DNA of 64,000 bases from Geobacter sp. AOG1. GTDB lineage: Bacteria > Desulfobacterota > Desulfuromonadia > Geobacterales > Geobacteraceae. This document shows, piece after piece, positions 1-64,000 of this stretch (the stretch's first letter is position 1; each line of letters opens with the position of its first letter). The DNA lies in contig NZ_BLIZ01000001.1 of NCBI RefSeq assembly GCF_019972315.1, forward strand, positions 1,004,513-1,068,512, in the 5' to 3' direction. The position numbers and the translations under genes are program-made. Below the pieces are notes generated by a model. The model saw nothing but the letters and a program-made list of their open reading frames with translations, was not told the origin of the DNA and did not search any database.

Positions 1-523
1 TCCCCCCCCGGCTGGCGAAGGAGCCCCGGTCTTCCACGAGGGGAACGTGGGAATAGCCGAGCTTGACCAGTTTTCCCAGCAGGGTTTCCCGTTCTGCCTC
101 TTCCCCTGAAACAAGATAGTGGGAGACTTCCCCCAGCGTCTGCTGCGGCAGGACCCGCTGGGCCAGGGCTGCGAGGGGGGTGACCACGGCCCTGGCCCTT
201 CCGTCCATGAGACGGAACAGGGCATTGAGGCGCTGGCCGGTAATATCGGCATGGGGGGAAACGGGCTCGAAGGGGGCTGTATCCCATGACGGGAAATAGA
301 GTATTCCCTCGGCCTCACCGTCATAGAAGCAGAGTTCCCGCCAGAGCTCCTCCGCAGATTCCGAATCGGGGGTGACGATCAGGAGCGGCGCAGCAAGTTC
401 GGGCATCAGCCTGGCCAGGAGGTAGGCGGGAGCGGAACCCTTCAGCCCGGCAATGGTCAGAAGAGAGTCTTCGGCAGCAAGGGCCGGGGCAAGCTGTTTG
501 ATGTGGTCCTGGGTGGTGGCCAT
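1..523 (-). CDS. mfd: Transcription-repair coupling factor Mfd (partial, N-terminal part)
   Basis: Reading the minus strand from an ATG at 523 gives an open frame to the window edge, so about 174 N-terminal residues are visible. It starts MATTQDHIKQ and contains LLIVTPDSESAEELWREL, ILYFPSWDTAPFEPVSPH and GQRLNALFRLM. This is the UvrB-like domain 1 of Mfd, where the F-P-x-W-D-T-x-P-[FY]-E stretch and the following 'R...L..L' are characteristic. Mfd removes RNA polymerase stalled at DNA damage and recruits UvrA. The helicase and translocase motors lie beyond position 1. The start is three bases from the lspA stop codon, so the two are probably co-transcribed after ileS. uvrA itself lies at 10.3 kb on the other strand. 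Confidence 0.85.
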   Translation of the reverse strand, partial: MATTQDHIKQLAPALAAEDSLLTIAGLKGSAPAYLLARLMPELAAPLLIVTPDSESAEELWRELCFYDGEAEGILYFPSWDTAPFEPVSPHADITGQRLNALFRLMDGRARAVVTPLAALAQRVLPQQTLGEVSHYLVSGEEAERETLLGKLVKLGYSHVPLVEDRGSFASRGG

Positions 524-526
524 GGT

Positions 527-1039
527 CTACCCGGTCTGTTGGGGGGGGGGCTCCTTGAGGCGTTTCTGCCGGCGTTCCTCGATGAACATGTCGATGGCGA
601 GGAGGAAGACGCCGACGCAGATGGCCGAGTCGGCCACGTTGAATGCCGGCCAGTGATGGCCGTACCAGTGAACGTCGAGAAAGTCGATCACCTCCCCGAG
701 CCGGACCCGGTCGATGAGGTTGCCGACCGCTCCGGCGAAGACGAGTGAGAGGGCGAAGGCGGTGAAATTCTGGTCGGGCCGGAGCTTGCGGAAAAATGCG
801 GCGATGACCACCACGGCAACCAGGGAGACCAGGATGAAGAAAGGAAGGCGGTAGCTAAAGCCGGCCAGGAAGCTGAAGGCTGCTCCCCTGTTGCGCATAT
901 AGGTGATGTTGAAGAAATTCTCCACGACGGTTATGGATGAGTGAATATCCATGGTTCGGTCGATGAATGTCTTGGTTGCCTGGTCGATGCCGATGACCAG
1001 GGTGGAGACCACGAGCAGCATGAGGTATTTCAGTTTCAT
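527..1039 (-). CDS. lspA: Lipoprotein signal peptidase LspA
   Basis: Inner-membrane aspartyl protease (signal peptidase II) that cleaves the signal peptide of lipidated prolipoproteins. The 170-residue protein has four hydrophobic segments (about 5-23, 58-80, 90-108, 132-152). Both catalytic aspartate motifs are visible: GNLIDR with D110 and FNVADSAI with D137. I start it at MKLKYL (1039), preceded by GGAAAG at good spacing, rather than at the upstream in-frame start at 1078, which would add 13 non-hydrophobic residues. It lies downstream of ileS on the same strand, a very common bacterial pairing, separated from it by a large inverted repeat (1071-1266). Lipoproteins that need it in this window include Pal, CpoB and the 59.3 kb lipoprotein. 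Confidence 0.95.
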   Translation of the reverse strand: MKLKYLMLLVVSTLVIGIDQATKTFIDRTMDIHSSITVVENFFNITYMRNRGAAFSFLAGFSYRLPFFILVSLVAVVVIAAFFRKLRPDQNFTAFALSLVFAGAVGNLIDRVRLGEVIDFLDVHWYGHHWPAFNVADSAICVGVFLLAIDMFIEERRQKRLKEPPPQQTG

Positions 1040-1070
1040 GGATTCGCTTTCCAAAACAATTCTAAAAGCT

Positions 1071-1266
1071 TTAACCACAGAGGACGCGGAGGAAAGGCAG
1101 AATCAAAATTCCTTGAAGCCATTTTAACAGGATGAACAGGATAAAAACTCACAAATCAAGGTTTGTGTCTTAATTCTGAAAGTCTTTAGTCCTGAATATC
1201 CTGTACATCCTCTGTTAACGTTTGGCTTGAAGATTTCCTCCGTGTTCCTCTGCGTCCTCTGTGGTC
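1071..1266. repeat. Nested long inverted repeat between ileS and lspA
   Basis: The outer arms are AACCACAGAGGACGCGGAGG (1073-1092) and CCTCTGCGTCCTCTGTGGTC (1247-1266). The second, reversed, reads GACCACAGAGGACGCAGAGG. A second nested pair is TAACAGGATGAACAGGAT on the left and ATCCTGTACATCCTCTGTTA on the right. Between the arms are about 40 AT-rich bases. The unit fills the ileS-lspA gap, starting about 20 bases beyond the ileS stop codon on the minus strand. A partial copy of the right arm (TCTCTGCGACCTCTGTGGTA) occurs near 56305-56324. I see no open frame in it. Confidence 0.8.
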
Positions 1267-1285
1267 AGTGCTTTTTTGCCCTTGA

Positions 1286-4060
1286 TTACTTCACCGCAGC
1301 CAGGCATTTGGGGCAGATGGTCGGGTGCTCGCTGTCCGTCCCTAACTCTTCGCTGTAGCACCAGCAGCGCTCGCACTTCTCACCCGGAGCGGCGGTAACC
1401 CGCACCTTCATGCCGGCAACCCCTTCGGCCACGTAGCATCCCCCTTCGAGGGATTCGGCCAGAGTCACGCTGGAAACGATGAAAATGGCCGGCAGCTCCA
1501 GGGCGTATCCCTTCAGGAAACCGAGCAGTTCGGGCTCAGCGGCGATGGCCACGGCGGCATCCAGGGAATGGCCGATGGTCTTGGCCACCCGGGCCTGTTC
1601 CAGCGCCTTGGATACCTCGGCACGGATCTTCATGATCCGCTCCCACCGCTCGACCAGTTGCTCGTCCTTCCACTCCGGTCGGAGGGCCGGGAATTCTGCA
1701 AGATGGACGCTTTCTTCCCGTTCCCCCGGCATGTACCCCCAGACCTCGTCGGCGGTGAAAGAGAGCACCGGCGCCATGAGCCGCACCAGGGTATCGAGGA
1801 TACGGTACATGACGGTCTGAGCGGAACGTCGCTCCACTGAACCCTTCTTGCTGGTGTAGACCCGGTCCTTGAGGATGTCCAGGTAGAAGGCGCTCATCTC
1901 CACGGTGCAGAAGCCGTTCATGGCGTGATAGAGGACGTGGAACTCATACTCGCCGTAGCAGGTGAGGACCTTCTCCTTGAGAAGCTCCAGCTGGTGGAGA
2001 GCCCAGCGGTCCAGCTCCGGCATCTGCCCGTACTCGACGGCGTCCCTTGCCGGGTCGAAGTCGTGGATGTTCCCCAGGATGTAGCGGCAGGTGTTCCGGA
2101 TACGGCGGTACGCCTCGGAGAGGCGGGTGAGGATCTCCTGGGAGATGCGGATATCGTCCCGGTAGTCCTGGGCTGCCACCCACAGGCGGAGGATCTCGCC
2201 GCCAAACTTCTTGATCACCTCTTCCGGCGCTACCACGTTCCCCACCGACTTGCTCATCTTGCGCCCAGCGCCGTCCACAACGAAGCCGTGGGTCAGGACG
2301 TTCCGGTAGGGGGCGACGCCCCGGGTTCCCACGCTCTCCAAAAGTGACGAGTGGAACCACCCCCGATGCTGGTCGCTTCCCTCCAGGTACATGTCGGCGG
2401 GCGAAGAGAGCTTCGGGTTCGGCTCCAGAACAGCCGCATGGGAGACCCCGGAGTCGAACCAGACGTCCAGGATGTCCATCTCTTTCTGGAATTCCGTGGC
2501 CCCGCATTTCGGACATTTCGTCCCTGCCGGCATCAGGCGGGCGGCATCCCAGTCGAACCAGATGTCGGCGCTGTGCTGCTTGAACTGCTCGGCGACAAAA
2601 TCCATGATGGCGCCGTCTGCCAGGTACTCGCCGCAGGCGGTGCAGGAAAAGGCGGTGATGGGAACCCCCCAGGAACGCTGGCGGGAGATGCACCAGTCGG
2701 GGCGATTCTCGATCATGCCGTAGATCCGCTCTTTTCCCCACCGGGGGATCCACTGGACGGAGTTGATCGCTTCCAGCGCATTCTTCCTCAGGTCGTTCGC
2801 CTCCATGGAGATGAACCACTGTTCGGTGGCGCGGAATATGATCGGTTTCTTGCAGCGCCAGCAGTGGGGGTAGGAGTGGGTGATGTTTGCCTGTCCCACC
2901 AGTGCCCCCACTTCGGCCAGTTTTTCGATGACGGCCGGGTTGGCGGCCAAGACGGACTGGCCGCCGAAGAACTCCAGGTTGCCGATATACTTGCCGTGGT
3001 TGTCCACCGGGTTGTAGATCTCCAGCCCCTCTTTCAGGGCGAGTTCGTAGTCCTCCTGGCCGTGTCCCGGTGCAGTGTGGACGCAGCCTGTCCCTGCCTC
3101 CAGGGTCACGTGCTCGCCGAGCAGCACGATGGAATCACGGTCGTAGAAGGGGTGCTTGCACCTTTTCCGCTCCAGAACCTGGGCGGTGAAGGTCGCCAGC
3201 ACGTTCCCTTCCAGCTTGTTGGCTGCCAGGAACGCGTCCTTCAGCCCCTCGGCCACGATCAGCACCTCACCGTTCACTTCCAGGGCGGCGTAGGTGAAGT
3301 CGGGATGGATGGCGATGGCCAGATTTGCGGGGATGGTCCAGGGGGTGGTGGTCCAGATGACCAGGTAGACCCGTTTCCCTGCCAGAGCCGGGACCGCTGC
3401 GGAGATATCGTCCTGCAGGGCGAACTTGACGTAGATGGAAGGTGAGGTGTGGTCGGCATACTCCACCTCGGCCTCGGCCAGGGCGGTGACGCAGGAGGAG
3501 CACCAGTGGACCGGCTTCTTGCCGCGGTAGAGGCCGCCGTTGTGGGCGAATTTCGCCAGTTCGGCGGCGGTCAGCCCCTCGTACTCGTAGTTCATGGTGA
3601 GGTACGGGTTCTCCCAGTCCCCCAGGACACCGAGGCGCTTGAACTCATCCCGTTGGATGGCGATGAATTTTTCGGCGTAGGTGCGGCACTCCCGGCGCAT
3701 GGCCAGCTTGGACATTTCGTGCTTCTTCGATCCCAGGTTCTTCTCAACCTGCAATTCGATGGGAAGACCGTGACAGTCCCACCCCGGCACGTAGGGGGCG
3801 CTGAGCCCCTCCATCCGCTTGCTCTTCAGGATGACATCCTTGAGGATCTTGTTGAGGGCGTGGCCGATGTGGATGTGTCCGTTGGCATAAGGAGGGCCGT
3901 CGTGGAGTATGTAGAGCGGCCGTGTCTTCCCCTTCTCTTCGATCTTTCCATAGAGCCCGGTATCGTCCCACTTTTTCAGGATCTCAGGTTCCCGCTGGGC
4001 CAGGTTGGCCTTCATGGGGAACTCGGTGACCGGCAGGTTGAGCGTCTCTTTATATTCCAT
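1286..4060 (-). CDS. ileS: Isoleucyl-tRNA synthetase
   Basis: Class I aminoacyl-tRNA synthetase that charges tRNA-Ile and hydrolyses mischarged valine through its CP1 editing domain. At 924 residues it has the family's normal length. The HIGH motif is at residues 64-67 (GHIHIGHALN), the KMSKS loop appears as GRKMSKSVGN about two thirds along, and the editing region holds VIWTTTPWTIPANLA and GTGCVHTAPGHG. The C-terminal zinc-binding domain has CERCWCY followed by CPKC, which marks the bacterial type 1 enzyme. The ATG at 4060 has a GGAGG ribosome site just upstream. A TTGACT-N17-TAGTTT promoter lies at 4106-4134. No T-box leader is seen. Confidence 0.98.
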   Translation of the reverse strand: MEYKETLNLPVTEFPMKANLAQREPEILKKWDDTGLYGKIEEKGKTRPLYILHDGPPYANGHIHIGHALNKILKDVILKSKRMEGLSAPYVPGWDCHGLPIELQVEKNLGSKKHEMSKLAMRRECRTYAEKFIAIQRDEFKRLGVLGDWENPYLTMNYEYEGLTAAELAKFAHNGGLYRGKKPVHWCSSCVTALAEAEVEYADHTSPSIYVKFALQDDISAAVPALAGKRVYLVIWTTTPWTIPANLAIAIHPDFTYAALEVNGEVLIVAEGLKDAFLAANKLEGNVLATFTAQVLERKRCKHPFYDRDSIVLLGEHVTLEAGTGCVHTAPGHGQEDYELALKEGLEIYNPVDNHGKYIGNLEFFGGQSVLAANPAVIEKLAEVGALVGQANITHSYPHCWRCKKPIIFRATEQWFISMEANDLRKNALEAINSVQWIPRWGKERIYGMIENRPDWCISRQRSWGVPITAFSCTACGEYLADGAIMDFVAEQFKQHSADIWFDWDAARLMPAGTKCPKCGATEFQKEMDILDVWFDSGVSHAAVLEPNPKLSSPADMYLEGSDQHRGWFHSSLLESVGTRGVAPYRNVLTHGFVVDGAGRKMSKSVGNVVAPEEVIKKFGGEILRLWVAAQDYRDDIRISQEILTRLSEAYRRIRNTCRYILGNIHDFDPARDAVEYGQMPELDRWALHQLELLKEKVLTCYGEYEFHVLYHAMNGFCTVEMSAFYLDILKDRVYTSKKGSVERRSAQTVMYRILDTLVRLMAPVLSFTADEVWGYMPGEREESVHLAEFPALRPEWKDEQLVERWERIMKIRAEVSKALEQARVAKTIGHSLDAAVAIAAEPELLGFLKGYALELPAIFIVSSVTLAESLEGGCYVAEGVAGMKVRVTAAPGEKCERCWCYSEELGTDSEHPTICPKCLAAVK

Positions 4061-4105
4061 ACGACCTCCAGCGTGGGTAGGGGTAATTCACGGGTGAAGC
4101 GCCTT

Positions 4106-4134
4106 AAACTACTAGGAACCCATTGAAAAGTCAA
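4106..4134 (-). promoter_or_regulatory. Sigma-70-type promoter for ileS-lspA-mfd
   Basis: On the minus strand the -35 box TTGACT (4129-4134) and -10 box TAGTTT (4106-4111) are 17 bases apart. Transcription would begin about 40 bases before the ileS ATG. Confidence 0.55.
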
Positions 4135-4216
4135 GGGTAAAGGGGCAATTTCGCTTGTCTAAACCGTGCCGAAATGGTATATGTTGCCGGCTATGGCGAA
4201 CGGGGAGGCACAACGC

Positions 4217-6037
4217 ATGAAGCACGGCACAACCGACTCCTTCTGGGGCGGCATCGTCAAATCCATGGGACTGGTCTTCGGCGACATCGGCACGAGCCCC
4301 ATCTATACCCTTACGGTGTTGTTCGCCCTTACCAAGCCGACCCACGACAACGTATTCGGCATCCTTTCCCTCGTGGTCTGGACCCTCATCATCCTTGTCA
4401 CCGCCGAGTATGCCTGGCTCGCCATGAGCCTGGGACGGAAGGGTGAGGGGGGGACCATCGTCCTCAAGGAGATCCTGATCCGGCTCCTGAAGGGGGGGCG
4501 GCGTATGGCGTTCGTCGGTTTCCTCTCTTTTGTCGGCGTTTCCCTCCTGCTCGGCGACGGAGTCATCACGCCGGCTATCAGTATCCTCTCCGCCGTGGAA
4601 GGTATGGTGCTCATCCCGGGACTGGCGGCCCTTCATCAAGGTACCCTGATCTTCATTGCCGCCCTGATCGCCATCGGACTGTTCGTCTTTCAGTTCAAGG
4701 GGACCGACAAGGTGGCGAGGGCGTTCGGTCCTCTCATGGTGCTCTGGTTCGTCTCTCTGACGGTTTCTGGTGTCATTTCCATTGCCACCTTTCCCGAGGT
4801 GATCAAGTCGGTGAGCCCCTACTATGCCGTCAAGTTCTTCCTCGATAACGGCTTTTCCGGTTTCTTCGTCCTCTCCGAGGTGATCCTCTGTGCCACCGGG
4901 GGGGAAGCGCTCTATGCGGACATGGGGCATCTGGGTCGACGGCCGATTGTCCGGGCCTGGTACTTCGTTTTCTGTGCCTTGGTCGTCAACTATCTGGGGC
5001 AGGGAGCCTTCATCCTCCAGCACCCCGAAGCGAAGAACTTTCTCTTCGGCATGGTGCAGGGCCAGTCCGGGCTCCTCTACATCCCGTTCCTCATCCTCAC
5101 CATCATGGCGACGGTCATCGCCTCCCAGGCTCTCATCAGCGGCGTCTTCTCCATCGTCTACCAGGGGATCACCACCCGGATCATGCCGCTCATGAAGGTG
5201 GATTACACCTCCAGCCACCTCAAGTCCCAGATCTACATAGGTTCGGTGAACTGGTTCCTCATGGTGCTCGTCATCTTCATCATGCTCCTGTTCCGGAAAT
5301 CGGAGAACCTGGCGGCTGCATACGGCTTGGCGGTCACCGGTACCATGACCATCACCGGTATCATGATGACCATGATCTTTGCCCGCACCACCAAGAAGTG
5401 GAAGGTTCTTCCCGCAGCCGTCGTTACCCTGGTGGACCTGGTGTTCCTCGTGGCGAACCTCAACAAGCTTCCCCACGGTGGTTACTGGTCAATCATTCTT
5501 GCGACGATACCGTTTTTGACCATTCTCATCTGGACCAAGGGGCAGCGCGCCCTCTACCGGGCGCTCCGCCCCCTCGACCTGGAGACGTTCCTGATCGCCT
5601 ACAAGCAGATTTACGCCAAGGAGCGAAACATCCCCGGAACGGGTCTCTTCTTCGTGCGGGAGACCGATGTCGTCCCCCCCTATGTGATCCACTGCATCAT
5701 CAGAAGCAACATCATTTACGAGCGAAACGTTTTCGTCTCCCTTGCCAGGACCGACGAGCCGTTTGGTGTCTACAGCTGTCTCACTGAAGGGGTCGGACCG
5801 GGCCTGGACGCCTTCGATGTCAAAGCGGGGTACATGGAGGTCGCCGATATCGAGGGGCTCGTCAAGGAGAACGGCATCAACGAAAAGGTCATTTTCTATG
5901 GCATCGAGGACATCTCCACCATGAACCCCATCTGGCGGGTCTTCTCCGTCATCAAGAAGCTCACCCCCAATTTCGTCCAGTTCAACAAGCTGCCGGCGTC
6001 GAAACTTCAAGGTGTCGTGACGCGGGTGGAGATGTGA
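4217..6037 (+). CDS. kup: Kup-type potassium uptake permease
   Basis: K+/H+ symporter of the KUP/HAK/KT family in the inner membrane. The N-terminus carries the family signature GLVFGDIGTSPIYTL, followed by about twelve hydrophobic spans (to roughly residue 430) and a cytoplasmic C-terminal domain. Further recognisable segments are GDGVITPAISILSAVEG and ALYADMGHLGRRPI. I choose the ATG at 4217 (MKHGTTDS) because GGGGAGG lies eight bases upstream. In-frame starts at 4166 and 4193 have no ribosome site. The resulting 606 residues are typical for the family. It is divergent from ileS and almost touches the ResB-like gene downstream. Confidence 0.95.
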   Translation: MKHGTTDSFWGGIVKSMGLVFGDIGTSPIYTLTVLFALTKPTHDNVFGILSLVVWTLIILVTAEYAWLAMSLGRKGEGGTIVLKEILIRLLKGGRRMAFVGFLSFVGVSLLLGDGVITPAISILSAVEGMVLIPGLAALHQGTLIFIAALIAIGLFVFQFKGTDKVARAFGPLMVLWFVSLTVSGVISIATFPEVIKSVSPYYAVKFFLDNGFSGFFVLSEVILCATGGEALYADMGHLGRRPIVRAWYFVFCALVVNYLGQGAFILQHPEAKNFLFGMVQGQSGLLYIPFLILTIMATVIASQALISGVFSIVYQGITTRIMPLMKVDYTSSHLKSQIYIGSVNWFLMVLVIFIMLLFRKSENLAAAYGLAVTGTMTITGIMMTMIFARTTKKWKVLPAAVVTLVDLVFLVANLNKLPHGGYWSIILATIPFLTILIWTKGQRALYRALRPLDLETFLIAYKQIYAKERNIPGTGLFFVRETDVVPPYVIHCIIRSNIIYERNVFVSLARTDEPFGVYSCLTEGVGPGLDAFDVKAGYMEVADIEGLVKENGINEKVIFYGIEDISTMNPIWRVFSVIKKLTPNFVQFNKLPASKLQGVVTRVEM

Positions 6038-6041
6038 TGAC

Positions 6042-6752
6042 ATGATGGGAAAGGTCTGCCGCTACCTCGTCTCGCTTGACCTGGGGCTCTGGCTCATGGT
6101 CGGCGTCTTGCTGTTCATGGCGCTCGGCTCCTTTCTCAGCGGCGGGGAAAACGGAAGCTCCATCAACGACCTGCCGCTGTTCCTCTGGTTGCGGGAGGTG
6201 CCGCTGGCCGCTTCCTGGTGGCTCTGGGGGACTATCGGCCTGCTGGCCCTACTGGCGGTCAACACGGTTCTCTGCAGCATGGAGTCGCTCGGTAAAAAGT
6301 GGGAAAGGGGAAGTTCCCTGGTCCGCATCGCGCCCCAGGTCATGCACCTGGGGTTCCTGCTGATCATGGTAGCGCATCTTGTCAGCGCCAGAGGGAGCTT
6401 CAAGCAGGCGATGGAGGTGGGGGAGGGTTCGACCATCGGCTTTCCCAACGGGGGGGTGGTGCAGGTGGGGCGGATCGACTCAACCATCGGTCCCATGGGG
6501 ATGCCGACCGCTTTCAGCGCCCAGGTCCGGACCCTGGGCGGAGATGGGGCATTCGGGAGCATGAGCCCCAACCACCCCTTCTTCTACCGGGGGTTCGGGA
6601 TCTACCTGAAAGAGGTGGGATTCATGCCGGCGCCGGTGGCCCTGGTGGAGATCCATCGGGAACCGGGGGCGGGATGGGCGCTGGCGGGGGCACTGCTGTT
6701 TACGGCGGGGAATGTGGTGCTGCTGGCGGTCCGGGGGGGACGTTTGGTCTGA
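6042..6752 (+). CDS. ResB-like (cytochrome c biogenesis family) membrane protein
   Basis: 236-residue membrane protein with hydrophobic spans near residues 14-30, 58-78, 98-115 and 212-230. The N-terminal SLDLGLWLMVGVLLFMALGS, followed by a W-rich second span, resembles the start of ResB/Ccs1, which holds haem with ResC/CcsA during cytochrome c maturation. The large periplasmic domain of true ResB (total usually over 400 residues) is much reduced here to about 100 residues. The RIAPQVMHLGFLLIMVAHL segment contains a histidine in a membrane span. No ResC/CcsA gene adjoins it. I regard the family assignment as likely and the haem role as inference. The gene begins five bases after kup, and its stop codon overlaps the first base of repeat A1. 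Confidence 0.6.
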   Translation: MMGKVCRYLVSLDLGLWLMVGVLLFMALGSFLSGGENGSSINDLPLFLWLREVPLAASWWLWGTIGLLALLAVNTVLCSMESLGKKWERGSSLVRIAPQVMHLGFLLIMVAHLVSARGSFKQAMEVGEGSTIGFPNGGVVQVGRIDSTIGPMGMPTAFSAQVRTLGGDGAFGSMSPNHPFFYRGFGIYLKEVGFMPAPVALVEIHREPGAGWALAGALLFTAGNVVLLAVRGGRLV

Positions 6753-6912
6753 ATCGGTGAAGGGTGAGCGTTCCGTTCCGCTCAGAGTCCCCTCGCACCG
6801 CCGCTGTACGGCTCATTTCGCGCCGGTCGTTTGGCCGGCTCTGCTCAATTTTGCCCGCATCGGCTGGCTCTCGGGCACATTCGCTTTACGGAGCACTCAC
6901 CCTTCACCGATT
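6752..6912 (+). repeat. Family A structured intergenic repeat, copy A1
   Basis: 161 bp element with terminal inverted repeats AATCGGTGAAGGGTGAG and CTCACCCTTCACCGATT (perfect 17-bp stem) and inner hairpins such as GAGCG/CGCTC. A second copy lies at 59087-59248 with the same internal order (GTTCCGCTCAG, CGCCGCTGTACGGCTCATTTCGC, GGAGCACTCACCC). Both sit directly 3' of a gene and in its orientation. It holds no convincing open frame. Confidence 0.85.
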
Positions 6913-6920
6913 CAGGTACA

Positions 6921-6940
6921 GGGCGCCGTTACCGGCGCCC
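6921..6940 (-). terminator. Hairpin 3' of the cyclophilin gene
   Basis: Perfect 8-bp stem GGGCGCCG/CGGCGCCC with a four-base loop, nine bases past the cyclophilin stop codon on the minus strand. It lacks a T run, so its action as a terminator is uncertain. Confidence 0.4.
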
Positions 6941-6948
6941 TTCGTGCA

Positions 6949-7524
6949 TCATTTCACCACTATTATGGACTTTATCACCACCGGCACCGTCGGCACGTCC
7001 TGAAATCCCTTCTGCACACCGGTCTGCACCGCAGCTATCTTGTCCACCACGTCCATCCCGTCGATCACCTTGCCGAACACTGCGTAACCGTACCCTTGCA
7101 TGGTTTTGTCCCGGTGGTTGAGGAAGCCGTTATCTTTCACGTTGATGAAGAATTGGGAGCTTGCCGAGTCGACCACCATGGTGCGGGCCATGGCCAGGGT
7201 GCCACGCTGGTTCTTGAGGCCGTTGTCCGCTTCATTCTTGATGGGGTCGTTGGGCTTCTTCATGGTTATTTCCGGGGTAAAGCCCCCCCCCTGGATCATG
7301 AAGTTCGGGATGACCCTATGAAAGATGGTGCCGTTGTAAAAGCCGCTGTTGACGTAGGAGAGGAAATTCTTCACGGAGATAGGCGCTTCTTTTTGAAACA
7401 GCTCTATCTTCACGTTGCCGAGGCTGGTCTCCATGAGCACCACCGGATTTTTCTCCCCGGCGGCCAAGGCTGTCCCCCCCAGCAGCAGGGTACAGGCGAG
7501 AGTGAGCACGAGTTTCTTCAGCAT
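6949..7524 (-). CDS. Periplasmic cyclophilin-type peptidyl-prolyl isomerase
   Basis: 191-residue PPIase. An N-terminal signal peptide ([23 protein letters not shown]) predicts export to the periplasm. The mature part is a compact cyclophilin domain with [14 protein letters not shown] (catalytic arginine and FMxQGG) and [11 protein letters not shown], plus [15 protein letters not shown] near the end. The ATG at 7524 is preceded by AAGGAGG. The same frame remains open upstream into the methyltransferase gene, but that extension is an out-of-frame shadow and not a fusion. It probably shares a transcript with the methyltransferase gene 65 bases upstream. Confidence 0.92.
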
Positions 7525-7589
7525 TGCGATTCCTCCTTGTAAAAGTGTGAGTCTGTGCCGTGCCAGTATAGAAAAAGGGTGGGGGCTGG

Positions 7590-8186
7590 TCAATCTTTTC
7601 CCATGAGAATGGTGACGTAATCCTCCAGAATGCGCATGTCGAGCAGACTGCACCCCAGCCGGGCGAAGCGGTTCTGGATGTCGAACTTGTCCTGGAGCGG
7701 GATACCGGAGAGGAGGAGCAGGCCGCCGGGACGGGTCATGGCGACCATCTGGTCGGCCAGCGCCAGGTGGATATCTGCGTAGATGTTGGCGAGGAAAAGA
7801 TCGAACCGCTCTCCACGGAGGGAGCTCAATTCTCCGCAAACGGAGAGGACCCGGTCCTCCATTCCGTTCAGGCGGGCGTTGGCGGCACAGGAAACTGCCG
7901 CCGGCCATTCGATGTCCACGGCGACCACTGTTTCCGCGCCGAGCCGTACCGCCGCGATGGCGAGGATGCCGGTGCCGCTCCCCAGGTCGAGCCCTCGGGC
8001 ACCCCGGACTTCGGAGCGTCCTGCCAGCATCTCCAGGCAGGAAGCGGTAGTCTCGTGCTCGCCGGAGCCGAAAGCCCCCTTCTTGCCGAGGACGAGGGGT
8101 ATGCCACACGGTTCCGTCGGGGAGGCATCTTCAGGCAGGATGGTGAAGGGGCCAATGGGGAAGGGGGTGAAGATGCGTCCGGTCAT
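7590..8186 (-). CDS. PrmA-like class I methyltransferase, short form
   Basis: 198-residue SAM-dependent methyltransferase. [18 protein letters not shown] matches the substrate-side motif of ribosomal protein L11 methyltransferase (usually AFGTGxHxTT). It is followed by the SAM-binding [14 protein letters not shown], by VVAVDIEW, and by [13 protein letters not shown] in place of the usual NPxY-like N-I-x-x motif. PrmA is normally close to 300 residues with a separate N-terminal substrate domain. Here only about 35 residues precede the motif, so L11 may not be the substrate. The ATG at 8186 has GGAG seven bases upstream. It is divergent from the phosphohexomutase gene. Confidence 0.75.
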
Positions 8187-8331
8187 GGTCGTGCTCCGCG
8201 ATGGTGGATGGGGGGCACCTTACTCCATTTCCCCGGCAAAGGGAAGGAAACTAATGGTTGACATCCGATGCCGATAAGGTGAAAATTACCGCCAAATCAT
8301 GAAATTTCAGCTAGTTGGGGAGGGCGATTCG

Positions 8332-9741
8332 TTGCAGATCAAGTTTGGTACCGACGGCTGGCGGGGGGTAATCGCCCGTGATTTTACCTTTGAAAATGTT
8401 TCCCTCGTGGCCCAGGCCACCATGGACTATCTTCAGCGGGAAGGGCTTGCGTCCCGGGGTCTGGTGGTCGGCTACGACCGGCGTTTCCTTTCCCGGGAGT
8501 TTGCCGAGCGGGTGGTGGAGATTGCTGCCGGCAACGGTATCGCGTGCTGGCTGACCGACGGCTATTCGCCGACCCCGGCGGTCTCCTGGGGGGTGCATGA
8601 GTTAGGGGCGGGAGCGGGAGTGATGATAACCGCCAGCCACAACCCCCCCATCTACAATGGCTTCAAGCTGAAGGAGGCGTACGGCGGTTCGGCCCGCCCC
8701 TCCACCACCAAGGTGCTGGAAGAGATGGTGGCGGCCAATCAGGCGAACGGCAGGAAGGTGCTGGCTGCTCCCCTTGTCGAGGCGCGTGCAAAGGGCCTAG
8801 TGGAAGACTTTGACGCGAAAACCGCCTATTTCCGGCAACTGGCCCGTTACGTTGATCTTGATCTGATCCGTCGTGCCAACATTCCCGTGGTGGTGGACCC
8901 GATGTACGGCGCCGGTACCGGCTTCATTCCCGAGCTTCTCCCCGGTACCGCCGAAATCCATGCCCTGGAGAATCCCGGATTTGGGGGCCAGCCCCCTGAG
9001 CCGACGGAAGAGCACCTGGCGGACCTGGCGCTTCTGGTCAAGAGTGGCCAGTACCGGGTCGGCCTCGCCCTGGACGGGGATGCGGACCGGATCGGCGCGG
9101 TGGACGAAGCGGGGGAGTTCTTCTCTTCCCACCGGATATTCACCGTCCTGCTCCGCCATCTCCACGAGCGGAAGGGGCTGTCGGGGGGAGTGGTGAAGAC
9201 CGTTTCCACCACCCGGATGATCGATCTCCTGAGCGCCAAGTTCGGCCTTCCCCTGTTCGAGACCCCCATCGGTTTCAAGCACATCTGCGAACTGATGCTC
9301 GACCACGACATCCTCATGGGGGGTGAGGAGTCGGGGGGACTCGGCGTCAAGGGGCACATCCCGGAACGGGACGGCATCCTCATGGGACTCCTCCTCCTGG
9401 AGGCAATGGCCATGACCGGCAAGGGGCTGCGCCAGCTTCTCATGGAGACCATGGACGAGATCGGTCATTTTTACTACCATCGCCTCGACCTCTCCATCGA
9501 CAACGCCGCCAAGGAAGAGCTCATTGCCCGGCTCCAGTCTGAGGGGCTGACGACCATCGCCGGTCGGCCGGTGATGGAGGAGAATTTCAGGGACGGCTTC
9601 AAGTTCATCTTCGACGATGGTTCCTGGCTCCTGATCCGCCCTTCCGGTACCGAGCCGGTGCTCCGTCTCTACAGCGAGGCGGGAGACCCCGATCTGGTAA
9701 CCGCATTGCTCCATGCCGGGCGGGAGATCGCCCGTATCTGA
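8332..9741 (+). CDS. Phosphoglucomutase/phosphomannomutase family protein
   Basis: Alpha-D-phosphohexomutase that interconverts sugar 1- and 6-phosphates for nucleotide-sugar synthesis. Four family signatures are in order: IKFGTDGWRG at the N-terminus, the phosphoserine loop ITASHNPPIYNGFK (active Ser about residue 102), the metal loop DGDADRIGAVD, the sugar-binding GGEESGGLG, and the phosphate-binding RPSGTEPVLRLY near the C-terminus. I favour the TTG at 8332 because GGGAGGG lies seven bases before it. The in-frame ATG at 8299 has no ribosome site and would add 11 residues. A TTGACA at 8258 with a weak -10 near 8281 fits the later start. Whether glucose or mannose is preferred cannot be read from the sequence. 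Confidence 0.92.
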   Translation: MQIKFGTDGWRGVIARDFTFENVSLVAQATMDYLQREGLASRGLVVGYDRRFLSREFAERVVEIAAGNGIACWLTDGYSPTPAVSWGVHELGAGAGVMITASHNPPIYNGFKLKEAYGGSARPSTTKVLEEMVAANQANGRKVLAAPLVEARAKGLVEDFDAKTAYFRQLARYVDLDLIRRANIPVVVDPMYGAGTGFIPELLPGTAEIHALENPGFGGQPPEPTEEHLADLALLVKSGQYRVGLALDGDADRIGAVDEAGEFFSSHRIFTVLLRHLHERKGLSGGVVKTVSTTRMIDLLSAKFGLPLFETPIGFKHICELMLDHDILMGGEESGGLGVKGHIPERDGILMGLLLLEAMAMTGKGLRQLLMETMDEIGHFYYHRLDLSIDNAAKEELIARLQSEGLTTIAGRPVMEENFRDGFKFIFDDGSWLLIRPSGTEPVLRLYSEAGDPDLVTALLHAGREIARI

Positions 9742-9795
9742 CCCCTCATCTCCGCGGAGCGAGGGTTACTATCCAAGGATGAAAGGAATATCTGT

Positions 9796-10089
9796 ATGCG
9801 TACCAGAGCACTACTGACCATGCTGCTGGCGGCCGCTGCCGTCGCATCCATCGGTGCCGGCGAAGTCCGGGCCGGGCTCCCCTTACCCCCACCGCCGCCG
9901 GGACTGCCGGCGCCTCCGGGTGCCAATGTTCGCGTTGATGGCAGTTTGCCGGCACCTCCGGGTGTGAGTATCAACGTCAATGGCGGCCAGCCGGAACGAG
10001 TCTACAGGAAAAAACACCGGGGCCGCCATGAGGGATGGGAACATCGTGACCGCGACCGCAAGCATGGCAAGAAGCAGAAGAAACACTAG
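9796..10089 (+). CDS. Small secreted proline-rich / basic-tail protein
   Basis: 97-residue protein of unknown function. A signal peptide (MRTRALLTMLLAAAAVASIGAGEVRA) is followed by a run of prolines (LPLPPPPPG), two imperfect repeats of PAPPG-x-N-V-x-V-D/N-G, and a very basic C-terminus rich in Lys, Arg and His (RKKHRGRHEGWEH, then KHGKKQKKH). AAAGGA lies upstream of the ATG. A terminator-like hairpin follows at 10116-10150, so this looks like a single-gene unit. The composition suggests a surface or periplasmic polyanion- or metal-binding peptide, but that is only inference. Confidence 0.65.
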   Translation: MRTRALLTMLLAAAAVASIGAGEVRAGLPLPPPPPGLPAPPGANVRVDGSLPAPPGVSINVNGGQPERVYRKKHRGRHEGWEHRDRDRKHGKKQKKH

Positions 10090-10115
10090 CAGTGTCACAG
10101 GATACGCGTATGAAG

Positions 10116-10150
10116 AAGCGCAGGCGACGGTAACGTCCCTGCGCTTTTGT
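10116..10150 (+). terminator. Rho-independent terminator after the small secreted gene
   Basis: Stem AAGCGCAGG/CCTGCGCTT with a 13-base loop, followed by TTTTGT, 27 bases after the stop codon at 10089. Confidence 0.6.
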
Positions 10151-10267
10151 CGGCCCTGGTGCAGTCGGGACGGTCTGCTCTCCTTCCAAAAAGAATCAAG
10201 TTTTTCGAGGGAAATGTGACAATGTAGAGGTTTAATGAAGGAACTGCCAAAGCCCTTTGCAGTGTGC

Positions 10268-10273
10268 TATAGT
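10268..10273 (+). promoter_or_regulatory. Possible extended -10 of the uvrA promoter
   Basis: TGTGCTATAGT contains an extended -10 (TG-n-TATAGT) about 60 bases before the uvrA ATG. The -35 region is poor. A near-palindrome (CTGCCAAAG and TTTGCAG) lies just upstream. I did not recognise a LexA site. Confidence 0.35.
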
Positions 10274-10331
10274 TTACTATTCGCCCCAGGACGGGGCATT
10301 CATTCCGTGTGATTACGAAAGCTGGAGCATC

Positions 10332-13145
10332 ATGGCAAGCGACAAGATCATCATCAAAGGGGCCTGCGAGCACAACCTGAAGTGCATCGACGTGGAGATT
10401 CCCCGGGACCGGCTGGTAGTCATCACCGGTATCTCCGGGTCGGGAAAGTCCACCCTCGCCTTCGACACCATCTACGCAGAGGGACAGCGCCGTTACGTGG
10501 AGTCCCTCTCCGCCTACGCCCGCCAGTTCCTGGAGCAGATGGAGAAACCGGACGTGGAGTCCATCGAAGGGCTCTCCCCGGCCATTTCCATCGAGCAGAA
10601 GACCACCAGCAAGAATCCCCGCTCCACCGTCGGGACGGTCACCGAGATCTACGACTATCTCCGGCTCCTCTTTGCCCGGGTCGGCCGCCCCCACTGCTAC
10701 AGCTGCGGCAAGGAGATCACCTCCCAGACCGTATCCCAGATGGTGGACCAGATCATGGCGCTCCCCGCCGGGACCAGGCTCAACCTCCTCTCCCCCATGG
10801 TGCGCGGTCGCAAGGGTGAGTACCGGAAGGAACTCCAACAACTGCGTAAGGACGGCTTCACCCGGGTGATCATCGACGGGAAACCTTTTGAGCTGGCCGA
10901 AGAGATCACCCTCGACAAGAACAAGAAGCACGACATCGACATCGTGGTGGACCGGCTCATCGTCAAGGAGGGGCTGGAGCGGCGACTGGCCGACTCCCTG
11001 GAGGTGGCCCTCAACCATGCGGAGGGGATCGCCAAGGTGGCCATTGTCGATGGTGAGACCATGCTCTTCTCCGAGTCTCTCGCCTGCATAGATTGCGGTA
11101 TCTCCTACCCGGAGATGACGCCGCGCATGTTCTCCTTCAACAACCCCTACGGCGCCTGCCCCGACTGCACCGGCCTCGGCACCCGGATGTACTTCGACGC
11201 CGACCTGGTGGTCCCGAATCCTGACCTCTCCATCCGGGACGGTGCCATCGCCCCGTGGGAAAAGCGCCTCTCCGGCTGGTACCACCTGACCCTTGAAGCT
11301 CTGGCCAAGGCCTACGACTTCGACATACGCACCCCCTTCAGCAAGCTTCCGAATAAGGCCCAGCAGGTGATACTCCACGGCTCGGGAGGAGAGAAGGTGG
11401 AGTTCTGGTGGGAGGAGGACGGCGGTCGCCGCCATACCTACCAGAAGGAGTTCGAGGGGGTCCTGACCAACCTGGAGCGCCGCTTCCGGGAGACCGACTC
11501 GGAGCAGGTGCGGGAGGAGCTGGAGAAGTACATGAACGTCATGCCGTGTCCCACCTGCCAGGGGGCGCGGCTGAAGAAGGAAGCCCTTTACGTCCGGATC
11601 AACGAGCGGAACATTTGCGAGGTCACGGCCCTCTCCATCAAGGAATGCCTGGAGTTCTTCGCCGACCTCCACTTGACGGAAAAGGAGGCGGAGATCGCCC
11701 GCCGGGTCCTGAAGGAGATACGGGAGCGGCTCCACTTCCTGGTCAACGTGGGGCTTGACTACCTTTCGCTCGACCGCTCCTCCGGCACCCTCTCCGGCGG
11801 GGAGGGACAGCGGATCCGCCTTGCCACCCAGATCGGCTCATCCCTCGTGGGAGTCCTCTATATCCTGGACGAGCCCTCCATCGGCCTCCACCAGCGTGAC
11901 AACGCCCGGCTCCTCCAGACCCTCAAGCACCTGCGGGACATCGGCAATACGGTGCTCGTGGTGGAGCACGACGAGGAGACCATCCTGGAGTCGGACCATG
12001 TCATCGACATGGGGCCGGGGGCAGGGGTTCACGGTGGCGAGGTGGTGGCCCAGGGGACGCCGGCCGAGATCATGGCGAATCCGGCATCCCTCACGGGCCA
12101 GTACCTCTCGGGTGCGCTCTCCATCGCAGTCCCGAAAAAGCGGCGCAAGCCTCGGACGTTCCTGAAGATCGTCGGCGCCACGGAAAACAACCTGAAGCAG
12201 GTGGACGTACAAATTCCCCTCGGCGTCATGACCTGCGTTACCGGGGTCTCGGGCTCGGGGAAATCGACCCTGGTGATCGACACCCTCTACAAGGTGCTCG
12301 GTCAGAGGCTCTACAAGAGTCGGGAAAAGGCGGGGGCGGTGCGGGACATCAAAGGGCTGGAGGCGCTGGACAAGGTGATCAACATCGACCAGTCCCCCAT
12401 CGGCCGCACCCCCCGTTCCAACCCCGCAACCTACACCGGGCTCTTCACCGACGTTCGCGACCTGTTCGCCCAGCTCCCCGAATCCAAGGTGCGCGGTTAC
12501 AAGCCGGGGCGCTACTCCTTCAACGTCAAGGGGGGGAGGTGCGAGGCGTGCTCGGGAGACGGCATCATCAAGATCGAGATGCACTTCCTTCCCGATGTCT
12601 ACGTCCAGTGCGAGGTCTGCAAGGGTGCCCGCTACAACCGGGAGACCCTGGAGGTGCGCTACAAGGGGAAATCCATCGCCGAGGTTCTGGACATGACCGT
12701 CTCCCAGGCGGTGCAGTTCATGGAACACATTCCCCGCATCAGGACCAAGCTGAAGACCCTTGAGGAGGTGGGGCTCGGCTACATCAAGCTGGGGCAGTCC
12801 GCCACCACCCTTTCGGGGGGCGAGGCCCAGCGGGTGAAGCTCGCCAAGGAGCTGGCCAAACGGGCCACCGGTCGCACCATCTACATCCTGGACGAGCCGA
12901 CCACCGGGCTCCACTTCGCCGACATCCAGAAACTCCTGGACGTCCTGCAGCGACTGGTGGAGGGGGGAAACACCATCGTCATCATCGAGCACAACCTGGA
13001 CGTGATCAAGACCGCCGACTACCTCATCGACCTGGGGCCGGAGGGTGGGGACCGGGGGGGCGAGGTGATCGCCACGGGGACGCCGGAAGAGGTGTCCCGC
13101 ATTACCCGCTCCTACACGGGGCAGTTCCTGCGCAAACTCCTGTGA
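10332..13145 (+). CDS. uvrA: Excinuclease ABC subunit A
   Basis: DNA damage recognition ATPase of nucleotide excision repair, 937 residues (normal length). It has two ABC ATPase modules with Walker [10 protein letters not shown] (residues 33-41) and GVSGSGKST (about residue 640), signature motifs [11 protein letters not shown] and [11 protein letters not shown], and two zinc modules with the C-x2-C pairs CIDCG/CPDCTG and [14 protein letters not shown]. The chosen start is the ATG at 10332 with GGAG upstream. In-frame sequence from 10257 lacks a ribosome site. Mfd, which hands stalled polymerases to UvrA, is encoded at the left edge of the window. Confidence 0.98.
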
Positions 13146-13188
13146 ATGGTACTGTCATCAGTGATAAAGCGAGCCCAGAGGATGTAGC

Positions 13189-13686
13189 ATGAGTATTCCC
13201 AACATCCTTTCCTTCCTTAGGGGAGGCCATCTCCATCTCGCTCCTTCTCCGAAACGGGACCGGATCATCAACATCTGCAGTCTCCTGGTCCTGCTCCTCA
13301 TCGGCTGGCTTGACTACGTCACTGGCTATGAGTTCGGCTTTTTCATCTTCTACTTCATTCCCGTTTCCATCTCCGCCTGGTTCGTCGGCAGACGGTCGGG
13401 GCTTGCCATCGCGTGCGCCTCGGCGATCTGCTGGTACCTGTCGGATAAATACACCTACCACCCCTATTCCAAGGCGTATTTCATTTACTGGGAGATGTTC
13501 ATGCGCCTCGTATCATTCCTGACGACGGCGGTAACCATCGCCCGTATCCGGCAGATGCTGGTCAGGGAAGTACAACTGAATGGTGAGTTGCAGGCCGCCC
13601 TTGACGAGCTGGAGCGGTTACGTGGGATAACGGACTGTACTCCGCCATCCCGTGAGAGTGCAGCGGAGTCCGATGGGAAGCAGTGA
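13189..13686 (+). CDS. Membrane sensor-like protein without output domain
   Basis: 165-residue protein with about four hydrophobic spans (residues 27-45, 48-66, 70-88 and 100-120) and a short cytoplasmic coiled coil (LVREVQLNGELQAALDELERL). The segment LDYVTGYEFGFFIFYFIP followed by WFVGRRSG resembles the membrane N-terminus often fused to GGDEF or histidine kinase domains in this lineage. Here it ends right after the coiled coil, so no catalytic domain is present. It may be a free-standing sensor half or a remnant. It follows uvrA by 43 bases and precedes the EamA transporter. Confidence 0.7.
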   Translation: MSIPNILSFLRGGHLHLAPSPKRDRIINICSLLVLLLIGWLDYVTGYEFGFFIFYFIPVSISAWFVGRRSGLAIACASAICWYLSDKYTYHPYSKAYFIYWEMFMRLVSFLTTAVTIARIRQMLVREVQLNGELQAALDELERLRGITDCTPPSRESAAESDGKQ

Positions 13687-13728
13687 AACGATTGACTTGC
13701 CTGACGAACCAGTTTTTAATGGCATCCC

Positions 13729-14664
13729 ATGACGAATACCAGCCAACCGACGGTCTCCCCAGCAAAAGTGACCTTCATACTCATCCTCACCACGCTTCTC
13801 TGGGGCGGAAGTTTCGTCTTCAACAAGCTCGGTTTCCGGGACATTCCCCCTGTTACCTTCATGTTCCTCCGCTTCGCTCTTGCGACCCTCATCATGACGG
13901 TAGTCTGTATCCCCCGGCTCCGCCGCATTGACCGGAGCGTCATGTGGAAGGGATTAGTCGTCGGACTGGCGCTGGCAGCGACCAATCTCTCCTTCGTGCT
14001 CGGATTGAGCGGCACGTCAGCCTCCCGGGCAGGCTTTCTCAACAACCTGTTCGTTCTCCTGATTCCGCTCCTCTGCTACCTGGTCTGGCGGGAACGGGTC
14101 GATCGCTGGAGCTTTTTCGGTATCGTCCTGGCGATCATCGGTTTGTGGCAGCTGGCCCGGGGAGGGGTGGAGGGGTTCAGCCACGGCGACCTCCTTTCCG
14201 CCGTCTGCGCGCTGTTCATTGCCATTCACATCATCACCGTCTCCAAGGTGCTGCGGGACGAGGATGTCTACCTGCTCTCCCTCGTCCAGTTTGCCGTTGT
14301 GGCTGCCGTTGGCGGGGCTCTCTGCCTTTTCATGCAGGCGCCTCCATTCCGCTTCGGGCCTCTTTCCGTTTTTTCCCTTGTCTATTGTGCCATCTTCCCG
14401 ACGGTCATCTGTTTCACCCTCCAGAATACCTACCAGCGCTACACGACCCCAACCAAGGCGGGACTGATCTACACCCTGGACCCGGTCTGGAGTGTGCTGG
14501 GGGGAATGGCGGTGCTTGGTGAGCGGTTGAGCGGGAAAGAATGGGTGGGGTGCGGCTTCATCTTCAGTGCCGTTGCCGTGCCGATGCTGATTCGACGCTA
14601 CCGGGAGCGTCGTTACGGGATCGATTACCATCGGGGAGAAGACAGTGGCAGTCTCAAGGCCTAG
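13729..14664 (+). CDS. EamA/DMT-family permease
   Basis: 311-residue inner-membrane protein with about ten hydrophobic helices arranged as two EamA repeats of five. The first begins ILTTLLWGGSFVFNKLGF and ends near residue 140. The second starts with DLLSAVCALFIAIHII and contains the typical GLIYTLDPVWSVLGG, then LGERLSGKEWVGCGFI. Members export amino acids or metabolites, and the substrate cannot be told from sequence. The ATG at 13729 has no strong ribosome site. The stop codon overlaps by four bases the end of the convergent DUF3187-like gene. Confidence 0.9.
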   Translation: MTNTSQPTVSPAKVTFILILTTLLWGGSFVFNKLGFRDIPPVTFMFLRFALATLIMTVVCIPRLRRIDRSVMWKGLVVGLALAATNLSFVLGLSGTSASRAGFLNNLFVLLIPLLCYLVWRERVDRWSFFGIVLAIIGLWQLARGGVEGFSHGDLLSAVCALFIAIHIITVSKVLRDEDVYLLSLVQFAVVAAVGGALCLFMQAPPFRFGPLSVFSLVYCAIFPTVICFTLQNTYQRYTTPTKAGLIYTLDPVWSVLGGMAVLGERLSGKEWVGCGFIFSAVAVPMLIRRYRERRYGIDYHRGEDSGSLKA

Positions 14665-15728
14665 AACCGATGACTGAGCCCCAGGTGAAGCGCCACATCG
14701 GGGGCGGTGGAGACGGCAAGGTCTTCCGAAACTCCGATGTCGAGGGCCGTGTTGGGTGAGAACGCAAGGGTGCCGCCGATGGTGAACAAGAGCGAGGGCG
14801 CATTCAGCTCTTTCAGCGTGCTTCCCTGGTAGAAGGGGGTGGTGCCGGAAAGCTGGGTTTTGAAGGCTATCCATTCTGCCGGCGACCAGCCGAAGCCTAG
14901 ATCGCCGAAACCGACCAGATTGCGTTGCTGGTCCCGTAGTACGTCGCCGTTGGTCATGGCAATCCCGCCTGTGGCGCCGAACAGTGTCAGGTGCCCCCAA
15001 GGACCCGGCAACAGGTAGTCGTCGCTGGCAGTGAGCCAGAGGGCGACATCAGTGCTGCCGCTGCCATGGAGCTTGGAACTGCTCCCCGTGGGAAGCTTGA
15101 TGCTGGCCCGCAATGCAACGGCGCGGGGGTTCGGCTGCCGGTCGTGGTAGAGTTGCAGGCCGCCGGTGAGACGGATGTCCCCCAGGCCGAAGCTGGAGTC
15201 GTCAAGGTGCAGCTGCTCCCGGTCATTGCGGGAGTAAGTATAGAGGAGCCGGTTGCGCGGCGCTTCCTTCCGCCCCCCCTGGGGAAGGCCGAAGAAGTCG
15301 TGCCATCCCTCGATGAAGTGGTCGAAAACCCCCGCTCCGTGTCCCACCAAGGGGATGTCCATTCCCACCTCGATCTTGTCCGTGACCCCCCGACGCAGCC
15401 CCAGGGTGAGACGGTAGCTCTCACCATCGAGCAGAATCCGTTCTCCCCGGGCCGTATCATGGGCAAAATTGTTGGCGATGTCGGTGCCCAGAAGTGTCAA
15501 AGTGCGACCGGCAGGTTGCAGTATCGCGTTCTCCGCCGCCGGCAGGCCGAAAATCTGGATCAGCGGGCTCTGGTTGAAGGTCTGGAAAGGGGTTATATCG
15601 GCACTTCGTGCGATGTCGGGGGCGGAAAGCAGGCAGCAGAGGAAGAACGCGAACGCCAGGTGAAGGGATGACCGGTTGATCCTATCGGCGTTGCGGTAAA
15701 GGCTCTTACAGGCTTCAGTCCGGCGCAT
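14661..15728 (-). CDS. DUF3187-like outer-membrane beta-barrel protein
   Basis: 355-residue exported protein. After a signal-like segment (LHLAFAFFLCCLLSAPDIARS) the mature part opens with FQTFNQSPLIQIFGLPA, which I associate with the DUF3187 family. It continues as alternating amphipathic strands and ends in an aromatic C-terminal residue (LGLSHRF), the usual signal for barrel assembly. The function is unknown. I start at the ATG at 15728, preceded by GAGGAAGAG, rather than at the far upstream in-frame start at 15917, which would put 63 residues ahead of the signal peptide. It is divergent from the PBP gene. Confidence 0.72.
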   Translation of the reverse strand: MRRTEACKSLYRNADRINRSSLHLAFAFFLCCLLSAPDIARSADITPFQTFNQSPLIQIFGLPAAENAILQPAGRTLTLLGTDIANNFAHDTARGERILLDGESYRLTLGLRRGVTDKIEVGMDIPLVGHGAGVFDHFIEGWHDFFGLPQGGRKEAPRNRLLYTYSRNDREQLHLDDSSFGLGDIRLTGGLQLYHDRQPNPRAVALRASIKLPTGSSSKLHGSGSTDVALWLTASDDYLLPGPWGHLTLFGATGGIAMTNGDVLRDQQRNLVGFGDLGFGWSPAEWIAFKTQLSGTTPFYQGSTLKELNAPSLLFTIGGTLAFSPNTALDIGVSEDLAVSTAPDVALHLGLSHRF

Positions 15729-15879
15729 TATCTCTTCCTCAGTGCAAGATATGACCACATGATGGCGGCTGACGGCATGATTTCCAAGGATAGTTGAAAA
15801 TGGACTGATTGCCAGAAAAAAAGATGGAAGGAAGTTGCCACACTCCCTTTTCCCGACGTGAGCTGCGCCTATTATATAC

Positions 15880-15907
15880 TTGAATTCGTCGGCTAATCTG
15901 CGATAAT
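15880..15907 (+). promoter_or_regulatory. Sigma-70-type promoter for the class A PBP gene
   Basis: TTGAAT (15880-15885), 16 bases, GATAAT (15902-15907), about 50 bases before the ATG. A TATAAT on the opposite strand near 15871 could serve the divergent DUF3187-like gene. Confidence 0.5.
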
Positions 15908-15958
15908 GAACAGCCATCAGTCGGCACCATTCTTGACGTTACAGAGGAGCTTGCCTCT

Positions 15959-18406
15959 ATGCAACTCTACCAGGGACAACAACAGACCAACCGACGCCTG
16001 CCGCGTAAATCCGGCGGGAGTCGGGGTAAAAAACTCCTGCTGGTTACCGCAGGTCTGGCGGGTATCGCCCTGTTGGGGCTGTTCGTCTATTTCCTTTTTC
16101 TCCTTGCCAAATTGCCCATGGTGGACCGGTTGGCCGATTACAAGCCCCCCATCGTTTCGCAGGTGTTCGGAGCTGACGGCAATCTGGTCGGCGAGTTCTA
16201 CCTGGAGCGGCGGACGGTGGTGCCGGTGGACAAGATCCCCAAGAAACTGATTCAGGCGTTCGTCGCGGCGGAGGATGCCAATTTCTACAAGCACCGGGGG
16301 ATCGACTACCTGGGAATCGCCAGGGCCGCCTTCAAGAATCTCATTTCCTTGCGGAAGAAGGAGGGAGCGTCCACCATCACCCAGCAGGTGGCCAAGTCCA
16401 TGCTTCTGACGCCGGAGAAAAAGTTTTCGCGCAAGCTCAAGGAAGCGATCCTCGCTACGCGCATGGAAAAAAAGCTTTCGAAGGACGAAATTCTCTACAT
16501 CTATCTGAACCAAATTTACATGGGGGCCGGCTCCTATGGCGTGCAACTGGCGGCGGAAACCTATTTCGGCAAGGACGTAGAGCAGCTCAACCTCGCGGAA
16601 ATGGCCATGCTGGCGGGGCTTCCCAAGGCACCAAATTCCTATTCGCCCATCAAGCACCTGGATAAGGCGCGGGAGCGACAGAAGTACGTGCTGGACCGGA
16701 TGGTGAAGGAGGGGTTCATCACCGAAGCCGAGGCAGACCATGCCCGGAACACACCGATTATCATCCGTTCTCTGAAGAAGGTCAACAGTGACCAGTCGGC
16801 CTATTTCCTGGAGCAGGTGCGTATCCAGCTTGAGGATAAATACGGCGAAGACCGGCTCTACAAGGATGGGCTGAAGATCTATACCACCATGAACGCCGAA
16901 ATGCAGAAATCGGCCTATGACGCGGTGGTGAACGGCCTCAAGGCGGTGGACAAGCGCCAGGGTTTCAGGGGCCCTCTCAAATACCTGAACGAAGCGGAAC
17001 TGGACGATTTCTGCAAGAAGGTGGAGGATGGCATCGACTCTGCCTCCCTCAAGCAGGGGGCGACCTACCAGGGTGTGATAACGGCGGTGAATCCCGCCAA
17101 GGGTGACGTGACGGTGCGCGTCGGCGATCGGACCGGCCTCCTCCCCCGAAAGAACATGGCGTGGGCTGGCAAGGTGACGTTGGTCAACGGTTATGGCAAA
17201 CCAACGGAGGGTAAAGGAAAATCCCTCCCTCTCGGCGCGGTTGTCGAGGTGTCGGTGCTGACCCCTGACGTGAACAAGGGGGGGGCGGTCTTCTCCCTCG
17301 ACCAGGAACCGGAAGCCCAGGCGGCGCTGATTGCCATCGACCCGCGCACCGGCGGGGTACGTGCCATGGTAGGGGGGTACGACTTCAAAAAGAGCCAGTT
17401 CAATCGTGCCATGCAGGCCAAGCGTAACCCCGGCTCCGCATTCAAGCCGATAATCTATGGTGCGGCCATCGATAGCAGGAAGATGACGGCGGCCACCATT
17501 ATCGACGATTCGCCGGTTGAGTATGACAGTGGCAGGGACAAGGCCTGGAAGCCGAAAAACTACGACAATATCTATCGCGGACCGGTTACGATGCGGGAGG
17601 CGCTTACTAATTCCATCAACGTGGTGAGCGTGAAAATCCTCGAAACAATCGGGGTGACTACTGCCATCGAGTTCGCGAAGAAGCTGGGTATCACGTCGAC
17701 CCTGGAAAACAATCTCACCTTGGCCCTTGGCTCTTCCAGCGTAACCCCCCTGGAACTGACGAGCGCCTACGCGGTGTTCGCCTCCGGCGGTTACAGGACG
17801 ACCCCCTATTTTGTCACCAAGGTAACGGATCGTGATGGGAAGGTGCTGGAAGAGATCGCTCCGCCGGCGCTACCGGTCTTTGGGGCTGCCACTTCCGCCC
17901 AGAAGCTGACCCTGGACGGTACCGCCCGTCCCCAATCCCTTCAGGGGACAACCCAACTGACCGCGGTGCCTGCCATTCCGCCGGAAACTGCCTATATCAT
18001 GACTAACCTGATGGAGAGCGTGGTAGCGAGCGGTACGGGTCAGCGGGCCCGGGCACTCGGCCGGCCGGTGGCGGGTAAAACGGGCACCACCAATGATATG
18101 AAGGATGCCTGGTTCGTCGGCTATGTTCCCCAATTGGTGGCCGGCGTCTGGGTCGGTTACGACCAGGAGAAATCGCTCGGTGCGGGGGGGTCGGGTGGAC
18201 AGGCCGCCGCTCCAATCTGGACTGACTTCATGCAGCGGGGACTGGCCGGCATACCGGTCCAGAGCTTCTCCCCTCCCGATAATATTGTCTTTGCCCTCAT
18301 TAATCCCCGTACCGGACGGCTTGCCAGGCAGGGGAGTGAGGGGAGTGCCTCGGAATGCTTTATAACGGGGACTGAGCCGACCAGCTATGATGGAGACGGT
18401 AATTAG
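15959..18406 (+). CDS. Class A penicillin-binding protein, PBP1A type
   Basis: 815-residue bifunctional peptidoglycan synthase. A basic cytoplasmic tail and one membrane anchor (about residues 25-50) precede the GT51 glycosyltransferase domain with catalytic FVAAEDANFYKHRG (Glu105) and GASTITQQVAKS. An OB-like insert around residues 360-400 (ITAVNPAKGDVTVRVGDRTG) leads into the transpeptidase with PGSAFKPI (Ser493 and Lys496), the SxN motif in TNSINVVS and the KTG triad in GKTGTTNDM near residue 707. All catalytic residues are present. The ATG has AGAGGAG upstream. This is the mrcA/ponA type, and I leave the symbol empty because paralogues are likely elsewhere. Confidence 0.95.
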   Translation: MQLYQGQQQTNRRLPRKSGGSRGKKLLLVTAGLAGIALLGLFVYFLFLLAKLPMVDRLADYKPPIVSQVFGADGNLVGEFYLERRTVVPVDKIPKKLIQAFVAAEDANFYKHRGIDYLGIARAAFKNLISLRKKEGASTITQQVAKSMLLTPEKKFSRKLKEAILATRMEKKLSKDEILYIYLNQIYMGAGSYGVQLAAETYFGKDVEQLNLAEMAMLAGLPKAPNSYSPIKHLDKARERQKYVLDRMVKEGFITEAEADHARNTPIIIRSLKKVNSDQSAYFLEQVRIQLEDKYGEDRLYKDGLKIYTTMNAEMQKSAYDAVVNGLKAVDKRQGFRGPLKYLNEAELDDFCKKVEDGIDSASLKQGATYQGVITAVNPAKGDVTVRVGDRTGLLPRKNMAWAGKVTLVNGYGKPTEGKGKSLPLGAVVEVSVLTPDVNKGGAVFSLDQEPEAQAALIAIDPRTGGVRAMVGGYDFKKSQFNRAMQAKRNPGSAFKPIIYGAAIDSRKMTAATIIDDSPVEYDSGRDKAWKPKNYDNIYRGPVTMREALTNSINVVSVKILETIGVTTAIEFAKKLGITSTLENNLTLALGSSSVTPLELTSAYAVFASGGYRTTPYFVTKVTDRDGKVLEEIAPPALPVFGAATSAQKLTLDGTARPQSLQGTTQLTAVPAIPPETAYIMTNLMESVVASGTGQRARALGRPVAGKTGTTNDMKDAWFVGYVPQLVAGVWVGYDQEKSLGAGGSGGQAAAPIWTDFMQRGLAGIPVQSFSPPDNIVFALINPRTGRLARQGSEGSASECFITGTEPTSYDGDGN

Positions 18407-18604
18407 AGGGTTGTTGCCCCGGCAAGGGGGCGTTAGCGGGTTTCCCCGCACGGCTTTAACCAGTTGTTTTGACTGATATTTGCCATCGGCGGGGTGTTGC
18501 ACTCCAGGTTTCTGCCAGGCTTTGAGTTAATCCTGATATGCGGGGGGTGGGATGGGCGAACCCCCGATAGCCGTAAAAAAAAACAATTTTTTTTAAATAA
18601 ACCC
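18407..18604. other. Intergenic region between the PBP gene and HU
   Basis: About 200 bases without a credible open frame. Small hairpins are visible (GCGGG/CCCGC near 18435-18450, and CGGGGG at 18541-18546 with CCCCCG at 18561-18566), followed by an A9/T8 tract at 18574-18597 immediately upstream of the HU promoter. The A/T tract could act as an upstream promoter element or a binding site for HU itself. No riboswitch that I recognise is present. Confidence 0.4.
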
Positions 18605-18632
18605 TTGCAAACGCCAAATTTATGAATATAGT
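18605..18632 (+). promoter_or_regulatory. Sigma-70-type promoter of the HU gene
   Basis: TTGCAA (18605-18610), 16 bases, TATAGT (18627-18632), directly downstream of an A/T-rich tract, with AAAGGAGGG before the HU start codon. Confidence 0.65.
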
Positions 18633-18665
18633 ATTCGTGAAACACCACATAAAGGAGGGTTTACT

Positions 18666-18947
18666 ATGACCAAAGCAGAACTCGTCGAAGCGGTAGCGAA
18701 GTCGGCCAGTCTGACCAAGGCGGCAGCGGAGAAGGCAGTAGGTGCGTTCATCTCTACGGTTAGCGGCGCCCTGAAAAAGGGTGACCGGGTAACCCTGGTA
18801 GGCTTCGGCAGCTTCGAAGTTGCCAGCCGCAAGGCCCGCACTGGCAGAAATCCCCAGACCGGCAAGGAAATCAAGATTGCCGCCGCCAAGGTGCCCAAGT
18901 TCCGTCCTGGCAAGGCTCTTAAGGATGCTGTTGCCAAGAAGAAGTAA
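18666..18947 (+). CDS. DNA-binding protein HU
   Basis: 93-residue nucleoid protein of the HU/IHF family. Typical features are [11 protein letters not shown] at the N-terminus, the [20 protein letters not shown] segment leading into the DNA-wrapping beta arm with its conserved RNPQTG, and a basic end [15 protein letters not shown]. The length and the lack of IHF-specific features point to HU (hup) rather than IHF. It is a stand-alone unit with its own promoter, a very strong ribosome site (AAAGGAGGG) and a classical terminator, consistent with high expression. Confidence 0.95.
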
Positions 18948-19023
18948 TTCCTGCCGGCCGATCGCTTACTCCATTGAACCGAATGTTTGATGGCGTGGTT
19001 TGATCGACTGCATATGTTTCCAT

Positions 19024-19052
19024 GAAAACCCCGCTTACGCGGGGTTTTTTTT
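19024..19052 (+). terminator. Rho-independent terminator of the HU gene
   Basis: Stem AAAACCCCGC/GCGGGGTTTT with a four-base loop, ending in a run of eight T. It lies 77 bases past the HU stop codon. Confidence 0.92.
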
Positions 19053-19242
19053 GTCAGGTGTCATGGATCCAGGAGTTTTTACTGACAGCGGCAGTCGAAT
19101 AACAGAGGCAACGATAATTGTTGGAACTAGGTGCAACGTTGGTGATATACTTTGTTGAGTGCGCGGCTAACATCCCGGGTTGTGTATAACGATGCTGGGA
19201 CGGGGAGACGTCACACCGGTGGTGTATGTGTCAAGAAAGGTC

Positions 19243-19638
19243 ATGGCAGGAATGAAACTGCGTATTTATTATGAGGACACGGATGCGGGTGGTGTCGTCT
19301 ATCATGCCAGGTACCTCCATTATTTCGAGCGAGCCCGGACCGAATTTTTGAGAGAGCAAGGATTATCGGTGCGGGAGCTGCATGACATGGGAAGCATTTT
19401 TCCGGTGGTCCGCCTGGAGGTGGAATTCCGTGCCCCGGCAGTTCTTGATGATCTGGTGCGGCTGGAGACGGAGGTCCTTGAGGTGGGAAAAACATCCTTT
19501 ACCCTGGGCCAGCAGGTCGTCAGGGATCTGGATGATAAACTCCTTGTCGAGGGGCGGGTGACGTTGGTTTGCGTCGGGCCGGGAATGAAGGCGAAACGGC
19601 TGCCGTCTGACCTGGTTCAGGTGCTCAAAGGGGCATGA
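19243..19638 (+). CDS. ybgC: YbgC-type acyl-CoA thioesterase
   Basis: Hot-dog fold thioesterase. The signature YYEDTDAGGVVYHARYLHYF carries the catalytic aspartate, with ERARTEFLRE after it. About 131 residues is normal for the family. YbgC hydrolyses short acyl-CoA or acyl-ACP and in many proteobacteria is the first gene of the tol-pal operon. Here it stands about 11 kb from tolQ. The start is uncertain: ATG codons at 19243 and 19252 both have only cramped ribosome sites (AAGAAAGG or GGCAGGA), and an in-frame start at 19180 would add 21 unlikely residues. The transporter gene follows after 28 bases. Confidence 0.88.
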   Translation: MAGMKLRIYYEDTDAGGVVYHARYLHYFERARTEFLREQGLSVRELHDMGSIFPVVRLEVEFRAPAVLDDLVRLETEVLEVGKTSFTLGQQVVRDLDDKLLVEGRVTLVCVGPGMKAKRLPSDLVQVLKGA

Positions 19639-19666
19639 TTCAGTCGGTGGAAGAGGGGCTGGTACA

Positions 19667-20785
19667 TTGACAGTCACGGCATATGCGGTTATTGTGCCGG
19701 CATCACTGCTTCTGGGGGTGGTGGCCGGGTTCATCATGCATCGTGCCGGTTTTTGCATGGCGGGGGCATTCCGTGACTTCTTTCTCTTCCGCCAGGCATT
19801 TATGCTGCGTCAACTCTTGCTCCTTGTCGTTGTCTCAATGATTCTCTTCGAAGCTGCCCGTTTGATGGGGTTTTTGCCACTCTACCCCTTTCCTCTGCTG
19901 GGTCCCCCGACTCTCGCCAGTCTGGTGGGAGGGGCGCTTTTCGGCGTCGGGATGGTTCTGGCGGGCGGATGTGTCGTAGGGACTCTCTACAAGCTTGGCG
20001 CGGGGAGTGTGCTCAGCGGAGTGGCTCTCGCGGGTCTTCTCTTCGGAAGTGTGCTGTATGGGGAAATCCATCCCTGGTGGGGAGCTTTTGCGCGGGCGAC
20101 CATAATGGGCAAGGGGAGTTTGACGTTGCCGGACGCTCTCGGGGCCGATCCCTTGCTGCCGATAACGCTGGCGGTTGTCGTCGTCGGGGTTCTTCTGTAT
20201 CGCTGGCTTCGCCAGGGCAAACTGCAACGGCATTCCCCGGTACGAGGCTACCTGCAGCCGTGGCTGGCTGCCCTGCTTCTGGCCCTGACGGGGCTTTGCT
20301 CCTATCTGCTTGTTGGCATGCCCCTTGGTATTACGACAGCCTACGCCAAGCTGGGTGCTTCCATCGAGCAGTTCGTCGCACCTCGCCATTTTGCCGGATT
20401 GGTCTTTTTCAAGGGATTGCCCCTCGATTATCGGTACCCTTTGACGCAGGAGCGCCTTGTCGGCGGTCCGGGGCCTGCTTTTGATGGAGTGGCGGCCATA
20501 CAGTACCCTCTCCTGCTGGGGCTCGTACTGGGGGGTCTGGTGTCGGCCGTCCTGGTAAGGGAATTTCGCTTCTATTATCGGGTCCCGGTGTGTCAGTACG
20601 GTTCGGCCTTCGCCGGCGGCCTGATAATGGGACTGGCATCACGCATGACGCCGGGCTGTAACATTTGGCACATCTTTGGCGGGCTGCCCATACTGGCAAT
20701 CCAGAGCATCCTGTTCGTTATGGGATTGTTGCCGGGGGCCTGGCTTGGGGGAAAACTCCTCACACGGCTGATAATAAGGAATTGA
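19667..20785 (+). CDS. YeeE/YedE-family (sulfur transport) membrane protein
   Basis: 372-residue integral membrane protein with about nine to ten hydrophobic spans. Two family landmarks are repeated in the two halves: HRAGFCMAGAFRD near the N-terminus, GGCVVGTLYKLGAG after it, and in the second half GSAFAGGLIMGLASRMTPGCNIWH. The conserved cysteines in these loops are those implicated in thiosulfate uptake by YeeE. It starts with TTG at 19667 with GAGGGG upstream. The TusA-like gene 56 bases downstream fits the frequent YeeE-TusA partnership, which supports a role in importing or handling reduced sulfur or selenium. The substrate is inferred. Confidence 0.85.
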   Translation: MTVTAYAVIVPASLLLGVVAGFIMHRAGFCMAGAFRDFFLFRQAFMLRQLLLLVVVSMILFEAARLMGFLPLYPFPLLGPPTLASLVGGALFGVGMVLAGGCVVGTLYKLGAGSVLSGVALAGLLFGSVLYGEIHPWWGAFARATIMGKGSLTLPDALGADPLLPITLAVVVVGVLLYRWLRQGKLQRHSPVRGYLQPWLAALLLALTGLCSYLLVGMPLGITTAYAKLGASIEQFVAPRHFAGLVFFKGLPLDYRYPLTQERLVGGPGPAFDGVAAIQYPLLLGLVLGGLVSAVLVREFRFYYRVPVCQYGSAFAGGLIMGLASRMTPGCNIWHIFGGLPILAIQSILFVMGLLPGAWLGGKLLTRLIIRN

Positions 20786-20841
20786 TAATCGAAGATCGGT
20801 CCTGACAGTGGACCGGATAACCGTTCGTTTACGAGGAGCCC

Positions 20842-21105
20842 ATGGATAAGGAACAGAAAACGCCCCAGATTATCGAATTCGACATCAGAGGGCAACTCTG
20901 CCCGGCAACGCTACTCATCGCCCTCAAGGAACTGAACCGCTGCAAGGAGCAGCTGCACAACGGAGAAATACAGCTTGTCTTTAAAACCGACAACCGCGAC
21001 GCAACGATAACCATTCCCGATGCCGCCGAGAACATGGGGTATGGGGTGGAGGTTCGGCGGGTAGATAACTACTATCTCTTAGTGGTCGAGCAGGGCCACT
21101 CATGA
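20842..21105 (+). CDS. TusA-like sulfurtransferase (SirA/YeeD family)
   Basis: 87-residue protein with the TusA fold signature DIRGQLCPATLLIALKEL. The cysteine of the CPxP motif, which carries the persulfide, is present, but the second proline is replaced by threonine (CPAT). TusA-type proteins pass persulfide sulfur to partner enzymes, and YeeD-type members serve the adjacent YeeE/YedE channel. The gene follows that transporter directly with GAGGAG upstream of its ATG, and precedes a PAS-domain gene by 18 bases, probably in one transcript. Confidence 0.82.
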   Translation: MDKEQKTPQIIEFDIRGQLCPATLLIALKELNRCKEQLHNGEIQLVFKTDNRDATITIPDAAENMGYGVEVRRVDNYYLLVVEQGHS

Positions 21106-21123
21106 CGGAGGGTATTCACAATC

Positions 21124-22140
21124 ATGAAGTTAGGTGAGAGGTTGCGGGGAGTTGTCGATAATCTTTCCGGGGCTGGCGAGATCCAGCGTCTGGTCGCGGA
21201 AAACGATCTTCTGCGGGAGCGGGAGCGCTTGGCCTATGTCTACGTACGAAGCAAGGTCAACCAGCTGTTGCGGGTAATGGGGACGTTGCCGCTTCGTGCC
21301 GAGGAACTGAACGATTCGACATTACTGGAACTGGATCCTATCGGGATCATTGCCGACGCTTTTGCCCAGGTGCTCGATCACCTCAACGACACCAACGACA
21401 AGCTCAAGCTTGCCAATGATGAGATCCAGGCCATTCTAACCGCTGCCAACGTAGGAATTCTGGTGCTGGATGCCGAAATGAAGGTTCAGGCATTCAATCC
21501 CAAGCTGCGGGAGATGTTTCTTCCTGCAGGCATCGATGTCATCGGCTCTGCATGCAGTGAGGTCCTCTGTGGGCAGGATATCCCCCCTGCCGACTGCACC
21601 TTCGCCAAGGTTATGGCGAGCAAGATTGGTTTGCAGCGCCAGGAGTGGGCATTGAAGGGGTGCCACTACGATGTTGCCGCCGCTCCCATCAAGAACAGGT
21701 TTGGCGAAATTACCCATGCGGTGCTGGTTTACAACGAGGTAACCGACCGCAAGCGGATGATGGAGAGCCTCCAGGAGAGCGAAGAGATGTTCCGCACCCT
21801 TCTGGAGAACTCCCGGGACATGGTGCAGGGCGTTACTCCCGACGGCACGTTTCTCTATGTCAACCGCGCCTGGCGACAAGCTCTCGGTTACGGGGAAGAC
21901 GAGATCGATCGGCTGACCATCCATGATATCATCCACCCCGACTGCCGCGAGCACTGCCTGGGATTTTTCCAGGCCCTCCTATCCACCGGAAAGGGAGGGG
22001 AAATCGAGGCCGTATTCGTCTCCCGTGACGGGACCACCCTGCCGGTCAAGGGAAACGTCAGTTGCAACTTCAGGGACGGCAAACCGCTGGTGACCTGCGG
22101 CATCTTTCACCGTGCCGACGTGGGTCAATCTTGCCTATGA
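21124..22140 (+). CDS. Tandem PAS-domain protein without a catalytic output
   Basis: 338-residue soluble protein. Residues 1-105 are largely coiled coil (ENDLLRERERLAYVYV, LNDTNDKLKLANDEIQAILT). A first PAS domain (about 105-210) contains ANVGILVLDAEMKVQAFNP, with cysteines in SEVLCGQDIPPADC. A second PAS domain (about 220-330) contains TLLENSRDMVQGVTPDGTF and ends with CGIFHRADVG. No kinase, GGDEF, EAL or DNA-binding domain follows. It may sense redox or a ligand for the sulfur genes upstream. The stop codon lies a few bases before the likely start of the glycosyltransferase gene, suggesting translational coupling. Confidence 0.8.
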   Translation: MKLGERLRGVVDNLSGAGEIQRLVAENDLLRERERLAYVYVRSKVNQLLRVMGTLPLRAEELNDSTLLELDPIGIIADAFAQVLDHLNDTNDKLKLANDEIQAILTAANVGILVLDAEMKVQAFNPKLREMFLPAGIDVIGSACSEVLCGQDIPPADCTFAKVMASKIGLQRQEWALKGCHYDVAAAPIKNRFGEITHAVLVYNEVTDRKRMMESLQESEEMFRTLLENSRDMVQGVTPDGTFLYVNRAWRQALGYGEDEIDRLTIHDIIHPDCREHCLGFFQALLSTGKGGEIEAVFVSRDGTTLPVKGNVSCNFRDGKPLVTCGIFHRADVGQSCL

Positions 22141-22150
22141 CCGCAGTTCC

Positions 22151-23158
22151 GTGAACATTCCCCCCCTTTCAATCCTGCTTCCCGTCCGTAATGAAGCAGA
22201 TCATCTTCCCCACGCCCTCGCGTCCCTTCGACGCCAGACATTTGACGACTGGGAACTGGTAGCCGTGGACGACGGATCGACCGATGCTACGCCTCAGATA
22301 CTGGCGGCCGCTGCCGATATCGACCGGCGCATCCGGATCATCAATCCCGTTGGGCGTGGACTGGTTCCTGCCCTCAATGCCGGTCTTTCCGCCTGTCGTG
22401 CTCCGTTGGTTGCCCGGATGGACGGGGATGACATCGCCCACCCCCGGCGACTGGAACTCCAGCTGGCATGCCTGCGAAGTCAGCCTGAAACCGGCTTGGT
22501 GGCCTGCTCCTTTCGCCATTTCCCCCGCACCGGACTTAAGGTCGGCATGCTTGCCTACGAGGCGTGGCAGAACTCCCTCGCCACCCACGAGGCGATCATG
22601 CGCGACATGTTCGTGGAATCCCCCTTTGTCCACCCAAGCGTCATGTTCCGCAAGGAAGTGGTCGCCGCCGTTGGCGGGTACCGCGACATGGGGTGGGCGG
22701 AGGATTATGATCTCTGGCTGCGGCTGGCGGCGGCAGGGGTCCGTTTTGCGCGGCTGTCCCGGCCATTATTCTTCTGGAGGGAACGACCGGCCAGGGCTAC
22801 CCGCACCATGGCGGAATACACGGCGGCAGCCTTCCGCGCCTGCAAGGCCCACCACTTGCGGCGTAGTTTTCTGGCCGGTGCCGACGAGGTCATGCTGGCG
22901 GGAGCGGGTAAAGAGGGGCGTGCCTGGCGGCTTGCCCTTGACCGGGAGGGGGTTGCCGTGAGTCGCTGGGTGGATGTGGACCCCCGCAAGATTGGCCGTC
23001 AGTTGCACGGAGTGCCAGTCGTTGCGGCCGATGCGGTCACGCCGTCAATGGGCCGGCTTCTTGTCACCGTCGGGACCCGGGGGGTGCGGGAAGAGTTGCG
23101 GCGCTGGGCAACGGCTTCCGGTTTCCGTGAAGGAGAGGATTTCCTCTGTGTGACGTAG
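22151..23158 (+). CDS. Family 2 glycosyltransferase with a C-terminal Rossmann-like tail
   Basis: GT-A fold glycosyltransferase. LSILLPVRNEADHLPHALAS opens the domain, VDDGSTDATPQIL and ARMDGDDIAHPRRLELQ provide the nucleotide-sugar and DxD-type residues, and WAEDYDLWLRLAAAG matches the usual acceptor-side ED. The C-terminal 85 residues (GAGKEGRAWRLALDREG, WVDVDPRKIGRQLHGVPV) look like a small nucleotide-binding domain similar to the N-terminus of PglD-type acetyltransferases. I start at GTG 22151 because the domain begins right after it. An upstream GTG at 22112 overlaps the PAS gene. Neither start has a clear ribosome site. The acceptor is unknown. Confidence 0.83.
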   Translation: MNIPPLSILLPVRNEADHLPHALASLRRQTFDDWELVAVDDGSTDATPQILAAAADIDRRIRIINPVGRGLVPALNAGLSACRAPLVARMDGDDIAHPRRLELQLACLRSQPETGLVACSFRHFPRTGLKVGMLAYEAWQNSLATHEAIMRDMFVESPFVHPSVMFRKEVVAAVGGYRDMGWAEDYDLWLRLAAAGVRFARLSRPLFFWRERPARATRTMAEYTAAAFRACKAHHLRRSFLAGADEVMLAGAGKEGRAWRLALDREGVAVSRWVDVDPRKIGRQLHGVPVVAADAVTPSMGRLLVTVGTRGVREELRRWATASGFREGEDFLCVT

Positions 23159-23217
23159 ATTTGCTCTGAAGTTTCAAGGCGAAAGCAAACAATAATCGAG
23201 TGGGACAGGAGACAGAC

Positions 23218-23508
23218 ATGGGCATCACCCTGAAGCCGTCGGATCTTTACTACAAATACCCGAAGGACATTGCCAATCGTGACAGGCCGAAATTCAGGGG
23301 TAAACCCGACCCTGAACCGTTCAATCGTGATGACCTGTACGAGGTGCTGCCAATGCTGTCGGCGGTAATGGATGAGTTGGGGAGTAACGACGGGCGTGTT
23401 CTGAACATGCTGGAGGACATCCTCAACCAGGAACTGCCGCGGTTCATCGCTACCCGCGAGGAGGTGTTCGATTGCCTGGTGGAGACGGCACGGGAGCGAT
23501 TGAGCTAG
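23218..23508 (+). CDS. Conserved small protein, function unknown
   Basis: 96-residue acidic, soluble protein starting MGITLKPSDLYYKYP. It has no signal peptide, membrane span or motif I recognise. The middle (DDLYEVLPMLSAVMDELGS, then LNMLEDILNQELPRF) is predicted helical. The ATG at 23218 has AGGAGAC upstream, better than the in-frame start at 23200. The frame is supported by typical codon use and by a strong terminator hairpin 38 bases downstream. It is convergent with the carbonic-anhydrase-like gene. Confidence 0.65.
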   Translation: MGITLKPSDLYYKYPKDIANRDRPKFRGKPDPEPFNRDDLYEVLPMLSAVMDELGSNDGRVLNMLEDILNQELPRFIATREEVFDCLVETARERLS

Positions 23509-23546
23509 GAACTCACCTGGTGGTACGGTAGGTCGACAGCAGAAAG

Positions 23547-23583
23547 GCAGAGCCCCGGCGGGAGGAACGTGCCGGGGCTCTGC
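23547..23583. terminator. Bidirectional hairpin between convergent genes
   Basis: Perfect 13-bp stem GCAGAGCCCCGGC/GCCGGGGCTCTGC with an 11-base loop, placed between the ends of two convergent genes. T-rich sequence follows on both sides only weakly. Confidence 0.75.
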
Positions 23584-23588
23584 TCATT

Positions 23589-24122
23589 TCAGGACGGGTC
23601 GTTGATATATTCGAGAGCATACCGTACGTAGTTCTGGGGAGACTTGCGGAGCCAGGTGATCTCGTCGGGAGAGAGATCGCGTTTGAACTTGGCGGGGGCA
23701 CCGACCCAGAGGGTATGGGGGGGGATTACGGTACCCTCGGTCACCAGGGCGCGGGCACCGACCAGTGCCCCTTCTCCCACCACCGCCTTGTCCATGACCA
23801 TTGCTTGCATGCCGATGAAGGCGCCGTTTTCGATGGTGCAGCCATGGAGGGTGACACTGTGACCGACGGTGACGTCGTCGCCGATGATCAGCGGTGCTCC
23901 CGGATCGTCGGCGTGTTTCCGGTGAGTGACGTGGAGCATGGTCAGGTCCTGGATATTGGTCCGGTCGCCGATGCGGATGAAATTCACGTCGCCCCGAGCC
24001 ACCACGTTGTACCAGATGCTGCTCTGCTCACCGATCTGAACGTCGCCGATAACAACCGCAGTCTCGGCGATGAAGGCGGAAAGGGCGATCTGGGGATGAA
24101 TTCCCTGAAAAGGCCTGATCAT
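23589..24122 (-). CDS. Gamma-carbonic-anhydrase-like hexapeptide protein
   Basis: 177-residue left-handed beta-helix protein. Hexapeptide repeats run from AFIAETAVVIGDVQIGE to GARALVTEGTVIPPH. The three metal-ligand histidines expected for the CamH/YrdA group are available in MLHVTHRKH and TVGHSVTLHGC, and RGDVNFIRIGDRTNIQD is the usual strand with the conserved Arg and Asp. Such proteins bind zinc or iron, and many have no proven carbonic anhydrase activity. The trimer is expected in the cytoplasm. Downstream of nadA in the same direction, from which it is separated by repeat B1. Confidence 0.9.
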   Translation of the reverse strand: MIRPFQGIHPQIALSAFIAETAVVIGDVQIGEQSSIWYNVVARGDVNFIRIGDRTNIQDLTMLHVTHRKHADDPGAPLIIGDDVTVGHSVTLHGCTIENGAFIGMQAMVMDKAVVGEGALVGARALVTEGTVIPPHTLWVGAPAKFKRDLSPDEITWLRKSPQNYVRYALEYINDPS

Positions 24123-24153
24123 GGAAGGTGTTGTCCTTTTAGTCGTTTTGGGG

Positions 24154-24289
24154 AATGCGGTTTTTTCGCAAGATCAAGGCTGTCGAGGTTGAGCGCGGAG
24201 GCGTAGTACCCAAACAACGGGCATAAACATCGCTACGCCGCACAAGCAAAACCGAAGACTTACGCAGAGATTGCGGAAAAGCCGCGGTT
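24154..24289 (-). repeat. Family B structured repeat, copy B1 (after nadA)
   Basis: Read on the minus strand, it starts four bases beyond the nadA stop codon with the same landmarks as the other copies: TTTTCCGCAATCTCTGCG, then the inner stem GGCGTAG/CTACGCC, then CCTTGATCTTGCGAAAA. This copy differs by a longer apical loop (about 27 bases in place of five). The outer stem pairs imperfectly, with one bulge. Orientation relative to the upstream gene is the same as in copies B2-B7. Confidence 0.8.
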
Positions 24290-24292
24290 CGA

Positions 24293-25207
24293 TCAATCTC
24301 GTGGAATTGCCAGCATCCGGTCCAGTGCCTTCTTCGCCGGCACCCGTATCTCTTCCGGCACCTTGACCACGGGGACCATGGCTGTCAGTGCCGCCTCGAT
24401 GTCCTCCAGGGAGGTGAGTTTCATGTTAGGGCAGATGAGGGCGGGGGAGGCGAGGATGAATTCCTTGTCCGGGTTCTCCTGCCGCAGCCGGTAGAGGATG
24501 CCTGCCTCGGTGCCGATGATGAAGGACCGGGCCGTGCTATGGTGGCAGTAATCGTACATGCCGCTCGTGGAGCAGACATGGTCCGCCAGTTCCACGACGG
24601 CGGGATTACATTCGGGATGACAGATGAAGAGCGCGTCGGGATGCTCACCCTTGAGTCGCCGGACCGTATCCGCCGTGAGACGCTCGTGGGTCGGGCAGTA
24701 CCCTTCCCAGAAATGGAAGGTCTTGGTGGAGAATCTGGCCACGTAGCGCCCCAGGTTGCGGTCGGGAACGAAGATGATCTCGGGCTCGGTCAGGGAGTTC
24801 ACTACCTTCTGGGCGTTGGCCGAGGTGCAGCAGATATCGCTTTCCGCCTTGACGGCGGCCGAGGAATTGACGTAGGTGACCACAGGCACCCCGGGGTGCC
24901 TGGCCTTCAGCTCCCGCAAGCCTTCTACCGTCACCATGTCCGCCATGGGACAGCCGGCATCCAGGCGAGGTAGCAGGACGGTTTTGGAAGGGGCGAGAAT
25001 GGAGGCCGATTCGGCCATGAAATGAACGCCGCAGAAGACGATCACGTCGGCCGTCGCCCGGGCCGCTTCAATGGAGAGGGCCAGGGAGTCACCGGTGATG
25101 TCGGCGATCTCTTGCACCTCGTCGCGCATGTAGTTATGGGCCAGGAGGATGGCGTTGCGCTCCTTGAGCAGGCGCCTGATCTCCCGTTTGACAGTTTCTC
25201 CACTCAT
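24293..25207 (-). CDS. nadA: Quinolinate synthase A
   Basis: 304-residue [4Fe-4S] enzyme that condenses iminoaspartate with dihydroxyacetone phosphate to quinolinate in NAD synthesis. The three pseudo-repeated domains are visible with the motifs [72 protein letters not shown] and [11 protein letters not shown]. The cysteines in FCGVHF, the central region and CPNMK are candidates for the three cluster ligands. Length is normal. The ATG at 25207 is 54 bases below a consensus promoter (25261-25289). nadB and nadC are not in the window. Confidence 0.97.
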
Positions 25208-25260
25208 GTCGGCAGGTCCTCGCGGTTGTGGCTTGCTTCCCCGGTCAGGGGGTGGGGGAA

Positions 25261-25289
25261 ATAGTAGACAATATCGACAGCCATGTCAA
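25261..25289 (-). promoter_or_regulatory. Sigma-70-type promoter of nadA
   Basis: On the minus strand TTGACA (25284-25289), 17 bases, TACTAT (25261-25266). It is back to back with the tatA promoter, and both -35 elements continue as TTGACATGG. Confidence 0.7.
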
Positions 25290-25319
25290 ACCCTTTGCCG
25301 GGTACGCCGACAACCGTTC

Positions 25320-25348
25320 TTGACATGGTTCGGCAAAACCTCTATTAT
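25320..25348 (+). promoter_or_regulatory. Sigma-70-type promoter of tatA
   Basis: TTGACA (25320-25325), 17 bases, TATTAT (25343-25348), a near-consensus promoter about 55 bases before the tatA ATG. Confidence 0.72.
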
Positions 25349-25402
25349 TTTAGCAATTAATGCGCGGCTGGCGGGGAGTGACCGGCCATTGAGAGGTTTA
25401 CC

Positions 25403-25669
25403 ATGTTTGGCATAGGAATGCCCGAGCTGATCGTCATACTGGTTATTGCGCTGATCGTCATTGGGCCGCAGAAACTGCCGGACCTGGCCCGCTCTCTGGG
25501 GAAGGGGCTGGCGGAATTCAAGCGTGCAACCGATGATTTCAAACAGAGTGTGGAGGACGAAGCGCGGACCCAGGATGAGAAGGAGCGGATAGCCCGGGAG
25601 GTTGCCGCCAGGGAAGCCGCGACAACCGCTCCTACGGAAGGCGAAAAGAAAGAGCCGGCCAAAGTGTGA
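25403..25669 (+). CDS. tatA: Twin-arginine translocase subunit TatA/TatE
   Basis: 88-residue single-span membrane protein. The N-terminal [20 protein letters not shown] forms the short membrane helix, followed by the P-x-K-L-P hinge ([16 protein letters not shown]) and an amphipathic helix [12 protein letters not shown], then a charged tail. TatA oligomers form the pore for folded protein export. The short tail and the FG motif favour TatA over TatB, although a TatB-like role cannot be excluded. Monocistronic here, with its own promoter and terminator. tatC is not in the window. Confidence 0.92.
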
Positions 25670-25690
25670 TGCCGGCGGTCTGTGCCAGTG

Positions 25691-25716
25691 AAAAAGGCGG
25701 GGTTTCCCCGCCTTTT
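25691..25716. terminator. Bidirectional terminator between tatA and cpoB
   Basis: AAAAAGGCGGGG/CCCCGCCTTTT with a three-base loop. The flanking A and T runs let it work for both convergent genes. Confidence 0.9.
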
Positions 25717-25717
25717 G

Positions 25718-26518
25718 TTATTTCAGTTCCTTGAGTTTTTCCCTGGCCGGTTTCGCTTCATCCGCCAAGGGAAAATCGTCGATAAGTTTCTTGAACACAT
25801 ACCGAGCGCTCTTGACGTCCCCCAGTTCCCTGAAGGCCATGGCCTGCTTCAGCATGGCCGCCGGAACCTTCTCCTTCCCCGGGAAGTTCTTGATGACCTC
25901 CTGGAATTCAAGGATGGCCTGATCGTAGTTCTTTTCGCTGTAGTAGGTCTCTCCCAGCCAGTAGTGAACATTGGCGGCCAGGTCGTGTTTGGGGAATTTC
26001 TGGAGGAACTGGGTGAAAAGCTCCCGGGCCTTTTGCGGGTCGCCATTCTTGAAGGTGGCGAGCCCCTTCTGGTAGATGGCGTCCGGAGACGCTTCCTCGC
26101 GGGCAATGGTTTCTGACAGACCTTTTTCCAGTTTCGAAAGGCGCTCTTCGATCGCGGTGAAGCGGCGCTCCATGTCCTCGCGCACCAGAGCCAGATCGTC
26201 GGCCGGCTTCTTCGCCAGAAGGGCTGCGTCATCCACCTTGCCGGTCAGCACCTGCAGGTCGACTTTGGCGCTGTCCAGGGTCGCCTGGAGGTCGGCCGCT
26301 CCCCGGCGCAGGGCCTCCATGTCCTTCTGGTATCCCTGGGCCTTTTCCACGATCTCTCGCGCTTCGTTCCGCGTCGCTCCCAGATCTTTGTCCATTTGCA
26401 GCACACGGGTCTTCAGCTCGTCCGTGTCGCGCTGCAGGCTTTCCATTTCCCCCCTGCTGGCACAGCCCGCGACTGCGAGCAGCGTGACCAGGGAGAGTCC
26501 CACGGTATTCAACCGCAT
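25718..26518 (-). CDS. cpoB: Tol-Pal system accessory protein CpoB (YbgF), lipoprotein form
   Basis: 266-residue periplasmic protein that couples the Tol-Pal system with PBP1B-type peptidoglycan synthesis in other proteobacteria. The signal peptide ends in a lipobox (LLAVAGC, Cys19), unlike the E. coli protein, which is soluble. A long coiled coil (about residues 22-140) leads to three TPR units beginning ASPDAIYQKGLATFKNGD and including HYWLGETYYSEKNYDQAI. The start at 26518 (MRLNTVG) is set by AAGGAGG nine bases before it. Three codons upstream an in-frame ATG overlaps that site. Last gene of the tol-pal cluster, separated from pal by a terminator. Confidence 0.9.
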   Translation of the reverse strand: MRLNTVGLSLVTLLAVAGCASRGEMESLQRDTDELKTRVLQMDKDLGATRNEAREIVEKAQGYQKDMEALRRGAADLQATLDSAKVDLQVLTGKVDDAALLAKKPADDLALVREDMERRFTAIEERLSKLEKGLSETIAREEASPDAIYQKGLATFKNGDPQKARELFTQFLQKFPKHDLAANVHYWLGETYYSEKNYDQAILEFQEVIKNFPGKEKVPAAMLKQAMAFRELGDVKSARYVFKKLIDDFPLADEAKPAREKLKELK

Positions 26519-26551
26519 AACCAGCATCCTCCTTGTTTTACCCTTGAAAAA

Positions 26552-26578
26552 AGAGGGGCGTAATTTTTACGCCCCTCT
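26552..26578 (-). terminator. Rho-independent terminator between pal and cpoB
   Basis: On the minus strand the stem AGAGGGGCGTAA/TTACGCCCCTCT is followed by TTTTTT. It lies about 22 bases after the pal stop codon, so cpoB would be partly uncoupled from the tol operon. Confidence 0.85.
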
Positions 26579-26600
26579 CTGATAGTTCCTGAAAACGGAT

Positions 26601-27170
26601 CTATTTGATGATGGCGAATTCGTCACGCCGGTTTTTTGCCCAGGCTGTCTCGTCGTGTCCCTCATCGGCCGGCTTCTCTTTGCCGTAGCTGATGACGGAA
26701 AGCCGTTCTGCAGGAACGCCGAGGGTGACCAGGTAGTTTACGGCGGCCTTAGCCCGCTTTTCGCCAAGGGCAAGGTTGTACTCGTCGGAGCCCCGCTCGT
26801 CACAGTGTCCCTCGACCTGGATTTTGCCCGACAGCTTCTTCAGCAGGATTTCGGCATTTTTCGCCAAGGTGTCACGTGAAACCTGGCTGAGAGTGAAGGA
26901 GTCGAAGTCGAAGTAGATTTTCTCCAGGGCGGATACCGGGGCTACCTGGACCGTCTCTTCCTTGATGGAAGCCGGTGCTTCCTTCACCGTCTGGGGGGTC
27001 ACCGCTTCTTCACGGGGAGCTGCCGGTTGAGCCGGTTTTGGGGCTTGCACTGGCGCAGCCGGCGCAGCGACCGGTTCTTCCTTTTTCACCATTTCTTCTT
27101 TGGCGCAACCGCTGGCAAAGATTACTCCACAACACAATACCATTACACATCTCAACATACCCTTGCGCAT
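26601..27170 (-). CDS. pal: Peptidoglycan-associated lipoprotein Pal
   Basis: 189-residue outer-membrane lipoprotein. The signal peptide ends at a lipobox (FASGC, Cys22), followed by a long Ala/Pro/Glu linker (to about residue 80) and an OmpA-like peptidoglycan-binding domain: IYFDFDSFTLSQVS, VEGHCDERGSDEYN with the diaminopimelate-binding Asp and Arg, LGEKRAKAAVNYL and ISYGKEKP, closing with NRRDEF. Pal anchors the outer membrane to the wall and binds TolB. It lies 145 bases downstream of tolB. Confidence 0.95.
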   Translation of the reverse strand: MRKGMLRCVMVLCCGVIFASGCAKEEMVKKEEPVAAPAAPVQAPKPAQPAAPREEAVTPQTVKEAPASIKEETVQVAPVSALEKIYFDFDSFTLSQVSRDTLAKNAEILLKKLSGKIQVEGHCDERGSDEYNLALGEKRAKAAVNYLVTLGVPAERLSVISYGKEKPADEGHDETAWAKNRRDEFAIIK

Positions 27171-27315
27171 TTTCCTCTCCTTTTTCCGTTAAATAAGGCC
27201 AGGGGCATGGAAGTATCGCAGCCTGCCACGAGGTCTGAACGTTCCTAATTATACATATCCGGAAACTGTTTTCAATGCGTATGATGGGATGGCGCGAAAA
27301 AGTTCCGATTTCCGA

Positions 27316-28599
27316 TTACCAGCGGGGTGACCAAGCGGGATGGGTGTCAGATCCTTTGCCCCGCGAAACCATGACCTGTCCGCTGCCGTCGGCACGCATG
27401 ACGTAAATGGCTTCTCTCCCGCCACGTTGTGAGCTGAAGGTGATGTAGCGGCCGTCGGGAGACCAGCGCGGGTGCTCATTGCTCCCTTGGCTGGTCAACT
27501 GGGTGTCGCCGCTGCCGTCCGGGTTGATGGCAAATATCTGGAAGCCTCCCTGCTGGCGGCAGTAGACAATCCGATCCCCCTTGGGGGACCAGCGGGGGCT
27601 CACGTTATACGCGCCGCTGGTGGTAAGACGGCGCACCCCGCTCCCGTCCGCATTCATGACAAAGACCTGCGGCTTCCCGAGCCGGTCGGACACAAAGGCG
27701 ATCTGCCGGCCGTCGGGGGACCAGGCAGGGGAAACGTCGATGGCGCTGTTATTGGTGAGCCGGGCCAGTTGTTTCCCGTCCTTGCCGATGATGTAGATTT
27801 CGGAATTGCCGTCTTTGCTCATGGCGAGGGCGATCCGGTTGCCGTCCGGACTGTAGGAGGCGGTCACGTTGATCCCGCGGTGTGCCGAGATGCGGGCTTC
27901 TTTGCCGCTGAAGATGTCACGGCGGTAGAGATCGGGATTCCCCTTTTTGTAGGAGGTGTAGATGATTTCTTTGCCGGAGGGGGAAAAGTCCGGGTTAAGG
28001 TTGATGGAGCCGTTGCGGGAAAGGCGCTGAACGTTGTACCCGTCGTAATCCATCAGGTAAAGTTCCTTGTTGCCGGTCTGTTTTGAAACGAAGGCGATCT
28101 TGCCGGTGAAGGGTCCCCGCTCGCCGGTCGTCACCTGCATGATCTCGTCGGAAAAGGTGTGGGCTATGCGGCGCAGGTCGGTGACGCTGCCGCTGTAACG
28201 TTTGGCGGCCAGTTCCTGCCCGCGGGTAACGTCGTAGAGCCTGCATTCAAGGGTAAGGGTGGTCCCGGAAACGGTATATCCCGATTTTATGAGGAGGTCG
28301 GCCCCGGCTCCCTTCCAGGAGTCGAAACTGAAATCGCCCGGCCGAATGCCGCTCTTCGAATCGGTCGGGGTGGTTGCCATCACGGAGAACGGCCCGGCAA
28401 GGGTCATGTCGAACCGGAACAATTCTGCGATGTCCCGGGCAATGCCGGTGTTCTCCCCGCCGGACAGGGGGACGGGGTTGGCAACGGCCAGCTGCAGCTG
28501 CCGGTTGCCGGGTGCGGTGACTTCGAGGTAACTCTGCCCCGCAGAGATCGTGATGGGGAGAATTGCCAGTAATGCGACGATGCAAATGATCTTCTTCAC
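27316..28599 (-). CDS. tolB: Tol-Pal translocation protein TolB
   Basis: 427-residue periplasmic protein with a signal peptide (MKKIICIVALLAILPITISAG). An N-terminal alpha/beta domain (about 22-160) is followed by a six-bladed propeller whose blades carry the usual WSPDGRQIAFVSDR, WSPKGDRIVYCRQQ and WSPDGRYITFSSQR repeats and end with HPAWSPRW. TolB links Pal to TolA during outer-membrane invagination. Its ATG overlaps the tolA stop by four bases, as expected for translational coupling. Confidence 0.96.
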   Translation of the reverse strand: MKKIICIVALLAILPITISAGQSYLEVTAPGNRQLQLAVANPVPLSGGENTGIARDIAELFRFDMTLAGPFSVMATTPTDSKSGIRPGDFSFDSWKGAGADLLIKSGYTVSGTTLTLECRLYDVTRGQELAAKRYSGSVTDLRRIAHTFSDEIMQVTTGERGPFTGKIAFVSKQTGNKELYLMDYDGYNVQRLSRNGSINLNPDFSPSGKEIIYTSYKKGNPDLYRRDIFSGKEARISAHRGINVTASYSPDGNRIALAMSKDGNSEIYIIGKDGKQLARLTNNSAIDVSPAWSPDGRQIAFVSDRLGKPQVFVMNADGSGVRRLTTSGAYNVSPRWSPKGDRIVYCRQQGGFQIFAINPDGSGDTQLTSQGSNEHPRWSPDGRYITFSSQRGGREAIYVMRADGSGQVMVSRGKGSDTHPAWSPRW

Positions 28600-29360
28600 T
28601 GTTTACCGATCCCTTGGGGCTTGAACAGAAAGCCCTGCTCGAATTCCGTACCGCCCGGAGGGGGAGGAAAGCTTTTCTCCGCCTTGGTGATGGTGTCGAT
28701 GACGGAGGCCTCGAAAATCCTGTCTCCGGAGCTCCGTTCGATCCGGTAACGAAGTAGCCGGCCGTTACGGCCAATGGTTAACCGTACGACGACCACCGGG
28801 TTTTTGCTCTGATAGGCGATGGTGGTGCGGAACGTGTCCTGGAGCCGGGAGTGGATGTAACTGGCGTAATCGCTTCCCGCCTCCTTTCCCGTTCCTGTCG
28901 GCATGCCGGCTTGACCCTTGCCGGTGCCGGCTGCCTTGCTTTTCAAGGCTTCCAGGGCTGCCGCCTGGTGCCGTGCCTCGGTAGTTCTCTCCAGTTGCTT
29001 GAGCCGCTCCTCGAATTCCCGGCCCGTCTCTTCCGGTGTCCCCTTGACGGATGGCTTGGTAGCAGGGGCTCCTGCGACGGTTTTGGGGGTCGTCTTCGCA
29101 GGCAGGTGCATGGTTTGCGGTGGGGCCGGAGGCTGGGGCACCGCTCCCGTCTGGCTACCGGCGACGGTCGGGCTCCCCGCCTGGGGGTGGGCCACCGGCA
29201 AATTCACCATGTCCACGTAGTAGACCGGTGCTTCCTGCAGGTGTGGCGCCAGGATGAGCCCCGAATAGGTGATGACGAAAAAGAGGGCCAGATGCATCAC
29301 GAACGAGAACGTCATGGATGCACCGAACCCTCCGGTTTTTATCTGCGGACGGCGGTTCAT
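28596..29360 (-). CDS. tolA: TolA/TonB-type energy transducer
   Basis: 254-residue protein with one N-terminal membrane span (MTFSFVMHLALFFVITYSGLIL), a proline/alanine/threonine-rich and then helical periplasmic linker (about 55-155), and a C-terminal TonB/TolA-like domain: SYIHSRLQDTFRTTIAYQSK, VVVRLTIGRNGRLLRYRIERSSG, DTITKAEKSFPPPP. It transmits proton-motive force from TolQR to Pal and TolB. I name it TolA because of its place between tolR and tolB. The domain by itself could be called TonB. It overlaps tolR and tolB by four bases each. Confidence 0.9.
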   Translation of the reverse strand: MNRRPQIKTGGFGASMTFSFVMHLALFFVITYSGLILAPHLQEAPVYYVDMVNLPVAHPQAGSPTVAGSQTGAVPQPPAPPQTMHLPAKTTPKTVAGAPATKPSVKGTPEETGREFEERLKQLERTTEARHQAAALEALKSKAAGTGKGQAGMPTGTGKEAGSDYASYIHSRLQDTFRTTIAYQSKNPVVVVRLTIGRNGRLLRYRIERSSGDRIFEASVIDTITKAEKSFPPPPGGTEFEQGFLFKPQGIGKQ

Positions 29361-29776
29361 CTCCTCCCGGCGGGCTCCGTAACCATCCCGAGCCGCTCGA
29401 TGCCGGCTCCCTTGATCTCCGCCATGGTCTTGACTACTTCCCCGTAGGGGACATCCTGGTCAGCCTTGAGAAAGACCTCCTTCTTCGTCCGGTTGGCAAA
29501 GATGGCAGTCAGACGGCTGCGCAGTTCGGTTCCGGCGACCGGTTCCTTGTTGATGAACAGCCGGTTCCCCTTGTCGATGGAGACGATGACGGTCTCCTCC
29601 TGGGCGGGCAGAGCCTTGGTGTCGGCTTTCGGCAGGTTGACCTGAACCCCTTGCTGCATCATGGGGGCGGTAACCATGAAGATGACGAGGAGGACGAGCA
29701 TGACGTCCACCAGGGGGGTGACGTTGATCTGCGACATGGTCCCCCGGTCGCTGTTGTTATGACTTCCCATTCCCAT
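29357..29776 (-). CDS. tolR: ExbD/TolR biopolymer transport protein
   Basis: 139-residue protein. Typical N-terminus INVTPLVDVMLVLLVIFMV contains the membrane aspartate of the proton channel. The periplasmic part has VQVNLPKADTK, VIVSIDKGNRLFINKEPV and VFLKADQDVPYGEVVKTMAEIK. It forms the motor with TolQ in the inner membrane. Nine bases separate it from tolQ and it overlaps tolA. Confidence 0.96.
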   Translation of the reverse strand: MGMGSHNNSDRGTMSQINVTPLVDVMLVLLVIFMVTAPMMQQGVQVNLPKADTKALPAQEETVIVSIDKGNRLFINKEPVAGTELRSRLTAIFANRTKKEVFLKADQDVPYGEVVKTMAEIKGAGIERLGMVTEPAGRR

Positions 29777-29785
29777 GCTTCCCCC

Positions 29786-30460
29786 CTATTTCTTGGCGAA
29801 GCTGCGCTGCACGATGTTGAGGAACTCGGTGGAGAAGCTGTCCATCTCTCCGATGAGCACCCTGATCTTGTGCTGGAAGTGATTGTATCCCATGACTGCC
29901 GGGATGGCGGCCACCAGGCCGATGGCCGTGGCGATGAGGGCCTCGGCGATGCCGGGGGCGACGACTGCCAGGGAAGCGGAACCGGTCTCGCCGATCCCCT
30001 TGAAGGCGGTCATGATCCCCCAGACCGTTCCGAACAGACCGATGAAGGGGGCAGTGGCGCCGGTGGTGGCGAGGAACGTCGTGTACTTCTCGAGGCGGGT
30101 GATTTCCGAGGTGGTGGCGCGGCGCAGGGAGCGGGATATATTGTCGATCCCTCCCAGGTCGGTGCTGATCACGTCCGGCTCTTCCTTCTGTTCCCCCCGG
30201 TCCATGAGCTTCTTCAACTCTCCGTACCCTTCGCTGAAGAGGACGGTGAGGGGAGAGTTGGCGAACCGGTCGACCTGGGCGTTGATGGCGTCAAAACGCT
30301 TGGTTTTCCAGAAAAACTCCAGGAACCGCTCCGACTCGCTGTTGGCGCGGTGGACCTGGAGCAGTTTGTAGAAGATGATGGCCCAGGAGACGACGGAAAA
30401 GTAGAGGAGAATCAGTAGCACCAGTTTTACGACCAGGCCGGTCCCGGCAAAGAATGTCAC
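29786..30460 (-). CDS. tolQ: MotA/TolQ/ExbB proton channel protein
   Basis: 224-residue inner-membrane protein with three helices: residues 8-30, about 122-145 and 165-190. The conserved second and third spans read FLATTGATAPFIGLFGTVWG and PGIAEALIATAIGLVAAIPA, with the threonine and the E-A-L residues of the proton path. It starts at GTG 30460 with GGAGG eight bases upstream, below a TTGACT-N17-TATTTT promoter. First gene of the tolQRAB-pal operon. Confidence 0.95.
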   Translation of the reverse strand: MTFFAGTGLVVKLVLLILLYFSVVSWAIIFYKLLQVHRANSESERFLEFFWKTKRFDAINAQVDRFANSPLTVLFSEGYGELKKLMDRGEQKEEPDVISTDLGGIDNISRSLRRATTSEITRLEKYTTFLATTGATAPFIGLFGTVWGIMTAFKGIGETGSASLAVVAPGIAEALIATAIGLVAAIPAVMGYNHFQHKIRVLIGEMDSFSTEFLNIVQRSFAKK

Positions 30461-30498
30461 GGTAGGTACCTCCGCTGTTGGTAGGAGTAAACTCCCCG

Positions 30499-30527
30499 AA
30501 AATATTACGTACCCCGGGGGAAGTCAA
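30499..30527 (-). promoter_or_regulatory. Sigma-70-type promoter of the tol-pal operon
   Basis: Minus strand TTGACT (30522-30527), 17 bases, TATTTT (30499-30504). Between them is a GC-rich palindrome (CCCCCGGGG), a possible operator. Confidence 0.55.
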
Positions 30528-30544
30528 TACGATTTTTGCCTTTA

Positions 30545-30594
30545 CAGGGACAGGCTTCGTGCCTGCCCTGATGATGGGGTCCCACAGGTAATGC
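30545..30594. repeat. Two adjacent stem-loops between the amidase gene and the tol promoter
   Basis: First hairpin: CAGGGACAGGC (30545-30555) with GCCTGCCCTG (30561-30570), one bulged base. Second: CCCACAGG (30581-30588) pairs with CCTGTGGG about eight bases further on. They lie 3' of the nitrilase-family gene on the minus strand and upstream of tolQ. No T run follows. Confidence 0.6.
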
Positions 30595-30610
30595 CCCTGT
30601 GGGATGCCCG

Positions 30611-31390
30611 TCAGTAGTATTCCTGCTTCCGGTCCCGGAAGCAGGGTATCTGCTGGCGCCAGTTCTCCATGACGCTGAAGTCGAGGGTGGCGGTCAGTTC
30701 GCAGCTTTCGTACCCCCCCTCAGCCAGGACTTCTCCCTTCGGGTCGATTATCAGGCTCATGCCGAAGAAGTCCAGCTTGCCGACTATGCCGCAGCAGTTG
30801 GCGGCAATGACGAACAGCTGGTTTTCGATGGCCCGGGCACGGAGCAGGGTTCGCCAGTGCTCTTCCCGCGGCTTCGGCCATTCGCCGGGAACGACGATGA
30901 TTTCCGCCCCCTCCAGCGCAAGGCGACGGGCCAGTTCGGGGAAGCGCAGATCGTAACAGATGAACACACCGATCCTGCCAATGCTGGTATCCGTTACCAG
31001 CCAGGAGTCACCGCCGGTGAAGGAGCGGTCCTCGTTCATCAGCGAGAAGAGATGGATTTTGCGATACGTTCCCGCCAGCCGCCCCCGGTCAAACAGGTAG
31101 GCGGTATTGCAGACCTTGTCGCCGTCCGGCTCGGGCAGACTACCCACCAGTACCATGCCGTATTCTGCCGAAAGCCGTCCCATCTCCTCCACCAGTTCCG
31201 GCGTGCGTGCGGCAAGGGCGTTCAGTTCCCGGTAGGCAAAGCCGCAGCTCCACATCTCCGGCAGCACCGCCAGCTGGCATCCCTCCCCGGCCAGGCGGGC
31301 GAGCGCACTCCGCACATGCTCCACGTTGGCATCGATATCTCCCAGCTGTATGGTGAACTGCACGGCGGCGGCCTTGATCACACGGGACAT
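30611..31390 (-). CDS. Nitrilase-superfamily amidase (omega-amidase-like)
   Basis: 259-residue carbon-nitrogen hydrolase. The catalytic triad is complete: Glu in LAVLPEMWSCGF, Lys in GTYRKIHLF and Cys in GVFICYDLRFPEL. ENQLFVIAANCCG and MSLIIDPKGEVLAEGG match the omega-amidase/YafV branch, which deaminates alpha-ketoglutaramate and related repair substrates. The exact substrate is not proven by sequence. It is divergent from hemW. Its own 3' end faces the tol operon promoter with two stem-loops between. Confidence 0.92.
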   Translation of the reverse strand: MSRVIKAAAVQFTIQLGDIDANVEHVRSALARLAGEGCQLAVLPEMWSCGFAYRELNALAARTPELVEEMGRLSAEYGMVLVGSLPEPDGDKVCNTAYLFDRGRLAGTYRKIHLFSLMNEDRSFTGGDSWLVTDTSIGRIGVFICYDLRFPELARRLALEGAEIIVVPGEWPKPREEHWRTLLRARAIENQLFVIAANCCGIVGKLDFFGMSLIIDPKGEVLAEGGYESCELTATLDFSVMENWRQQIPCFRDRKQEYY

Positions 31391-31509
31391 GGGGGAACCT
31401 CCTTCCGGGTCAATCGCACGAGTGCCGCAAGTTTACCGGCAAGTGACCTGTATTTCAACAAGATATTAAATTTGGACATGGGAAGGGGGATGTACTACTA
31501 TCGTTGACC

Positions 31510-32655
31510 ATGGACTGTGCCCTCTACATCCATTTCCCCTTCTGTGTCCGGAAATGCCTCTACTGCGACTTCGGCTCCCTGGCTGGTTCATCCATCTCCC
31601 CCGAAGAGTATGTCGCTGTACTGATGCGGGAGCTGGAACTGCGTGCGGCAACCCTTGATGGGACGGTAACGGCTTCTACCCTTTACTTCGGGGGAGGCAC
31701 CCCTTCGCTCATGGCTTCGGAGTCTGTGAAGTTGGTGATCGACTGGGCGCGGCGGTGGTACGGGCTTTTGCCGGGCGCGGAAGTGACCCTGGAGGCAAAT
31801 CCCGGCACCATCGACCGGGAAAAGCTTGCCGGTTACCGGGCGGCAGGGGTAAATCGTCTGTCGCTGGGAGTACAGTCCTTCGACGATGCCATCTTGGGCC
31901 GGCTCGGCCGACTCCATACGGCGCGGCAGGCAGCTGATGCGGTAACCCTGGCCCGACAGGCGGGATTTGCCAATCTCGGCATCGACCTGATCCATGGGCT
32001 TCCCGGCCAGTCGGTCGCCATGTGGCGGGATGACCTGGCACGGGCCGTCGATCTCGCCCCCGAGCATATTTCCGCCTATGGCCTTACGGTGGAGGAGGGA
32101 ACCCCGTTTCACGATCTGGCCCGTAATGGGCAACTCGACCTGCCTGACGAGGACACGGCGTTGGAGATGCTGGAGATGACATCCGACCTTCTCCGTGAGA
32201 CCGGCTACGAACAGTACGAGATATCCAACTTCGCCCGGCCGGGGTGCCGCTCCCGTCACAACCAGGTCTACTGGCACCGTGGCGAGTATCTCGGGTTCGG
32301 GGCGGGGGCCCATTCCTTCCTGAGGATGGGTGGGTGGGGACGGCGGTGGCACAATCCGCGCCAGCCCGCAGTCTATATGCAGGCCATGGCCGACGGGCTG
32401 CCACCGGCGGAGGAACCGTTCACCCTCGACCGCCACGATGCCATGGCGGAGTTCATGTTTCTCGGCTTGCGGCTCCTGGAGGGAATCGAGCTGTCCCGTT
32501 TCCGGGAGGAATTTGGGGTGGCGGTGAACGAGGCCTATGGGGCGGAAGTGGACTACCTGACGACGTCCGGCCTGCTGGAGCTGGTCGATGACAGGCTGAG
32601 GCTCACCCGGGCCGGGCTTCCCCTGGCAAATCAGGTTTTTCAGCGCTTCCTCTAA
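31510..32655 (+). CDS. hemW: Radical SAM haem chaperone HemW (HemN-like)
   Basis: 381-residue radical SAM protein. The cluster motif is C-x3-C-x2-C at residues 12, 16 and 19 (FCVRKCLYC), with YFGGGTPSLM and NRLSLGVQSFDD as downstream radical SAM elements, and SAYGLTVEEGTPFHDL and YEISNFARPG in the HemN-like C-terminal domain. HemW carries haem to respiratory enzymes and is not a coproporphyrinogen oxidase, which has an extra N-terminal cysteine. The start is the ATG at 31510. A TTG two codons earlier is possible. No good ribosome site is seen. Confidence 0.92.
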   Translation: MDCALYIHFPFCVRKCLYCDFGSLAGSSISPEEYVAVLMRELELRAATLDGTVTASTLYFGGGTPSLMASESVKLVIDWARRWYGLLPGAEVTLEANPGTIDREKLAGYRAAGVNRLSLGVQSFDDAILGRLGRLHTARQAADAVTLARQAGFANLGIDLIHGLPGQSVAMWRDDLARAVDLAPEHISAYGLTVEEGTPFHDLARNGQLDLPDEDTALEMLEMTSDLLRETGYEQYEISNFARPGCRSRHNQVYWHRGEYLGFGAGAHSFLRMGGWGRRWHNPRQPAVYMQAMADGLPPAEEPFTLDRHDAMAEFMFLGLRLLEGIELSRFREEFGVAVNEAYGAEVDYLTTSGLLELVDDRLRLTRAGLPLANQVFQRFL

Positions 32656-32668
32656 CGGGTAAATCCCC

Positions 32669-32697
32669 TTGACAAACCGGGCGTTTGTTATTAGATT
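32669..32697 (+). promoter_or_regulatory. Promoter of the hrcA-grpE-dnaK-dnaJ cluster
   Basis: TTGACA (32669-32674), 17 bases, TAGATT (32692-32697). The CIRCE operator begins ten bases downstream and so covers the transcription start. Confidence 0.75.
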
Positions 32698-32706
32698 GGG
32701 ACGGTA

Positions 32707-32733
32707 TTAGCACTCGGAAATGATGAGTGCTAA
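32707..32733 (+). promoter_or_regulatory. CIRCE operator (HrcA binding site)
   Basis: TTAGCACTC, nine-base spacer, GAGTGCTAA: a perfect match to the CIRCE consensus, located 21 bases before the hrcA ATG. HrcA would repress its own operon here and release it on heat stress when GroEL is occupied. Confidence 0.97.
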
Positions 32734-32754
32734 TATTTTTTTGAGGGCGATTTT

Positions 32755-33786
32755 ATGCGCGACAACCTGACAGAGCGGAGCAAGCAGATCCTCGAGGCGA
32801 TCATCGAGGATTACATTGTGACGGCCGAACCGGTGGGGAGCCGAACCGTCACCCGCCGGCACGGCCTCAGCCTGTCGCCGGCTACGGTGCGCAATGTCAT
32901 GGCCGATTTGGAGGAGATGGGGTTTCTCGCCTCTCCCCATACGTCGGCGGGAAGGGTGCCGACCGACAAGGCCTACCGCCTCTATGTCGACTCCCTTCTC
33001 GGTGTCCGGAAGGTGGCGCGGGAGGAGCGGGAGGAGATCCGCAAGCACTGCAGTCTCACAGGGAAGGACATCGGCGAGGTCCTCCACGAGACGAGCCGGA
33101 TGCTCTCCTCCGTTTCCCACTACATGGGAATCGTGGTGGCACCCCACTTTGCCGCCAACGTGCTCCGGCATCTGGAGTTCGTCAAGCTGGGGGGGCGGCG
33201 GATACTGGTCATCCTGGTCTCCCAGAGCGGCTCCGTGCAGAACAAGATCGTCGAAACGGCGGACGATTTCTCCAGTAACGACCTGGTCCGGATGTCCAAC
33301 TACCTCAACGAGCTTCTTGCCGGCCTGACCATTGCCCAGGTGCGCAACCGCCTCCTGGAGGAGATGGAGAACGCCAAGACAAGGTACGATGCCCTCCTGT
33401 CCAAGGCCCTCCAGCTTTCCCAGCAGAGCCTGCCGGACAAGGATTCGGAGGTGTTCATCGAGGGGCAGTCCAACATCCTGGAACTTCCGGAATTCGCCGA
33501 CGTCGGCAGGATGAAAGAGATATTCCGGGCGTTCGAGGAGAAGGGGCAACTTGTCGGCCTCCTCGATCAGTGCCTCGGTGCACAGGGGATCAATATTTTC
33601 ATCGGCGCCGAGTCCCGACTGAGCCAGATGGCGGGGCTGAGCGTCATTACTTCGACCTACATGACCGGCCGCAACACCCTCGGGGTGCTCGGCGTTATCG
33701 GTCCGACACGCATGGGGTACGCCAAGGTGATTCCCATTGTCGACTATACGGCGAAGATGGTCAGCCGGCTCCTGGAGATGGAGTAG
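32755..33786 (+). CDS. hrcA: Heat-inducible transcription repressor HrcA
   Basis: 343-residue CIRCE-binding repressor. The N-terminal winged helix contains RSKQILEAIIEDYIVTAEPV, SPATVRNVMADLEEMG and PHTSAGRVPTDKAYR. A GAF-like dimerisation domain follows (about 95-330) with SVSHYMGIVVAP and GRNTLGVLGVIGPTRMGY at the end. It is the first gene of its operon, controlled by the CIRCE element immediately upstream, and is followed by grpE after 52 bases. Confidence 0.97.
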   Translation: MRDNLTERSKQILEAIIEDYIVTAEPVGSRTVTRRHGLSLSPATVRNVMADLEEMGFLASPHTSAGRVPTDKAYRLYVDSLLGVRKVAREEREEIRKHCSLTGKDIGEVLHETSRMLSSVSHYMGIVVAPHFAANVLRHLEFVKLGGRRILVILVSQSGSVQNKIVETADDFSSNDLVRMSNYLNELLAGLTIAQVRNRLLEEMENAKTRYDALLSKALQLSQQSLPDKDSEVFIEGQSNILELPEFADVGRMKEIFRAFEEKGQLVGLLDQCLGAQGINIFIGAESRLSQMAGLSVITSTYMTGRNTLGVLGVIGPTRMGYAKVIPIVDYTAKMVSRLLEME

Positions 33787-33838
33787 CCGCCCCGACCGCT
33801 GCCGTCGGGCATTGATGTAATCCAAGGGAGATAGGACG

Positions 33839-34423
33839 ATGGACAAGAAAAAACATACGGAACAACACCATACTACGCCAGCCGGCGACGCGCCCCAGCC
33901 GTCACCGGAACCGGCCGCCGTTCCGCCCGAAGCAACGGCTTCCGTTGACGAGCGCCTGAAGCAACTGGAAGAGGCCCTGGCGACAAAGGAAGCGGAGGCG
34001 GCGGCAAACTGGGACAAGTTCGTCCGGGAGCGGGCCGATCTGGAAAATTATCGGCGGCGGGTCCAGAAGGAGAAGGAAGAGCTTCTCAAGTACGGGAACG
34101 AGGCGCTCCTTCTCGAAATCCTGCCGGTCCTCGACAACATGGAGCGGGCGCTGGCCCACTCGGGTGAGGAGAGCCAGAACGCGGTGATCGAAGGGGTGCG
34201 GATGACCCACGCCATGCTCCTTGGGGCACTGAAAAAGTTCGGCGTTTCCCCCATCGAGACCGGCCGGGGGACCGTCTTCGACCCGGCCTTCCACCAGGCC
34301 ATGTGCCAGGTGGAGTCAGACGATCTCCCTGCCAACATGGTGGTGGAGGAGTTACAGAAAGGGTATCTGCTCAACGAACGGCTTCTCAGGCCGGCCATGG
34401 TATCGGTAACAAAAAATCAGTGA
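33839..34423 (+). CDS. grpE: Nucleotide exchange factor GrpE
   Basis: 194-residue co-chaperone of DnaK. A low-complexity Pro/Ala/Glu N-terminus (about 1-45) precedes the long coiled coil ([39 protein letters not shown]) and the C-terminal beta domain with the signature [20 protein letters not shown] and [29 protein letters not shown] lies before its ATG. Between it and dnaK are 164 bases with GC-rich hairpins. Confidence 0.97.
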
Positions 34424-34587
34424 CCCGGGACCGGTGCCCGGTGAACCGAGCCATGGAATAGAGGCCTTTTCCGGACCCCGGTTCCCGGACCCGGAATTTA
34501 CCGCATATATTTTTCGCGTTCCCCCTTGTTTTTCCACGGGGGGATGCCTAGCTTGATCATAGATATTTCACAAGGAGGAGCACCTGT
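34424..34587. other. grpE-dnaK spacer with GC-rich hairpins
   Basis: 164 bases without a gene. Visible are CCGGG/CCCGG repeats (34425-34500, related to GGACCCCGGTTCCCGGACCC) and a CCCCC (34521-34525)/GGGGGG (34538-34543) hairpin, then AAGGAGGAG before dnaK. No clear sigma-32 or second CIRCE element is present. The hairpins may adjust dnaK mRNA stability. Confidence 0.4.
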
Positions 34588-36498
34588 ATGAGCAAAGTCA
34601 TCGGAATCGACCTGGGAACCACCAACTCCTGCGTAGCTGTCATGGAGGGGGGGGAACCGGTTGTCATAGCAAACGCGGAGGGGAGCCGCACCACTCCGTC
34701 CATGGTCGCCTTCACCGACAGTGGCGAGCGGCCGGTTGGGCAGCAGGCCAAGCGCCAGGCGGTCACCAACCCGGAGAACACTCTTTTCGCCATCAAGCGG
34801 CTTATCGGCCGCAAGTTCAACACGGAGCAGGTGAAGAAGGACATCGCCATCTCCCCCTTCAAGATCGTGAAGGCGGATAACGACGACGCCTGGGTTGAAG
34901 TCCGGGGGCAGAAATATTCCCCACCGGAGATTTCGGCCATGGTCCTGCAGAAGATGAAGAAGACCGCCGAAGACTACCTGGGGGAAACGGTGACCGATGC
35001 GGTCATCACCGTGCCGGCCTACTTCGACGACTCCCAGCGCCAGGCGACCAAGGATGCCGGCAAGATCGCCGGTCTGAACGTCCTGCGGATCATCAACGAG
35101 CCGACCGCCGCGGCGCTTGCCTATGGCCTGGACAAGAAGAAGGACGAAAAAATCGCGGTCTTCGACCTGGGAGGGGGGACCTTCGATATCTCCATCCTGG
35201 AGCTGGGGGAAGGGGTCTTCGAGGTGAAGTCCACCAACGGCGATACCTTCCTCGGTGGTGAGGACTTCGACCAGAAGGTGATCGACTGGATCGCCGACGA
35301 GTTCAAGAAGGATCAGGGAATCGACCTGCGAAGCGACAAGATGGCCCTGCAGCGTCTCAAGGAGGCAGCGGAAAAGGCCAAGTGCGAACTCTCCACCTCC
35401 ATGGAGACCGACATCAACCTCCCCTTCATCACCGCCGACGCCACCGGTCCCAAGCACCTGACCCTGAAACTCACCCGGGCCAAGCTTGAGGCGCTCTGCG
35501 CCGATCTCATCGCCAAACTTGAAGGGCCGTGCCGGACCGCCCTCAAGGATGCCGGTCTTTCGGCCAGCGAGGTGGACGAGGTGATCCTGGTGGGGGGCAT
35601 GACCCGCATGCCGATCGTGCAGAAAAAGGTGCAGGATATCTTCGGCAAGGTCCCCAACCGGGGGGTTAACCCGGACGAAGTGGTGGCCATCGGCGCCGCC
35701 ATTCAGGGTGGTGTCCTCCGGGGTGATGTGAAGGACGTGCTGCTCCTCGACGTCACCCCGCTCTCCCTGGGTATCGAGACCCTGGGAAGCGTCATGACCA
35801 AGCTGATCGAAAAGAACACCACCATCCCCTGCCGGAAGTCCCAAACCTTTTCCACCGCCGCCGACAATCAGCCGGCCGTGACCATCCATGTCCTCCAGGG
35901 TGAGAGGGAGATGGCGGGTGACAACAAGACCCTCGGCAACTTTGAGCTGACCGGCATTCCCTCAGCACCCCGCGGCGTTCCCCAGATTGAGGTGACCTTC
36001 GACATCGACGCCAACGGCATCGTCCACGTCTCCGCCAAGGACCTGGGGACCGGCAAGGAGCAGTCAATCCGGATCACTGCCTCCTCCGGCCTCTCCAAGG
36101 AGGAGATCGACAAGATGGTGCAGGATGCCGAGGCCCATGCCTCCGAGGACAAGAAGAAGCGGGAGTTGATCGAGGCCCGCAACCAGGCAGACTCCCTCGC
36201 CTACCAGACCGAGAAGTCCCTCAAGGAATTCGGCGACAAGATTGATGCCGCTGAGAAGCAGAAGATCGAAGAGGGGCTGGCTACACTGAAGAAGGCCCTG
36301 GATGGCAACGATGCGGATGCCATCAAGAAAGCGAGCGACGACCTGATGCAGGCCTCCCACAAGCTTGCCGAGGCGGTCTACGCCAAGGCCCAGCCCGGTG
36401 CCGGCGAGGCAGCGGGAGAGCCTGCCGGCGAGGGGAGTGCCAAAGGAGAGAAGGTCGTGGATGCCGACTTCGAAGAAGTGAAGGACGAGAAAAAATAA
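34588..36498 (+). CDS. dnaK: Chaperone DnaK (Hsp70)
   Basis: 636-residue ATP-driven chaperone of normal length. Signatures: [18 protein letters not shown] (phosphate 1), [17 protein letters not shown] (phosphate 2), [17 protein letters not shown] (adenosine region), then the substrate-binding domain and helical lid, finishing with the acidic [13 protein letters not shown] expected in bacterial DnaK. It works with GrpE and DnaJ encoded on either side. A very strong ribosome site (AAGGAGGAG) precedes the ATG. Confidence 0.99.
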
Positions 36499-36525
36499 GC
36501 TGGCGACGATCCGCCGGTGCACATC

Positions 36526-36553
36526 GTAGGGGCGCAGCATGCTGCGCCCCTAC
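36526..36553. repeat. 28-bp perfect palindrome between dnaK and dnaJ
   Basis: GTAGGGGCGCAGCA followed directly by TGCTGCGCCCCTAC. It lies 28 bases after the dnaK stop codon and 20 bases before the dnaJ ribosome site. It resembles short mobile palindromes seen dispersed in other bacterial genomes. It could form an intercistronic hairpin that lowers dnaJ relative to dnaK. Confidence 0.85.
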
Positions 36554-36586
36554 ACGTATTTAGACAAGGACAAAAGGAACGACATC

Positions 36587-37699
36587 TTGGCAAACGGCGA
36601 CAAACGCGATTATTACGAGGTGCTCAGCGTCAACCGCAACGCCTCTGATACGGAAATCAAGAAGGCCTACCGCAAGCTGGCCGTCCAGCACCACCCTGAC
36701 AAGAACCCCGGCGACAAGGCTGCCGAGGATAAGTTCAAGGAGCTCTCCGAGGCCTACGAGGTCCTTTCCGATCCCCAGAAGCGCGCCCAGTACGACCAGT
36801 TCGGCCATGCCGGTCTGGGTGCCGGCGGCTTCTCCAGCGGAGGTTTTGGCGGTTCGCCGTTCGGTGATATTTTTGGCGACATCTTCGGCGACATCTTCGG
36901 CGGGACCCGGCAGCGCGGGCGGGGGAAGCGTGGCGACGATCTCCAGTACAACCTTGAGATCAACTTCGAAGAAGCGGCGTTCGGAATGGAGACCACCATC
37001 GACGTCCCCTATGCCAAGCGGTGTGAGACCTGCGGCGGAAATGGCGCCAAGCCGGGCACCGAGCCGAAAACCTGCCCCACCTGCCGGGGGGCCGGCCAGG
37101 TCCGTTTTCAGCAGGGCTTTTTCAGCGTCAGCAAGACCTGCAGTCAGTGCCAGGGTGAGGGGCGCATCGTGGAAAGCCCCTGTACTACCTGCCGGGGGAC
37201 GGGGAGCATCAGGGACACTAAGACCCTCTCCGTCAAGGTTCCTCCGGGGGTCGAGACCGGCAACCGCCTGAAACTCACCGGCGAGGGAGGGCAGGGGACC
37301 AAGGGGGGGGGGAACGGCGACCTCTACGTGCTGCTTTCGGTGCGCGAACATTCCCTTTTCACCCGGGAAGGGAACGACGTCGTGTGCGAGGTTCCCATCA
37401 GTTTTGCCCAGGCGGCCCTCGGGTGCGACATCGAGATCCCGACCCTGGAAGGGCCGGTCAAGATGAAGATTCCCGAAGGGACCCAGTCGGGGCGGATTTT
37501 TCGCCTGCGGGCAAAGGGGATTCCGGTGCTGCAGGGGTACGGCCGGGGAGACCAGCTGGCCATCATCCGGGTGGAAACCCCCGTCAACCTGAACAAGCGG
37601 CAACGGGAAATTATCGAGGAGTTCGCCAGAATCAGCGGCGAAGAGGTCCATCCTCTGCGGAAAGGCTTCTTCGACAAGGTCATGGACATCATCAGTTGA
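36587..37699 (+). CDS. dnaJ: Chaperone DnaJ (Hsp40)
   Basis: 370-residue type I J-protein. J domain: [21 protein letters not shown] with HPD in [13 protein letters not shown], then a Gly/Phe-rich region, the zinc domain with four CxxCxGxG-type repeats ([32 protein letters not shown]), and the C-terminal client-binding domains. I start at TTG 36587 (LANGDKRD), with AAAGGA at proper spacing. An in-frame ATG at 36539 lies inside the palindrome and would add 16 unlikely residues. The stop codon overlaps the possible TTG start of the next gene. Confidence 0.95.
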
Positions 37700-38271
37700 A
37701 CCCACTTCCCCTTCACTGGCGCCGGGCCGGGCACTTCGCCCGGCTTGTGGCGACTCTCCTGCTTGCAACCCTCGTACTTTCTTTTACCGTTCCTGTTGCT
37801 GCTTCATCTTCATCCCCTACCGTTACCCTGCTCAAGAATGGCGACTACCTTGATGCACTTGTCCAGGGGATCAGAAAAGCCCGACGGAGCGTCCTCTGTT
37901 CCTGTTACCTGTTCAAGACCGGTACCGGCCGCGGGAACCAGCCGCGCCGGATAGCCGACGAACTGATCCGCGCCCGGCAACGGGGACTCGCGGTCACGGT
38001 GATCATGGAAGACGAGGGGCGCCGCCGGGATCCGCTCAATGCGGCCAACCATGTGACGGCTGCCCTGTTGAGGAGCGGCGGGGTAACGGTCCGGTTCGAC
38101 TCCCCCTGGGTAACCACCCATGCCAAGGTGGTGGTGATCGACAGCCGCTATGTCTACCTCGGCAGTCACAACCTCACCCAGAGCGCACTTACCCGCAACA
38201 ACGAACTCTCCCTCCTCATCGATTCTCCCGCTCTGGCCGCCGAGGTCACCGGCTACCTTGACCGGCTCTGA
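37696..38271 (+). CDS. Phospholipase D-like protein, single HKD motif, exported
   Basis: About 191 residues. An N-terminal hydrophobic stretch ([20 protein letters not shown]) predicts a signal peptide or anchor. The domain has one complete HKD motif, [18 protein letters not shown], and starts with [22 protein letters not shown] as in Nuc-type phosphodiesterases that work as dimers. The substrate could be phospholipid or nucleic acid. The start is uncertain: TTG 37696 overlaps the dnaJ stop (TTGA), and GTG 37747 is the alternative. Neither has a strong ribosome site. Its frame also stays open upstream inside dnaJ, which is a shadow. Confidence 0.8.
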
Positions 38272-38364
38272 CGTTTTTCCCCCGCGACATACTTCCCATG
38301 GATTGATTCCTGACTCCGTGGTATACTCTCACTCTTGTAGAGATATGGAATATGAGGAGTGGCA

Positions 38365-39120
38365 ATGGACGGCAAAGAACTGCAGGTACTGCTGCAGAAC
38401 CTGAAAAACGGCGACATCAACGTGGATGACGCGATCCAGCGGCTCAAACACCTGCCGTTCGAAGATCTCGGCCACGCCAACGTGGACCATCACCGGCAAC
38501 TCCGGCTCGGCTTCCCCGAGGTGATATTCGGCGAGGGGAAGAGCGTCGGTCAGATGACCCAGATCGTCACGGCGCTACTGGACAAGGGAAGCAACGTGCT
38601 GGTGACGCGGGTCGACGAACCTCGTGCCCTGCAGCTCAAAGAGCATTTCCCCCGCCTCGTGTACCATGAGGATGCCCGCTGTCTGACTCTGGAGCAGAAG
38701 CCGGTGGAGATAACCGGCCGGGGAAAGATTCTCGTGGTGTCGGCGGGAACGTCCGACATCCCGGTGGCCGCCGAGGCGGTGGTGACTGCCCGCCTGCTGG
38801 GAAACGAGGTGGAGCAGCTCTATGACGTGGGAGTGGCCGGGATCCATCGCCTGCTGGCACGGAAGGAACTCCTCTTCACCGCGGCGGTGATCATCGTCGT
38901 GGCCGGTATGGAGGGGGCGCTCCCCTCGGTGGTGGCCGGCATGGCAGGGCGGCCGGTCATCGGCGTTCCTACCTCCATCGGTTACGGTGCCTCCTTCGGG
39001 GGGATCGCCGCACTGCTGGGAATGCTCAATTCCTGTGCCGCCGGGGTGACGGTGGTGAATATTGACAACGGCTTCGGGGCGGCCTGCGCCGCCAGCCTCA
39101 TGAACCGGGACGTGGGATGA
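38365..39120 (+). CDS. larB: Nickel-pincer cofactor biosynthesis protein LarB
   Basis: 251-residue AIR-carboxylase-like protein. LarB carboxylates and activates nicotinic acid adenine dinucleotide in the route to the nickel-pincer nucleotide. Recognisable segments are PEVIFGEGKSVGQM, ILVVSAGTSDIPVAAEA, YDVGVAGIHRLL, VVAGMEGALPSVVAGM and TSIGYGASFGG, all from the PurE-like domain. The N-terminal 50 residues are helical. The start is ATG 38365 with GAGGAG six bases upstream. Its stop overlaps the larC start (ATGA). Confidence 0.93.
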   Translation: MDGKELQVLLQNLKNGDINVDDAIQRLKHLPFEDLGHANVDHHRQLRLGFPEVIFGEGKSVGQMTQIVTALLDKGSNVLVTRVDEPRALQLKEHFPRLVYHEDARCLTLEQKPVEITGRGKILVVSAGTSDIPVAAEAVVTARLLGNEVEQLYDVGVAGIHRLLARKELLFTAAVIIVVAGMEGALPSVVAGMAGRPVIGVPTSIGYGASFGGIAALLGMLNSCAAGVTVVNIDNGFGAACAASLMNRDVG

Positions 39121-40289
39121 AGGTTCTCTACTGTGACTGTGGTGCGGGGATTGCCGGTGACATGACGGTCGCCGCGCTCCTGGAGCTGGGGGTGCCGCTG
39201 GAGCATCTCCGCAGAGAGCTGGCGAACCTCCCACTTCCCCTTTCCAGCTACAGCATCGACGCGGAGCGGGTCACGCGCCAGGGTATGGTGGCGACCCATT
39301 TTCAGGTCCGGGTGGAGGAGCACCAGCCCCACCGGCACTACACGGACATTTCCGGGATGATCGAGGCGAGTTCCCTGCCGGCCGGGGTCAAGGAACGGGC
39401 CCAGCGGATTTTTTACCGGCTGGCGGAGGCGGAGGCCAAGGTCCACTGCGTGGAAATCGGCCACGTCCATTTCCACGAGGTGGGAGGGGTGGACTCCATC
39501 GTGGACATCGTCGGCGCGGCCATCGGCCTCGACTACCTGGGCGTGACGGAGCTCCATGTCGCGCCCCTCCCCCTGGGGAGCGGCTGGGTGGAAACCGCCC
39601 ACGGCCGGCTGCCGGTACCGGCACCGGCAACCGCCGAACTTCTCAGGGGAATGCCGGTCCACGGGGATACCGGCCCGGGAGAGCGAGTCACTCCGACCGG
39701 TGCGGCTATCCTGGCTGCCCTTGCCACGGGTTTTGGAGCGCCGCCGGCCATGCGGGTGCTCGGTGTCGGTTGCGGTGCCGGAAGCCGGGAGTTCGCCGAT
39801 GTGCCGAACATTCTTCGCCTTGTGCTGGGAGAAAAAGATGGTACGCTTCACCATGACGACGTAATCGTAGCGGAGACCCACATCGACGACATGAACCCGG
39901 AAATCCTCGGGTTCCTCATGGAGCGGCTCCTGGAACAGGGGGCGCTCGATGTCGCCTTTGCCCCCCTGCAGATGAAGAAAAACCGCCCCGGCATCAGGTT
40001 GACCATCATCTCTTCCCCTGCTCACCTGGATGAACTTGCCCACATGGTCCTGACGGAAACGACCGCTGCCGGAATCCGCTATTATCCTGCCCGCCGTCTC
40101 AAGCTGGAGCGGGTCATGGAGGAGCGGGAGACCTCCCTCGGGCAGGTCAGGGTGAAGGTGTTTCGGGATGGCGCCGGTCTGCTCCGGGTGGCTCCCGAAT
40201 ACGAAGAGTGCCGACGGCTTGCTCTGGAGAAGGGGCTTCCCCTCCTGGAGGTCTACCGCATCGTCGAACGGGAGACCGCCGCGTCATGA
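39117..40289 (+). CDS. larC: Nickel-pincer cofactor biosynthesis protein LarC
   Basis: 390-residue nickel insertase of the Lar cofactor pathway. The N-terminus KVLYCDCGAGIAGDMTVAALLEL with its cysteines and GISGDM-like motif, HFHEVGGVDSIVDIVGAAIGL with its histidines, and ETHIDDMNPEILGFLMERLL are characteristic. In some lactobacilli LarC is made by a programmed frameshift between two frames. Here one uninterrupted frame covers both halves. Neither LarE nor LarA is in the window. pgpA overlaps its stop by four bases. Confidence 0.93.
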   Translation: MKVLYCDCGAGIAGDMTVAALLELGVPLEHLRRELANLPLPLSSYSIDAERVTRQGMVATHFQVRVEEHQPHRHYTDISGMIEASSLPAGVKERAQRIFYRLAEAEAKVHCVEIGHVHFHEVGGVDSIVDIVGAAIGLDYLGVTELHVAPLPLGSGWVETAHGRLPVPAPATAELLRGMPVHGDTGPGERVTPTGAAILAALATGFGAPPAMRVLGVGCGAGSREFADVPNILRLVLGEKDGTLHHDDVIVAETHIDDMNPEILGFLMERLLEQGALDVAFAPLQMKKNRPGIRLTIISSPAHLDELAHMVLTETTAAGIRYYPARRLKLERVMEERETSLGQVRVKVFRDGAGLLRVAPEYEECRRLALEKGLPLLEVYRIVERETAAS

Positions 40290-40735
40290 GGCGTTTCGTC
40301 ATCATGCTCGCCACCTGGGGGGGGACCGGCTACAGTCCGGTGGCGTCGGGGACGGTCGGCACCGTGGCGGCGATTCCGTTCTATCTCCTGCTGGCCCGGC
40401 TGCAACTGCCGCTCTACCTTCTGGTTACGCTACTTTTCAGCTCCTTCGCGTGCTGGGTTTCGGGAGAGGCGGAACGGATCTTCGCCGAAAAGGATTCGGG
40501 GAAGATCGTCATCGACGAGGTGGCCGGTTACCTTGTTACCATGATTGCCGTTCCGTTCAGCTGGCAGGGAGTGGTGGCCGGATTTTTCCTGTTCCGCCTG
40601 TTCGACATAACCAAGCCGTTCCCTGCCCGGTACATTGACCGCAACCTCAAAAACGGCTGCGGCGTGGTGCTGGACGATCTGGTGGCGGGGGTGTATGCCT
40701 GCCTGGCGCTCCATCTGCTGCTGAGGTTCCTGTGA
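40286..40735 (+). CDS. pgpA: Phosphatidylglycerophosphatase A
   Basis: 149-residue inner-membrane enzyme that dephosphorylates phosphatidylglycerol phosphate. It shows the PgpA signature GTGYSPVASGTVGTVAAIP, IVIDEVAGYLVTM and FRLFDITKPFPARYID, with about three to four hydrophobic helices. The start is ATG 40286, overlapping the larC stop, and the end overlaps the cinA GTG start. This gives a tight larB-larC-pgpA-cinA chain. Confidence 0.94.
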   Translation: MRRFVIMLATWGGTGYSPVASGTVGTVAAIPFYLLLARLQLPLYLLVTLLFSSFACWVSGEAERIFAEKDSGKIVIDEVAGYLVTMIAVPFSWQGVVAGFFLFRLFDITKPFPARYIDRNLKNGCGVVLDDLVAGVYACLALHLLLRFL

Positions 40736-41970
40736 AGATTGCCACCCTTTCCATCGGCGACGAACTGATCTATGGCGAGGTAGTGGATACCAACGCTGCC
40801 CGGATCGCCGAGCGGCTCTACGGGGCAGGGCTGACGGTGCGGCGGCACCTGACAGTCGGCGACGAGGAGTCGGACATCGTGGAGGCACTCGAACTCCTGG
40901 TCGAGAAGAGCGAGACAGTGATCGTCACCGGTGGGCTCGGTCCCACCATCGACGACATCACCGCCCGTGCTGCCGCCAAGGCCACCGGACGGCGGCTGGT
41001 GCTCAACGACGAGGCGCTTGCCCATGTCAGGGGGATATGCGAAAAACTGGGGGGAAATCTCCACCCTTTGAACGAAAAGCAGGCCCTCATGCCGACCAAG
41101 TCGACCCTGATCCCCAATCCGGTCGGTACTGCCTGCGGCTTCCACCTGACCCATCAGGGGCGGTACCTGTTCTTCCTGCCGGGGGTGCCGGGAGAGATGG
41201 TACGGATGCTGGAAGAGACAGTCCTCCCCTTCCTGTTGGAGCGATGCAGGCACCGGAAGGTGATCCGGACCCGGGTCCTCAAGGTATTCGGCCCCTCCGA
41301 GGCGGAGGTCGATTTTCTCCTGAAGGAACTGGCAGCGGTCCATGTGGGGCTAACGGTGGCCTTCAACGTCATCTTTCCCGAGATCCACGTCAAGCTGCGG
41401 GCCGAGGGAGATGGGGAGGAAGCCGTTGCCGATCTTCTGGAGCGGGCTATGGCTGCGGCCCGGGAAAAGCTCAAGGATATGGTCTTTGCGGAGGATACCG
41501 CCACTATGGACAGCGTAGTGGCCGGGCTGTTCCGGGAGAAAGGGCTTACCCTGGCCCTTGCCGAATCCTGTACAGGCGGACTGGTGGCCAAACGGATCAC
41601 CGATCAGCCGGGGAGTTCGGCCTATTTCCGGGAAGGGGTAGTCACCTATGCCGATGCCGCCAAGACCAGGTACCTGGAAGTCCCCCCCCAGCTCCTGGCG
41701 GAGAAAGGTGCGGTCAGTGGCGAGGTGGCCATGGCCATGGCGAAGGGGATACGACGGGTGAGCGGCAGCGACATCGCCCTCGCCGTAACGGGGATTGCTG
41801 GTCCGGACGGCGGGACCCCGGAAAAACCGGTCGGCACGGTCTTCATCGCCCTGGCGACCCGGGCCGGTTGCCATACCAAGCGCTACGCTTTTTACGGTGA
41901 CCGTGAGGAAATCAGGACGATTACTGCGTTGACGGCCATGGATTGGCTGCGGCGCCAGTTGTCCCCGTAG
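40732..41970 (+). CDS. cinA: CinA-family nicotinamide-nucleotide amidase / competence-damage protein
   Basis: 412-residue protein with an N-terminal MoCF-like domain (SIGDELIYGEVVDTNA, VTGGLGPTIDDITARAAA, FFLPGVPGEM) and a C-terminal PncC-type NMN deamidase domain (ALAESCTGGLVAKRITD, with AVTGIAGPDGGTPEKPVGTV). The serine and lysine residues of the deamidase are present. It recycles NMN formed by DNA ligase or removes ADP-ribose. GTG start, overlapping the pgpA stop by four bases. Its location two genes before recA is a common arrangement. Confidence 0.95.
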   Translation: MKIATLSIGDELIYGEVVDTNAARIAERLYGAGLTVRRHLTVGDEESDIVEALELLVEKSETVIVTGGLGPTIDDITARAAAKATGRRLVLNDEALAHVRGICEKLGGNLHPLNEKQALMPTKSTLIPNPVGTACGFHLTHQGRYLFFLPGVPGEMVRMLEETVLPFLLERCRHRKVIRTRVLKVFGPSEAEVDFLLKELAAVHVGLTVAFNVIFPEIHVKLRAEGDGEEAVADLLERAMAAAREKLKDMVFAEDTATMDSVVAGLFREKGLTLALAESCTGGLVAKRITDQPGSSAYFREGVVTYADAAKTRYLEVPPQLLAEKGAVSGEVAMAMAKGIRRVSGSDIALAVTGIAGPDGGTPEKPVGTVFIALATRAGCHTKRYAFYGDREEIRTITALTAMDWLRRQLSP

Positions 41971-42023
41971 TACACCAACGTCAGTTTATTCAACCCGCCG
42001 GTTGTCCGGCGGAGAGCGGTGCC

Positions 42024-44198
42024 ATGACGCCTGCCAGCAGCGAAACAACCCTGAAGCCCCTCACGTGGGTTCTCGGACTGGTCCTGATCAGCCTCCTCCT
42101 GGAGGCATTTCTCTCTTTTGCCCACTTCTCCCTGCCTGTCATATCCCGTCTGCTCGATCTGATCGCGTTCCTCGGCCTGGTGATGGCGCTGGTGCTGTTG
42201 CACCTGGCTAACCGGAAAAAGGCCGACCGTGCAGCGGCCTCCCACTCCCGGGAACTCCTGGAGATGCAGCGGGAAGTGGACAAGACCGCCCTCCGGTACA
42301 AGAGCCTGCTGGAAGGGGCCGGCAACGCCATCTTCGTCTTTAACGTCGACAGTGGCATCCTGGAGGAGGTCAACCGGCGGGGAACCGAGATGTTCGGCTA
42401 TGGCCAGGAAGAACTGGCGTCCCTGCACGGCAAGGACCTGGTGGCGGAAGACATGCAGGACAAGTTTACCTCGCTGGTTCTGCGGGTCAGACGGCGGGGG
42501 CGGGTCCGGGTCGGCGGCATAACCTTCCGGCGGAGAAACGGCGAACAGTTTCTCGGGGAGATCGAGGCCCGTCTCATAGACCTCGGCGACGAGAAAGTGG
42601 TCCATGCCATCGTCCGGGACGTCACCCAGAAATACCGTTCCGAGCGGGAGATCCGGCAGCGCAACCGGGAGCTTTCCCACCTCAACAGCATCGTGGCACG
42701 GGCCAACCAGAGCCTCGATCTTCCCAAGGTGCTGACGGTGACCCTCAAAGAAAACCTGGAGGTGTTCGGTGCCGAGGCGGGAGTGATCCACCTCCTGGGG
42801 GAGGATGGTGCATCCCTGCGGCTGGGTGTCCAGCATAACCTGTCGGGTGAATTTGCTGTTCAGGCCGGCAGGGACGATCTGCACTGCGGCGGCCCCTGCC
42901 GGGTCATGGCGACCCAGCATTGCCACGCACTCTCCGACCTGCACGAGATCCCCTGCCGCATGGGGCAGCTGGCCGTTGCCGACGGCTGGCGCGCCATGGT
43001 CGGGCTTCCCCTGTTTGCCAAGAGCCGCCTCATCGGCATCATGCACGTCATGTCCCACACCCGGCGGACCTATTCACCGGAAGAACTCACCTTCGGTACC
43101 ACTATCGGCAATCAGATCGGTATCGTCATCGAACATGCCATGCTGTTCGCCGAACTGAACCAGAAGACCGGCGAACTGCTCCGCTCCCACCGGCTGCTGG
43201 AGAAAAACAGCAGACAGCTCACCCTCTCCCAGCATCGTCTCAAGAAGAACCTTTCCCTCATAGAGCAGGCGAACCTTGAACTGGAACGCTTGAACCGGAT
43301 GAAGACCCATTTCCTCGGATTGATCTCCCACGAGTTCCGGACCCCCCTGACCGGGATACTCGGCAGTGCCGAGTATCTCATGGAGAGCCGTGGCGACACC
43401 CTGCGCGACGAGGAACGGCAGCTGCTTGAGATGATCCACCAGGGGGGGACGCGCCTCAACGAGATCGTCACCGACCTTCTCAAGGTTGCCCGACTGGAAT
43501 CCAACGCCGCCACCGTTATCGGGACGACCCTCCATCTGACGGAGATCCTCGATCTGGTGCTCTCCCAGTTTCAGCCGCTTCTGGATGAACGGGGGCAGAT
43601 CATCGTGACCCGCGGTGTGGAGTCCCTTCCCCATTTTTCCGGTGATCGGGAATTCCTGATCGACATTTTCATGGAACTGCTTGAAAATGCCATTAAATTC
43701 ACCCCCGACGGAGGAGAGATCGTCGTCGCGGGCCAGGTGGTCGACCGGGCCGGGCTGGCAGGCAAGGTGGATACCCTCTCTCGCTTCAATCCCTTGTTCT
43801 TTGAGCAGATGGGAACCACCTGTTACCTGCAGGTGGTGGTGCAGGACAGCGGCATCGGCATCGACGACGACGAACAGCTGCAAATATTCGAGAAGTTTTA
43901 CGGGATCGGCGACATACGTCACCATTCGAGCGGCCGTCACAAATTCCAGGGGAAGGGGCCGGGTCTCGGCTTGGCCATCGTCAAGGGGATGGTGGAGGCA
44001 CAGGGGGGGATGGTCTGGGTGGAAAGCCCCTTCATGGATGCCGGTGGGGAAGCGGGGAGCGCCTTCATTTTTCTTCTCCCCATGGAAGAGGGGATCAGCC
44101 AGCCGACGCTGCCGTTCATGCGCGCCGAATCCGCCACGGACTTTCATTCCACACGGGGTCGTGGCCCACACCTGCCGGGAGATTCGCCCACCGGCTAA
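42024..44198 (+). CDS. Membrane sensor histidine kinase (PAS-GAF-HisKA-HATPase)
   Basis: 724 residues. Two hydrophobic spans (about 13-35 and 42-62), a PAS domain (about 90-210, LLEGAGNAIFVFNVDSG), a coiled coil, a GAF domain (about 230-385) containing an unusual run of cysteines and histidines (HCGGPCRVMATQHCH), then HisKA with LISHEFRTPLTG (His436) and a HATPase domain with ELLENAIKF, DSGIGIDDDEQ and GPGLGLAIVKG. The cysteine-rich GAF could bind haem or sense redox, but this is inference. No cognate regulator adjoins. The start is ATG 42024 with GGAGAG upstream. It lies between cinA and recA. Confidence 0.92.
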   Translation: MTPASSETTLKPLTWVLGLVLISLLLEAFLSFAHFSLPVISRLLDLIAFLGLVMALVLLHLANRKKADRAAASHSRELLEMQREVDKTALRYKSLLEGAGNAIFVFNVDSGILEEVNRRGTEMFGYGQEELASLHGKDLVAEDMQDKFTSLVLRVRRRGRVRVGGITFRRRNGEQFLGEIEARLIDLGDEKVVHAIVRDVTQKYRSEREIRQRNRELSHLNSIVARANQSLDLPKVLTVTLKENLEVFGAEAGVIHLLGEDGASLRLGVQHNLSGEFAVQAGRDDLHCGGPCRVMATQHCHALSDLHEIPCRMGQLAVADGWRAMVGLPLFAKSRLIGIMHVMSHTRRTYSPEELTFGTTIGNQIGIVIEHAMLFAELNQKTGELLRSHRLLEKNSRQLTLSQHRLKKNLSLIEQANLELERLNRMKTHFLGLISHEFRTPLTGILGSAEYLMESRGDTLRDEERQLLEMIHQGGTRLNEIVTDLLKVARLESNAATVIGTTLHLTEILDLVLSQFQPLLDERGQIIVTRGVESLPHFSGDREFLIDIFMELLENAIKFTPDGGEIVVAGQVVDRAGLAGKVDTLSRFNPLFFEQMGTTCYLQVVVQDSGIGIDDDEQLQIFEKFYGIGDIRHHSSGRHKFQGKGPGLGLAIVKGMVEAQGGMVWVESPFMDAGGEAGSAFIFLLPMEEGISQPTLPFMRAESATDFHSTRGRGPHLPGDSPTG

Positions 44199-44228
44199 CC
44201 CGTTCTCCCCGTGCCAGTAAAGATAATG

Positions 44229-44258
44229 TTGAAAATAGCGTGCTAACTATGCTATCTG
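44229..44258 (+). promoter_or_regulatory. Possible recA promoter
   Basis: TTGAAA (44229-44234) with CTATCT or TATCTG at 17-18 bases spacing. I looked for a GGTT-type LexA box described in Geobacter and for an E. coli type CTGT-N8-ACAG box and saw no convincing match. Confidence 0.35.
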
Positions 44259-44324
44259 TGGGTACGTTTTTGCCAGTCAGGATGGTCGGGCGGACATCTA
44301 TTCAAACCGGGGAGGCAATATTAT

Positions 44325-45341
44325 ATGCAGGATAGAGAGAAGGCGATCGACCTGGCGTTGAGCCAGATAGAGAAACAGTTTGGCAAAGGCGCAATCATGC
44401 GGCTCGGGAAGGAAGAGCCGTTACCGGACATTGCCGCCATATCCACCGGCGCCATCTCCCTCGACATGGCCCTCGGAGTAGGCGGGGTTCCCCGGGGGAG
44501 GATCGTCGAAATATTCGGCCCCGAATCGTCGGGGAAGACGACATTGGCCCTCCACATCGTGGCGGAGGCCCAGAAGCAGGGAGGAATAGCTGCATTCGTG
44601 GATGCCGAGCATGCCCTGGATATCGGCTACGCCCGCAAGCTGGGGGTCCGGACGGACGACCTGCTCGTTTCCCAGCCCGATACGGGGGAACAGGCCCTCG
44701 AAATTACGGAGACACTGGTGAGAAGCGGCGCCATCGATATCCTGGTGATAGATTCGGTGGCGGCCCTGGTCCCCAAGGCTGAGATCGAAGGGGATATGGG
44801 GGATTCCCACATGGGACTCCAGGCCCGCCTCATGTCCCAGGCGCTGCGCAAGCTCACCGGCATCATATCCAAGTCCAATTGCTGCGTGATATTCATCAAC
44901 CAGATCCGGATGAAAATCGGCGTGATGTTCGGCAACCCGGAAACGACAACCGGTGGCAACGCCCTCAAGTTCTACGCATCGGTACGGATGGACATCCGGA
45001 AGATCGCCAGTCTCAAGCAGGGGAATGACGTGATCGGGTCGAGGACCCGGGTCAAGGTGGTGAAAAACAAGGTGGCTCCCCCCTTCCGGGAGGTGGAGTT
45101 CGACATCCTTTACGGCGAGGGGATCTCCCGCGAGGGGGATATTCTCGACATGGCGGTGGAGAAGAATATCATCGAGAAGAGCGGCGCCTGGTTCTCCTAC
45201 GGCAAGGAGCGGATCGGCCAAGGTCGCGAGAACTCCCGTCTGTTCCTCAAGGAGCACCCGGAACTGGTCACGGAGATCGAAACTAGACTGCTCAGCGACC
45301 TGGGGCTCACCCGTCCCGTGGCCGCCGAAGCGAAGGTGTAA
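44325..45341 (+). CDS. recA: Recombinase RecA
   Basis: 338-residue DNA strand-exchange ATPase and SOS co-protease. [19 protein letters not shown], Walker [15 protein letters not shown], Walker [20 protein letters not shown], the loop 2 region [18 protein letters not shown] and the C-terminal domain are all in place. GGGGAGG precedes the ATG. It is followed after three bases by a PilT-like gene and then recX, so the recX regulator is still nearby but not adjacent. Confidence 0.99.
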
Positions 45342-45344
45342 GCC

Positions 45345-46505
45345 ATGGAACTGAACGAGATATTGACCATTGCTGTCAAGGCGCGCGGCTCCGATGTACA
45401 CATCAAGTCCGGTCTCCCACCGATCGTCAGGATCGACGGCAAGCTGCGCCCTATTCCCAACGCCCCCCGGCTTTCCCCCGATATGGTTGCCGACATGGCC
45501 CATGGCATCATGAACGAGAAACAGCGGAAGCAGTTCGAGGATAATTACGAGACCGACCTGGCGTACGGCGTGCCGGGGCTGGGGCGGTTCCGGGTCAGCG
45601 TCTATTCCCAGCGCGGCAGCGTTGCCATGGTGTTCCGTTCCATCCCCTTCGGTATTCCCTCCATCGACTCCCTCAACCTGCCGCCTGCCCTCAAGAAACT
45701 TGCCATGGAGGAACGCGGCCTGATCCTGGTCACCGGCACCACGGGGAGCGGCAAGTCGACCACCCTGGCGTCCATGGTCGATTACATCAACGACAACCGG
45801 ACCTGCAACGTCATAACCGTCGAGGACCCGGTAGAGTACCTTCACAAGGACAAGAAGAGCATCGTCAGCCAGCGGGAAGTCGGATTCGACACCGCATCGT
45901 TCGGCAATGCCCTCCGGAGCGCCCTGCGCCAGGATCCGGATGTCATTCTGGTGGGAGAGATGCGCGACCTGGAGACTATCGAGACCGCATTGACCGCTTC
46001 CGAAACAGGGCACCTCGTCATGTCCACCCTCCACACCCTGGATGCCGCCGAGACCGTCAACCGGATCATTTCCGTCTTCCCCCCCTTTCAACAGCGACAG
46101 GTCCGGATGCAGCTTTCCGGTGTCATCAAAGGGGTCGTTTCCCAGCGCCTCGTCCCCCGGGCCGACGGCAAGGGGAGGGTGCCGGCTGTCGAGGTGATGA
46201 TCGGCACCGCCCGGATCCGCGAATGCATCGATGACAAGGAAAAGACCAAGCAGATCCCGGAGGCGATCGCCCAGGGGTTCGTCTCCTATGGGATGCAGTC
46301 TTTCGACCAGTCCCTCATGCAACTCTACTCGAACAAGCTGATTACCTACGAAGAGGCGCTGCGCCAGTCGAGCAACCCGGACGACTTCGCCCTCAAGGTA
46401 TCCGGCATTTCGTCAACCTCCAACTCCACGTGGGACCAATTTGGCGGCGAAGGGGGAGAGGGGGGAGAAGATGACGGGGGCGGCATCAAGGTAGACAAGT
46501 ACTGA
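45345..46505 (+). CDS. PilT-family twitching ATPase
   Basis: 386-residue hexameric ATPase of type IV pilus retraction. The N-terminal PAS-like domain (KARGSDVHIKSGLPPIVRIDG) is followed by Walker A TGTTGSGKSTTLASM, the Asp box ITVEDPVEYLH, Walker B PDVILVGEMRD and the His box GHLVMSTLHTLDAAET. The AIRNLIRE-like retraction motif reads TARIRECI, so this is a PilT-like paralogue rather than a textbook PilT. The C-terminus carries an unusual Gly/Glu/Asp-rich tail (about residues 370-382). Inserted between recA and recX, three bases after recA. Confidence 0.93.
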   Translation: MELNEILTIAVKARGSDVHIKSGLPPIVRIDGKLRPIPNAPRLSPDMVADMAHGIMNEKQRKQFEDNYETDLAYGVPGLGRFRVSVYSQRGSVAMVFRSIPFGIPSIDSLNLPPALKKLAMEERGLILVTGTTGSGKSTTLASMVDYINDNRTCNVITVEDPVEYLHKDKKSIVSQREVGFDTASFGNALRSALRQDPDVILVGEMRDLETIETALTASETGHLVMSTLHTLDAAETVNRIISVFPPFQQRQVRMQLSGVIKGVVSQRLVPRADGKGRVPAVEVMIGTARIRECIDDKEKTKQIPEAIAQGFVSYGMQSFDQSLMQLYSNKLITYEEALRQSSNPDDFALKVSGISSTSNSTWDQFGGEGGEGGEDDGGGIKVDKY

Positions 46506-46506
46506 C

Positions 46507-46968
46507 ATGGATCGGGCGCAGCAGGCCTTTGCCGCCGCGCTGCGGATACTTTCCCGCCGCGACCACAGCGAAGCCGAATTGCGCCGCAAGCTGGGGGACC
46601 GGGAATTCGATGGCGTGGTCCAGGACGGGGTCGTTGCCCGGCTCAAGGGATTGGGGTATCTGGACGACAGGCGGTCCGCCCGGCTGTGGGCAGAATCGGC
46701 GGTGCGCAACGGCAGGGGGTTCGGGCCGAAACTCCGAATGGAGCTGACGCGGCGTGGCTTTTCTCCCGAGGTCGTGGCGGAAGTCCTGGCCGAGATAGTG
46801 GCAAGCAACGACGAACGGGAACTGGTCAGGGATATCCTGGCCAGGAAGTTTCCCGCCTTCGATCCGGTGACGGCGTCGGACCGTGACCGGCATCGGGTCT
46901 TGGGGTACCTGCAGCGGCGCGGATTTTCCGCCGGACTGCTGTTCAGAATACTGCGGGATGACGAATGA
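46507..46968 (+). CDS. recX: RecA regulator RecX
   Basis: 153-residue all-helical protein of three-helix repeats. AAALRILSRRDHSEAELRRKL, GVVARLKGLGYLDDRRSARLW, LRMELTRRGFSPEVVAEVL and VLGYLQRRGFSAGLLFRIL are typical of RecX, which binds in the RecA filament groove and limits its activity. The ATG is one base after the PilT-like stop. Downstream of recA as in most bacteria but with one gene between. Confidence 0.93.
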   Translation: MDRAQQAFAAALRILSRRDHSEAELRRKLGDREFDGVVQDGVVARLKGLGYLDDRRSARLWAESAVRNGRGFGPKLRMELTRRGFSPEVVAEVLAEIVASNDERELVRDILARKFPAFDPVTASDRDRHRVLGYLQRRGFSAGLLFRILRDDE

Positions 46969-47021
46969 GGGTTGCTGGGTCGGCGCCCTTTTTTTAACTT
47001 TATCGATGGGCAGGGGTGTAC

Positions 47022-49664
47022 ATGACAGGAAAAGAAATCAGAGCGCGTTTTCTCCGTTACTTCCAGGAGCGCGGGCATGCGGTGGTGGCAAGTTCCAGCC
47101 TGATCCCCCACAACGACCCGACCCTCCTCTTTACCAATGCGGGGATGAACCAGTTCAAGGACTGTTTCCTCGGGCTCGAAAAACGTGGTTACGTCAGGGC
47201 ATGCAGCTCCCAGAAATGCGTCCGGGCCGGCGGCAAGCACAACGACCTGGAAAACGTGGGGCGGACGGCGCGTCACCATACTTTTTTCGAGATGCTCGGC
47301 AACTTCTCCTTCGGCGACTATTTCAAGAAAGAGGCCATCGCCTTTGCCTGGGAGTTCCTTACCAAGGAGCTCGGGCTGGACAAGGACCGCCTCTACGTGA
47401 CCGTCTACCAGGACGACGACGAAGCGGCCGACATCTGGCACCTGCAGGAAGGGGTGCCGCGGGAGCGGATCTACCGCTTCGGCGAGAAGGACAACTTCTG
47501 GTCAATGGGGGATACGGGCCCCTGCGGCCCCTGCTCCGAGATATTCTGGGACAATGGCCCCGGTACCGGCTGCGGCAGCCCGACCTGTGCGGTGGGATGC
47601 GACTGCGACCGGTACATGGAGATATGGAACAACGTCTTCATGCAGTTCAACCGCTCCGCCGACGGGACCCTGACCCCCCTCCCCAAGCCCTCCGTAGATA
47701 CGGGCATGGGGCTGGAGCGGATCTGTACCGTCATGCAGGGGGTGACCTCCAACTACGATACCGACCTCCTCCAGGGGATCATCCAGTTCGTAGCAAGGCT
47801 TTCCGGCAAGCAGTACGGGGCGGACGAGCGGGATTCCGTCTCCATGCGGGTCATTGCCGACCATGCCCGGGCCGTCACCTTCCTGATCTGTGACGGGGCG
47901 CTGCCGAGCAACGAGGGGCGGGGTTACGTGCTGCGCCGCATCATGCGCCGCGCCGCCCGTCATGCCAAGATGCTCGGTTTCGCCGAACCGGTCCTCTACC
48001 GTACGGTTGATGCGGTCAATTCCCTGCTGGGCGAGGCTTTCCCCGAACTGCTGGAGCGGGAGGGGTATATCAAGAAAGTGATCCTGGCGGAGGAGGAGCG
48101 CTTTGCCGAGACCCTCGACCGGGGGCTCGCCATCCTCAACGAGGAGGTGACAGGCCTGAAGAAGGCCGGCCGCACCGTCCTCCCCGGCGAGGCGGTGTTC
48201 CGTCTCTACGATACCTTCGGGTTCCCCGTCGACCTGACCGCCGATATCATCGCCGCCGAGGGGATGACCGTGGACGAGGACGGATTTGCCCTCGCCATGG
48301 AGCGCCAGCGGAACCAGGCCCGGGAAAACTGGAAGGGATCGGGAGAAGAGGGGATCGCCGAGGTATTCAAGACCCTCCACGGCCAGGGGCTCCGCTCCAT
48401 CTTCACCGGCTACGACGAACAGACCACCTACGGTGTGGTCTCCACCCTCATCCGGGGAGGTGAGGTGGTCGGCGAGGCGGGCAGCGGGGACGTGGTGGAT
48501 GTGGTTACTGACAAGACCCCCTTCTACGGTGCCTCGGGGGGGCAGGGGGGCGATACGGGGACCATCTCCACCGGCAGCGCCCATCTGGAGGTGACGACGG
48601 CCCTGCGTCCCTACCCCGACCTCATCGTCCACCGCACCGTGGTGAAGGACGGTATCATACGGGTTGGCGATGCGGTGGACCTGCGGGTGACGGTTCCCGA
48701 GCGGCTGGCGACGGCCCGTAACCACACGGCGACCCATCTCCTCCAATCGGCCCTGCGCCAGGTTCTGGGAGACCACGTGAAACAGGCCGGCTCCCTGGTG
48801 GAGCCCGACCGTCTCCGTTTCGACTTTACCCACTTCTCCGCCGTTACCCCCGACGAGTTGCGGCGGGTGGAGGAACTGGTGAACGGGTACATCATGGCCA
48901 ATGCGCTGGTGGACTCCCAGGAGATGACCACTGCCGAGGCGATGGCAAGCGGCGCCACGGCCCTCTTCGGCGAGAAATACGGGGAGCGGGTCCGGGTGGT
49001 GGCGGTGGGGGATGTGAGCACCGAACTCTGCGGCGGCACACATGTCAGCGCGGCAGGCGACATCGGCCTGTTCAAGATCCTCTCCGAGAGCGGGATTGCC
49101 GCCGGGGTCCGGCGGATCGAGGCCCTCACCGGCACGGGCGCACTTTCCCATGTCCAGCAGTTAGAGGATGACCTGCAGAGAGTGGCGGTCATGGTCAAGG
49201 CCGAGGGGGGGAACCCCATCGAGAAGGTAGAGCGTCTCCTCGCCCGACAGAAGGAACTGCAGCGGGAGATCGAGACCCTCCAGGCCCGGTTGAACGCCGG
49301 TGCGGCGGCCGACCTCCTGGCAGGTGTCCGGGAGATAGCCGGGGTGAAAGTCCTTGTCGCCGACATCAAGGGGGGGGATCCGAAGGGGCTGCGGGAGCTG
49401 TCCGACAACCTGAAGGAGCGGCTCGGCACGGGTATCGTCGTGCTCGGCTGTGCCGGTGACGGCAAGGCCAACTTGCTGGTTGCCGTATCCCGGGATCTGA
49501 CTGCCCGGTACAAGGCGGGGGATCTGATCAAGGCCCTTGCCCCCATCATCGGCGGCAGCGGCGGCGGCAAACCGGAGCTGGCGCAGGCTGGCGGCAGCCG
49601 CCCGGAGCAGCTGGCCGATGCCCTGCAAGAGGTGTATAATCTCATCAGTCTCTCCGCCACCTGA
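47022..49664 (+). CDS. alaS: Alanyl-tRNA synthetase
   Basis: 880-residue class II synthetase of normal length. The catalytic domain begins [20 protein letters not shown], followed by [15 protein letters not shown] and [19 protein letters not shown]. The editing domain carries the zinc ligands HTATH and CGGTHV. The C-terminal coiled coil and C-Ala domain contain [15 protein letters not shown]. Start ATG 47022 (AGGGG five bases upstream). A GTG two codons earlier is also possible. Confidence 0.98.
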
Positions 49665-49691
49665 CGGCGGGGTAAACGTACCGAGCGCGCC

Positions 49692-50816
49692 ATGCCCGAA
49701 ACGAACCAACTACAAGCAGGAGACCAGGTATCCCGATCCATCCTGATCGTGGACGACGAGGCGATCATACGCGATCTCTGCCGCAAGGCCCTCAAGGGGT
49801 ATACGGTGCTGCAGGCGGGGAATGGCGAGGAGGCGCTGGAGATTTTCGCCAAGGGGGGGATCGACGTCGTCCTGACCGACGTCATGATGCCGAGAATGAC
49901 CGGCATTGAACTCCTGAAGCGGCTCAAGGAGATGGACCCGACTCTCGTGGTCATCGTCATGACCGGCTTCGCCGAGAAAGAGATCATCCTCAACGCCCTC
50001 AAGGCGGATGCGGACGACTTCATCTCCAAGCCGCTCAATCTCCTCCAGCTCAAGACCGCCGTGGACAAGGCGCTGGACAAAAAGGCCCTCAAGGAGGAGG
50101 TCGCCAACCTCAGGAACCTGGACCGGCTCAAGTCCAACTTCCTCTCCCTTATCTCCCACAAGTTCCGCACCCCCATTACGTCCATATCCCTCTTCCTCCA
50201 GAACCTTTCCGGCGGGGTGTACGATCCCGACAATCCGGAAAGCCGCCGCAACCTGGGTCTGGTCCACGAAGAGGCGTGCTACCTGGAGCGGCTGGTGGCC
50301 GATCTCCTCGCCTTCACCCGGGTGATGGACACGGGGGGGCTCAGGCTTGAACCGGTCCTGCTCGGCGACCTGGTCATGGAGGCTCTCCAGACATCCAGGG
50401 AAGTCCCTCGCCGGCCGGGGGTGGAAACCCGCTTCGACCTCGAACCGCTCCCCGAGCTCCTCTTTGACCGGGAGAAGATCGCCTTCGCCATCAAGCAGGT
50501 GATAGACAATGCCTACAAGTTTTCCCGCGAGACGGGGAAGGTGGCCATTTCCCTCACGCGGAACGGCGATCTCTGCCGGATCACGGTGGAGGACGGTGGG
50601 GAGGGGATTGCACGGGAGGAACTCCCCAAGGTGTTCGAGAAGTTCTACCAGGTGGACACCGCCAAGACCGGCCAGATCCGCGGGTTCGGCCTCGGCCTCT
50701 ACTACGCGCGGCAGTTCGTCCGGCTCCATGGCGGTACCATTTCCATGGAGAGCGAACCGGGGCGCGGCACCCGGGTAACCATCACCCTTCCGGCACAATC
50801 CCCCCAGCAGCCCTGA
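49692..50816 (+). CDS. Receiver-histidine kinase hybrid with altered H-box
   Basis: 374-residue soluble protein. Residues 15-130 are a receiver domain with acidic pair D21/D22, phosphoacceptor D63 (LTDVMMPRMTG), T91 and K113. A short coiled coil leads to a HisKA-like dimerisation helix, whose H-box reads LISHKFRTPIT (H156 followed by Lys157). HATPase motifs QVIDNAYKFSRETG, VEDGGEGIAREEL and RGFGLGLYYARQF complete it. In kinases of this class the residue after the histidine is normally Glu or Asp. The N-terminal receiver suggests control by an upstream kinase. No DNA-binding domain is present. Downstream of alaS by 27 bases. Confidence 0.9.
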   Translation: MPETNQLQAGDQVSRSILIVDDEAIIRDLCRKALKGYTVLQAGNGEEALEIFAKGGIDVVLTDVMMPRMTGIELLKRLKEMDPTLVVIVMTGFAEKEIILNALKADADDFISKPLNLLQLKTAVDKALDKKALKEEVANLRNLDRLKSNFLSLISHKFRTPITSISLFLQNLSGGVYDPDNPESRRNLGLVHEEACYLERLVADLLAFTRVMDTGGLRLEPVLLGDLVMEALQTSREVPRRPGVETRFDLEPLPELLFDREKIAFAIKQVIDNAYKFSRETGKVAISLTRNGDLCRITVEDGGEGIAREELPKVFEKFYQVDTAKTGQIRGFGLGLYYARQFVRLHGGTISMESEPGRGTRVTITLPAQSPQQP

Positions 50817-50879
50817 CAACACGCACCCAGGTCTCTCTCCCCCGCAGGTTCCACATGCAGTGCTAACCCCTCTTTGCTG

Positions 50880-51856
<977 letters not shown>

Positions 51857-51858
<2 letters not shown>

Positions 51859-51974
51859 AACGCGCCTTTTCCGCAATCTCCGCGTTGAACTTCGGGATTC
51901 CTTGTGCGGCGTACCTTTAGTACGCCTCCGTGTTATCCCTTGTTCGCCTTGACCTTGCGAAAAAATCACGTTTT
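51857..51974 (+). repeat. Family B structured repeat, copy B2 (after argB)
   Basis: 118 bp starting within the argB stop codon. Outer stem AAAACG...CGTTTT, second stem TTTTCCGCAA/TTGCGAAAAA, inner hairpin GGCGTAC-CTTTA-GTACGCC. It fills most of the argB-argD gap. Confidence 0.9.
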
Positions 51975-52001
51975 AAGGGACGTGTGAGAGGACAATAAAC
52001 G

Positions 52002-53198
52002 ATGAACAGCGCTGAATGGATTGCCAAAGCTGACAAGTATGTCATGAAGACCTACGGCAGGTACCCCCTTGTCCCCGTGCGGGGGGAGGGGTGCCGGCTC
52101 TGGGATGCGGACGGGAAGGAATACCTGGATTTCCTGGGAGGGGTAGCGGTCAATAACCTGGGGCACTGCCATCCCCGGGTGGTGGCAGCCCTGCAGCAGC
52201 AGGCGGCGACGCTCATCCATTGCTCCAACTACTACCACATCCCCCAGCAGATCGAACTGGCGGAACTGCTCTGTAGCCACTCCTTCGCCGACAAGGCGTT
52301 TTTCTGCAACAGCGGGGCCGAGGCCAACGAGGCGGCCATCAAGCTGGCCCGCAAATACAGCCGCGACACCTTCGGCCTGGAGCGGTACGAGATCATCACC
52401 GCCGCCGAGTCGTTCCATGGCCGGACCATGGCGACCGTTTCCGCCACCGGCCAGGAGAAGGTGCAAAAGTTCTTCGATCCGCTCCTCCACGGCTTCCGGC
52501 ATGTTCCCTTCGACGACGTTCCGGCCCTCGCGGCGGCTATCTCTCCCAATACCTGTGCGGTGATGCTGGAGCCGATTCAGGGGGAAGGTGGGGTGAACGT
52601 ACCGTCTCCCGGCTATTTCCAGGCGGTGCGGCAACTCTGCGACGAGCACAACCTGCTCCTCATCTTCGACGAGGTCCAGGTGGGGATGGGGCGCACCGGC
52701 AAGCTCTTCGCCCACGAACATTTCGGCGTCACCCCCGACATCATGACCCTGGCCAAGGCGCTGGCCGGCGGTGCCCCCATCGGCACCATGCTGGCGCGGG
52801 ACGCGGTCGCGGCCGCCTTCTCGCCCGGCACCCACGGCTCTACCTTCGGCGGTAACCCGCTGGTGACCGCGGCGGCCCTGGCGACGGTCCGGACCATTCT
52901 GGAGGAGGGTATCCTCAACCGGACCGAGGAGATCGGCGACTATCTCCTCGGAGAACTGGAAATGCTCAAGGGGAAATATCCCTTCGTCACCGAGGTGCGC
53001 GGCATCGGCCTCATGATCGGGATGGGGCTTGCCTTCCCCGCCGGCGACATCGTGAAGAAGGGACTGGAGCGGGGGGTGCTCCTCAACGTGACCCACGACA
53101 CGGTGCTCCGTTTCGTTCCCCCCCTCGTGGTGACCAAACAGGAAATTGACCGGATGATCGTGATTCTCGACGGCATCCTGGCGGAAATAACCCCCTGA
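52002..53198 (+). CDS. argD: Acetylornithine aminotransferase
   Basis: 398-residue class III PLP transaminase converting N-acetylglutamate semialdehyde to acetylornithine. FCNSGAEANEAAIKLARKY, ITAAESFHGRTMATVSATG, LLIFDEVQVGMGRTGKLFA and the PLP lysine in MTLAKALAGGAPIG are all present, as is GTHGSTFGGNPL. It may also serve as succinyl-diaminopimelate aminotransferase in other bacteria. That role is not needed here because dapL is encoded downstream. Separated from argB by repeat B2 and from argF by 19 bases. Confidence 0.96.
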   Translation: MNSAEWIAKADKYVMKTYGRYPLVPVRGEGCRLWDADGKEYLDFLGGVAVNNLGHCHPRVVAALQQQAATLIHCSNYYHIPQQIELAELLCSHSFADKAFFCNSGAEANEAAIKLARKYSRDTFGLERYEIITAAESFHGRTMATVSATGQEKVQKFFDPLLHGFRHVPFDDVPALAAAISPNTCAVMLEPIQGEGGVNVPSPGYFQAVRQLCDEHNLLLIFDEVQVGMGRTGKLFAHEHFGVTPDIMTLAKALAGGAPIGTMLARDAVAAAFSPGTHGSTFGGNPLVTAAALATVRTILEEGILNRTEEIGDYLLGELEMLKGKYPFVTEVRGIGLMIGMGLAFPAGDIVKKGLERGVLLNVTHDTVLRFVPPLVVTKQEIDRMIVILDGILAEITP

Positions 53199-53217
53199 GA
53201 GGGGACAAGGACGGACG

Positions 53218-54129
53218 ATGCGGAACCATTTTCTCAAACTGAGCGACTTTTCCAAGCCGGAGCTGGATGACCTGTTTACCCTGACCCGGGACCTCAAGGC
53301 GAAGCAGAAAAAGGGGGTCGAGCACCATCTCCTCAAGGGGAAGACCCTCGCCATGATCTTCGAGAAATCCTCCACCCGGACCCGGATTTCCTTCGAGGTG
53401 GGGATCTATCAGTTGGGTGGCCACGGCCTCTTCATCTCCTCCGGCACCTCCCAGATGGGGCGGGGAGAGCCGATCAAGGACACGGCCCGGGTCATGGCCC
53501 GCTACTGCGACGGGGTGATGATCCGCACCTTTGGCCAGGAGGTCGTGGACGAGTTCGCCCGGTACAGTTCCGTGCCGGTGATCAACGGCCTTACCGACCT
53601 GTTCCACCCCTGCCAGATCATGGCCGACCTCTTCACGGTCATCGAGGCGAGGGGGAGCTATGAAGGGCTCAAGATCGCCTGGGTGGGGGACGGCAACAAC
53701 ATGGCCAACACCTGGATCGAGGCGGCGGCCATCTTCGGCTTCGACCTGGCCCTCGCCTGCCCGAAGGGGTATGAGCCGGACACGCAGGTGATGGCGTGGG
53801 CGCAGGCCAAGGCCCCCGGCAGAGTCACCCTGACCGCCGACCCGCGGGAAGCGGTGAAGGACGCCGATGTCCTCAATACCGACGTCTGGGCCAGCATGGG
53901 TCAGGAGGCGGAGCAAAAGGAGCGGGAGAAGGCATTCGCCGGCTACCAGCTGGACGAGGCGCTCGTCAACCTGGCAAAGGGGAACTGTATGGTGCTCCAC
54001 TGCCTTCCCGCCCACCGGGGGGAGGAGATTGCCGACGACGTCATCGAGGGGCCCCACTCGGCGGTCTGGGACGAGGCGGAGAACCGGTTGCATATCCAAA
54101 AAGCCATCATGGCCACTTTAATGGCATAG
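53218..54129 (+). CDS. argF: Ornithine carbamoyltransferase
   Basis: 303-residue enzyme forming citrulline from ornithine and carbamoyl phosphate. Carbamoyl phosphate loop EKSSTRTRISFEV, HPCQIMADLFT, ornithine-binding WVGDGNNMANTWIEAA and HCLPAHRGEEI are in order. SMG in WASMGQEAEQ is the ornithine-specific loop, which separates it from aspartate carbamoyltransferase. Repeat B3 begins one base after the stop codon. Confidence 0.97.
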   Translation: MRNHFLKLSDFSKPELDDLFTLTRDLKAKQKKGVEHHLLKGKTLAMIFEKSSTRTRISFEVGIYQLGGHGLFISSGTSQMGRGEPIKDTARVMARYCDGVMIRTFGQEVVDEFARYSSVPVINGLTDLFHPCQIMADLFTVIEARGSYEGLKIAWVGDGNNMANTWIEAAAIFGFDLALACPKGYEPDTQVMAWAQAKAPGRVTLTADPREAVKDADVLNTDVWASMGQEAEQKEREKAFAGYQLDEALVNLAKGNCMVLHCLPAHRGEEIADDVIEGPHSAVWDEAENRLHIQKAIMATLMA

Positions 54130-54248
54130 GAAACGGCCCTTTTCCGCAATCTCTGCGTTGATCTTCGGGACTCCTTGTGCGGCGTACTTCCAGTACGCCT
54201 CCGCGTCGTCCCTTGATCGCCTTGACCTTGCGAAAAATTGCTCGTTTC
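54130..54248 (+). repeat. Family B structured repeat, copy B3 (after argF)
   Basis: 119 bp, starting directly after the argF stop codon. Outer stem GAAACG...CGTTTC, second stem TTTTCCGCAA/TTGCGAAAAA, inner hairpin GGCGTAC-TTCCA-GTACGCC. Confidence 0.9.
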
Positions 54249-54294
54249 AATTACAAACATATTAAGTCTGAATTCAAGACAAAGGAGAGACTTC

Positions 54295-55515
54295 ATGGCC
54301 AAGAAAGAAGTGAAGAAAATTGTCCTTGCCTATTCCGGCGGGCTGGATACCTCCATCATCCTGAAGTGGCTGAAGAACGAGTACGGCTGCCAGGTGGTTA
54401 CCTTTTCCGCCGATCTGGGGCAGGGGGACGAGCTGACCCCGATCCGGGACAAGGCCCTGGCGACCGGTGCGGACAAGGTCTACATCGACGACCTGAAGGA
54501 AGAGTTCGTTCGCGATTTCGTCTACCCCATGTTCCGTGCCAATGCCATCTACGAGGGGCACTACCTCCTCGGTACCTCCATCGCCCGCCCGCTCATCGCC
54601 AAGCGGCAGATGGAGATCGCGAAGATCGAGGGGGCGGACGCCGTCTCCCACGGCGCCACCGGCAAGGGGAACGACCAGGTCCGCTTCGAGTTGGGCTACT
54701 ACCATTTCGACCCGGCCATCACGGTCATCGCCCCGTGGCGTGAGTGGAAGCTCAATAGCCGCCAGGCCCTGATTGCCTATGCCAAGAAAAACGGCATCCC
54801 CATTCCGATCACCAAGAAGCGTCCCTGGTCGAGCGACCGGAACCTCCTCCACATCTCCTTCGAGGGTGGCATCCTGGAGGACACCTGGGCCGAGGCGCCC
54901 GAGGAGATGTATGTCCTTACCGTCAAGCCGGAGAAGGCACCCAACAAGCCCCAGTACGTGGAGATCGAATTCAAGAACGGCAATGCGGTGGCGGTGGATG
55001 GCGAAAAGATGACCCCGGCCCAGCTCCTGGCCCATCTCAACTACATCGGCGGCCAGCACGGCATCGGCCGGGTGGACCTGCTGGAGAACCGCTCGGTGGG
55101 GATGAAGTCCAGGGGCGTCTACGAGACCCCGGGCGGCACCATCCTCCGCGAGGCCCACATGGCGGTTGAGCAGATCACCATGGACCGGGAGGTGCTGCGG
55201 ATTCGCGACTCCCTCATCCCCCAGTATGCCTGGCAGGTCTACGCAGGCTACTGGTTCTCTCCGGAACGGCTCATGCTCCAGACCCTTATCGACGATTCGC
55301 AAAAAACGGTGAACGGTGTGGCCCGTCTGAAGCTCTACAAGGGGCACTGCCGCACTGTCGGGCGCAAGTCGGAGACCGACTCCCTCTTCAACCTCGACTT
55401 CGCCACGTTCGAAAAGGACAAAGTCTACAACCAAGCCGATGCCGAAGGGTTCATCAAGATCAACAGTTTGCGGATGCGGATTCAGTCGCTCATGCAGGCC
55501 AACAAGAAAAAATAG
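54295..55515 (+). CDS. argG: Argininosuccinate synthase
   Basis: 406-residue ATP-dependent ligase joining citrulline and aspartate. The N-terminal PP-loop reads [51 protein letters not shown] and [20 protein letters not shown] follow. This is the type I enzyme of normal length. ATG 54295 has AAGGAGAG upstream. In-frame sequence from 54238 begins within repeat B3 and is not expected to be translated. Repeat B4 starts at its stop codon. Confidence 0.97.
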
Positions 55516-55634
55516 GGAATACGGCTTTTCCGCAATCTCGGCGTTGCTCTTCGGGATTCCTTGTGCGGCGTAGCGCTGCTACGCCTCCGCGTCATCCCTT
55601 GAGCGCCTTGACCTTGCAAAAAATCCGTATTCCC
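55515..55634 (+). repeat. Family B structured repeat, copy B4 (after argG)
   Basis: 120 bp, first base shared with the argG stop codon. Outer stem GGGAATACGG...CCGTATTCCC (10 bp, unlike any other copy), inner hairpin GGCGTAG-CGCTG-CTACGCC, in which the C-G pair of the other copies is replaced by G-C. Confidence 0.92.
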
Positions 55635-55650
55635 CAAATTCTAACAGGAA

Positions 55651-55705
55651 GGGGCACGGCGCCTGCACGCTGAAGCGTTTGACGCGCAAGCGAGTGCCGT
55701 GCCCC
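55651..55705. repeat. Inverted repeat upstream of the Nudix gene
   Basis: GGGGCACGGC (55651-55660) and GCCGTGCCCC (55696-55705) enclose 35 bases. It lies between repeat B4 and the Nudix start codon and could hide the 5' end of that gene's message. Confidence 0.6.
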
Positions 55706-55717
55706 TGCCGTCATTCT

Positions 55718-56161
55718 ATGCCCCAGATAAAGTACAAAAAACAGCATATCGTCACGTCGGTGGTGGCGGTCATCGTCGATGCCGACGAGCGGGTCCTCCT
55801 GACCAAGCGGAGCATCCAGCCGTTCCAGGACCTCTGGGTCATGCCCGGCGGCAAGATCGACCTGGGGGAGCCGATCATGAAGGCGCTCCACCGGGAGGTG
55901 ATGGAGGAGGTCGGCCTGGAGGTGGAGGTGGAGGACCTCGTCGACGTCTTCGAGCACCTGACGCCGGGGGACGACAACGACCACTTCATCATCCTCTTCT
56001 ACCTCTGCCGTCCCCTCTCCTGCGCCATCAACCACAACCCGGGGGAGGTGGCCGAGGCCCGCTGGGTGCCGCGAAACGAGCTGTCGCAGTACAGCATGCC
56101 GGACGGGACGAGATTTATCCTGGGGAAGGTGTTCCCGGAACTCTGCAGCTGCGACGTGTGA
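55718..56161 (+). CDS. Nudix hydrolase
   Basis: 147-residue Nudix protein. The Nudix box is complete: GGKIDLGEPIMKALHREVME followed by EVGLE, with the G-x5-E-x7-REUxEExGU spacing. The N-terminal part VAVIVDADERVLLTKRSI and the loop WVMPGGK resemble MutT/ADP-ribose or ADP-sugar pyrophosphatases. The C-terminus has an unusual CSCDV ending. The substrate is not predictable. ATG 55718 lacks a clear ribosome site and lies just past a 10-bp inverted repeat. An upstream in-frame TTG at 55679 is less likely. Sits between argG and argH with repeats B4 and B5 on either side. Confidence 0.88.
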   Translation: MPQIKYKKQHIVTSVVAVIVDADERVLLTKRSIQPFQDLWVMPGGKIDLGEPIMKALHREVMEEVGLEVEVEDLVDVFEHLTPGDDNDHFIILFYLCRPLSCAINHNPGEVAEARWVPRNELSQYSMPDGTRFILGKVFPELCSCDV

Positions 56162-56162
56162 G

Positions 56163-56280
56163 GGAGCGCGCCTTTTCCGCAATCTCCGCGTAAGTCTTCG
56201 GGACCGCTTGTGCGGCGTACTTCCAGTACGCCTCCGCGCAATCCCTCGACAGCCTTGATCTTGCGAAAAAATCGCGCTCC
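56163..56280 (+). repeat. Family B structured repeat, copy B5 (after the Nudix gene)
   Basis: 118 bp, one base after the stop codon. Outer stem GGAGCGCG...CGCGCTCC, second stem TTTTCCGCAA/TTGCGAAAAA, inner hairpin GGCGTAC-TTCCA-GTACGCC. Followed near 56305 by a fragment of the ileS-lspA type repeat arm. Confidence 0.9.
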
Positions 56281-56336
56281 TGTAGAAAGCTAGAATTTTT
56301 TCTTCTCTGCGACCTCTGTGGTAAAAAAAGGTTCTC

Positions 56337-57500
56337 ATGGTCCAGATCGTCGACAAAAAGGTCAACCTGGAGTTCCCCCTGGGGCACCATCTCCACTGTC
56401 TCATCGCCCAGATTCCCAACCACCTGCGGCGGGCCGAGGCGGGGTTCGCGCTGGCGGAACCGGCACGGAAATGGGCCCAGGTGGAGGCGCTCCTCGACCT
56501 TGCGGTGACGGGGGAGAGCAACCTGAAGAAGCTTCACTTCCTCATGCTCCCCGAGAGTTCCATCCCCTTTGCCCGCTTCGACGAGCTGCTGGAGAGGATC
56601 AGGACCGGCTTCCGCCCCAACACGGTCACCATGTTCGGGATGGAGCACGTCACCCTGAAGGTTTACCGGGAGTTCCTGGAGCGGTTCCGGGAGGACAACG
56701 GCGAGGCGATCGAGCTGGTGGACCGGGACATCGATTCCGGCGACGTACTGGAGATGCCGGTCAACTGGTGCTGCACGGCGATCAAGGAAGCTGACGGCAA
56801 GCTGCGGGTCTTCCTGGAAGCCAAGTCCCATCCGTTCCACGGGGAAGAGTTTCTCGACAAGGTCCACGACCTGTACCGCGGCCGCCATTTCTACCTGTTC
56901 CGGAGCCGGCCGGCCTGCTTCAATTTCATGGTGCTGATCTGCCTGGACTACCTCTACCGCGACCTGTACTCCTCCAATATCCGGCAGATCGTCGACCATG
57001 CCAACCAGCTCTATTTTTCCACCCGGCAGGGGCTCGATGCCCTGTTCGTCATCCAGTGCAACCCCAAGCCTGAGCACCGGGCCTACTGGGAGGTCCTGAC
57101 CGGCTTTTACGGCGAGTACCTGGAGGATACCCCCGGCGTGCGGGAAACGGTGACCGTCTTCGGCAACGCCTCCGTCGAGACCCGGATCGAGGACGCTCCC
57201 GCTGCCGGCGAGTTCGGCCGGTCGGCGGTGATCATCAACCGTCACCACAAGCTGGCGAAGGTCGAGCTGCCGGAGTTCTCCACCGACGATTTCGGCGGCG
57301 CGCCCCTCTGCCGGCTCCGCTTCGGCACCGGCACCCGGCTCTACTACTTCAATCTACCCCAGCACCACGAGCTCGACCCCCGCACCACCCGGGTTCCCCT
57401 CAAGGTCCACGCCATCATGCGCTGGTCGACGGAGGAAAAGTGGGTGAGGGTGAGTGGGGAAGAGATGGTGGCGGGATTCGAAATCGGCCAGGAAGCATAG
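56337..57500 (+). CDS. Unrecognised protein with a nitrilase-like E-K-C residue pattern
   Basis: 387-residue soluble protein, no signal peptide. I do not recognise it as a named family. Three segments fit the catalytic positions of the carbon-nitrogen hydrolase superfamily: FLMLPESSIP (Glu73), VFLEAKSHPFHGEE (Lys163) and VLICLDYLYRD (Cys202). The 39-residue spacing between Lys and Cys and the C-x-D context match that fold, and ALFVIQCNPKPEH resembles the following strand. The last 100 residues are extra. It has GGTTCTCATG but no strong ribosome site. Located among arginine genes, so an amide- or ureido-hydrolase in this pathway is a possible but unproved idea. Confidence 0.65.
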   Translation: MVQIVDKKVNLEFPLGHHLHCLIAQIPNHLRRAEAGFALAEPARKWAQVEALLDLAVTGESNLKKLHFLMLPESSIPFARFDELLERIRTGFRPNTVTMFGMEHVTLKVYREFLERFREDNGEAIELVDRDIDSGDVLEMPVNWCCTAIKEADGKLRVFLEAKSHPFHGEEFLDKVHDLYRGRHFYLFRSRPACFNFMVLICLDYLYRDLYSSNIRQIVDHANQLYFSTRQGLDALFVIQCNPKPEHRAYWEVLTGFYGEYLEDTPGVRETVTVFGNASVETRIEDAPAAGEFGRSAVIINRHHKLAKVELPEFSTDDFGGAPLCRLRFGTGTRLYYFNLPQHHELDPRTTRVPLKVHAIMRWSTEEKWVRVSGEEMVAGFEIGQEA

Positions 57501-57619
57501 AAACGGCACTTTTCCGCAATCTCTGCGTTGGCCTTCTGGATTCCTTGTGCGGCGTACCTCCAGTACGCCTCCGCGTCATCCTTCGGCCGCCTTGACCTTG
57601 CGAAAAATTGCTCGTTTCT
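57499..57619 (+). repeat. Family B structured repeat, copy B6 (after the nitrilase-like gene)
   Basis: 121 bp overlapping the stop codon. Outer stem AGAAACG...CGTTTCT, second stem TTTTCCGCAA/TTGCGAAAAA, inner hairpin GGCGTAC-CTCCA-GTACGCC. Confidence 0.9.
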
Positions 57620-57675
57620 AGTAAAAACAGGCACTAAAACTCAAATAAGACAGTTTTCATAGAAGGAGATACACC

Positions 57676-59070
57676 ATGTCCAAGGAATGCACAGGCGAGG
57701 GGACCAAGCTCTGGGGGGGGCGGTTTTCCCAGCCTACCGACAAGTTTGTGGAGGAGTTCACGGCGTCCATCGATTTCGACAAGCGGCTCTACCACCAGGA
57801 TATCCGCGGCTCCATCGCCCATGCCCGGATGCTGGGGAAGCAGGGGATCATCCCCATTGCGGATGTGGAGCAGATCGTCCATGGTCTCCAGGAAATCCTC
57901 CGCCAGATCGAGGAGGGGAAGTTCGACTTTTCGGTCTCCCTGGAAGACATCCACATGAACATCGAGGCGCGCCTCTCCGCCAGGATTGGCGAGGCGGGAA
58001 AACGGCTCCACACCGGCCGCTCCCGCAATGACCAGGTGGCCCTGGACATCCGCCTCTACCTGCGGGACGAACTGGTGGAGATATCCGCCTACCTGGACCT
58101 CCTCATCGATTCGCTCCTGTTCCAGGCCGAGAAGAACCTGGACGTCATCATGCCGGGGTATACCCATCTCCAGACCGCCCAGCCGATCCTCTTTGCCCAC
58201 CACATGCTCGCCTACGTGGAGATGTTCACCCGGGACAAGGGGCGGATGGAGGACTGCCTGCGGAGGATGAACGTCCTTCCCCTCGGGGCCGGCGCCCTGG
58301 CCGGGACCACCTTCCCCATCGACCGGGAGCACGTGGCCGAACTGCTCGACTTCCCGGAGGTTACCCGCAACTCCCTCGATTCCGTCTCCGACCGGGATTT
58401 CGCCCTGGAATTCATGGGGGGCTCGTCCATCCTGATGATGCACCTGTCCCGTTTCTCCGAGGAGCTGATCCTTTGGTCCACCAGCGAGTTCAAGTTCATC
58501 GACCTCTCCGATTCCTTCTGCACCGGCTCCTCCATCATGCCCCAGAAGAAGAACCCGGACGTCCCCGAACTGGTGCGGGGGAAGACCGGCCGCGTTTACG
58601 GCAACCTGATGGCGCTCCTCACCGTCATGAAATCCCTGCCGCTCGCCTATAACAAGGACATGCAGGAGGACAAGGAACCGCTGTTCGATACCATCGACAC
58701 AGTGAAGGGTTCGCTCAAGATCTTCGCCGACATGATCCGCGAGATGAAAGTGAACGCGGCCACCATGCGCAGTGCGGCGGGCAAGGGGTTCTCCACCGCC
58801 ACCGACGTGGCCGATTACCTGGTGCGCCAGGGAATGCCGTTCCGGGACGCCCACGAGGTGGTGGGGAAATCGGTGGCCTATTGTCTCTCCCACGGCAAGG
58901 ACCTGCCGGAGCTGACCATGGAGGAGTGGAAGGGGTTCTCCGCCATGATCGGCGAGGACATCTACGACAGCATCACCCTGGAGGCGAGCGTCAACGCCCG
59001 CCGCGCGACGGGGGGGACGGCCCTGGAGCGGGTGAAGGCGGAGATCGAACGGGTCAAGTCGGGGAGGTAG
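57676..59070 (+). CDS. argH: Argininosuccinate lyase
   Basis: 464-residue fumarase/aspartase superfamily enzyme that yields arginine and fumarate. [21 protein letters not shown] at the start, [37 protein letters not shown] and the mobile signature loop [19 protein letters not shown] with the catalytic serine are present. AGAAGGAGAT precedes the ATG. Last of the arginine genes in this window. argC, argJ and argA are not here. Repeat A2 follows after 16 bases. Confidence 0.97.
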
Positions 59071-59086
59071 CCGGCCCCTTGCTGCA

Positions 59087-59248
59087 AATCCGTGAGGGGC
59101 GAGCGCTCCGTTCCGCTCAGCGTCCCCTCGTGCCGCCGCTGTACGGCTCATTTCGCGCCGGCCGTTCGCCCGGCTTAGCTCAATTTCGCCTACAGCAGGC
59201 TGGCACTCGGACACATTCGCTCCACGGAGCACTCACCCCTCACGGATT
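59087..59248 (+). repeat. Family A structured intergenic repeat, copy A2 (after argH)
   Basis: 162 bp with terminal arms AATCCGTGAGGGGCGAG and CTCACCCCTCACGGATT. Compared with copy A1, two arm positions have changed on both sides so that pairing is kept (G-C to C-G, and A-T to G-C). One change leaves a C-A mismatch. Confidence 0.85.
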
Positions 59249-59281
59249 GAGGATAACTTTTTGCTGAACGGGATCAATGCC

Positions 59282-60031
59282 ATGGGCAGATTATTCGTGC
59301 TGACACTGCTGTTGACCCTCCTTGCCGCCTGCGGCCGCAAAGGAGGCCTCGTCCCCCCCGACTCCCTGGTGCCGGCCGCCGTCACCAACCTGCGGGCGGA
59401 ACAGAAGGGTGAGCAGTTCTACGTCACCTGGTCGGCCCCTTCGAGCGATGCGGGCGGGAAACGACTCAAGGACCTGGCAGGGTTCAGGCTGTTTCGCCGC
59501 GAGGTGCTCCCCCCCGAAGAGGACTGCGAGACCTGCCCCACCGCCTACCAACTCGTTCAAGATGTGGACCTGGAGTACCCCAAGGGGGTCCAGGTCTACA
59601 ACAATCTCTACATCTTCACCGATGCCAGCCTGAAAAACGGTACCACCTACCAGTACAAGCTGATCGCCTACAACAAAGAGGGTGCGGAAAGCGCCCCCTC
59701 CCGAGCCCGCAGCAAGAAAGTCGCCTCTCCCGCCGCTCCCCGGCTGACCGCGACATCCACCCCCACCGGCGTGACCCTGGAATGGCAACCGGCACCCGGT
59801 GCCGGGACGGACCGCGCAGGCTTCAACGTCTACCGCCGGCGGGGGAGCGACATCGCTACCCTCGCGCTTCTTACCCCCCAGCCGGTGAAGGGGAACCGCT
59901 ACGAGGACCTGCACGTCGATTTCGGCGTCACCTATACCTACATGGTGCGGGAAGTGGTCTCCGCCGCCGGCCAACTCGTGGAAGGGGCCATCTCCAACGA
60001 GGCGACGGGCGGGCAGGCGTTGCCAGAGTAG
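59282..60031 (+). CDS. Lipoprotein with LptM-like N-terminus and two fibronectin III-like domains
   Basis: 249-residue lipoprotein. The signal peptide ends in a lipobox (TLLAAC) and the first mature residues are CGRKGGLVPPDSLVP, close to the short LptM/LPAM motif (CGxKGPLxxP) that assists LptD assembly in enterobacteria. Two beta-sandwich modules of Fn3 type follow (about 38-145: AVTNLRAEQKGEQFYVTWSAP and TTYQYKLIAYNKEGAESAPS; and about 150-245: PTGVTLEWQPAPG and VTYTYMVREVVSAAGQ). A CETC pair lies in the first. Start ATG 59282 places the signal peptide correctly. Located between argH and the dap genes. Confidence 0.82.
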   Translation: MGRLFVLTLLLTLLAACGRKGGLVPPDSLVPAAVTNLRAEQKGEQFYVTWSAPSSDAGGKRLKDLAGFRLFRREVLPPEEDCETCPTAYQLVQDVDLEYPKGVQVYNNLYIFTDASLKNGTTYQYKLIAYNKEGAESAPSRARSKKVASPAAPRLTATSTPTGVTLEWQPAPGAGTDRAGFNVYRRRGSDIATLALLTPQPVKGNRYEDLHVDFGVTYTYMVREVVSAAGQLVEGAISNEATGGQALPE

Positions 60032-60145
60032 CACCGGCAACGCCGCGGCCGCCGGACATCTGCGGCGTTCACCCCCGTTCTTTCAGCCCGCATCCGCACC
60101 AGGCATTCATGACCTCCCCGTAACCCCCTACCATAGCGTAATATT

Positions 60146-60174
60146 TTGACTTTTTCCGCCCCATATGGTACAAA
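60146..60174 (+). promoter_or_regulatory. Sigma-70-type promoter for the WG-repeat gene
   Basis: TTGACT (60146-60151), 17 bases, TACAAA (60169-60174), about 100 bases upstream of the ATG at 60274. Confidence 0.5.
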
Positions 60175-60221
60175 TACCCACTTTTATCATTTACCAGGCT
60201 TGTTTGTTGCTATGGTGCTAC

Positions 60222-60260
60222 GAAACGCGTCTTTTTCGCAAGCTCAAGACATGCGAAGGG
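60222..60260 (-). repeat. Half-copy of a family B repeat
   Basis: GAAACGCGTCTTTTTCGCAA followed by GCTCAAGACATGCGAAGGG corresponds to the right end of family B read on the minus strand (compare GAAACGAGCAATTTTTCGCAA). The partner half is missing. It lies in the leader of the WG-repeat gene. Confidence 0.6.
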
Positions 60261-60273
60261 CTCCGGGGGTGCT

Positions 60274-60957
60274 ATGAATCGCGGAATAGTCGTTTCTCTC
60301 GTCGGCGCGTGTCTCCTTTCTGTTTCCAGTCCGGTGCTGGCCGCCGGAGCCGATAAGCAGCCGGCTCTCTTCGAGATCGAGCAGAACGGCAAGACCGGGT
60401 TCATCGACGCCGGCGGCAGGGTGGTCGTGGCGCCCCAGTTCGATTCGGTTCGCGGCCGGTTCCAGGAAGGATTCATCCGGGTCGAGAAGGATGGCGTGTG
60501 GGGGTACATGAACCCCGCCGGCAAGGTAATGGCTCTTCGCTACGAAGGGGTCGACGAATTCGAGGAAGGACGCGGCCGGGTCAAGGGAAAGAAGGGGATG
60601 GGGTTTGTAGACCATGCCTTCACCGAACTGATTCCCCCCGTCTATGAGGACGCCGGCGATTTCCACGAAGGGGTCGCCCGGGTCAAGAAGGACGGCAAGT
60701 GGGGATTCATTGACCTCAATGGGAAGGTGATCGTCCCCCCCCAGTTCAAGGATGCTGACGACTTCGCCGAAGGGTTGGCCCGGGTCAAGGTGGAAAAGCG
60801 GTGGGGCTACATCAACAAACAGGGGAAGGTGGTCGTGGAGCCCCGTTTCCGTGACGCTGACAGCTTCAAGGGAGGCCTCGCCCGGGTGAAGACCGACGAC
60901 GACCGCCCCGCCTACATCAACAAGAAGGGCGTCATCGTCTGGCAGCAGACCAAATAA
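60274..60957 (+). CDS. Exported WG-repeat protein
   Basis: 227-residue secreted protein: signal peptide (VVSLVGACLLSVSSPVLAAG) followed by about six WG-type repeats of 30-35 residues, for example KDGVWGYMNPAGKVMAL, KDGKWGFIDLNGKVIVPPQF and VEKRWGYINKQGKVVVEPRF. WG repeats form beta-rich modules of unknown role, mostly in periplasmic or surface proteins. The repeats cover nearly the whole mature protein. It has its own promoter and stands between the lipoprotein gene and dapA, with 41 bases to dapA. Confidence 0.88.
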   Translation: MNRGIVVSLVGACLLSVSSPVLAAGADKQPALFEIEQNGKTGFIDAGGRVVVAPQFDSVRGRFQEGFIRVEKDGVWGYMNPAGKVMALRYEGVDEFEEGRGRVKGKKGMGFVDHAFTELIPPVYEDAGDFHEGVARVKKDGKWGFIDLNGKVIVPPQFKDADDFAEGLARVKVEKRWGYINKQGKVVVEPRFRDADSFKGGLARVKTDDDRPAYINKKGVIVWQQTK

Positions 60958-60998
60958 CAATCGTCACTATCCGTCAATTCTCCTAGAGGAGGCAGGTC

Positions 60999-61871
60999 AT
61001 GTTCAAGGGAAGCATAGTAGCCATCGTCACACCATTCACTAACGGCCAGGTGGACTTCGAAAAACTGCGGGAGCTCGTGGAGTTCCAGATCACCAACGGG
61101 ACCGACGCCATCGTGCCGTGCGGCACCACCGGCGAGGCCTCGACGCTCGACTACGACGAGCACATGGCGGTGGTGAAGACCGTCATCGAACAGGTGAACA
61201 AGCGGGTCCCGGTCATCGCCGGCACCGGCTCCAACTCCACCCAGGAAGCCATCGAGCTGTCCCAGAAGGCCAAGGAGGCCGGGGCCAACGGCGTGCTCCT
61301 GGTCACCCCCTACTACAACAAGCCGACCCAGGAAGGGCTGGTGCGCCACTACACCGCCATCGCCGACGCCGTGGCCATCCCCCAGATCCTCTACAACGTG
61401 CCGGGGCGCACCGGGGTCAACATGCTCCCCGAGACCGTGGCCCGACTGGCGCCGAACAAGAACATCGTCGCCATCAAGGAGGCGACCGGTTCCCTCCAGC
61501 AGGCCTCCGAAGTGCTGGCGCTCTGTGGCGACAAGATCGACGTCCTCTGCGGCGACGACTTCATCACCTTCCCCATGATGGCCTGCGGCGCCAAGGGGGT
61601 CATCTCGGTGCTGGCCAACATCATGCCGAAGACCGTGGCCGACCTGACCGACGCCTTCTACGCCGGTGACATGGCAACCGCCCGCAGGCTCCACCTGGAG
61701 ACCCTCAAGATCGGCAACGCCATGTTCATCGAGAGCAACCCGATCCCGGTCAAGACAGCCCTGGGGCTCATGGGCAAATGCTCCGACGAAGTACGGCTCC
61801 CCCTCTGCGAGATGGGGGCGGGGAACAAGGCGAAACTGGCGGCCATCATGAAGGAATATCAGTTGATCTAG
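60999..61871 (+). CDS. dapA: 4-hydroxy-tetrahydrodipicolinate synthase
   Basis: 290-residue TIM-barrel aldolase, first step of the diaminopimelate/lysine branch. VPCGTTGEASTLDYDEH, GTGSNSTQEAIELSQKAKEA, VTPYYNKPTQEGLVRHY (catalytic Tyr) and NIVAIKEATGSLQQ (Schiff-base Lys) are present, with CGDDFITFPMMACGAKGVIS near the end. AGAGGAGG precedes the ATG. An inverted repeat (61870-61972) separates it from dapB. Confidence 0.97.
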   Translation: MFKGSIVAIVTPFTNGQVDFEKLRELVEFQITNGTDAIVPCGTTGEASTLDYDEHMAVVKTVIEQVNKRVPVIAGTGSNSTQEAIELSQKAKEAGANGVLLVTPYYNKPTQEGLVRHYTAIADAVAIPQILYNVPGRTGVNMLPETVARLAPNKNIVAIKEATGSLQQASEVLALCGDKIDVLCGDDFITFPMMACGAKGVISVLANIMPKTVADLTDAFYAGDMATARRLHLETLKIGNAMFIESNPIPVKTALGLMGKCSDEVRLPLCEMGAGNKAKLAAIMKEYQLI

Positions 61872-61972
61872 TCTGAAGGCTGACGACCGAAGGCTGAAGC
61901 AGAATAAATAAACTCAAGGCGGGTGACGGATGGTTGGAGGTTTTTCCTTCAGCCTTCAGTCTTCAGCCTGAA
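61870..61972. repeat. Inverted repeat between dapA and dapB
   Basis: Left arm GAAGGCTGACGACCGAAGGC (then TGAAG) from 61875 and right arm CTTCAGCCTTCAGTCTTCAG (then CCT) ending 61969. 21 of 23 positions pair, and about 47 bases lie between. The arms are themselves made of direct GAAGGCTGA units. The dapB ribosome site AGAGG lies just outside the right arm. Confidence 0.8.
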
Positions 61973-61982
61973 GAGGTTTTCA

Positions 61983-62783
61983 ATGGTTAAAATAGCTGTC
62001 TGCGGGGCTGCGGGTCGCATGGGGCAGAGGATCATCGTTGCCGCCAAGGAGGCGGGGTGCATGGTTTCCGGTGCGCTGGAGCGGCCGGGGCACGAGCTGG
62101 TGGGACAGGATGCCGGGCTCATCGCCGGCTGCGGCCCGCTGGGGGTGAACATCTCCGACGACCTGAACGCCGTGGTGGCCGGGTGCGATGTCCTCATCGA
62201 CTTCACCACCCCCAAGGTGTCGCTCAAGAACCTGGAGGCGTGCGCCCTGAAGAAGAAGGCGATCGTCATCGGTTCCACCGGCTTCACCCCCGAGGAGCGG
62301 GCTCTGGCAGCCGAACTGGCGAAAGAGATTCCCGCCGTTCTCGCCCCCAACATGAGCGTCGGGGTGAACGTCTGCTTCAAGGTCCTGAAGGACGTGGCCA
62401 GGACCCTGGGTGACGACTTCGACGTGGAGATCGTGGAGCTGCACCACAACAAGAAGAAGGATGCCCCCTCCGGCACCGCCGTGCGCATGGGTGAGGTGGT
62501 GGCCGAGGCGCTCGGGCGCGACTACAACAAGGTGGCGAACTACCACCGCGAGGGGATCTGCGGCGAGCGGACGAAAGAGGAGATCGGCATGCAGACCGTG
62601 CGGGGCGGCGACATCGTCGGCGAGCACACGGTCTACTTCATAGGCCAAGGTGAGCGGATCGAGATCAGCCACCGGGCCATGACCCGCGACATGTTCTCCC
62701 GCGGCTCGGTACGGGCGGCCCAGTGGGTGGTGGGGAAGAAGCCGGGTTTATACGACATGCAGGACGTCCTGGGTCTAAAATAA
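61983..62783 (+). CDS. dapB: 4-hydroxy-tetrahydrodipicolinate reductase
   Basis: 266-residue NAD(P)H-dependent reductase. Dinucleotide-binding VKIAVCGAAGRMGQRII, IDFTTPKVSLKNLEAC, IGSTGFTPEE, APNMSVGVNV and the catalytic ELHHNKKKDAPSGTAVRM are all in place. I start at ATG 61983 (MVKIAV). The in-frame sequence from 61923 belongs to the dapA-dapB repeat. The stop codon begins repeat B7. Confidence 0.97.
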   Translation: MVKIAVCGAAGRMGQRIIVAAKEAGCMVSGALERPGHELVGQDAGLIAGCGPLGVNISDDLNAVVAGCDVLIDFTTPKVSLKNLEACALKKKAIVIGSTGFTPEERALAAELAKEIPAVLAPNMSVGVNVCFKVLKDVARTLGDDFDVEIVELHHNKKKDAPSGTAVRMGEVVAEALGRDYNKVANYHREGICGERTKEEIGMQTVRGGDIVGEHTVYFIGQGERIEISHRAMTRDMFSRGSVRAAQWVVGKKPGLYDMQDVLGLK

Positions 62784-62899
62784 ACGGTTCTTTTCCGCCC
62801 TGGCTGCGTAAGTCTTCGGAACCGGTTGTGCGGCGTACTTCTAGTACGCCTCCGCCCTGTTCCTCGACAGCCTTGCCAGGACGAAAAATACCGCGTTTA
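62781..62899 (+). repeat. Family B structured repeat, copy B7 (after dapB)
   Basis: 119 bp beginning with the dapB stop codon. Outer stem TAAACG...CGTTTA. The second stem differs most from the other copies (CCTGGC...GCCAGG) yet is still complementary. Inner hairpin GGCGTAC-TTCTA-GTACGCC. Confidence 0.9.
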
Positions 62900-62983
62900 T
62901 TGCTGAACCTTTTTGAACACAAATCAGATTTGCCGCGTATGCGGCATTTCCTTTATACAAAATGAAATTGGAGGAAATTTACT

Positions 62984-64000
62984 GTGGCAAAGATCAACGA
63001 CAACTACCTGAAACTCAAAGCCGGCTATCTCTTCCCGGAGATCGGCCGCCGCGTGCGCGAATTTTCCGCCGCCAACCCTGACGCCAAGGTGATCCGCCTG
63101 GGGATCGGCGACGTCACCCGTCCGCTCCCCCCCGCCATCCTCAAGGCGTTCCACGACGCTGTGGACGACCTGGCCACCACCGAGCGCTTCGCCGGCTACG
63201 GCCCGGAGCAAGGATACGACTGGCTCATCAACGCCATCATCGAGAAGTCCTACAAGCCGCTGGGGGTCAGCCTCAAGACCGAGGAGATGTTCATCTCCGA
63301 CGGCTCCAAGTGCGACTGCGCCAACATCCTGGACATCTTTGCCCTGGACAACGTGGTGGCCATCGGCGACCCTGTCTACCCCGTGTATAACGATACGAAC
63401 GTCATGATCGGCCGCACCGGCGAGGCGGACGAGAAGGGGTACTACAAGAACATCGTCTACATGCCGTGCAACGAGGCGAATAACTTCATCCCTTCGCTCC
63501 CGACAAGCAAGGTGGACATCATCTACCTCTGCTTCCCCAACAACCCGACCGGCACCGTGGCCAGCAAGGCCGAGCTGAAGAAGTGGGTCGACTACGCCAA
63601 CGCCAACGATGCGGTGATCTTCTTCGACGCCGCCTATGAGGCGTTCATCACCAACCCGGAGATCCCCCACTCCATCTACGAGATCGAAGGAGCCAAGAAG
63701 TGCGCCATCGAGTTCCGCTCCTTCTCCAAGACTGCCGGCTTCACCGGTGTCCGCTGCGGCCTGGTGGTCGTGCCGGAAGAGGTGATGGGGACCACCAGCA
63801 CGGGCGAGCGGTACAGCTTCAACAAGCTCTGGCTGCGCCGCACCACCACAAAGTTCAACGGCGCCTCCTACCCGGTCCAGCGCGCCGCCGCCGCGGTCTA
63901 CTCCGACGAAGGGTGGAAGCAGACCAGGGAGATCATCGACTACTACATGGAGAACGCCCGCATCATCCGTGAAGGGCTGAAAGAGGCCGGCGTCACCTGC
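62984..64000 (+). CDS. dapL: LL-diaminopimelate aminotransferase (partial, C-terminus beyond the window)
   Basis: 339 residues are visible and the frame is open at the right edge (about 410 expected). Fold-type I PLP enzyme that converts tetrahydrodipicolinate directly to LL-diaminopimelate, bypassing the succinylase or acetylase steps. [69 protein letters not shown] and the PLP lysine in [14 protein letters not shown] are characteristic of DapL. GTG start at 62984 with GGAGG upstream. Presence of dapA-dapB-dapL supports the aminotransferase variant of lysine synthesis. Confidence 0.97.

Follow-up and report, generated by a model that had tools for sequence, protein, structure and literature searches.

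A probable IS1380-moved MITE with a conserved, strand-specific folded core in Geobacter sp. AOG1

Two copies of a structured repeat, family A, are found in the 64,000-nucleotide stretch of Geobacter sp. AOG1 DNA analysed here (the window), each close to the 3' end of a gene. Is such a repeat part of its neighbour's mRNA, an RNA gene in its own right, or a mobile element? The sequence-only reading of this DNA had pointed to a discrete RNA of about 160 nt in the orientation of the upstream gene. The reading preferred here, to which a probability of roughly 60% is given, is that family A is a MITE moved by an IS1380-type transposase and that it carries a conserved core working as a folded strand, most likely of RNA, with a role at the level of the element. 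The relevant features of the window are as follows:

6042..6752, + strand: resB-like gene, its family named as in the earlier reading; its stop codon lies within the A1 terminal repeat
6748..6916, - strand (the strand with the conserved fold): copy A1, whole element, short form, 169 bp
6748..6767, no strand assigned: A1 left terminal repeat TCTGAATCGG and arm, including the TGA stop of the upstream gene at 6750-6752
6795..6874, - strand: A1 conserved core, short form, without the apical hairpin (covariance model R2, 41.3 bits, E 6.6e-9)
6897..6916, no strand assigned: A1 right terminal repeat, ...CACCGATTCAGG
6949..7533, - strand: peptidyl-prolyl isomerase-like gene, convergent with resB; family named from the sequence, start estimated from the translation
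57676..59070, + strand: argH; A2 starts 12 bp past its stop
59083..59252, - strand: copy A2, whole element, short form, 170 bp (blastn and model matches)
59130..59210, - strand: A2 conserved core, short form (covariance model R2, 44.4 bits, E 8.8e-10)
59261..60031, + strand: lipoprotein-like gene downstream of A2; listed with a TTG start, an ATG at about 59282 being likelier

Both copies lie where the sequence-only reading had placed them and contain the arms that it quoted, but the ends that it gave were slightly too narrow. Comparison with the IS1380-type repeats CCTGAATCCG...GGATTCAGG sets the true ends at 6748-6916 and 59083-59252, and for A1 the blastn and model matches agree. It was right that A1 starts on a stop codon: the resB-like ORF ends at the TGA inside TCTGAATCGG, and the terminal repeat thereby supplies the stop codon of this gene. 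A1 sits between two 3' ends, that of the resB-like gene and that of the convergent peptidyl-prolyl isomerase-like gene. The repeat is indeed structured, with fold z-scores of -8.4 and -7.6 for the + strands of A1 and A2 and of -8.8 and -10.0 for their - strands, and 0 of 200 shuffles were as good in each case.

Both are old copies, whose target duplications are not preserved; the AOG1 copies in general are of too great an age to show any. A1 is present at its locus in the sister genome G003; G001 and G002 have no element there, and the flanking sequence has diverged in them too. The A2 locus is occupied in G001, G002 and G003, and A2 is thus present in all four Geomobilimonas genomes. An inverted element centre, with flanks and outer arms unchanged, was seen between species at several loci: L016 versus L133, the L007 group versus L049, the L012 group versus L124, the L008 group versus L102, and A2 versus its counterpart at the same locus in G002.

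A genome-wide blastn search established that the family extends well beyond the two copies in the window. The AOG1 genome, a single contig of 3.68 Mb belonging to the genus Geomobilimonas, contains 17 matches longer than 110 nt and several partial ones, as well as one further full-length copy (2086355-2086550) recovered with the covariance model. This amounts to about 20 copies, and each of the four Geomobilimonas genomes examined has 18-22. Other Geobacteraceae mostly lack the family, with scattered positives in other genera and in another family, and the full-element model R1 matches 26 of 141 genomes of the order. The elements come in a short form of about 161-170 bp and a long form of about 190-198 bp that has an extra apical hairpin. 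The short form can arise in place, since one orthologous locus has the short form in G001 (L107) and the long form in G000 and G003 (L017, L134). The 29 nt absent from L107 lie between GATC direct repeats.

The classification of family A as a MITE is well supported, because it has IS1380-type ends, because a relative carries it with 5-bp target duplications and because another relative harbours an intact IS1380 element whose ends are the same. The 169/170 bp elements have paired terminal repeats and no transposase ORF, well within the size limit for MITEs of about 400 bp, and their ends (CCTGAATCCG.../...GGATTCAGG) match those of IS1380-family insertion sequences. Family A was recently amplified in the relative G066 (a MAG), where there are at least 40 copies with 92-100% identity. 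These elements begin CCTAGATTC and have the ends CCTAGATTCGGCAG...TTTTAGG. Exact 5-bp target duplications of the form NTNAN occur in 21 of the 23 copies that could be scored on both flanks, and every one of the 21 has T as its second and A as its fourth base. In the same genome, two element copies lie side by side (G066:C464:923-1121 and 1131-1318), one of them 93% and the other 74% like the query.

The relative G041 carries an intact 1692-bp IS1380 element with ends CCTGACTCCGTGA / TCACGGATTCAGG and ATATA flanking it on both sides. Its 461-aa ORF scores 298 bits on NF033539 (cut-off 180), and its ends agree with the Geomobilimonas consensus end CCTGAATCCGTGA. The IS1380-family element ISEcp1 has CCTAGATTCTACGT as IRL and ACGTGGAATTTAGG as IRR and is flanked by 5-bp repeats (PMC7864471). 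Family A shares with it the 5-bp, AT-rich target duplication and has similar terminal repeats (CCTAGATTC / CCTGAATCC ... GGATTCAGG), but it differs from IS1380 elements in that it has no transposase, a body unrelated to the transposase gene, and a conserved, covarying core. Movement of family A in trans would depend on a DDE transposase of the IS1380 family, similar to that of ISEcp1, whose insertions duplicate five bases, NTNAN, at the target. No IS1380 transposase was found in the AOG1 genome by the NF033539 search, and Y1_Tnp (RAYT) transposases gave 0 matches there and 0 in G066. For want of both enzymes, the AOG1 copies look stranded, and family A is apparently immobile in its own genome. 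The lack of Y1_Tnp matches also set aside a REP/RAYT system.

The placement of the repeat 3' of genes, which the sequence-only reading had noticed, is usual in Geomobilimonas. Of the 38 locus groups in this genus, 26 are found no more than 60 nt from a stop codon, mostly at 17 nt or less and in either orientation. This would suit a REP/ERIC-like 3'-UTR element that stabilizes, cleaves or insulates the mRNA of the preceding gene. However, the Geomobilimonas copies use both orientations relative to the abutting gene about equally, so that the orientation with the upstream gene, correctly described for A1 and A2, fails as a general rule. Moreover, the element has been inverted at the same locus between species, and the strand bias described below is independent of gene orientation. 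Just 2 of the 17 recent G066 insertions have a stop codon nearby, although such placement counts are indicative, as genes were called by a simple codon score and the Geomobilimonas and G066 lineages differ. An action on the mRNA of the preceding gene is thus highly improbable, and an antitermination role is disfavoured on the same grounds of orientation and strand bias. Family A is probably not a cis-acting part of a neighbouring gene's mRNA. The proposed discrete transcript of some 160 nt in the direction of the upstream gene found no support, given the use of both orientations, the same-locus inversion and a best-pairing strand that is the opposite one. The position next to stop codons is most likely due to the retention of harmless insertions, helped by the TGA of the terminal repeat. 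Targeting of stop codons was rejected as the main cause: NTNAN can include TGA or TAA, yet the recent G066 insertions are mostly elsewhere.

The body of family A forms one long hairpin with covarying stems and three conserved internal loops. The compensatory arm changes seen between A1 and A2 proved genuine: across 57 short-form copies, 32 of 52 pairs have changed on both sides, compared to 16.7 in shuffles, and in the long form 33 of 61 have done so (20.3 in shuffles). Of the short-form cells, 90.7% are paired versus 35-46% with slid partners, and a comparison of orthologous loci shows 52 pairs that have changed from one Watson-Crick type to another.

The stems are also asymmetric between strands. 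In the outer arms of the Geobacterales set, A.C exceeds G.U on the + strand by 118:37 (scored strand-neutrally), and more distant copies, taken as two sets with some members in common, give 42:16 and 37:20. Counted by locus group, the bias is 27 versus 7 (p = 8e-4), and it is the same whichever direction the abutting gene runs. It is weaker for changes within orthologous loci (A.C 90 : G.U 58, p = 0.011), and part of the total is therefore inherited. The recent G066 copies show no bias (12:13), which makes a general mutation bias unlikely. An A.C juxtaposition reads as G.U on the complementary strand, so the strand whose folding has been preserved is the reverse complement of that considered by the sequence-only reading. 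This reverse strand gives the more stable fold in 87 of 89 and 87 of 95 copies, by a mean of 17 and 9 kcal/mol, respectively, and its purine-rich loops (GGCGAAAUGGAGC / GCGAAAUGAGCC and UGUYUGARCCC / GGGYGAGUU) can, to judge from their sequence, form tandem G.A pairs. Three indications agree that this is the folded strand: the bias in wobble pairs, the folding energy and the purine-rich G.A loops. The active strand would accordingly be read opposite to the one first described.

Replication template switching keeps the arms of palindromes paired without selection, and such copying could have maintained pairing in family A after insertion. Family A might then be an ordinary IS1380-type MITE, a long palindrome with mobility as its sole function; the ends, the duplications and amplification in G066, the IS1380 element of G041 and the lack of strand bias among recent copies are all compatible with this. 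It is nevertheless unlikely, as it leaves unexplained the strand bias of the older copies, the conservation of loop sequences across families and phyla and the occurrence of the same core within differently ended MITEs. Covariation, loop conservation and strand bias support a core that acts as a folded single strand.

That strand could be single-stranded DNA in replication or transposition rather than RNA. Like RNA, DNA stably accommodates G.T wobbles and tandem G.A pairs (GCGAAAT/ATGAGC), and a DNA fold would be indifferent to orientation relative to genes, as observed. This option is somewhat unlikely, because DDE transposases act on double-stranded DNA and because neither the AOG1 genome nor G066 has a Y1 single-strand transposase. 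If the strand is RNA, each copy might encode a small RNA that acts in trans and is expressed from a promoter of its own, which would agree with the strand-specific fold and the long retention at orthologous loci. However, no promoter is obvious, free inversion and varied flanks speak against flanking promoters, and 20 diverged copies would be unusual for one sRNA, so that this possibility is rather improbable. The preferred reading of the family A body is that of a conserved, structured core working as a folded single strand, most likely RNA.

The core is captured by model R2, which covers 108 nt with the outer arms trimmed and is based on 47 diverse aligned sequences. In it, 26 of 29 pairs show compensatory change (16.3 in shuffles), the covariation score is 0.54 as opposed to 0.21 when shuffled and 0.07-0.11 when slid, and 93.6% of cells pair versus 36-42% when slid. 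R2 matches 46 of 395 sampled genomes of the phylum, and many genomes have at least nine matches. Matches to the core pattern, confirmed with R1, are also present in MAGs labelled Nitrospirae, Thermodesulfovibrionales and Nitrospinota; the core occurs in at least three phyla, Nitrospirota and Nitrospinota included. E-values of such purpose-built models are rough, but those of 1e-15 to 1e-27 leave little doubt. The window and 12 representative loci gave no match near or above the gathering score of any Rfam 15 family, the exact core strings had no match in the literature searched, and representative elements had no blastn match in phages, plasmids or E. coli. The model did not bear out the pattern matches in Pseudomonas, Furfurilactobacillus, Flavobacterium, Tidjanibacter and Planctomycetaceae, which were put down to chance. 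The pattern search returned a single viral match, at 1587-1616 of contig L345 (IMGVR_UViG_2667528109_000001).

The usual view of bacterial MITEs is that of insertion sequences reduced in size, whose interior is of little interest. In the present case, MITEs with unrelated ends and different duplication lengths have a conserved, strand-specific fold in common, which therefore persists independently of the transposase. The core is present in elements of 249-250 bp with CAGTNNTGTCC ends and the 9-bp duplications TGTCAAGAC and ATAAAAATT (L209, L233), in a similar element with an 8-bp duplication (L172), and in a 234-bp element with GTAACTRTTCA ends and the 8-bp duplication AATTTTTA (L412). Further core-bearing elements have other ends and less certain bounds. 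Duplication length is characteristic of the transposase, and since it differs between core-bearing elements, at least two transposase types, and probably three, move them, each of the other chassis types being represented by one to three well-bounded elements. The converse is found in G021, which we take to be Geobacter uraniireducens: high-copy MITEs with CAGCGTTGTCCGG ends had no core in the 800 kb sampled, where R2 found the core twice, neither time inside these repeats. Because their ends are comparable to those of core-bearing elements, chassis and core separate both ways.

What, then, does the core do? That bacteria of at least three phyla carry it inside several unrelated jumping elements suggests that the fold itself probably does something. 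Since the core outlives changes of transposase, it would serve the element or the host by something besides end recognition. Its role most probably concerns the element itself, with a fold that might aid multiplication or tolerance; this is favoured because the core persists across chassis changes while host copies drift and invert. More tentatively, and at somewhat below even odds, the core may be a mobile RNA-like module with three conserved purine-rich loops that gives an advantage to any MITE carrying it, across three phyla, for instance through interaction with a host protein that binds RNA or DNA. The benefit of a structured core to a non-autonomous element or its host thus becomes a testable question, and the covariance model can be used directly to annotate many repeats of Thermodesulfobacteriota, Nitrospirota and Nitrospinota that have so far had no explanation.

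Among known repeats, ERIC, Correia/NEMIS and REP elements differ from family A in their ends, taxa and targets, and to our knowledge no strand-specific core of this kind is known in them. They resemble it in being intergenic palindromes, often 3' of genes and transcribed within mRNAs (PMC10969869); REP differs further in that the AOG1 genome has no Y1/RAYT transposase. Multicopy sequences of Geobacter and Pelobacter are likewise intergenic, in some cases palindromic, and from related bacteria (PMC2700814, PMC2996986, PMC3543383), but the legends of those reports, compared by description, give other repeat units than family A. Chunjie, a 235-bp MITE of Geobacter uraniireducens (review PMC10969869), is like family A a short, non-autonomous, palindromic element of a Geobacteraceae genome. 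The CAGCGTTGTCCGG-ended repeat of G021 with its 9-bp duplications is probably Chunjie. It differs from family A in its ends and duplication length, and its copies in the 800 kb sampled have no core, whereas the core is present in similarly ended elements of other genomes. This high-copy, coreless repeat is about 225-235 bp long (among L416-L455), and a second high-copy repeat of G021 in the same set, about 175 bp with CTAGGAGCCTGTCGGACTTAGG ends, is also without the core. In G001, a second family (L376-L381) combines a near-consensus core with other arms and has CCTAAAAACGGCAGTTG ends in L377-L380.
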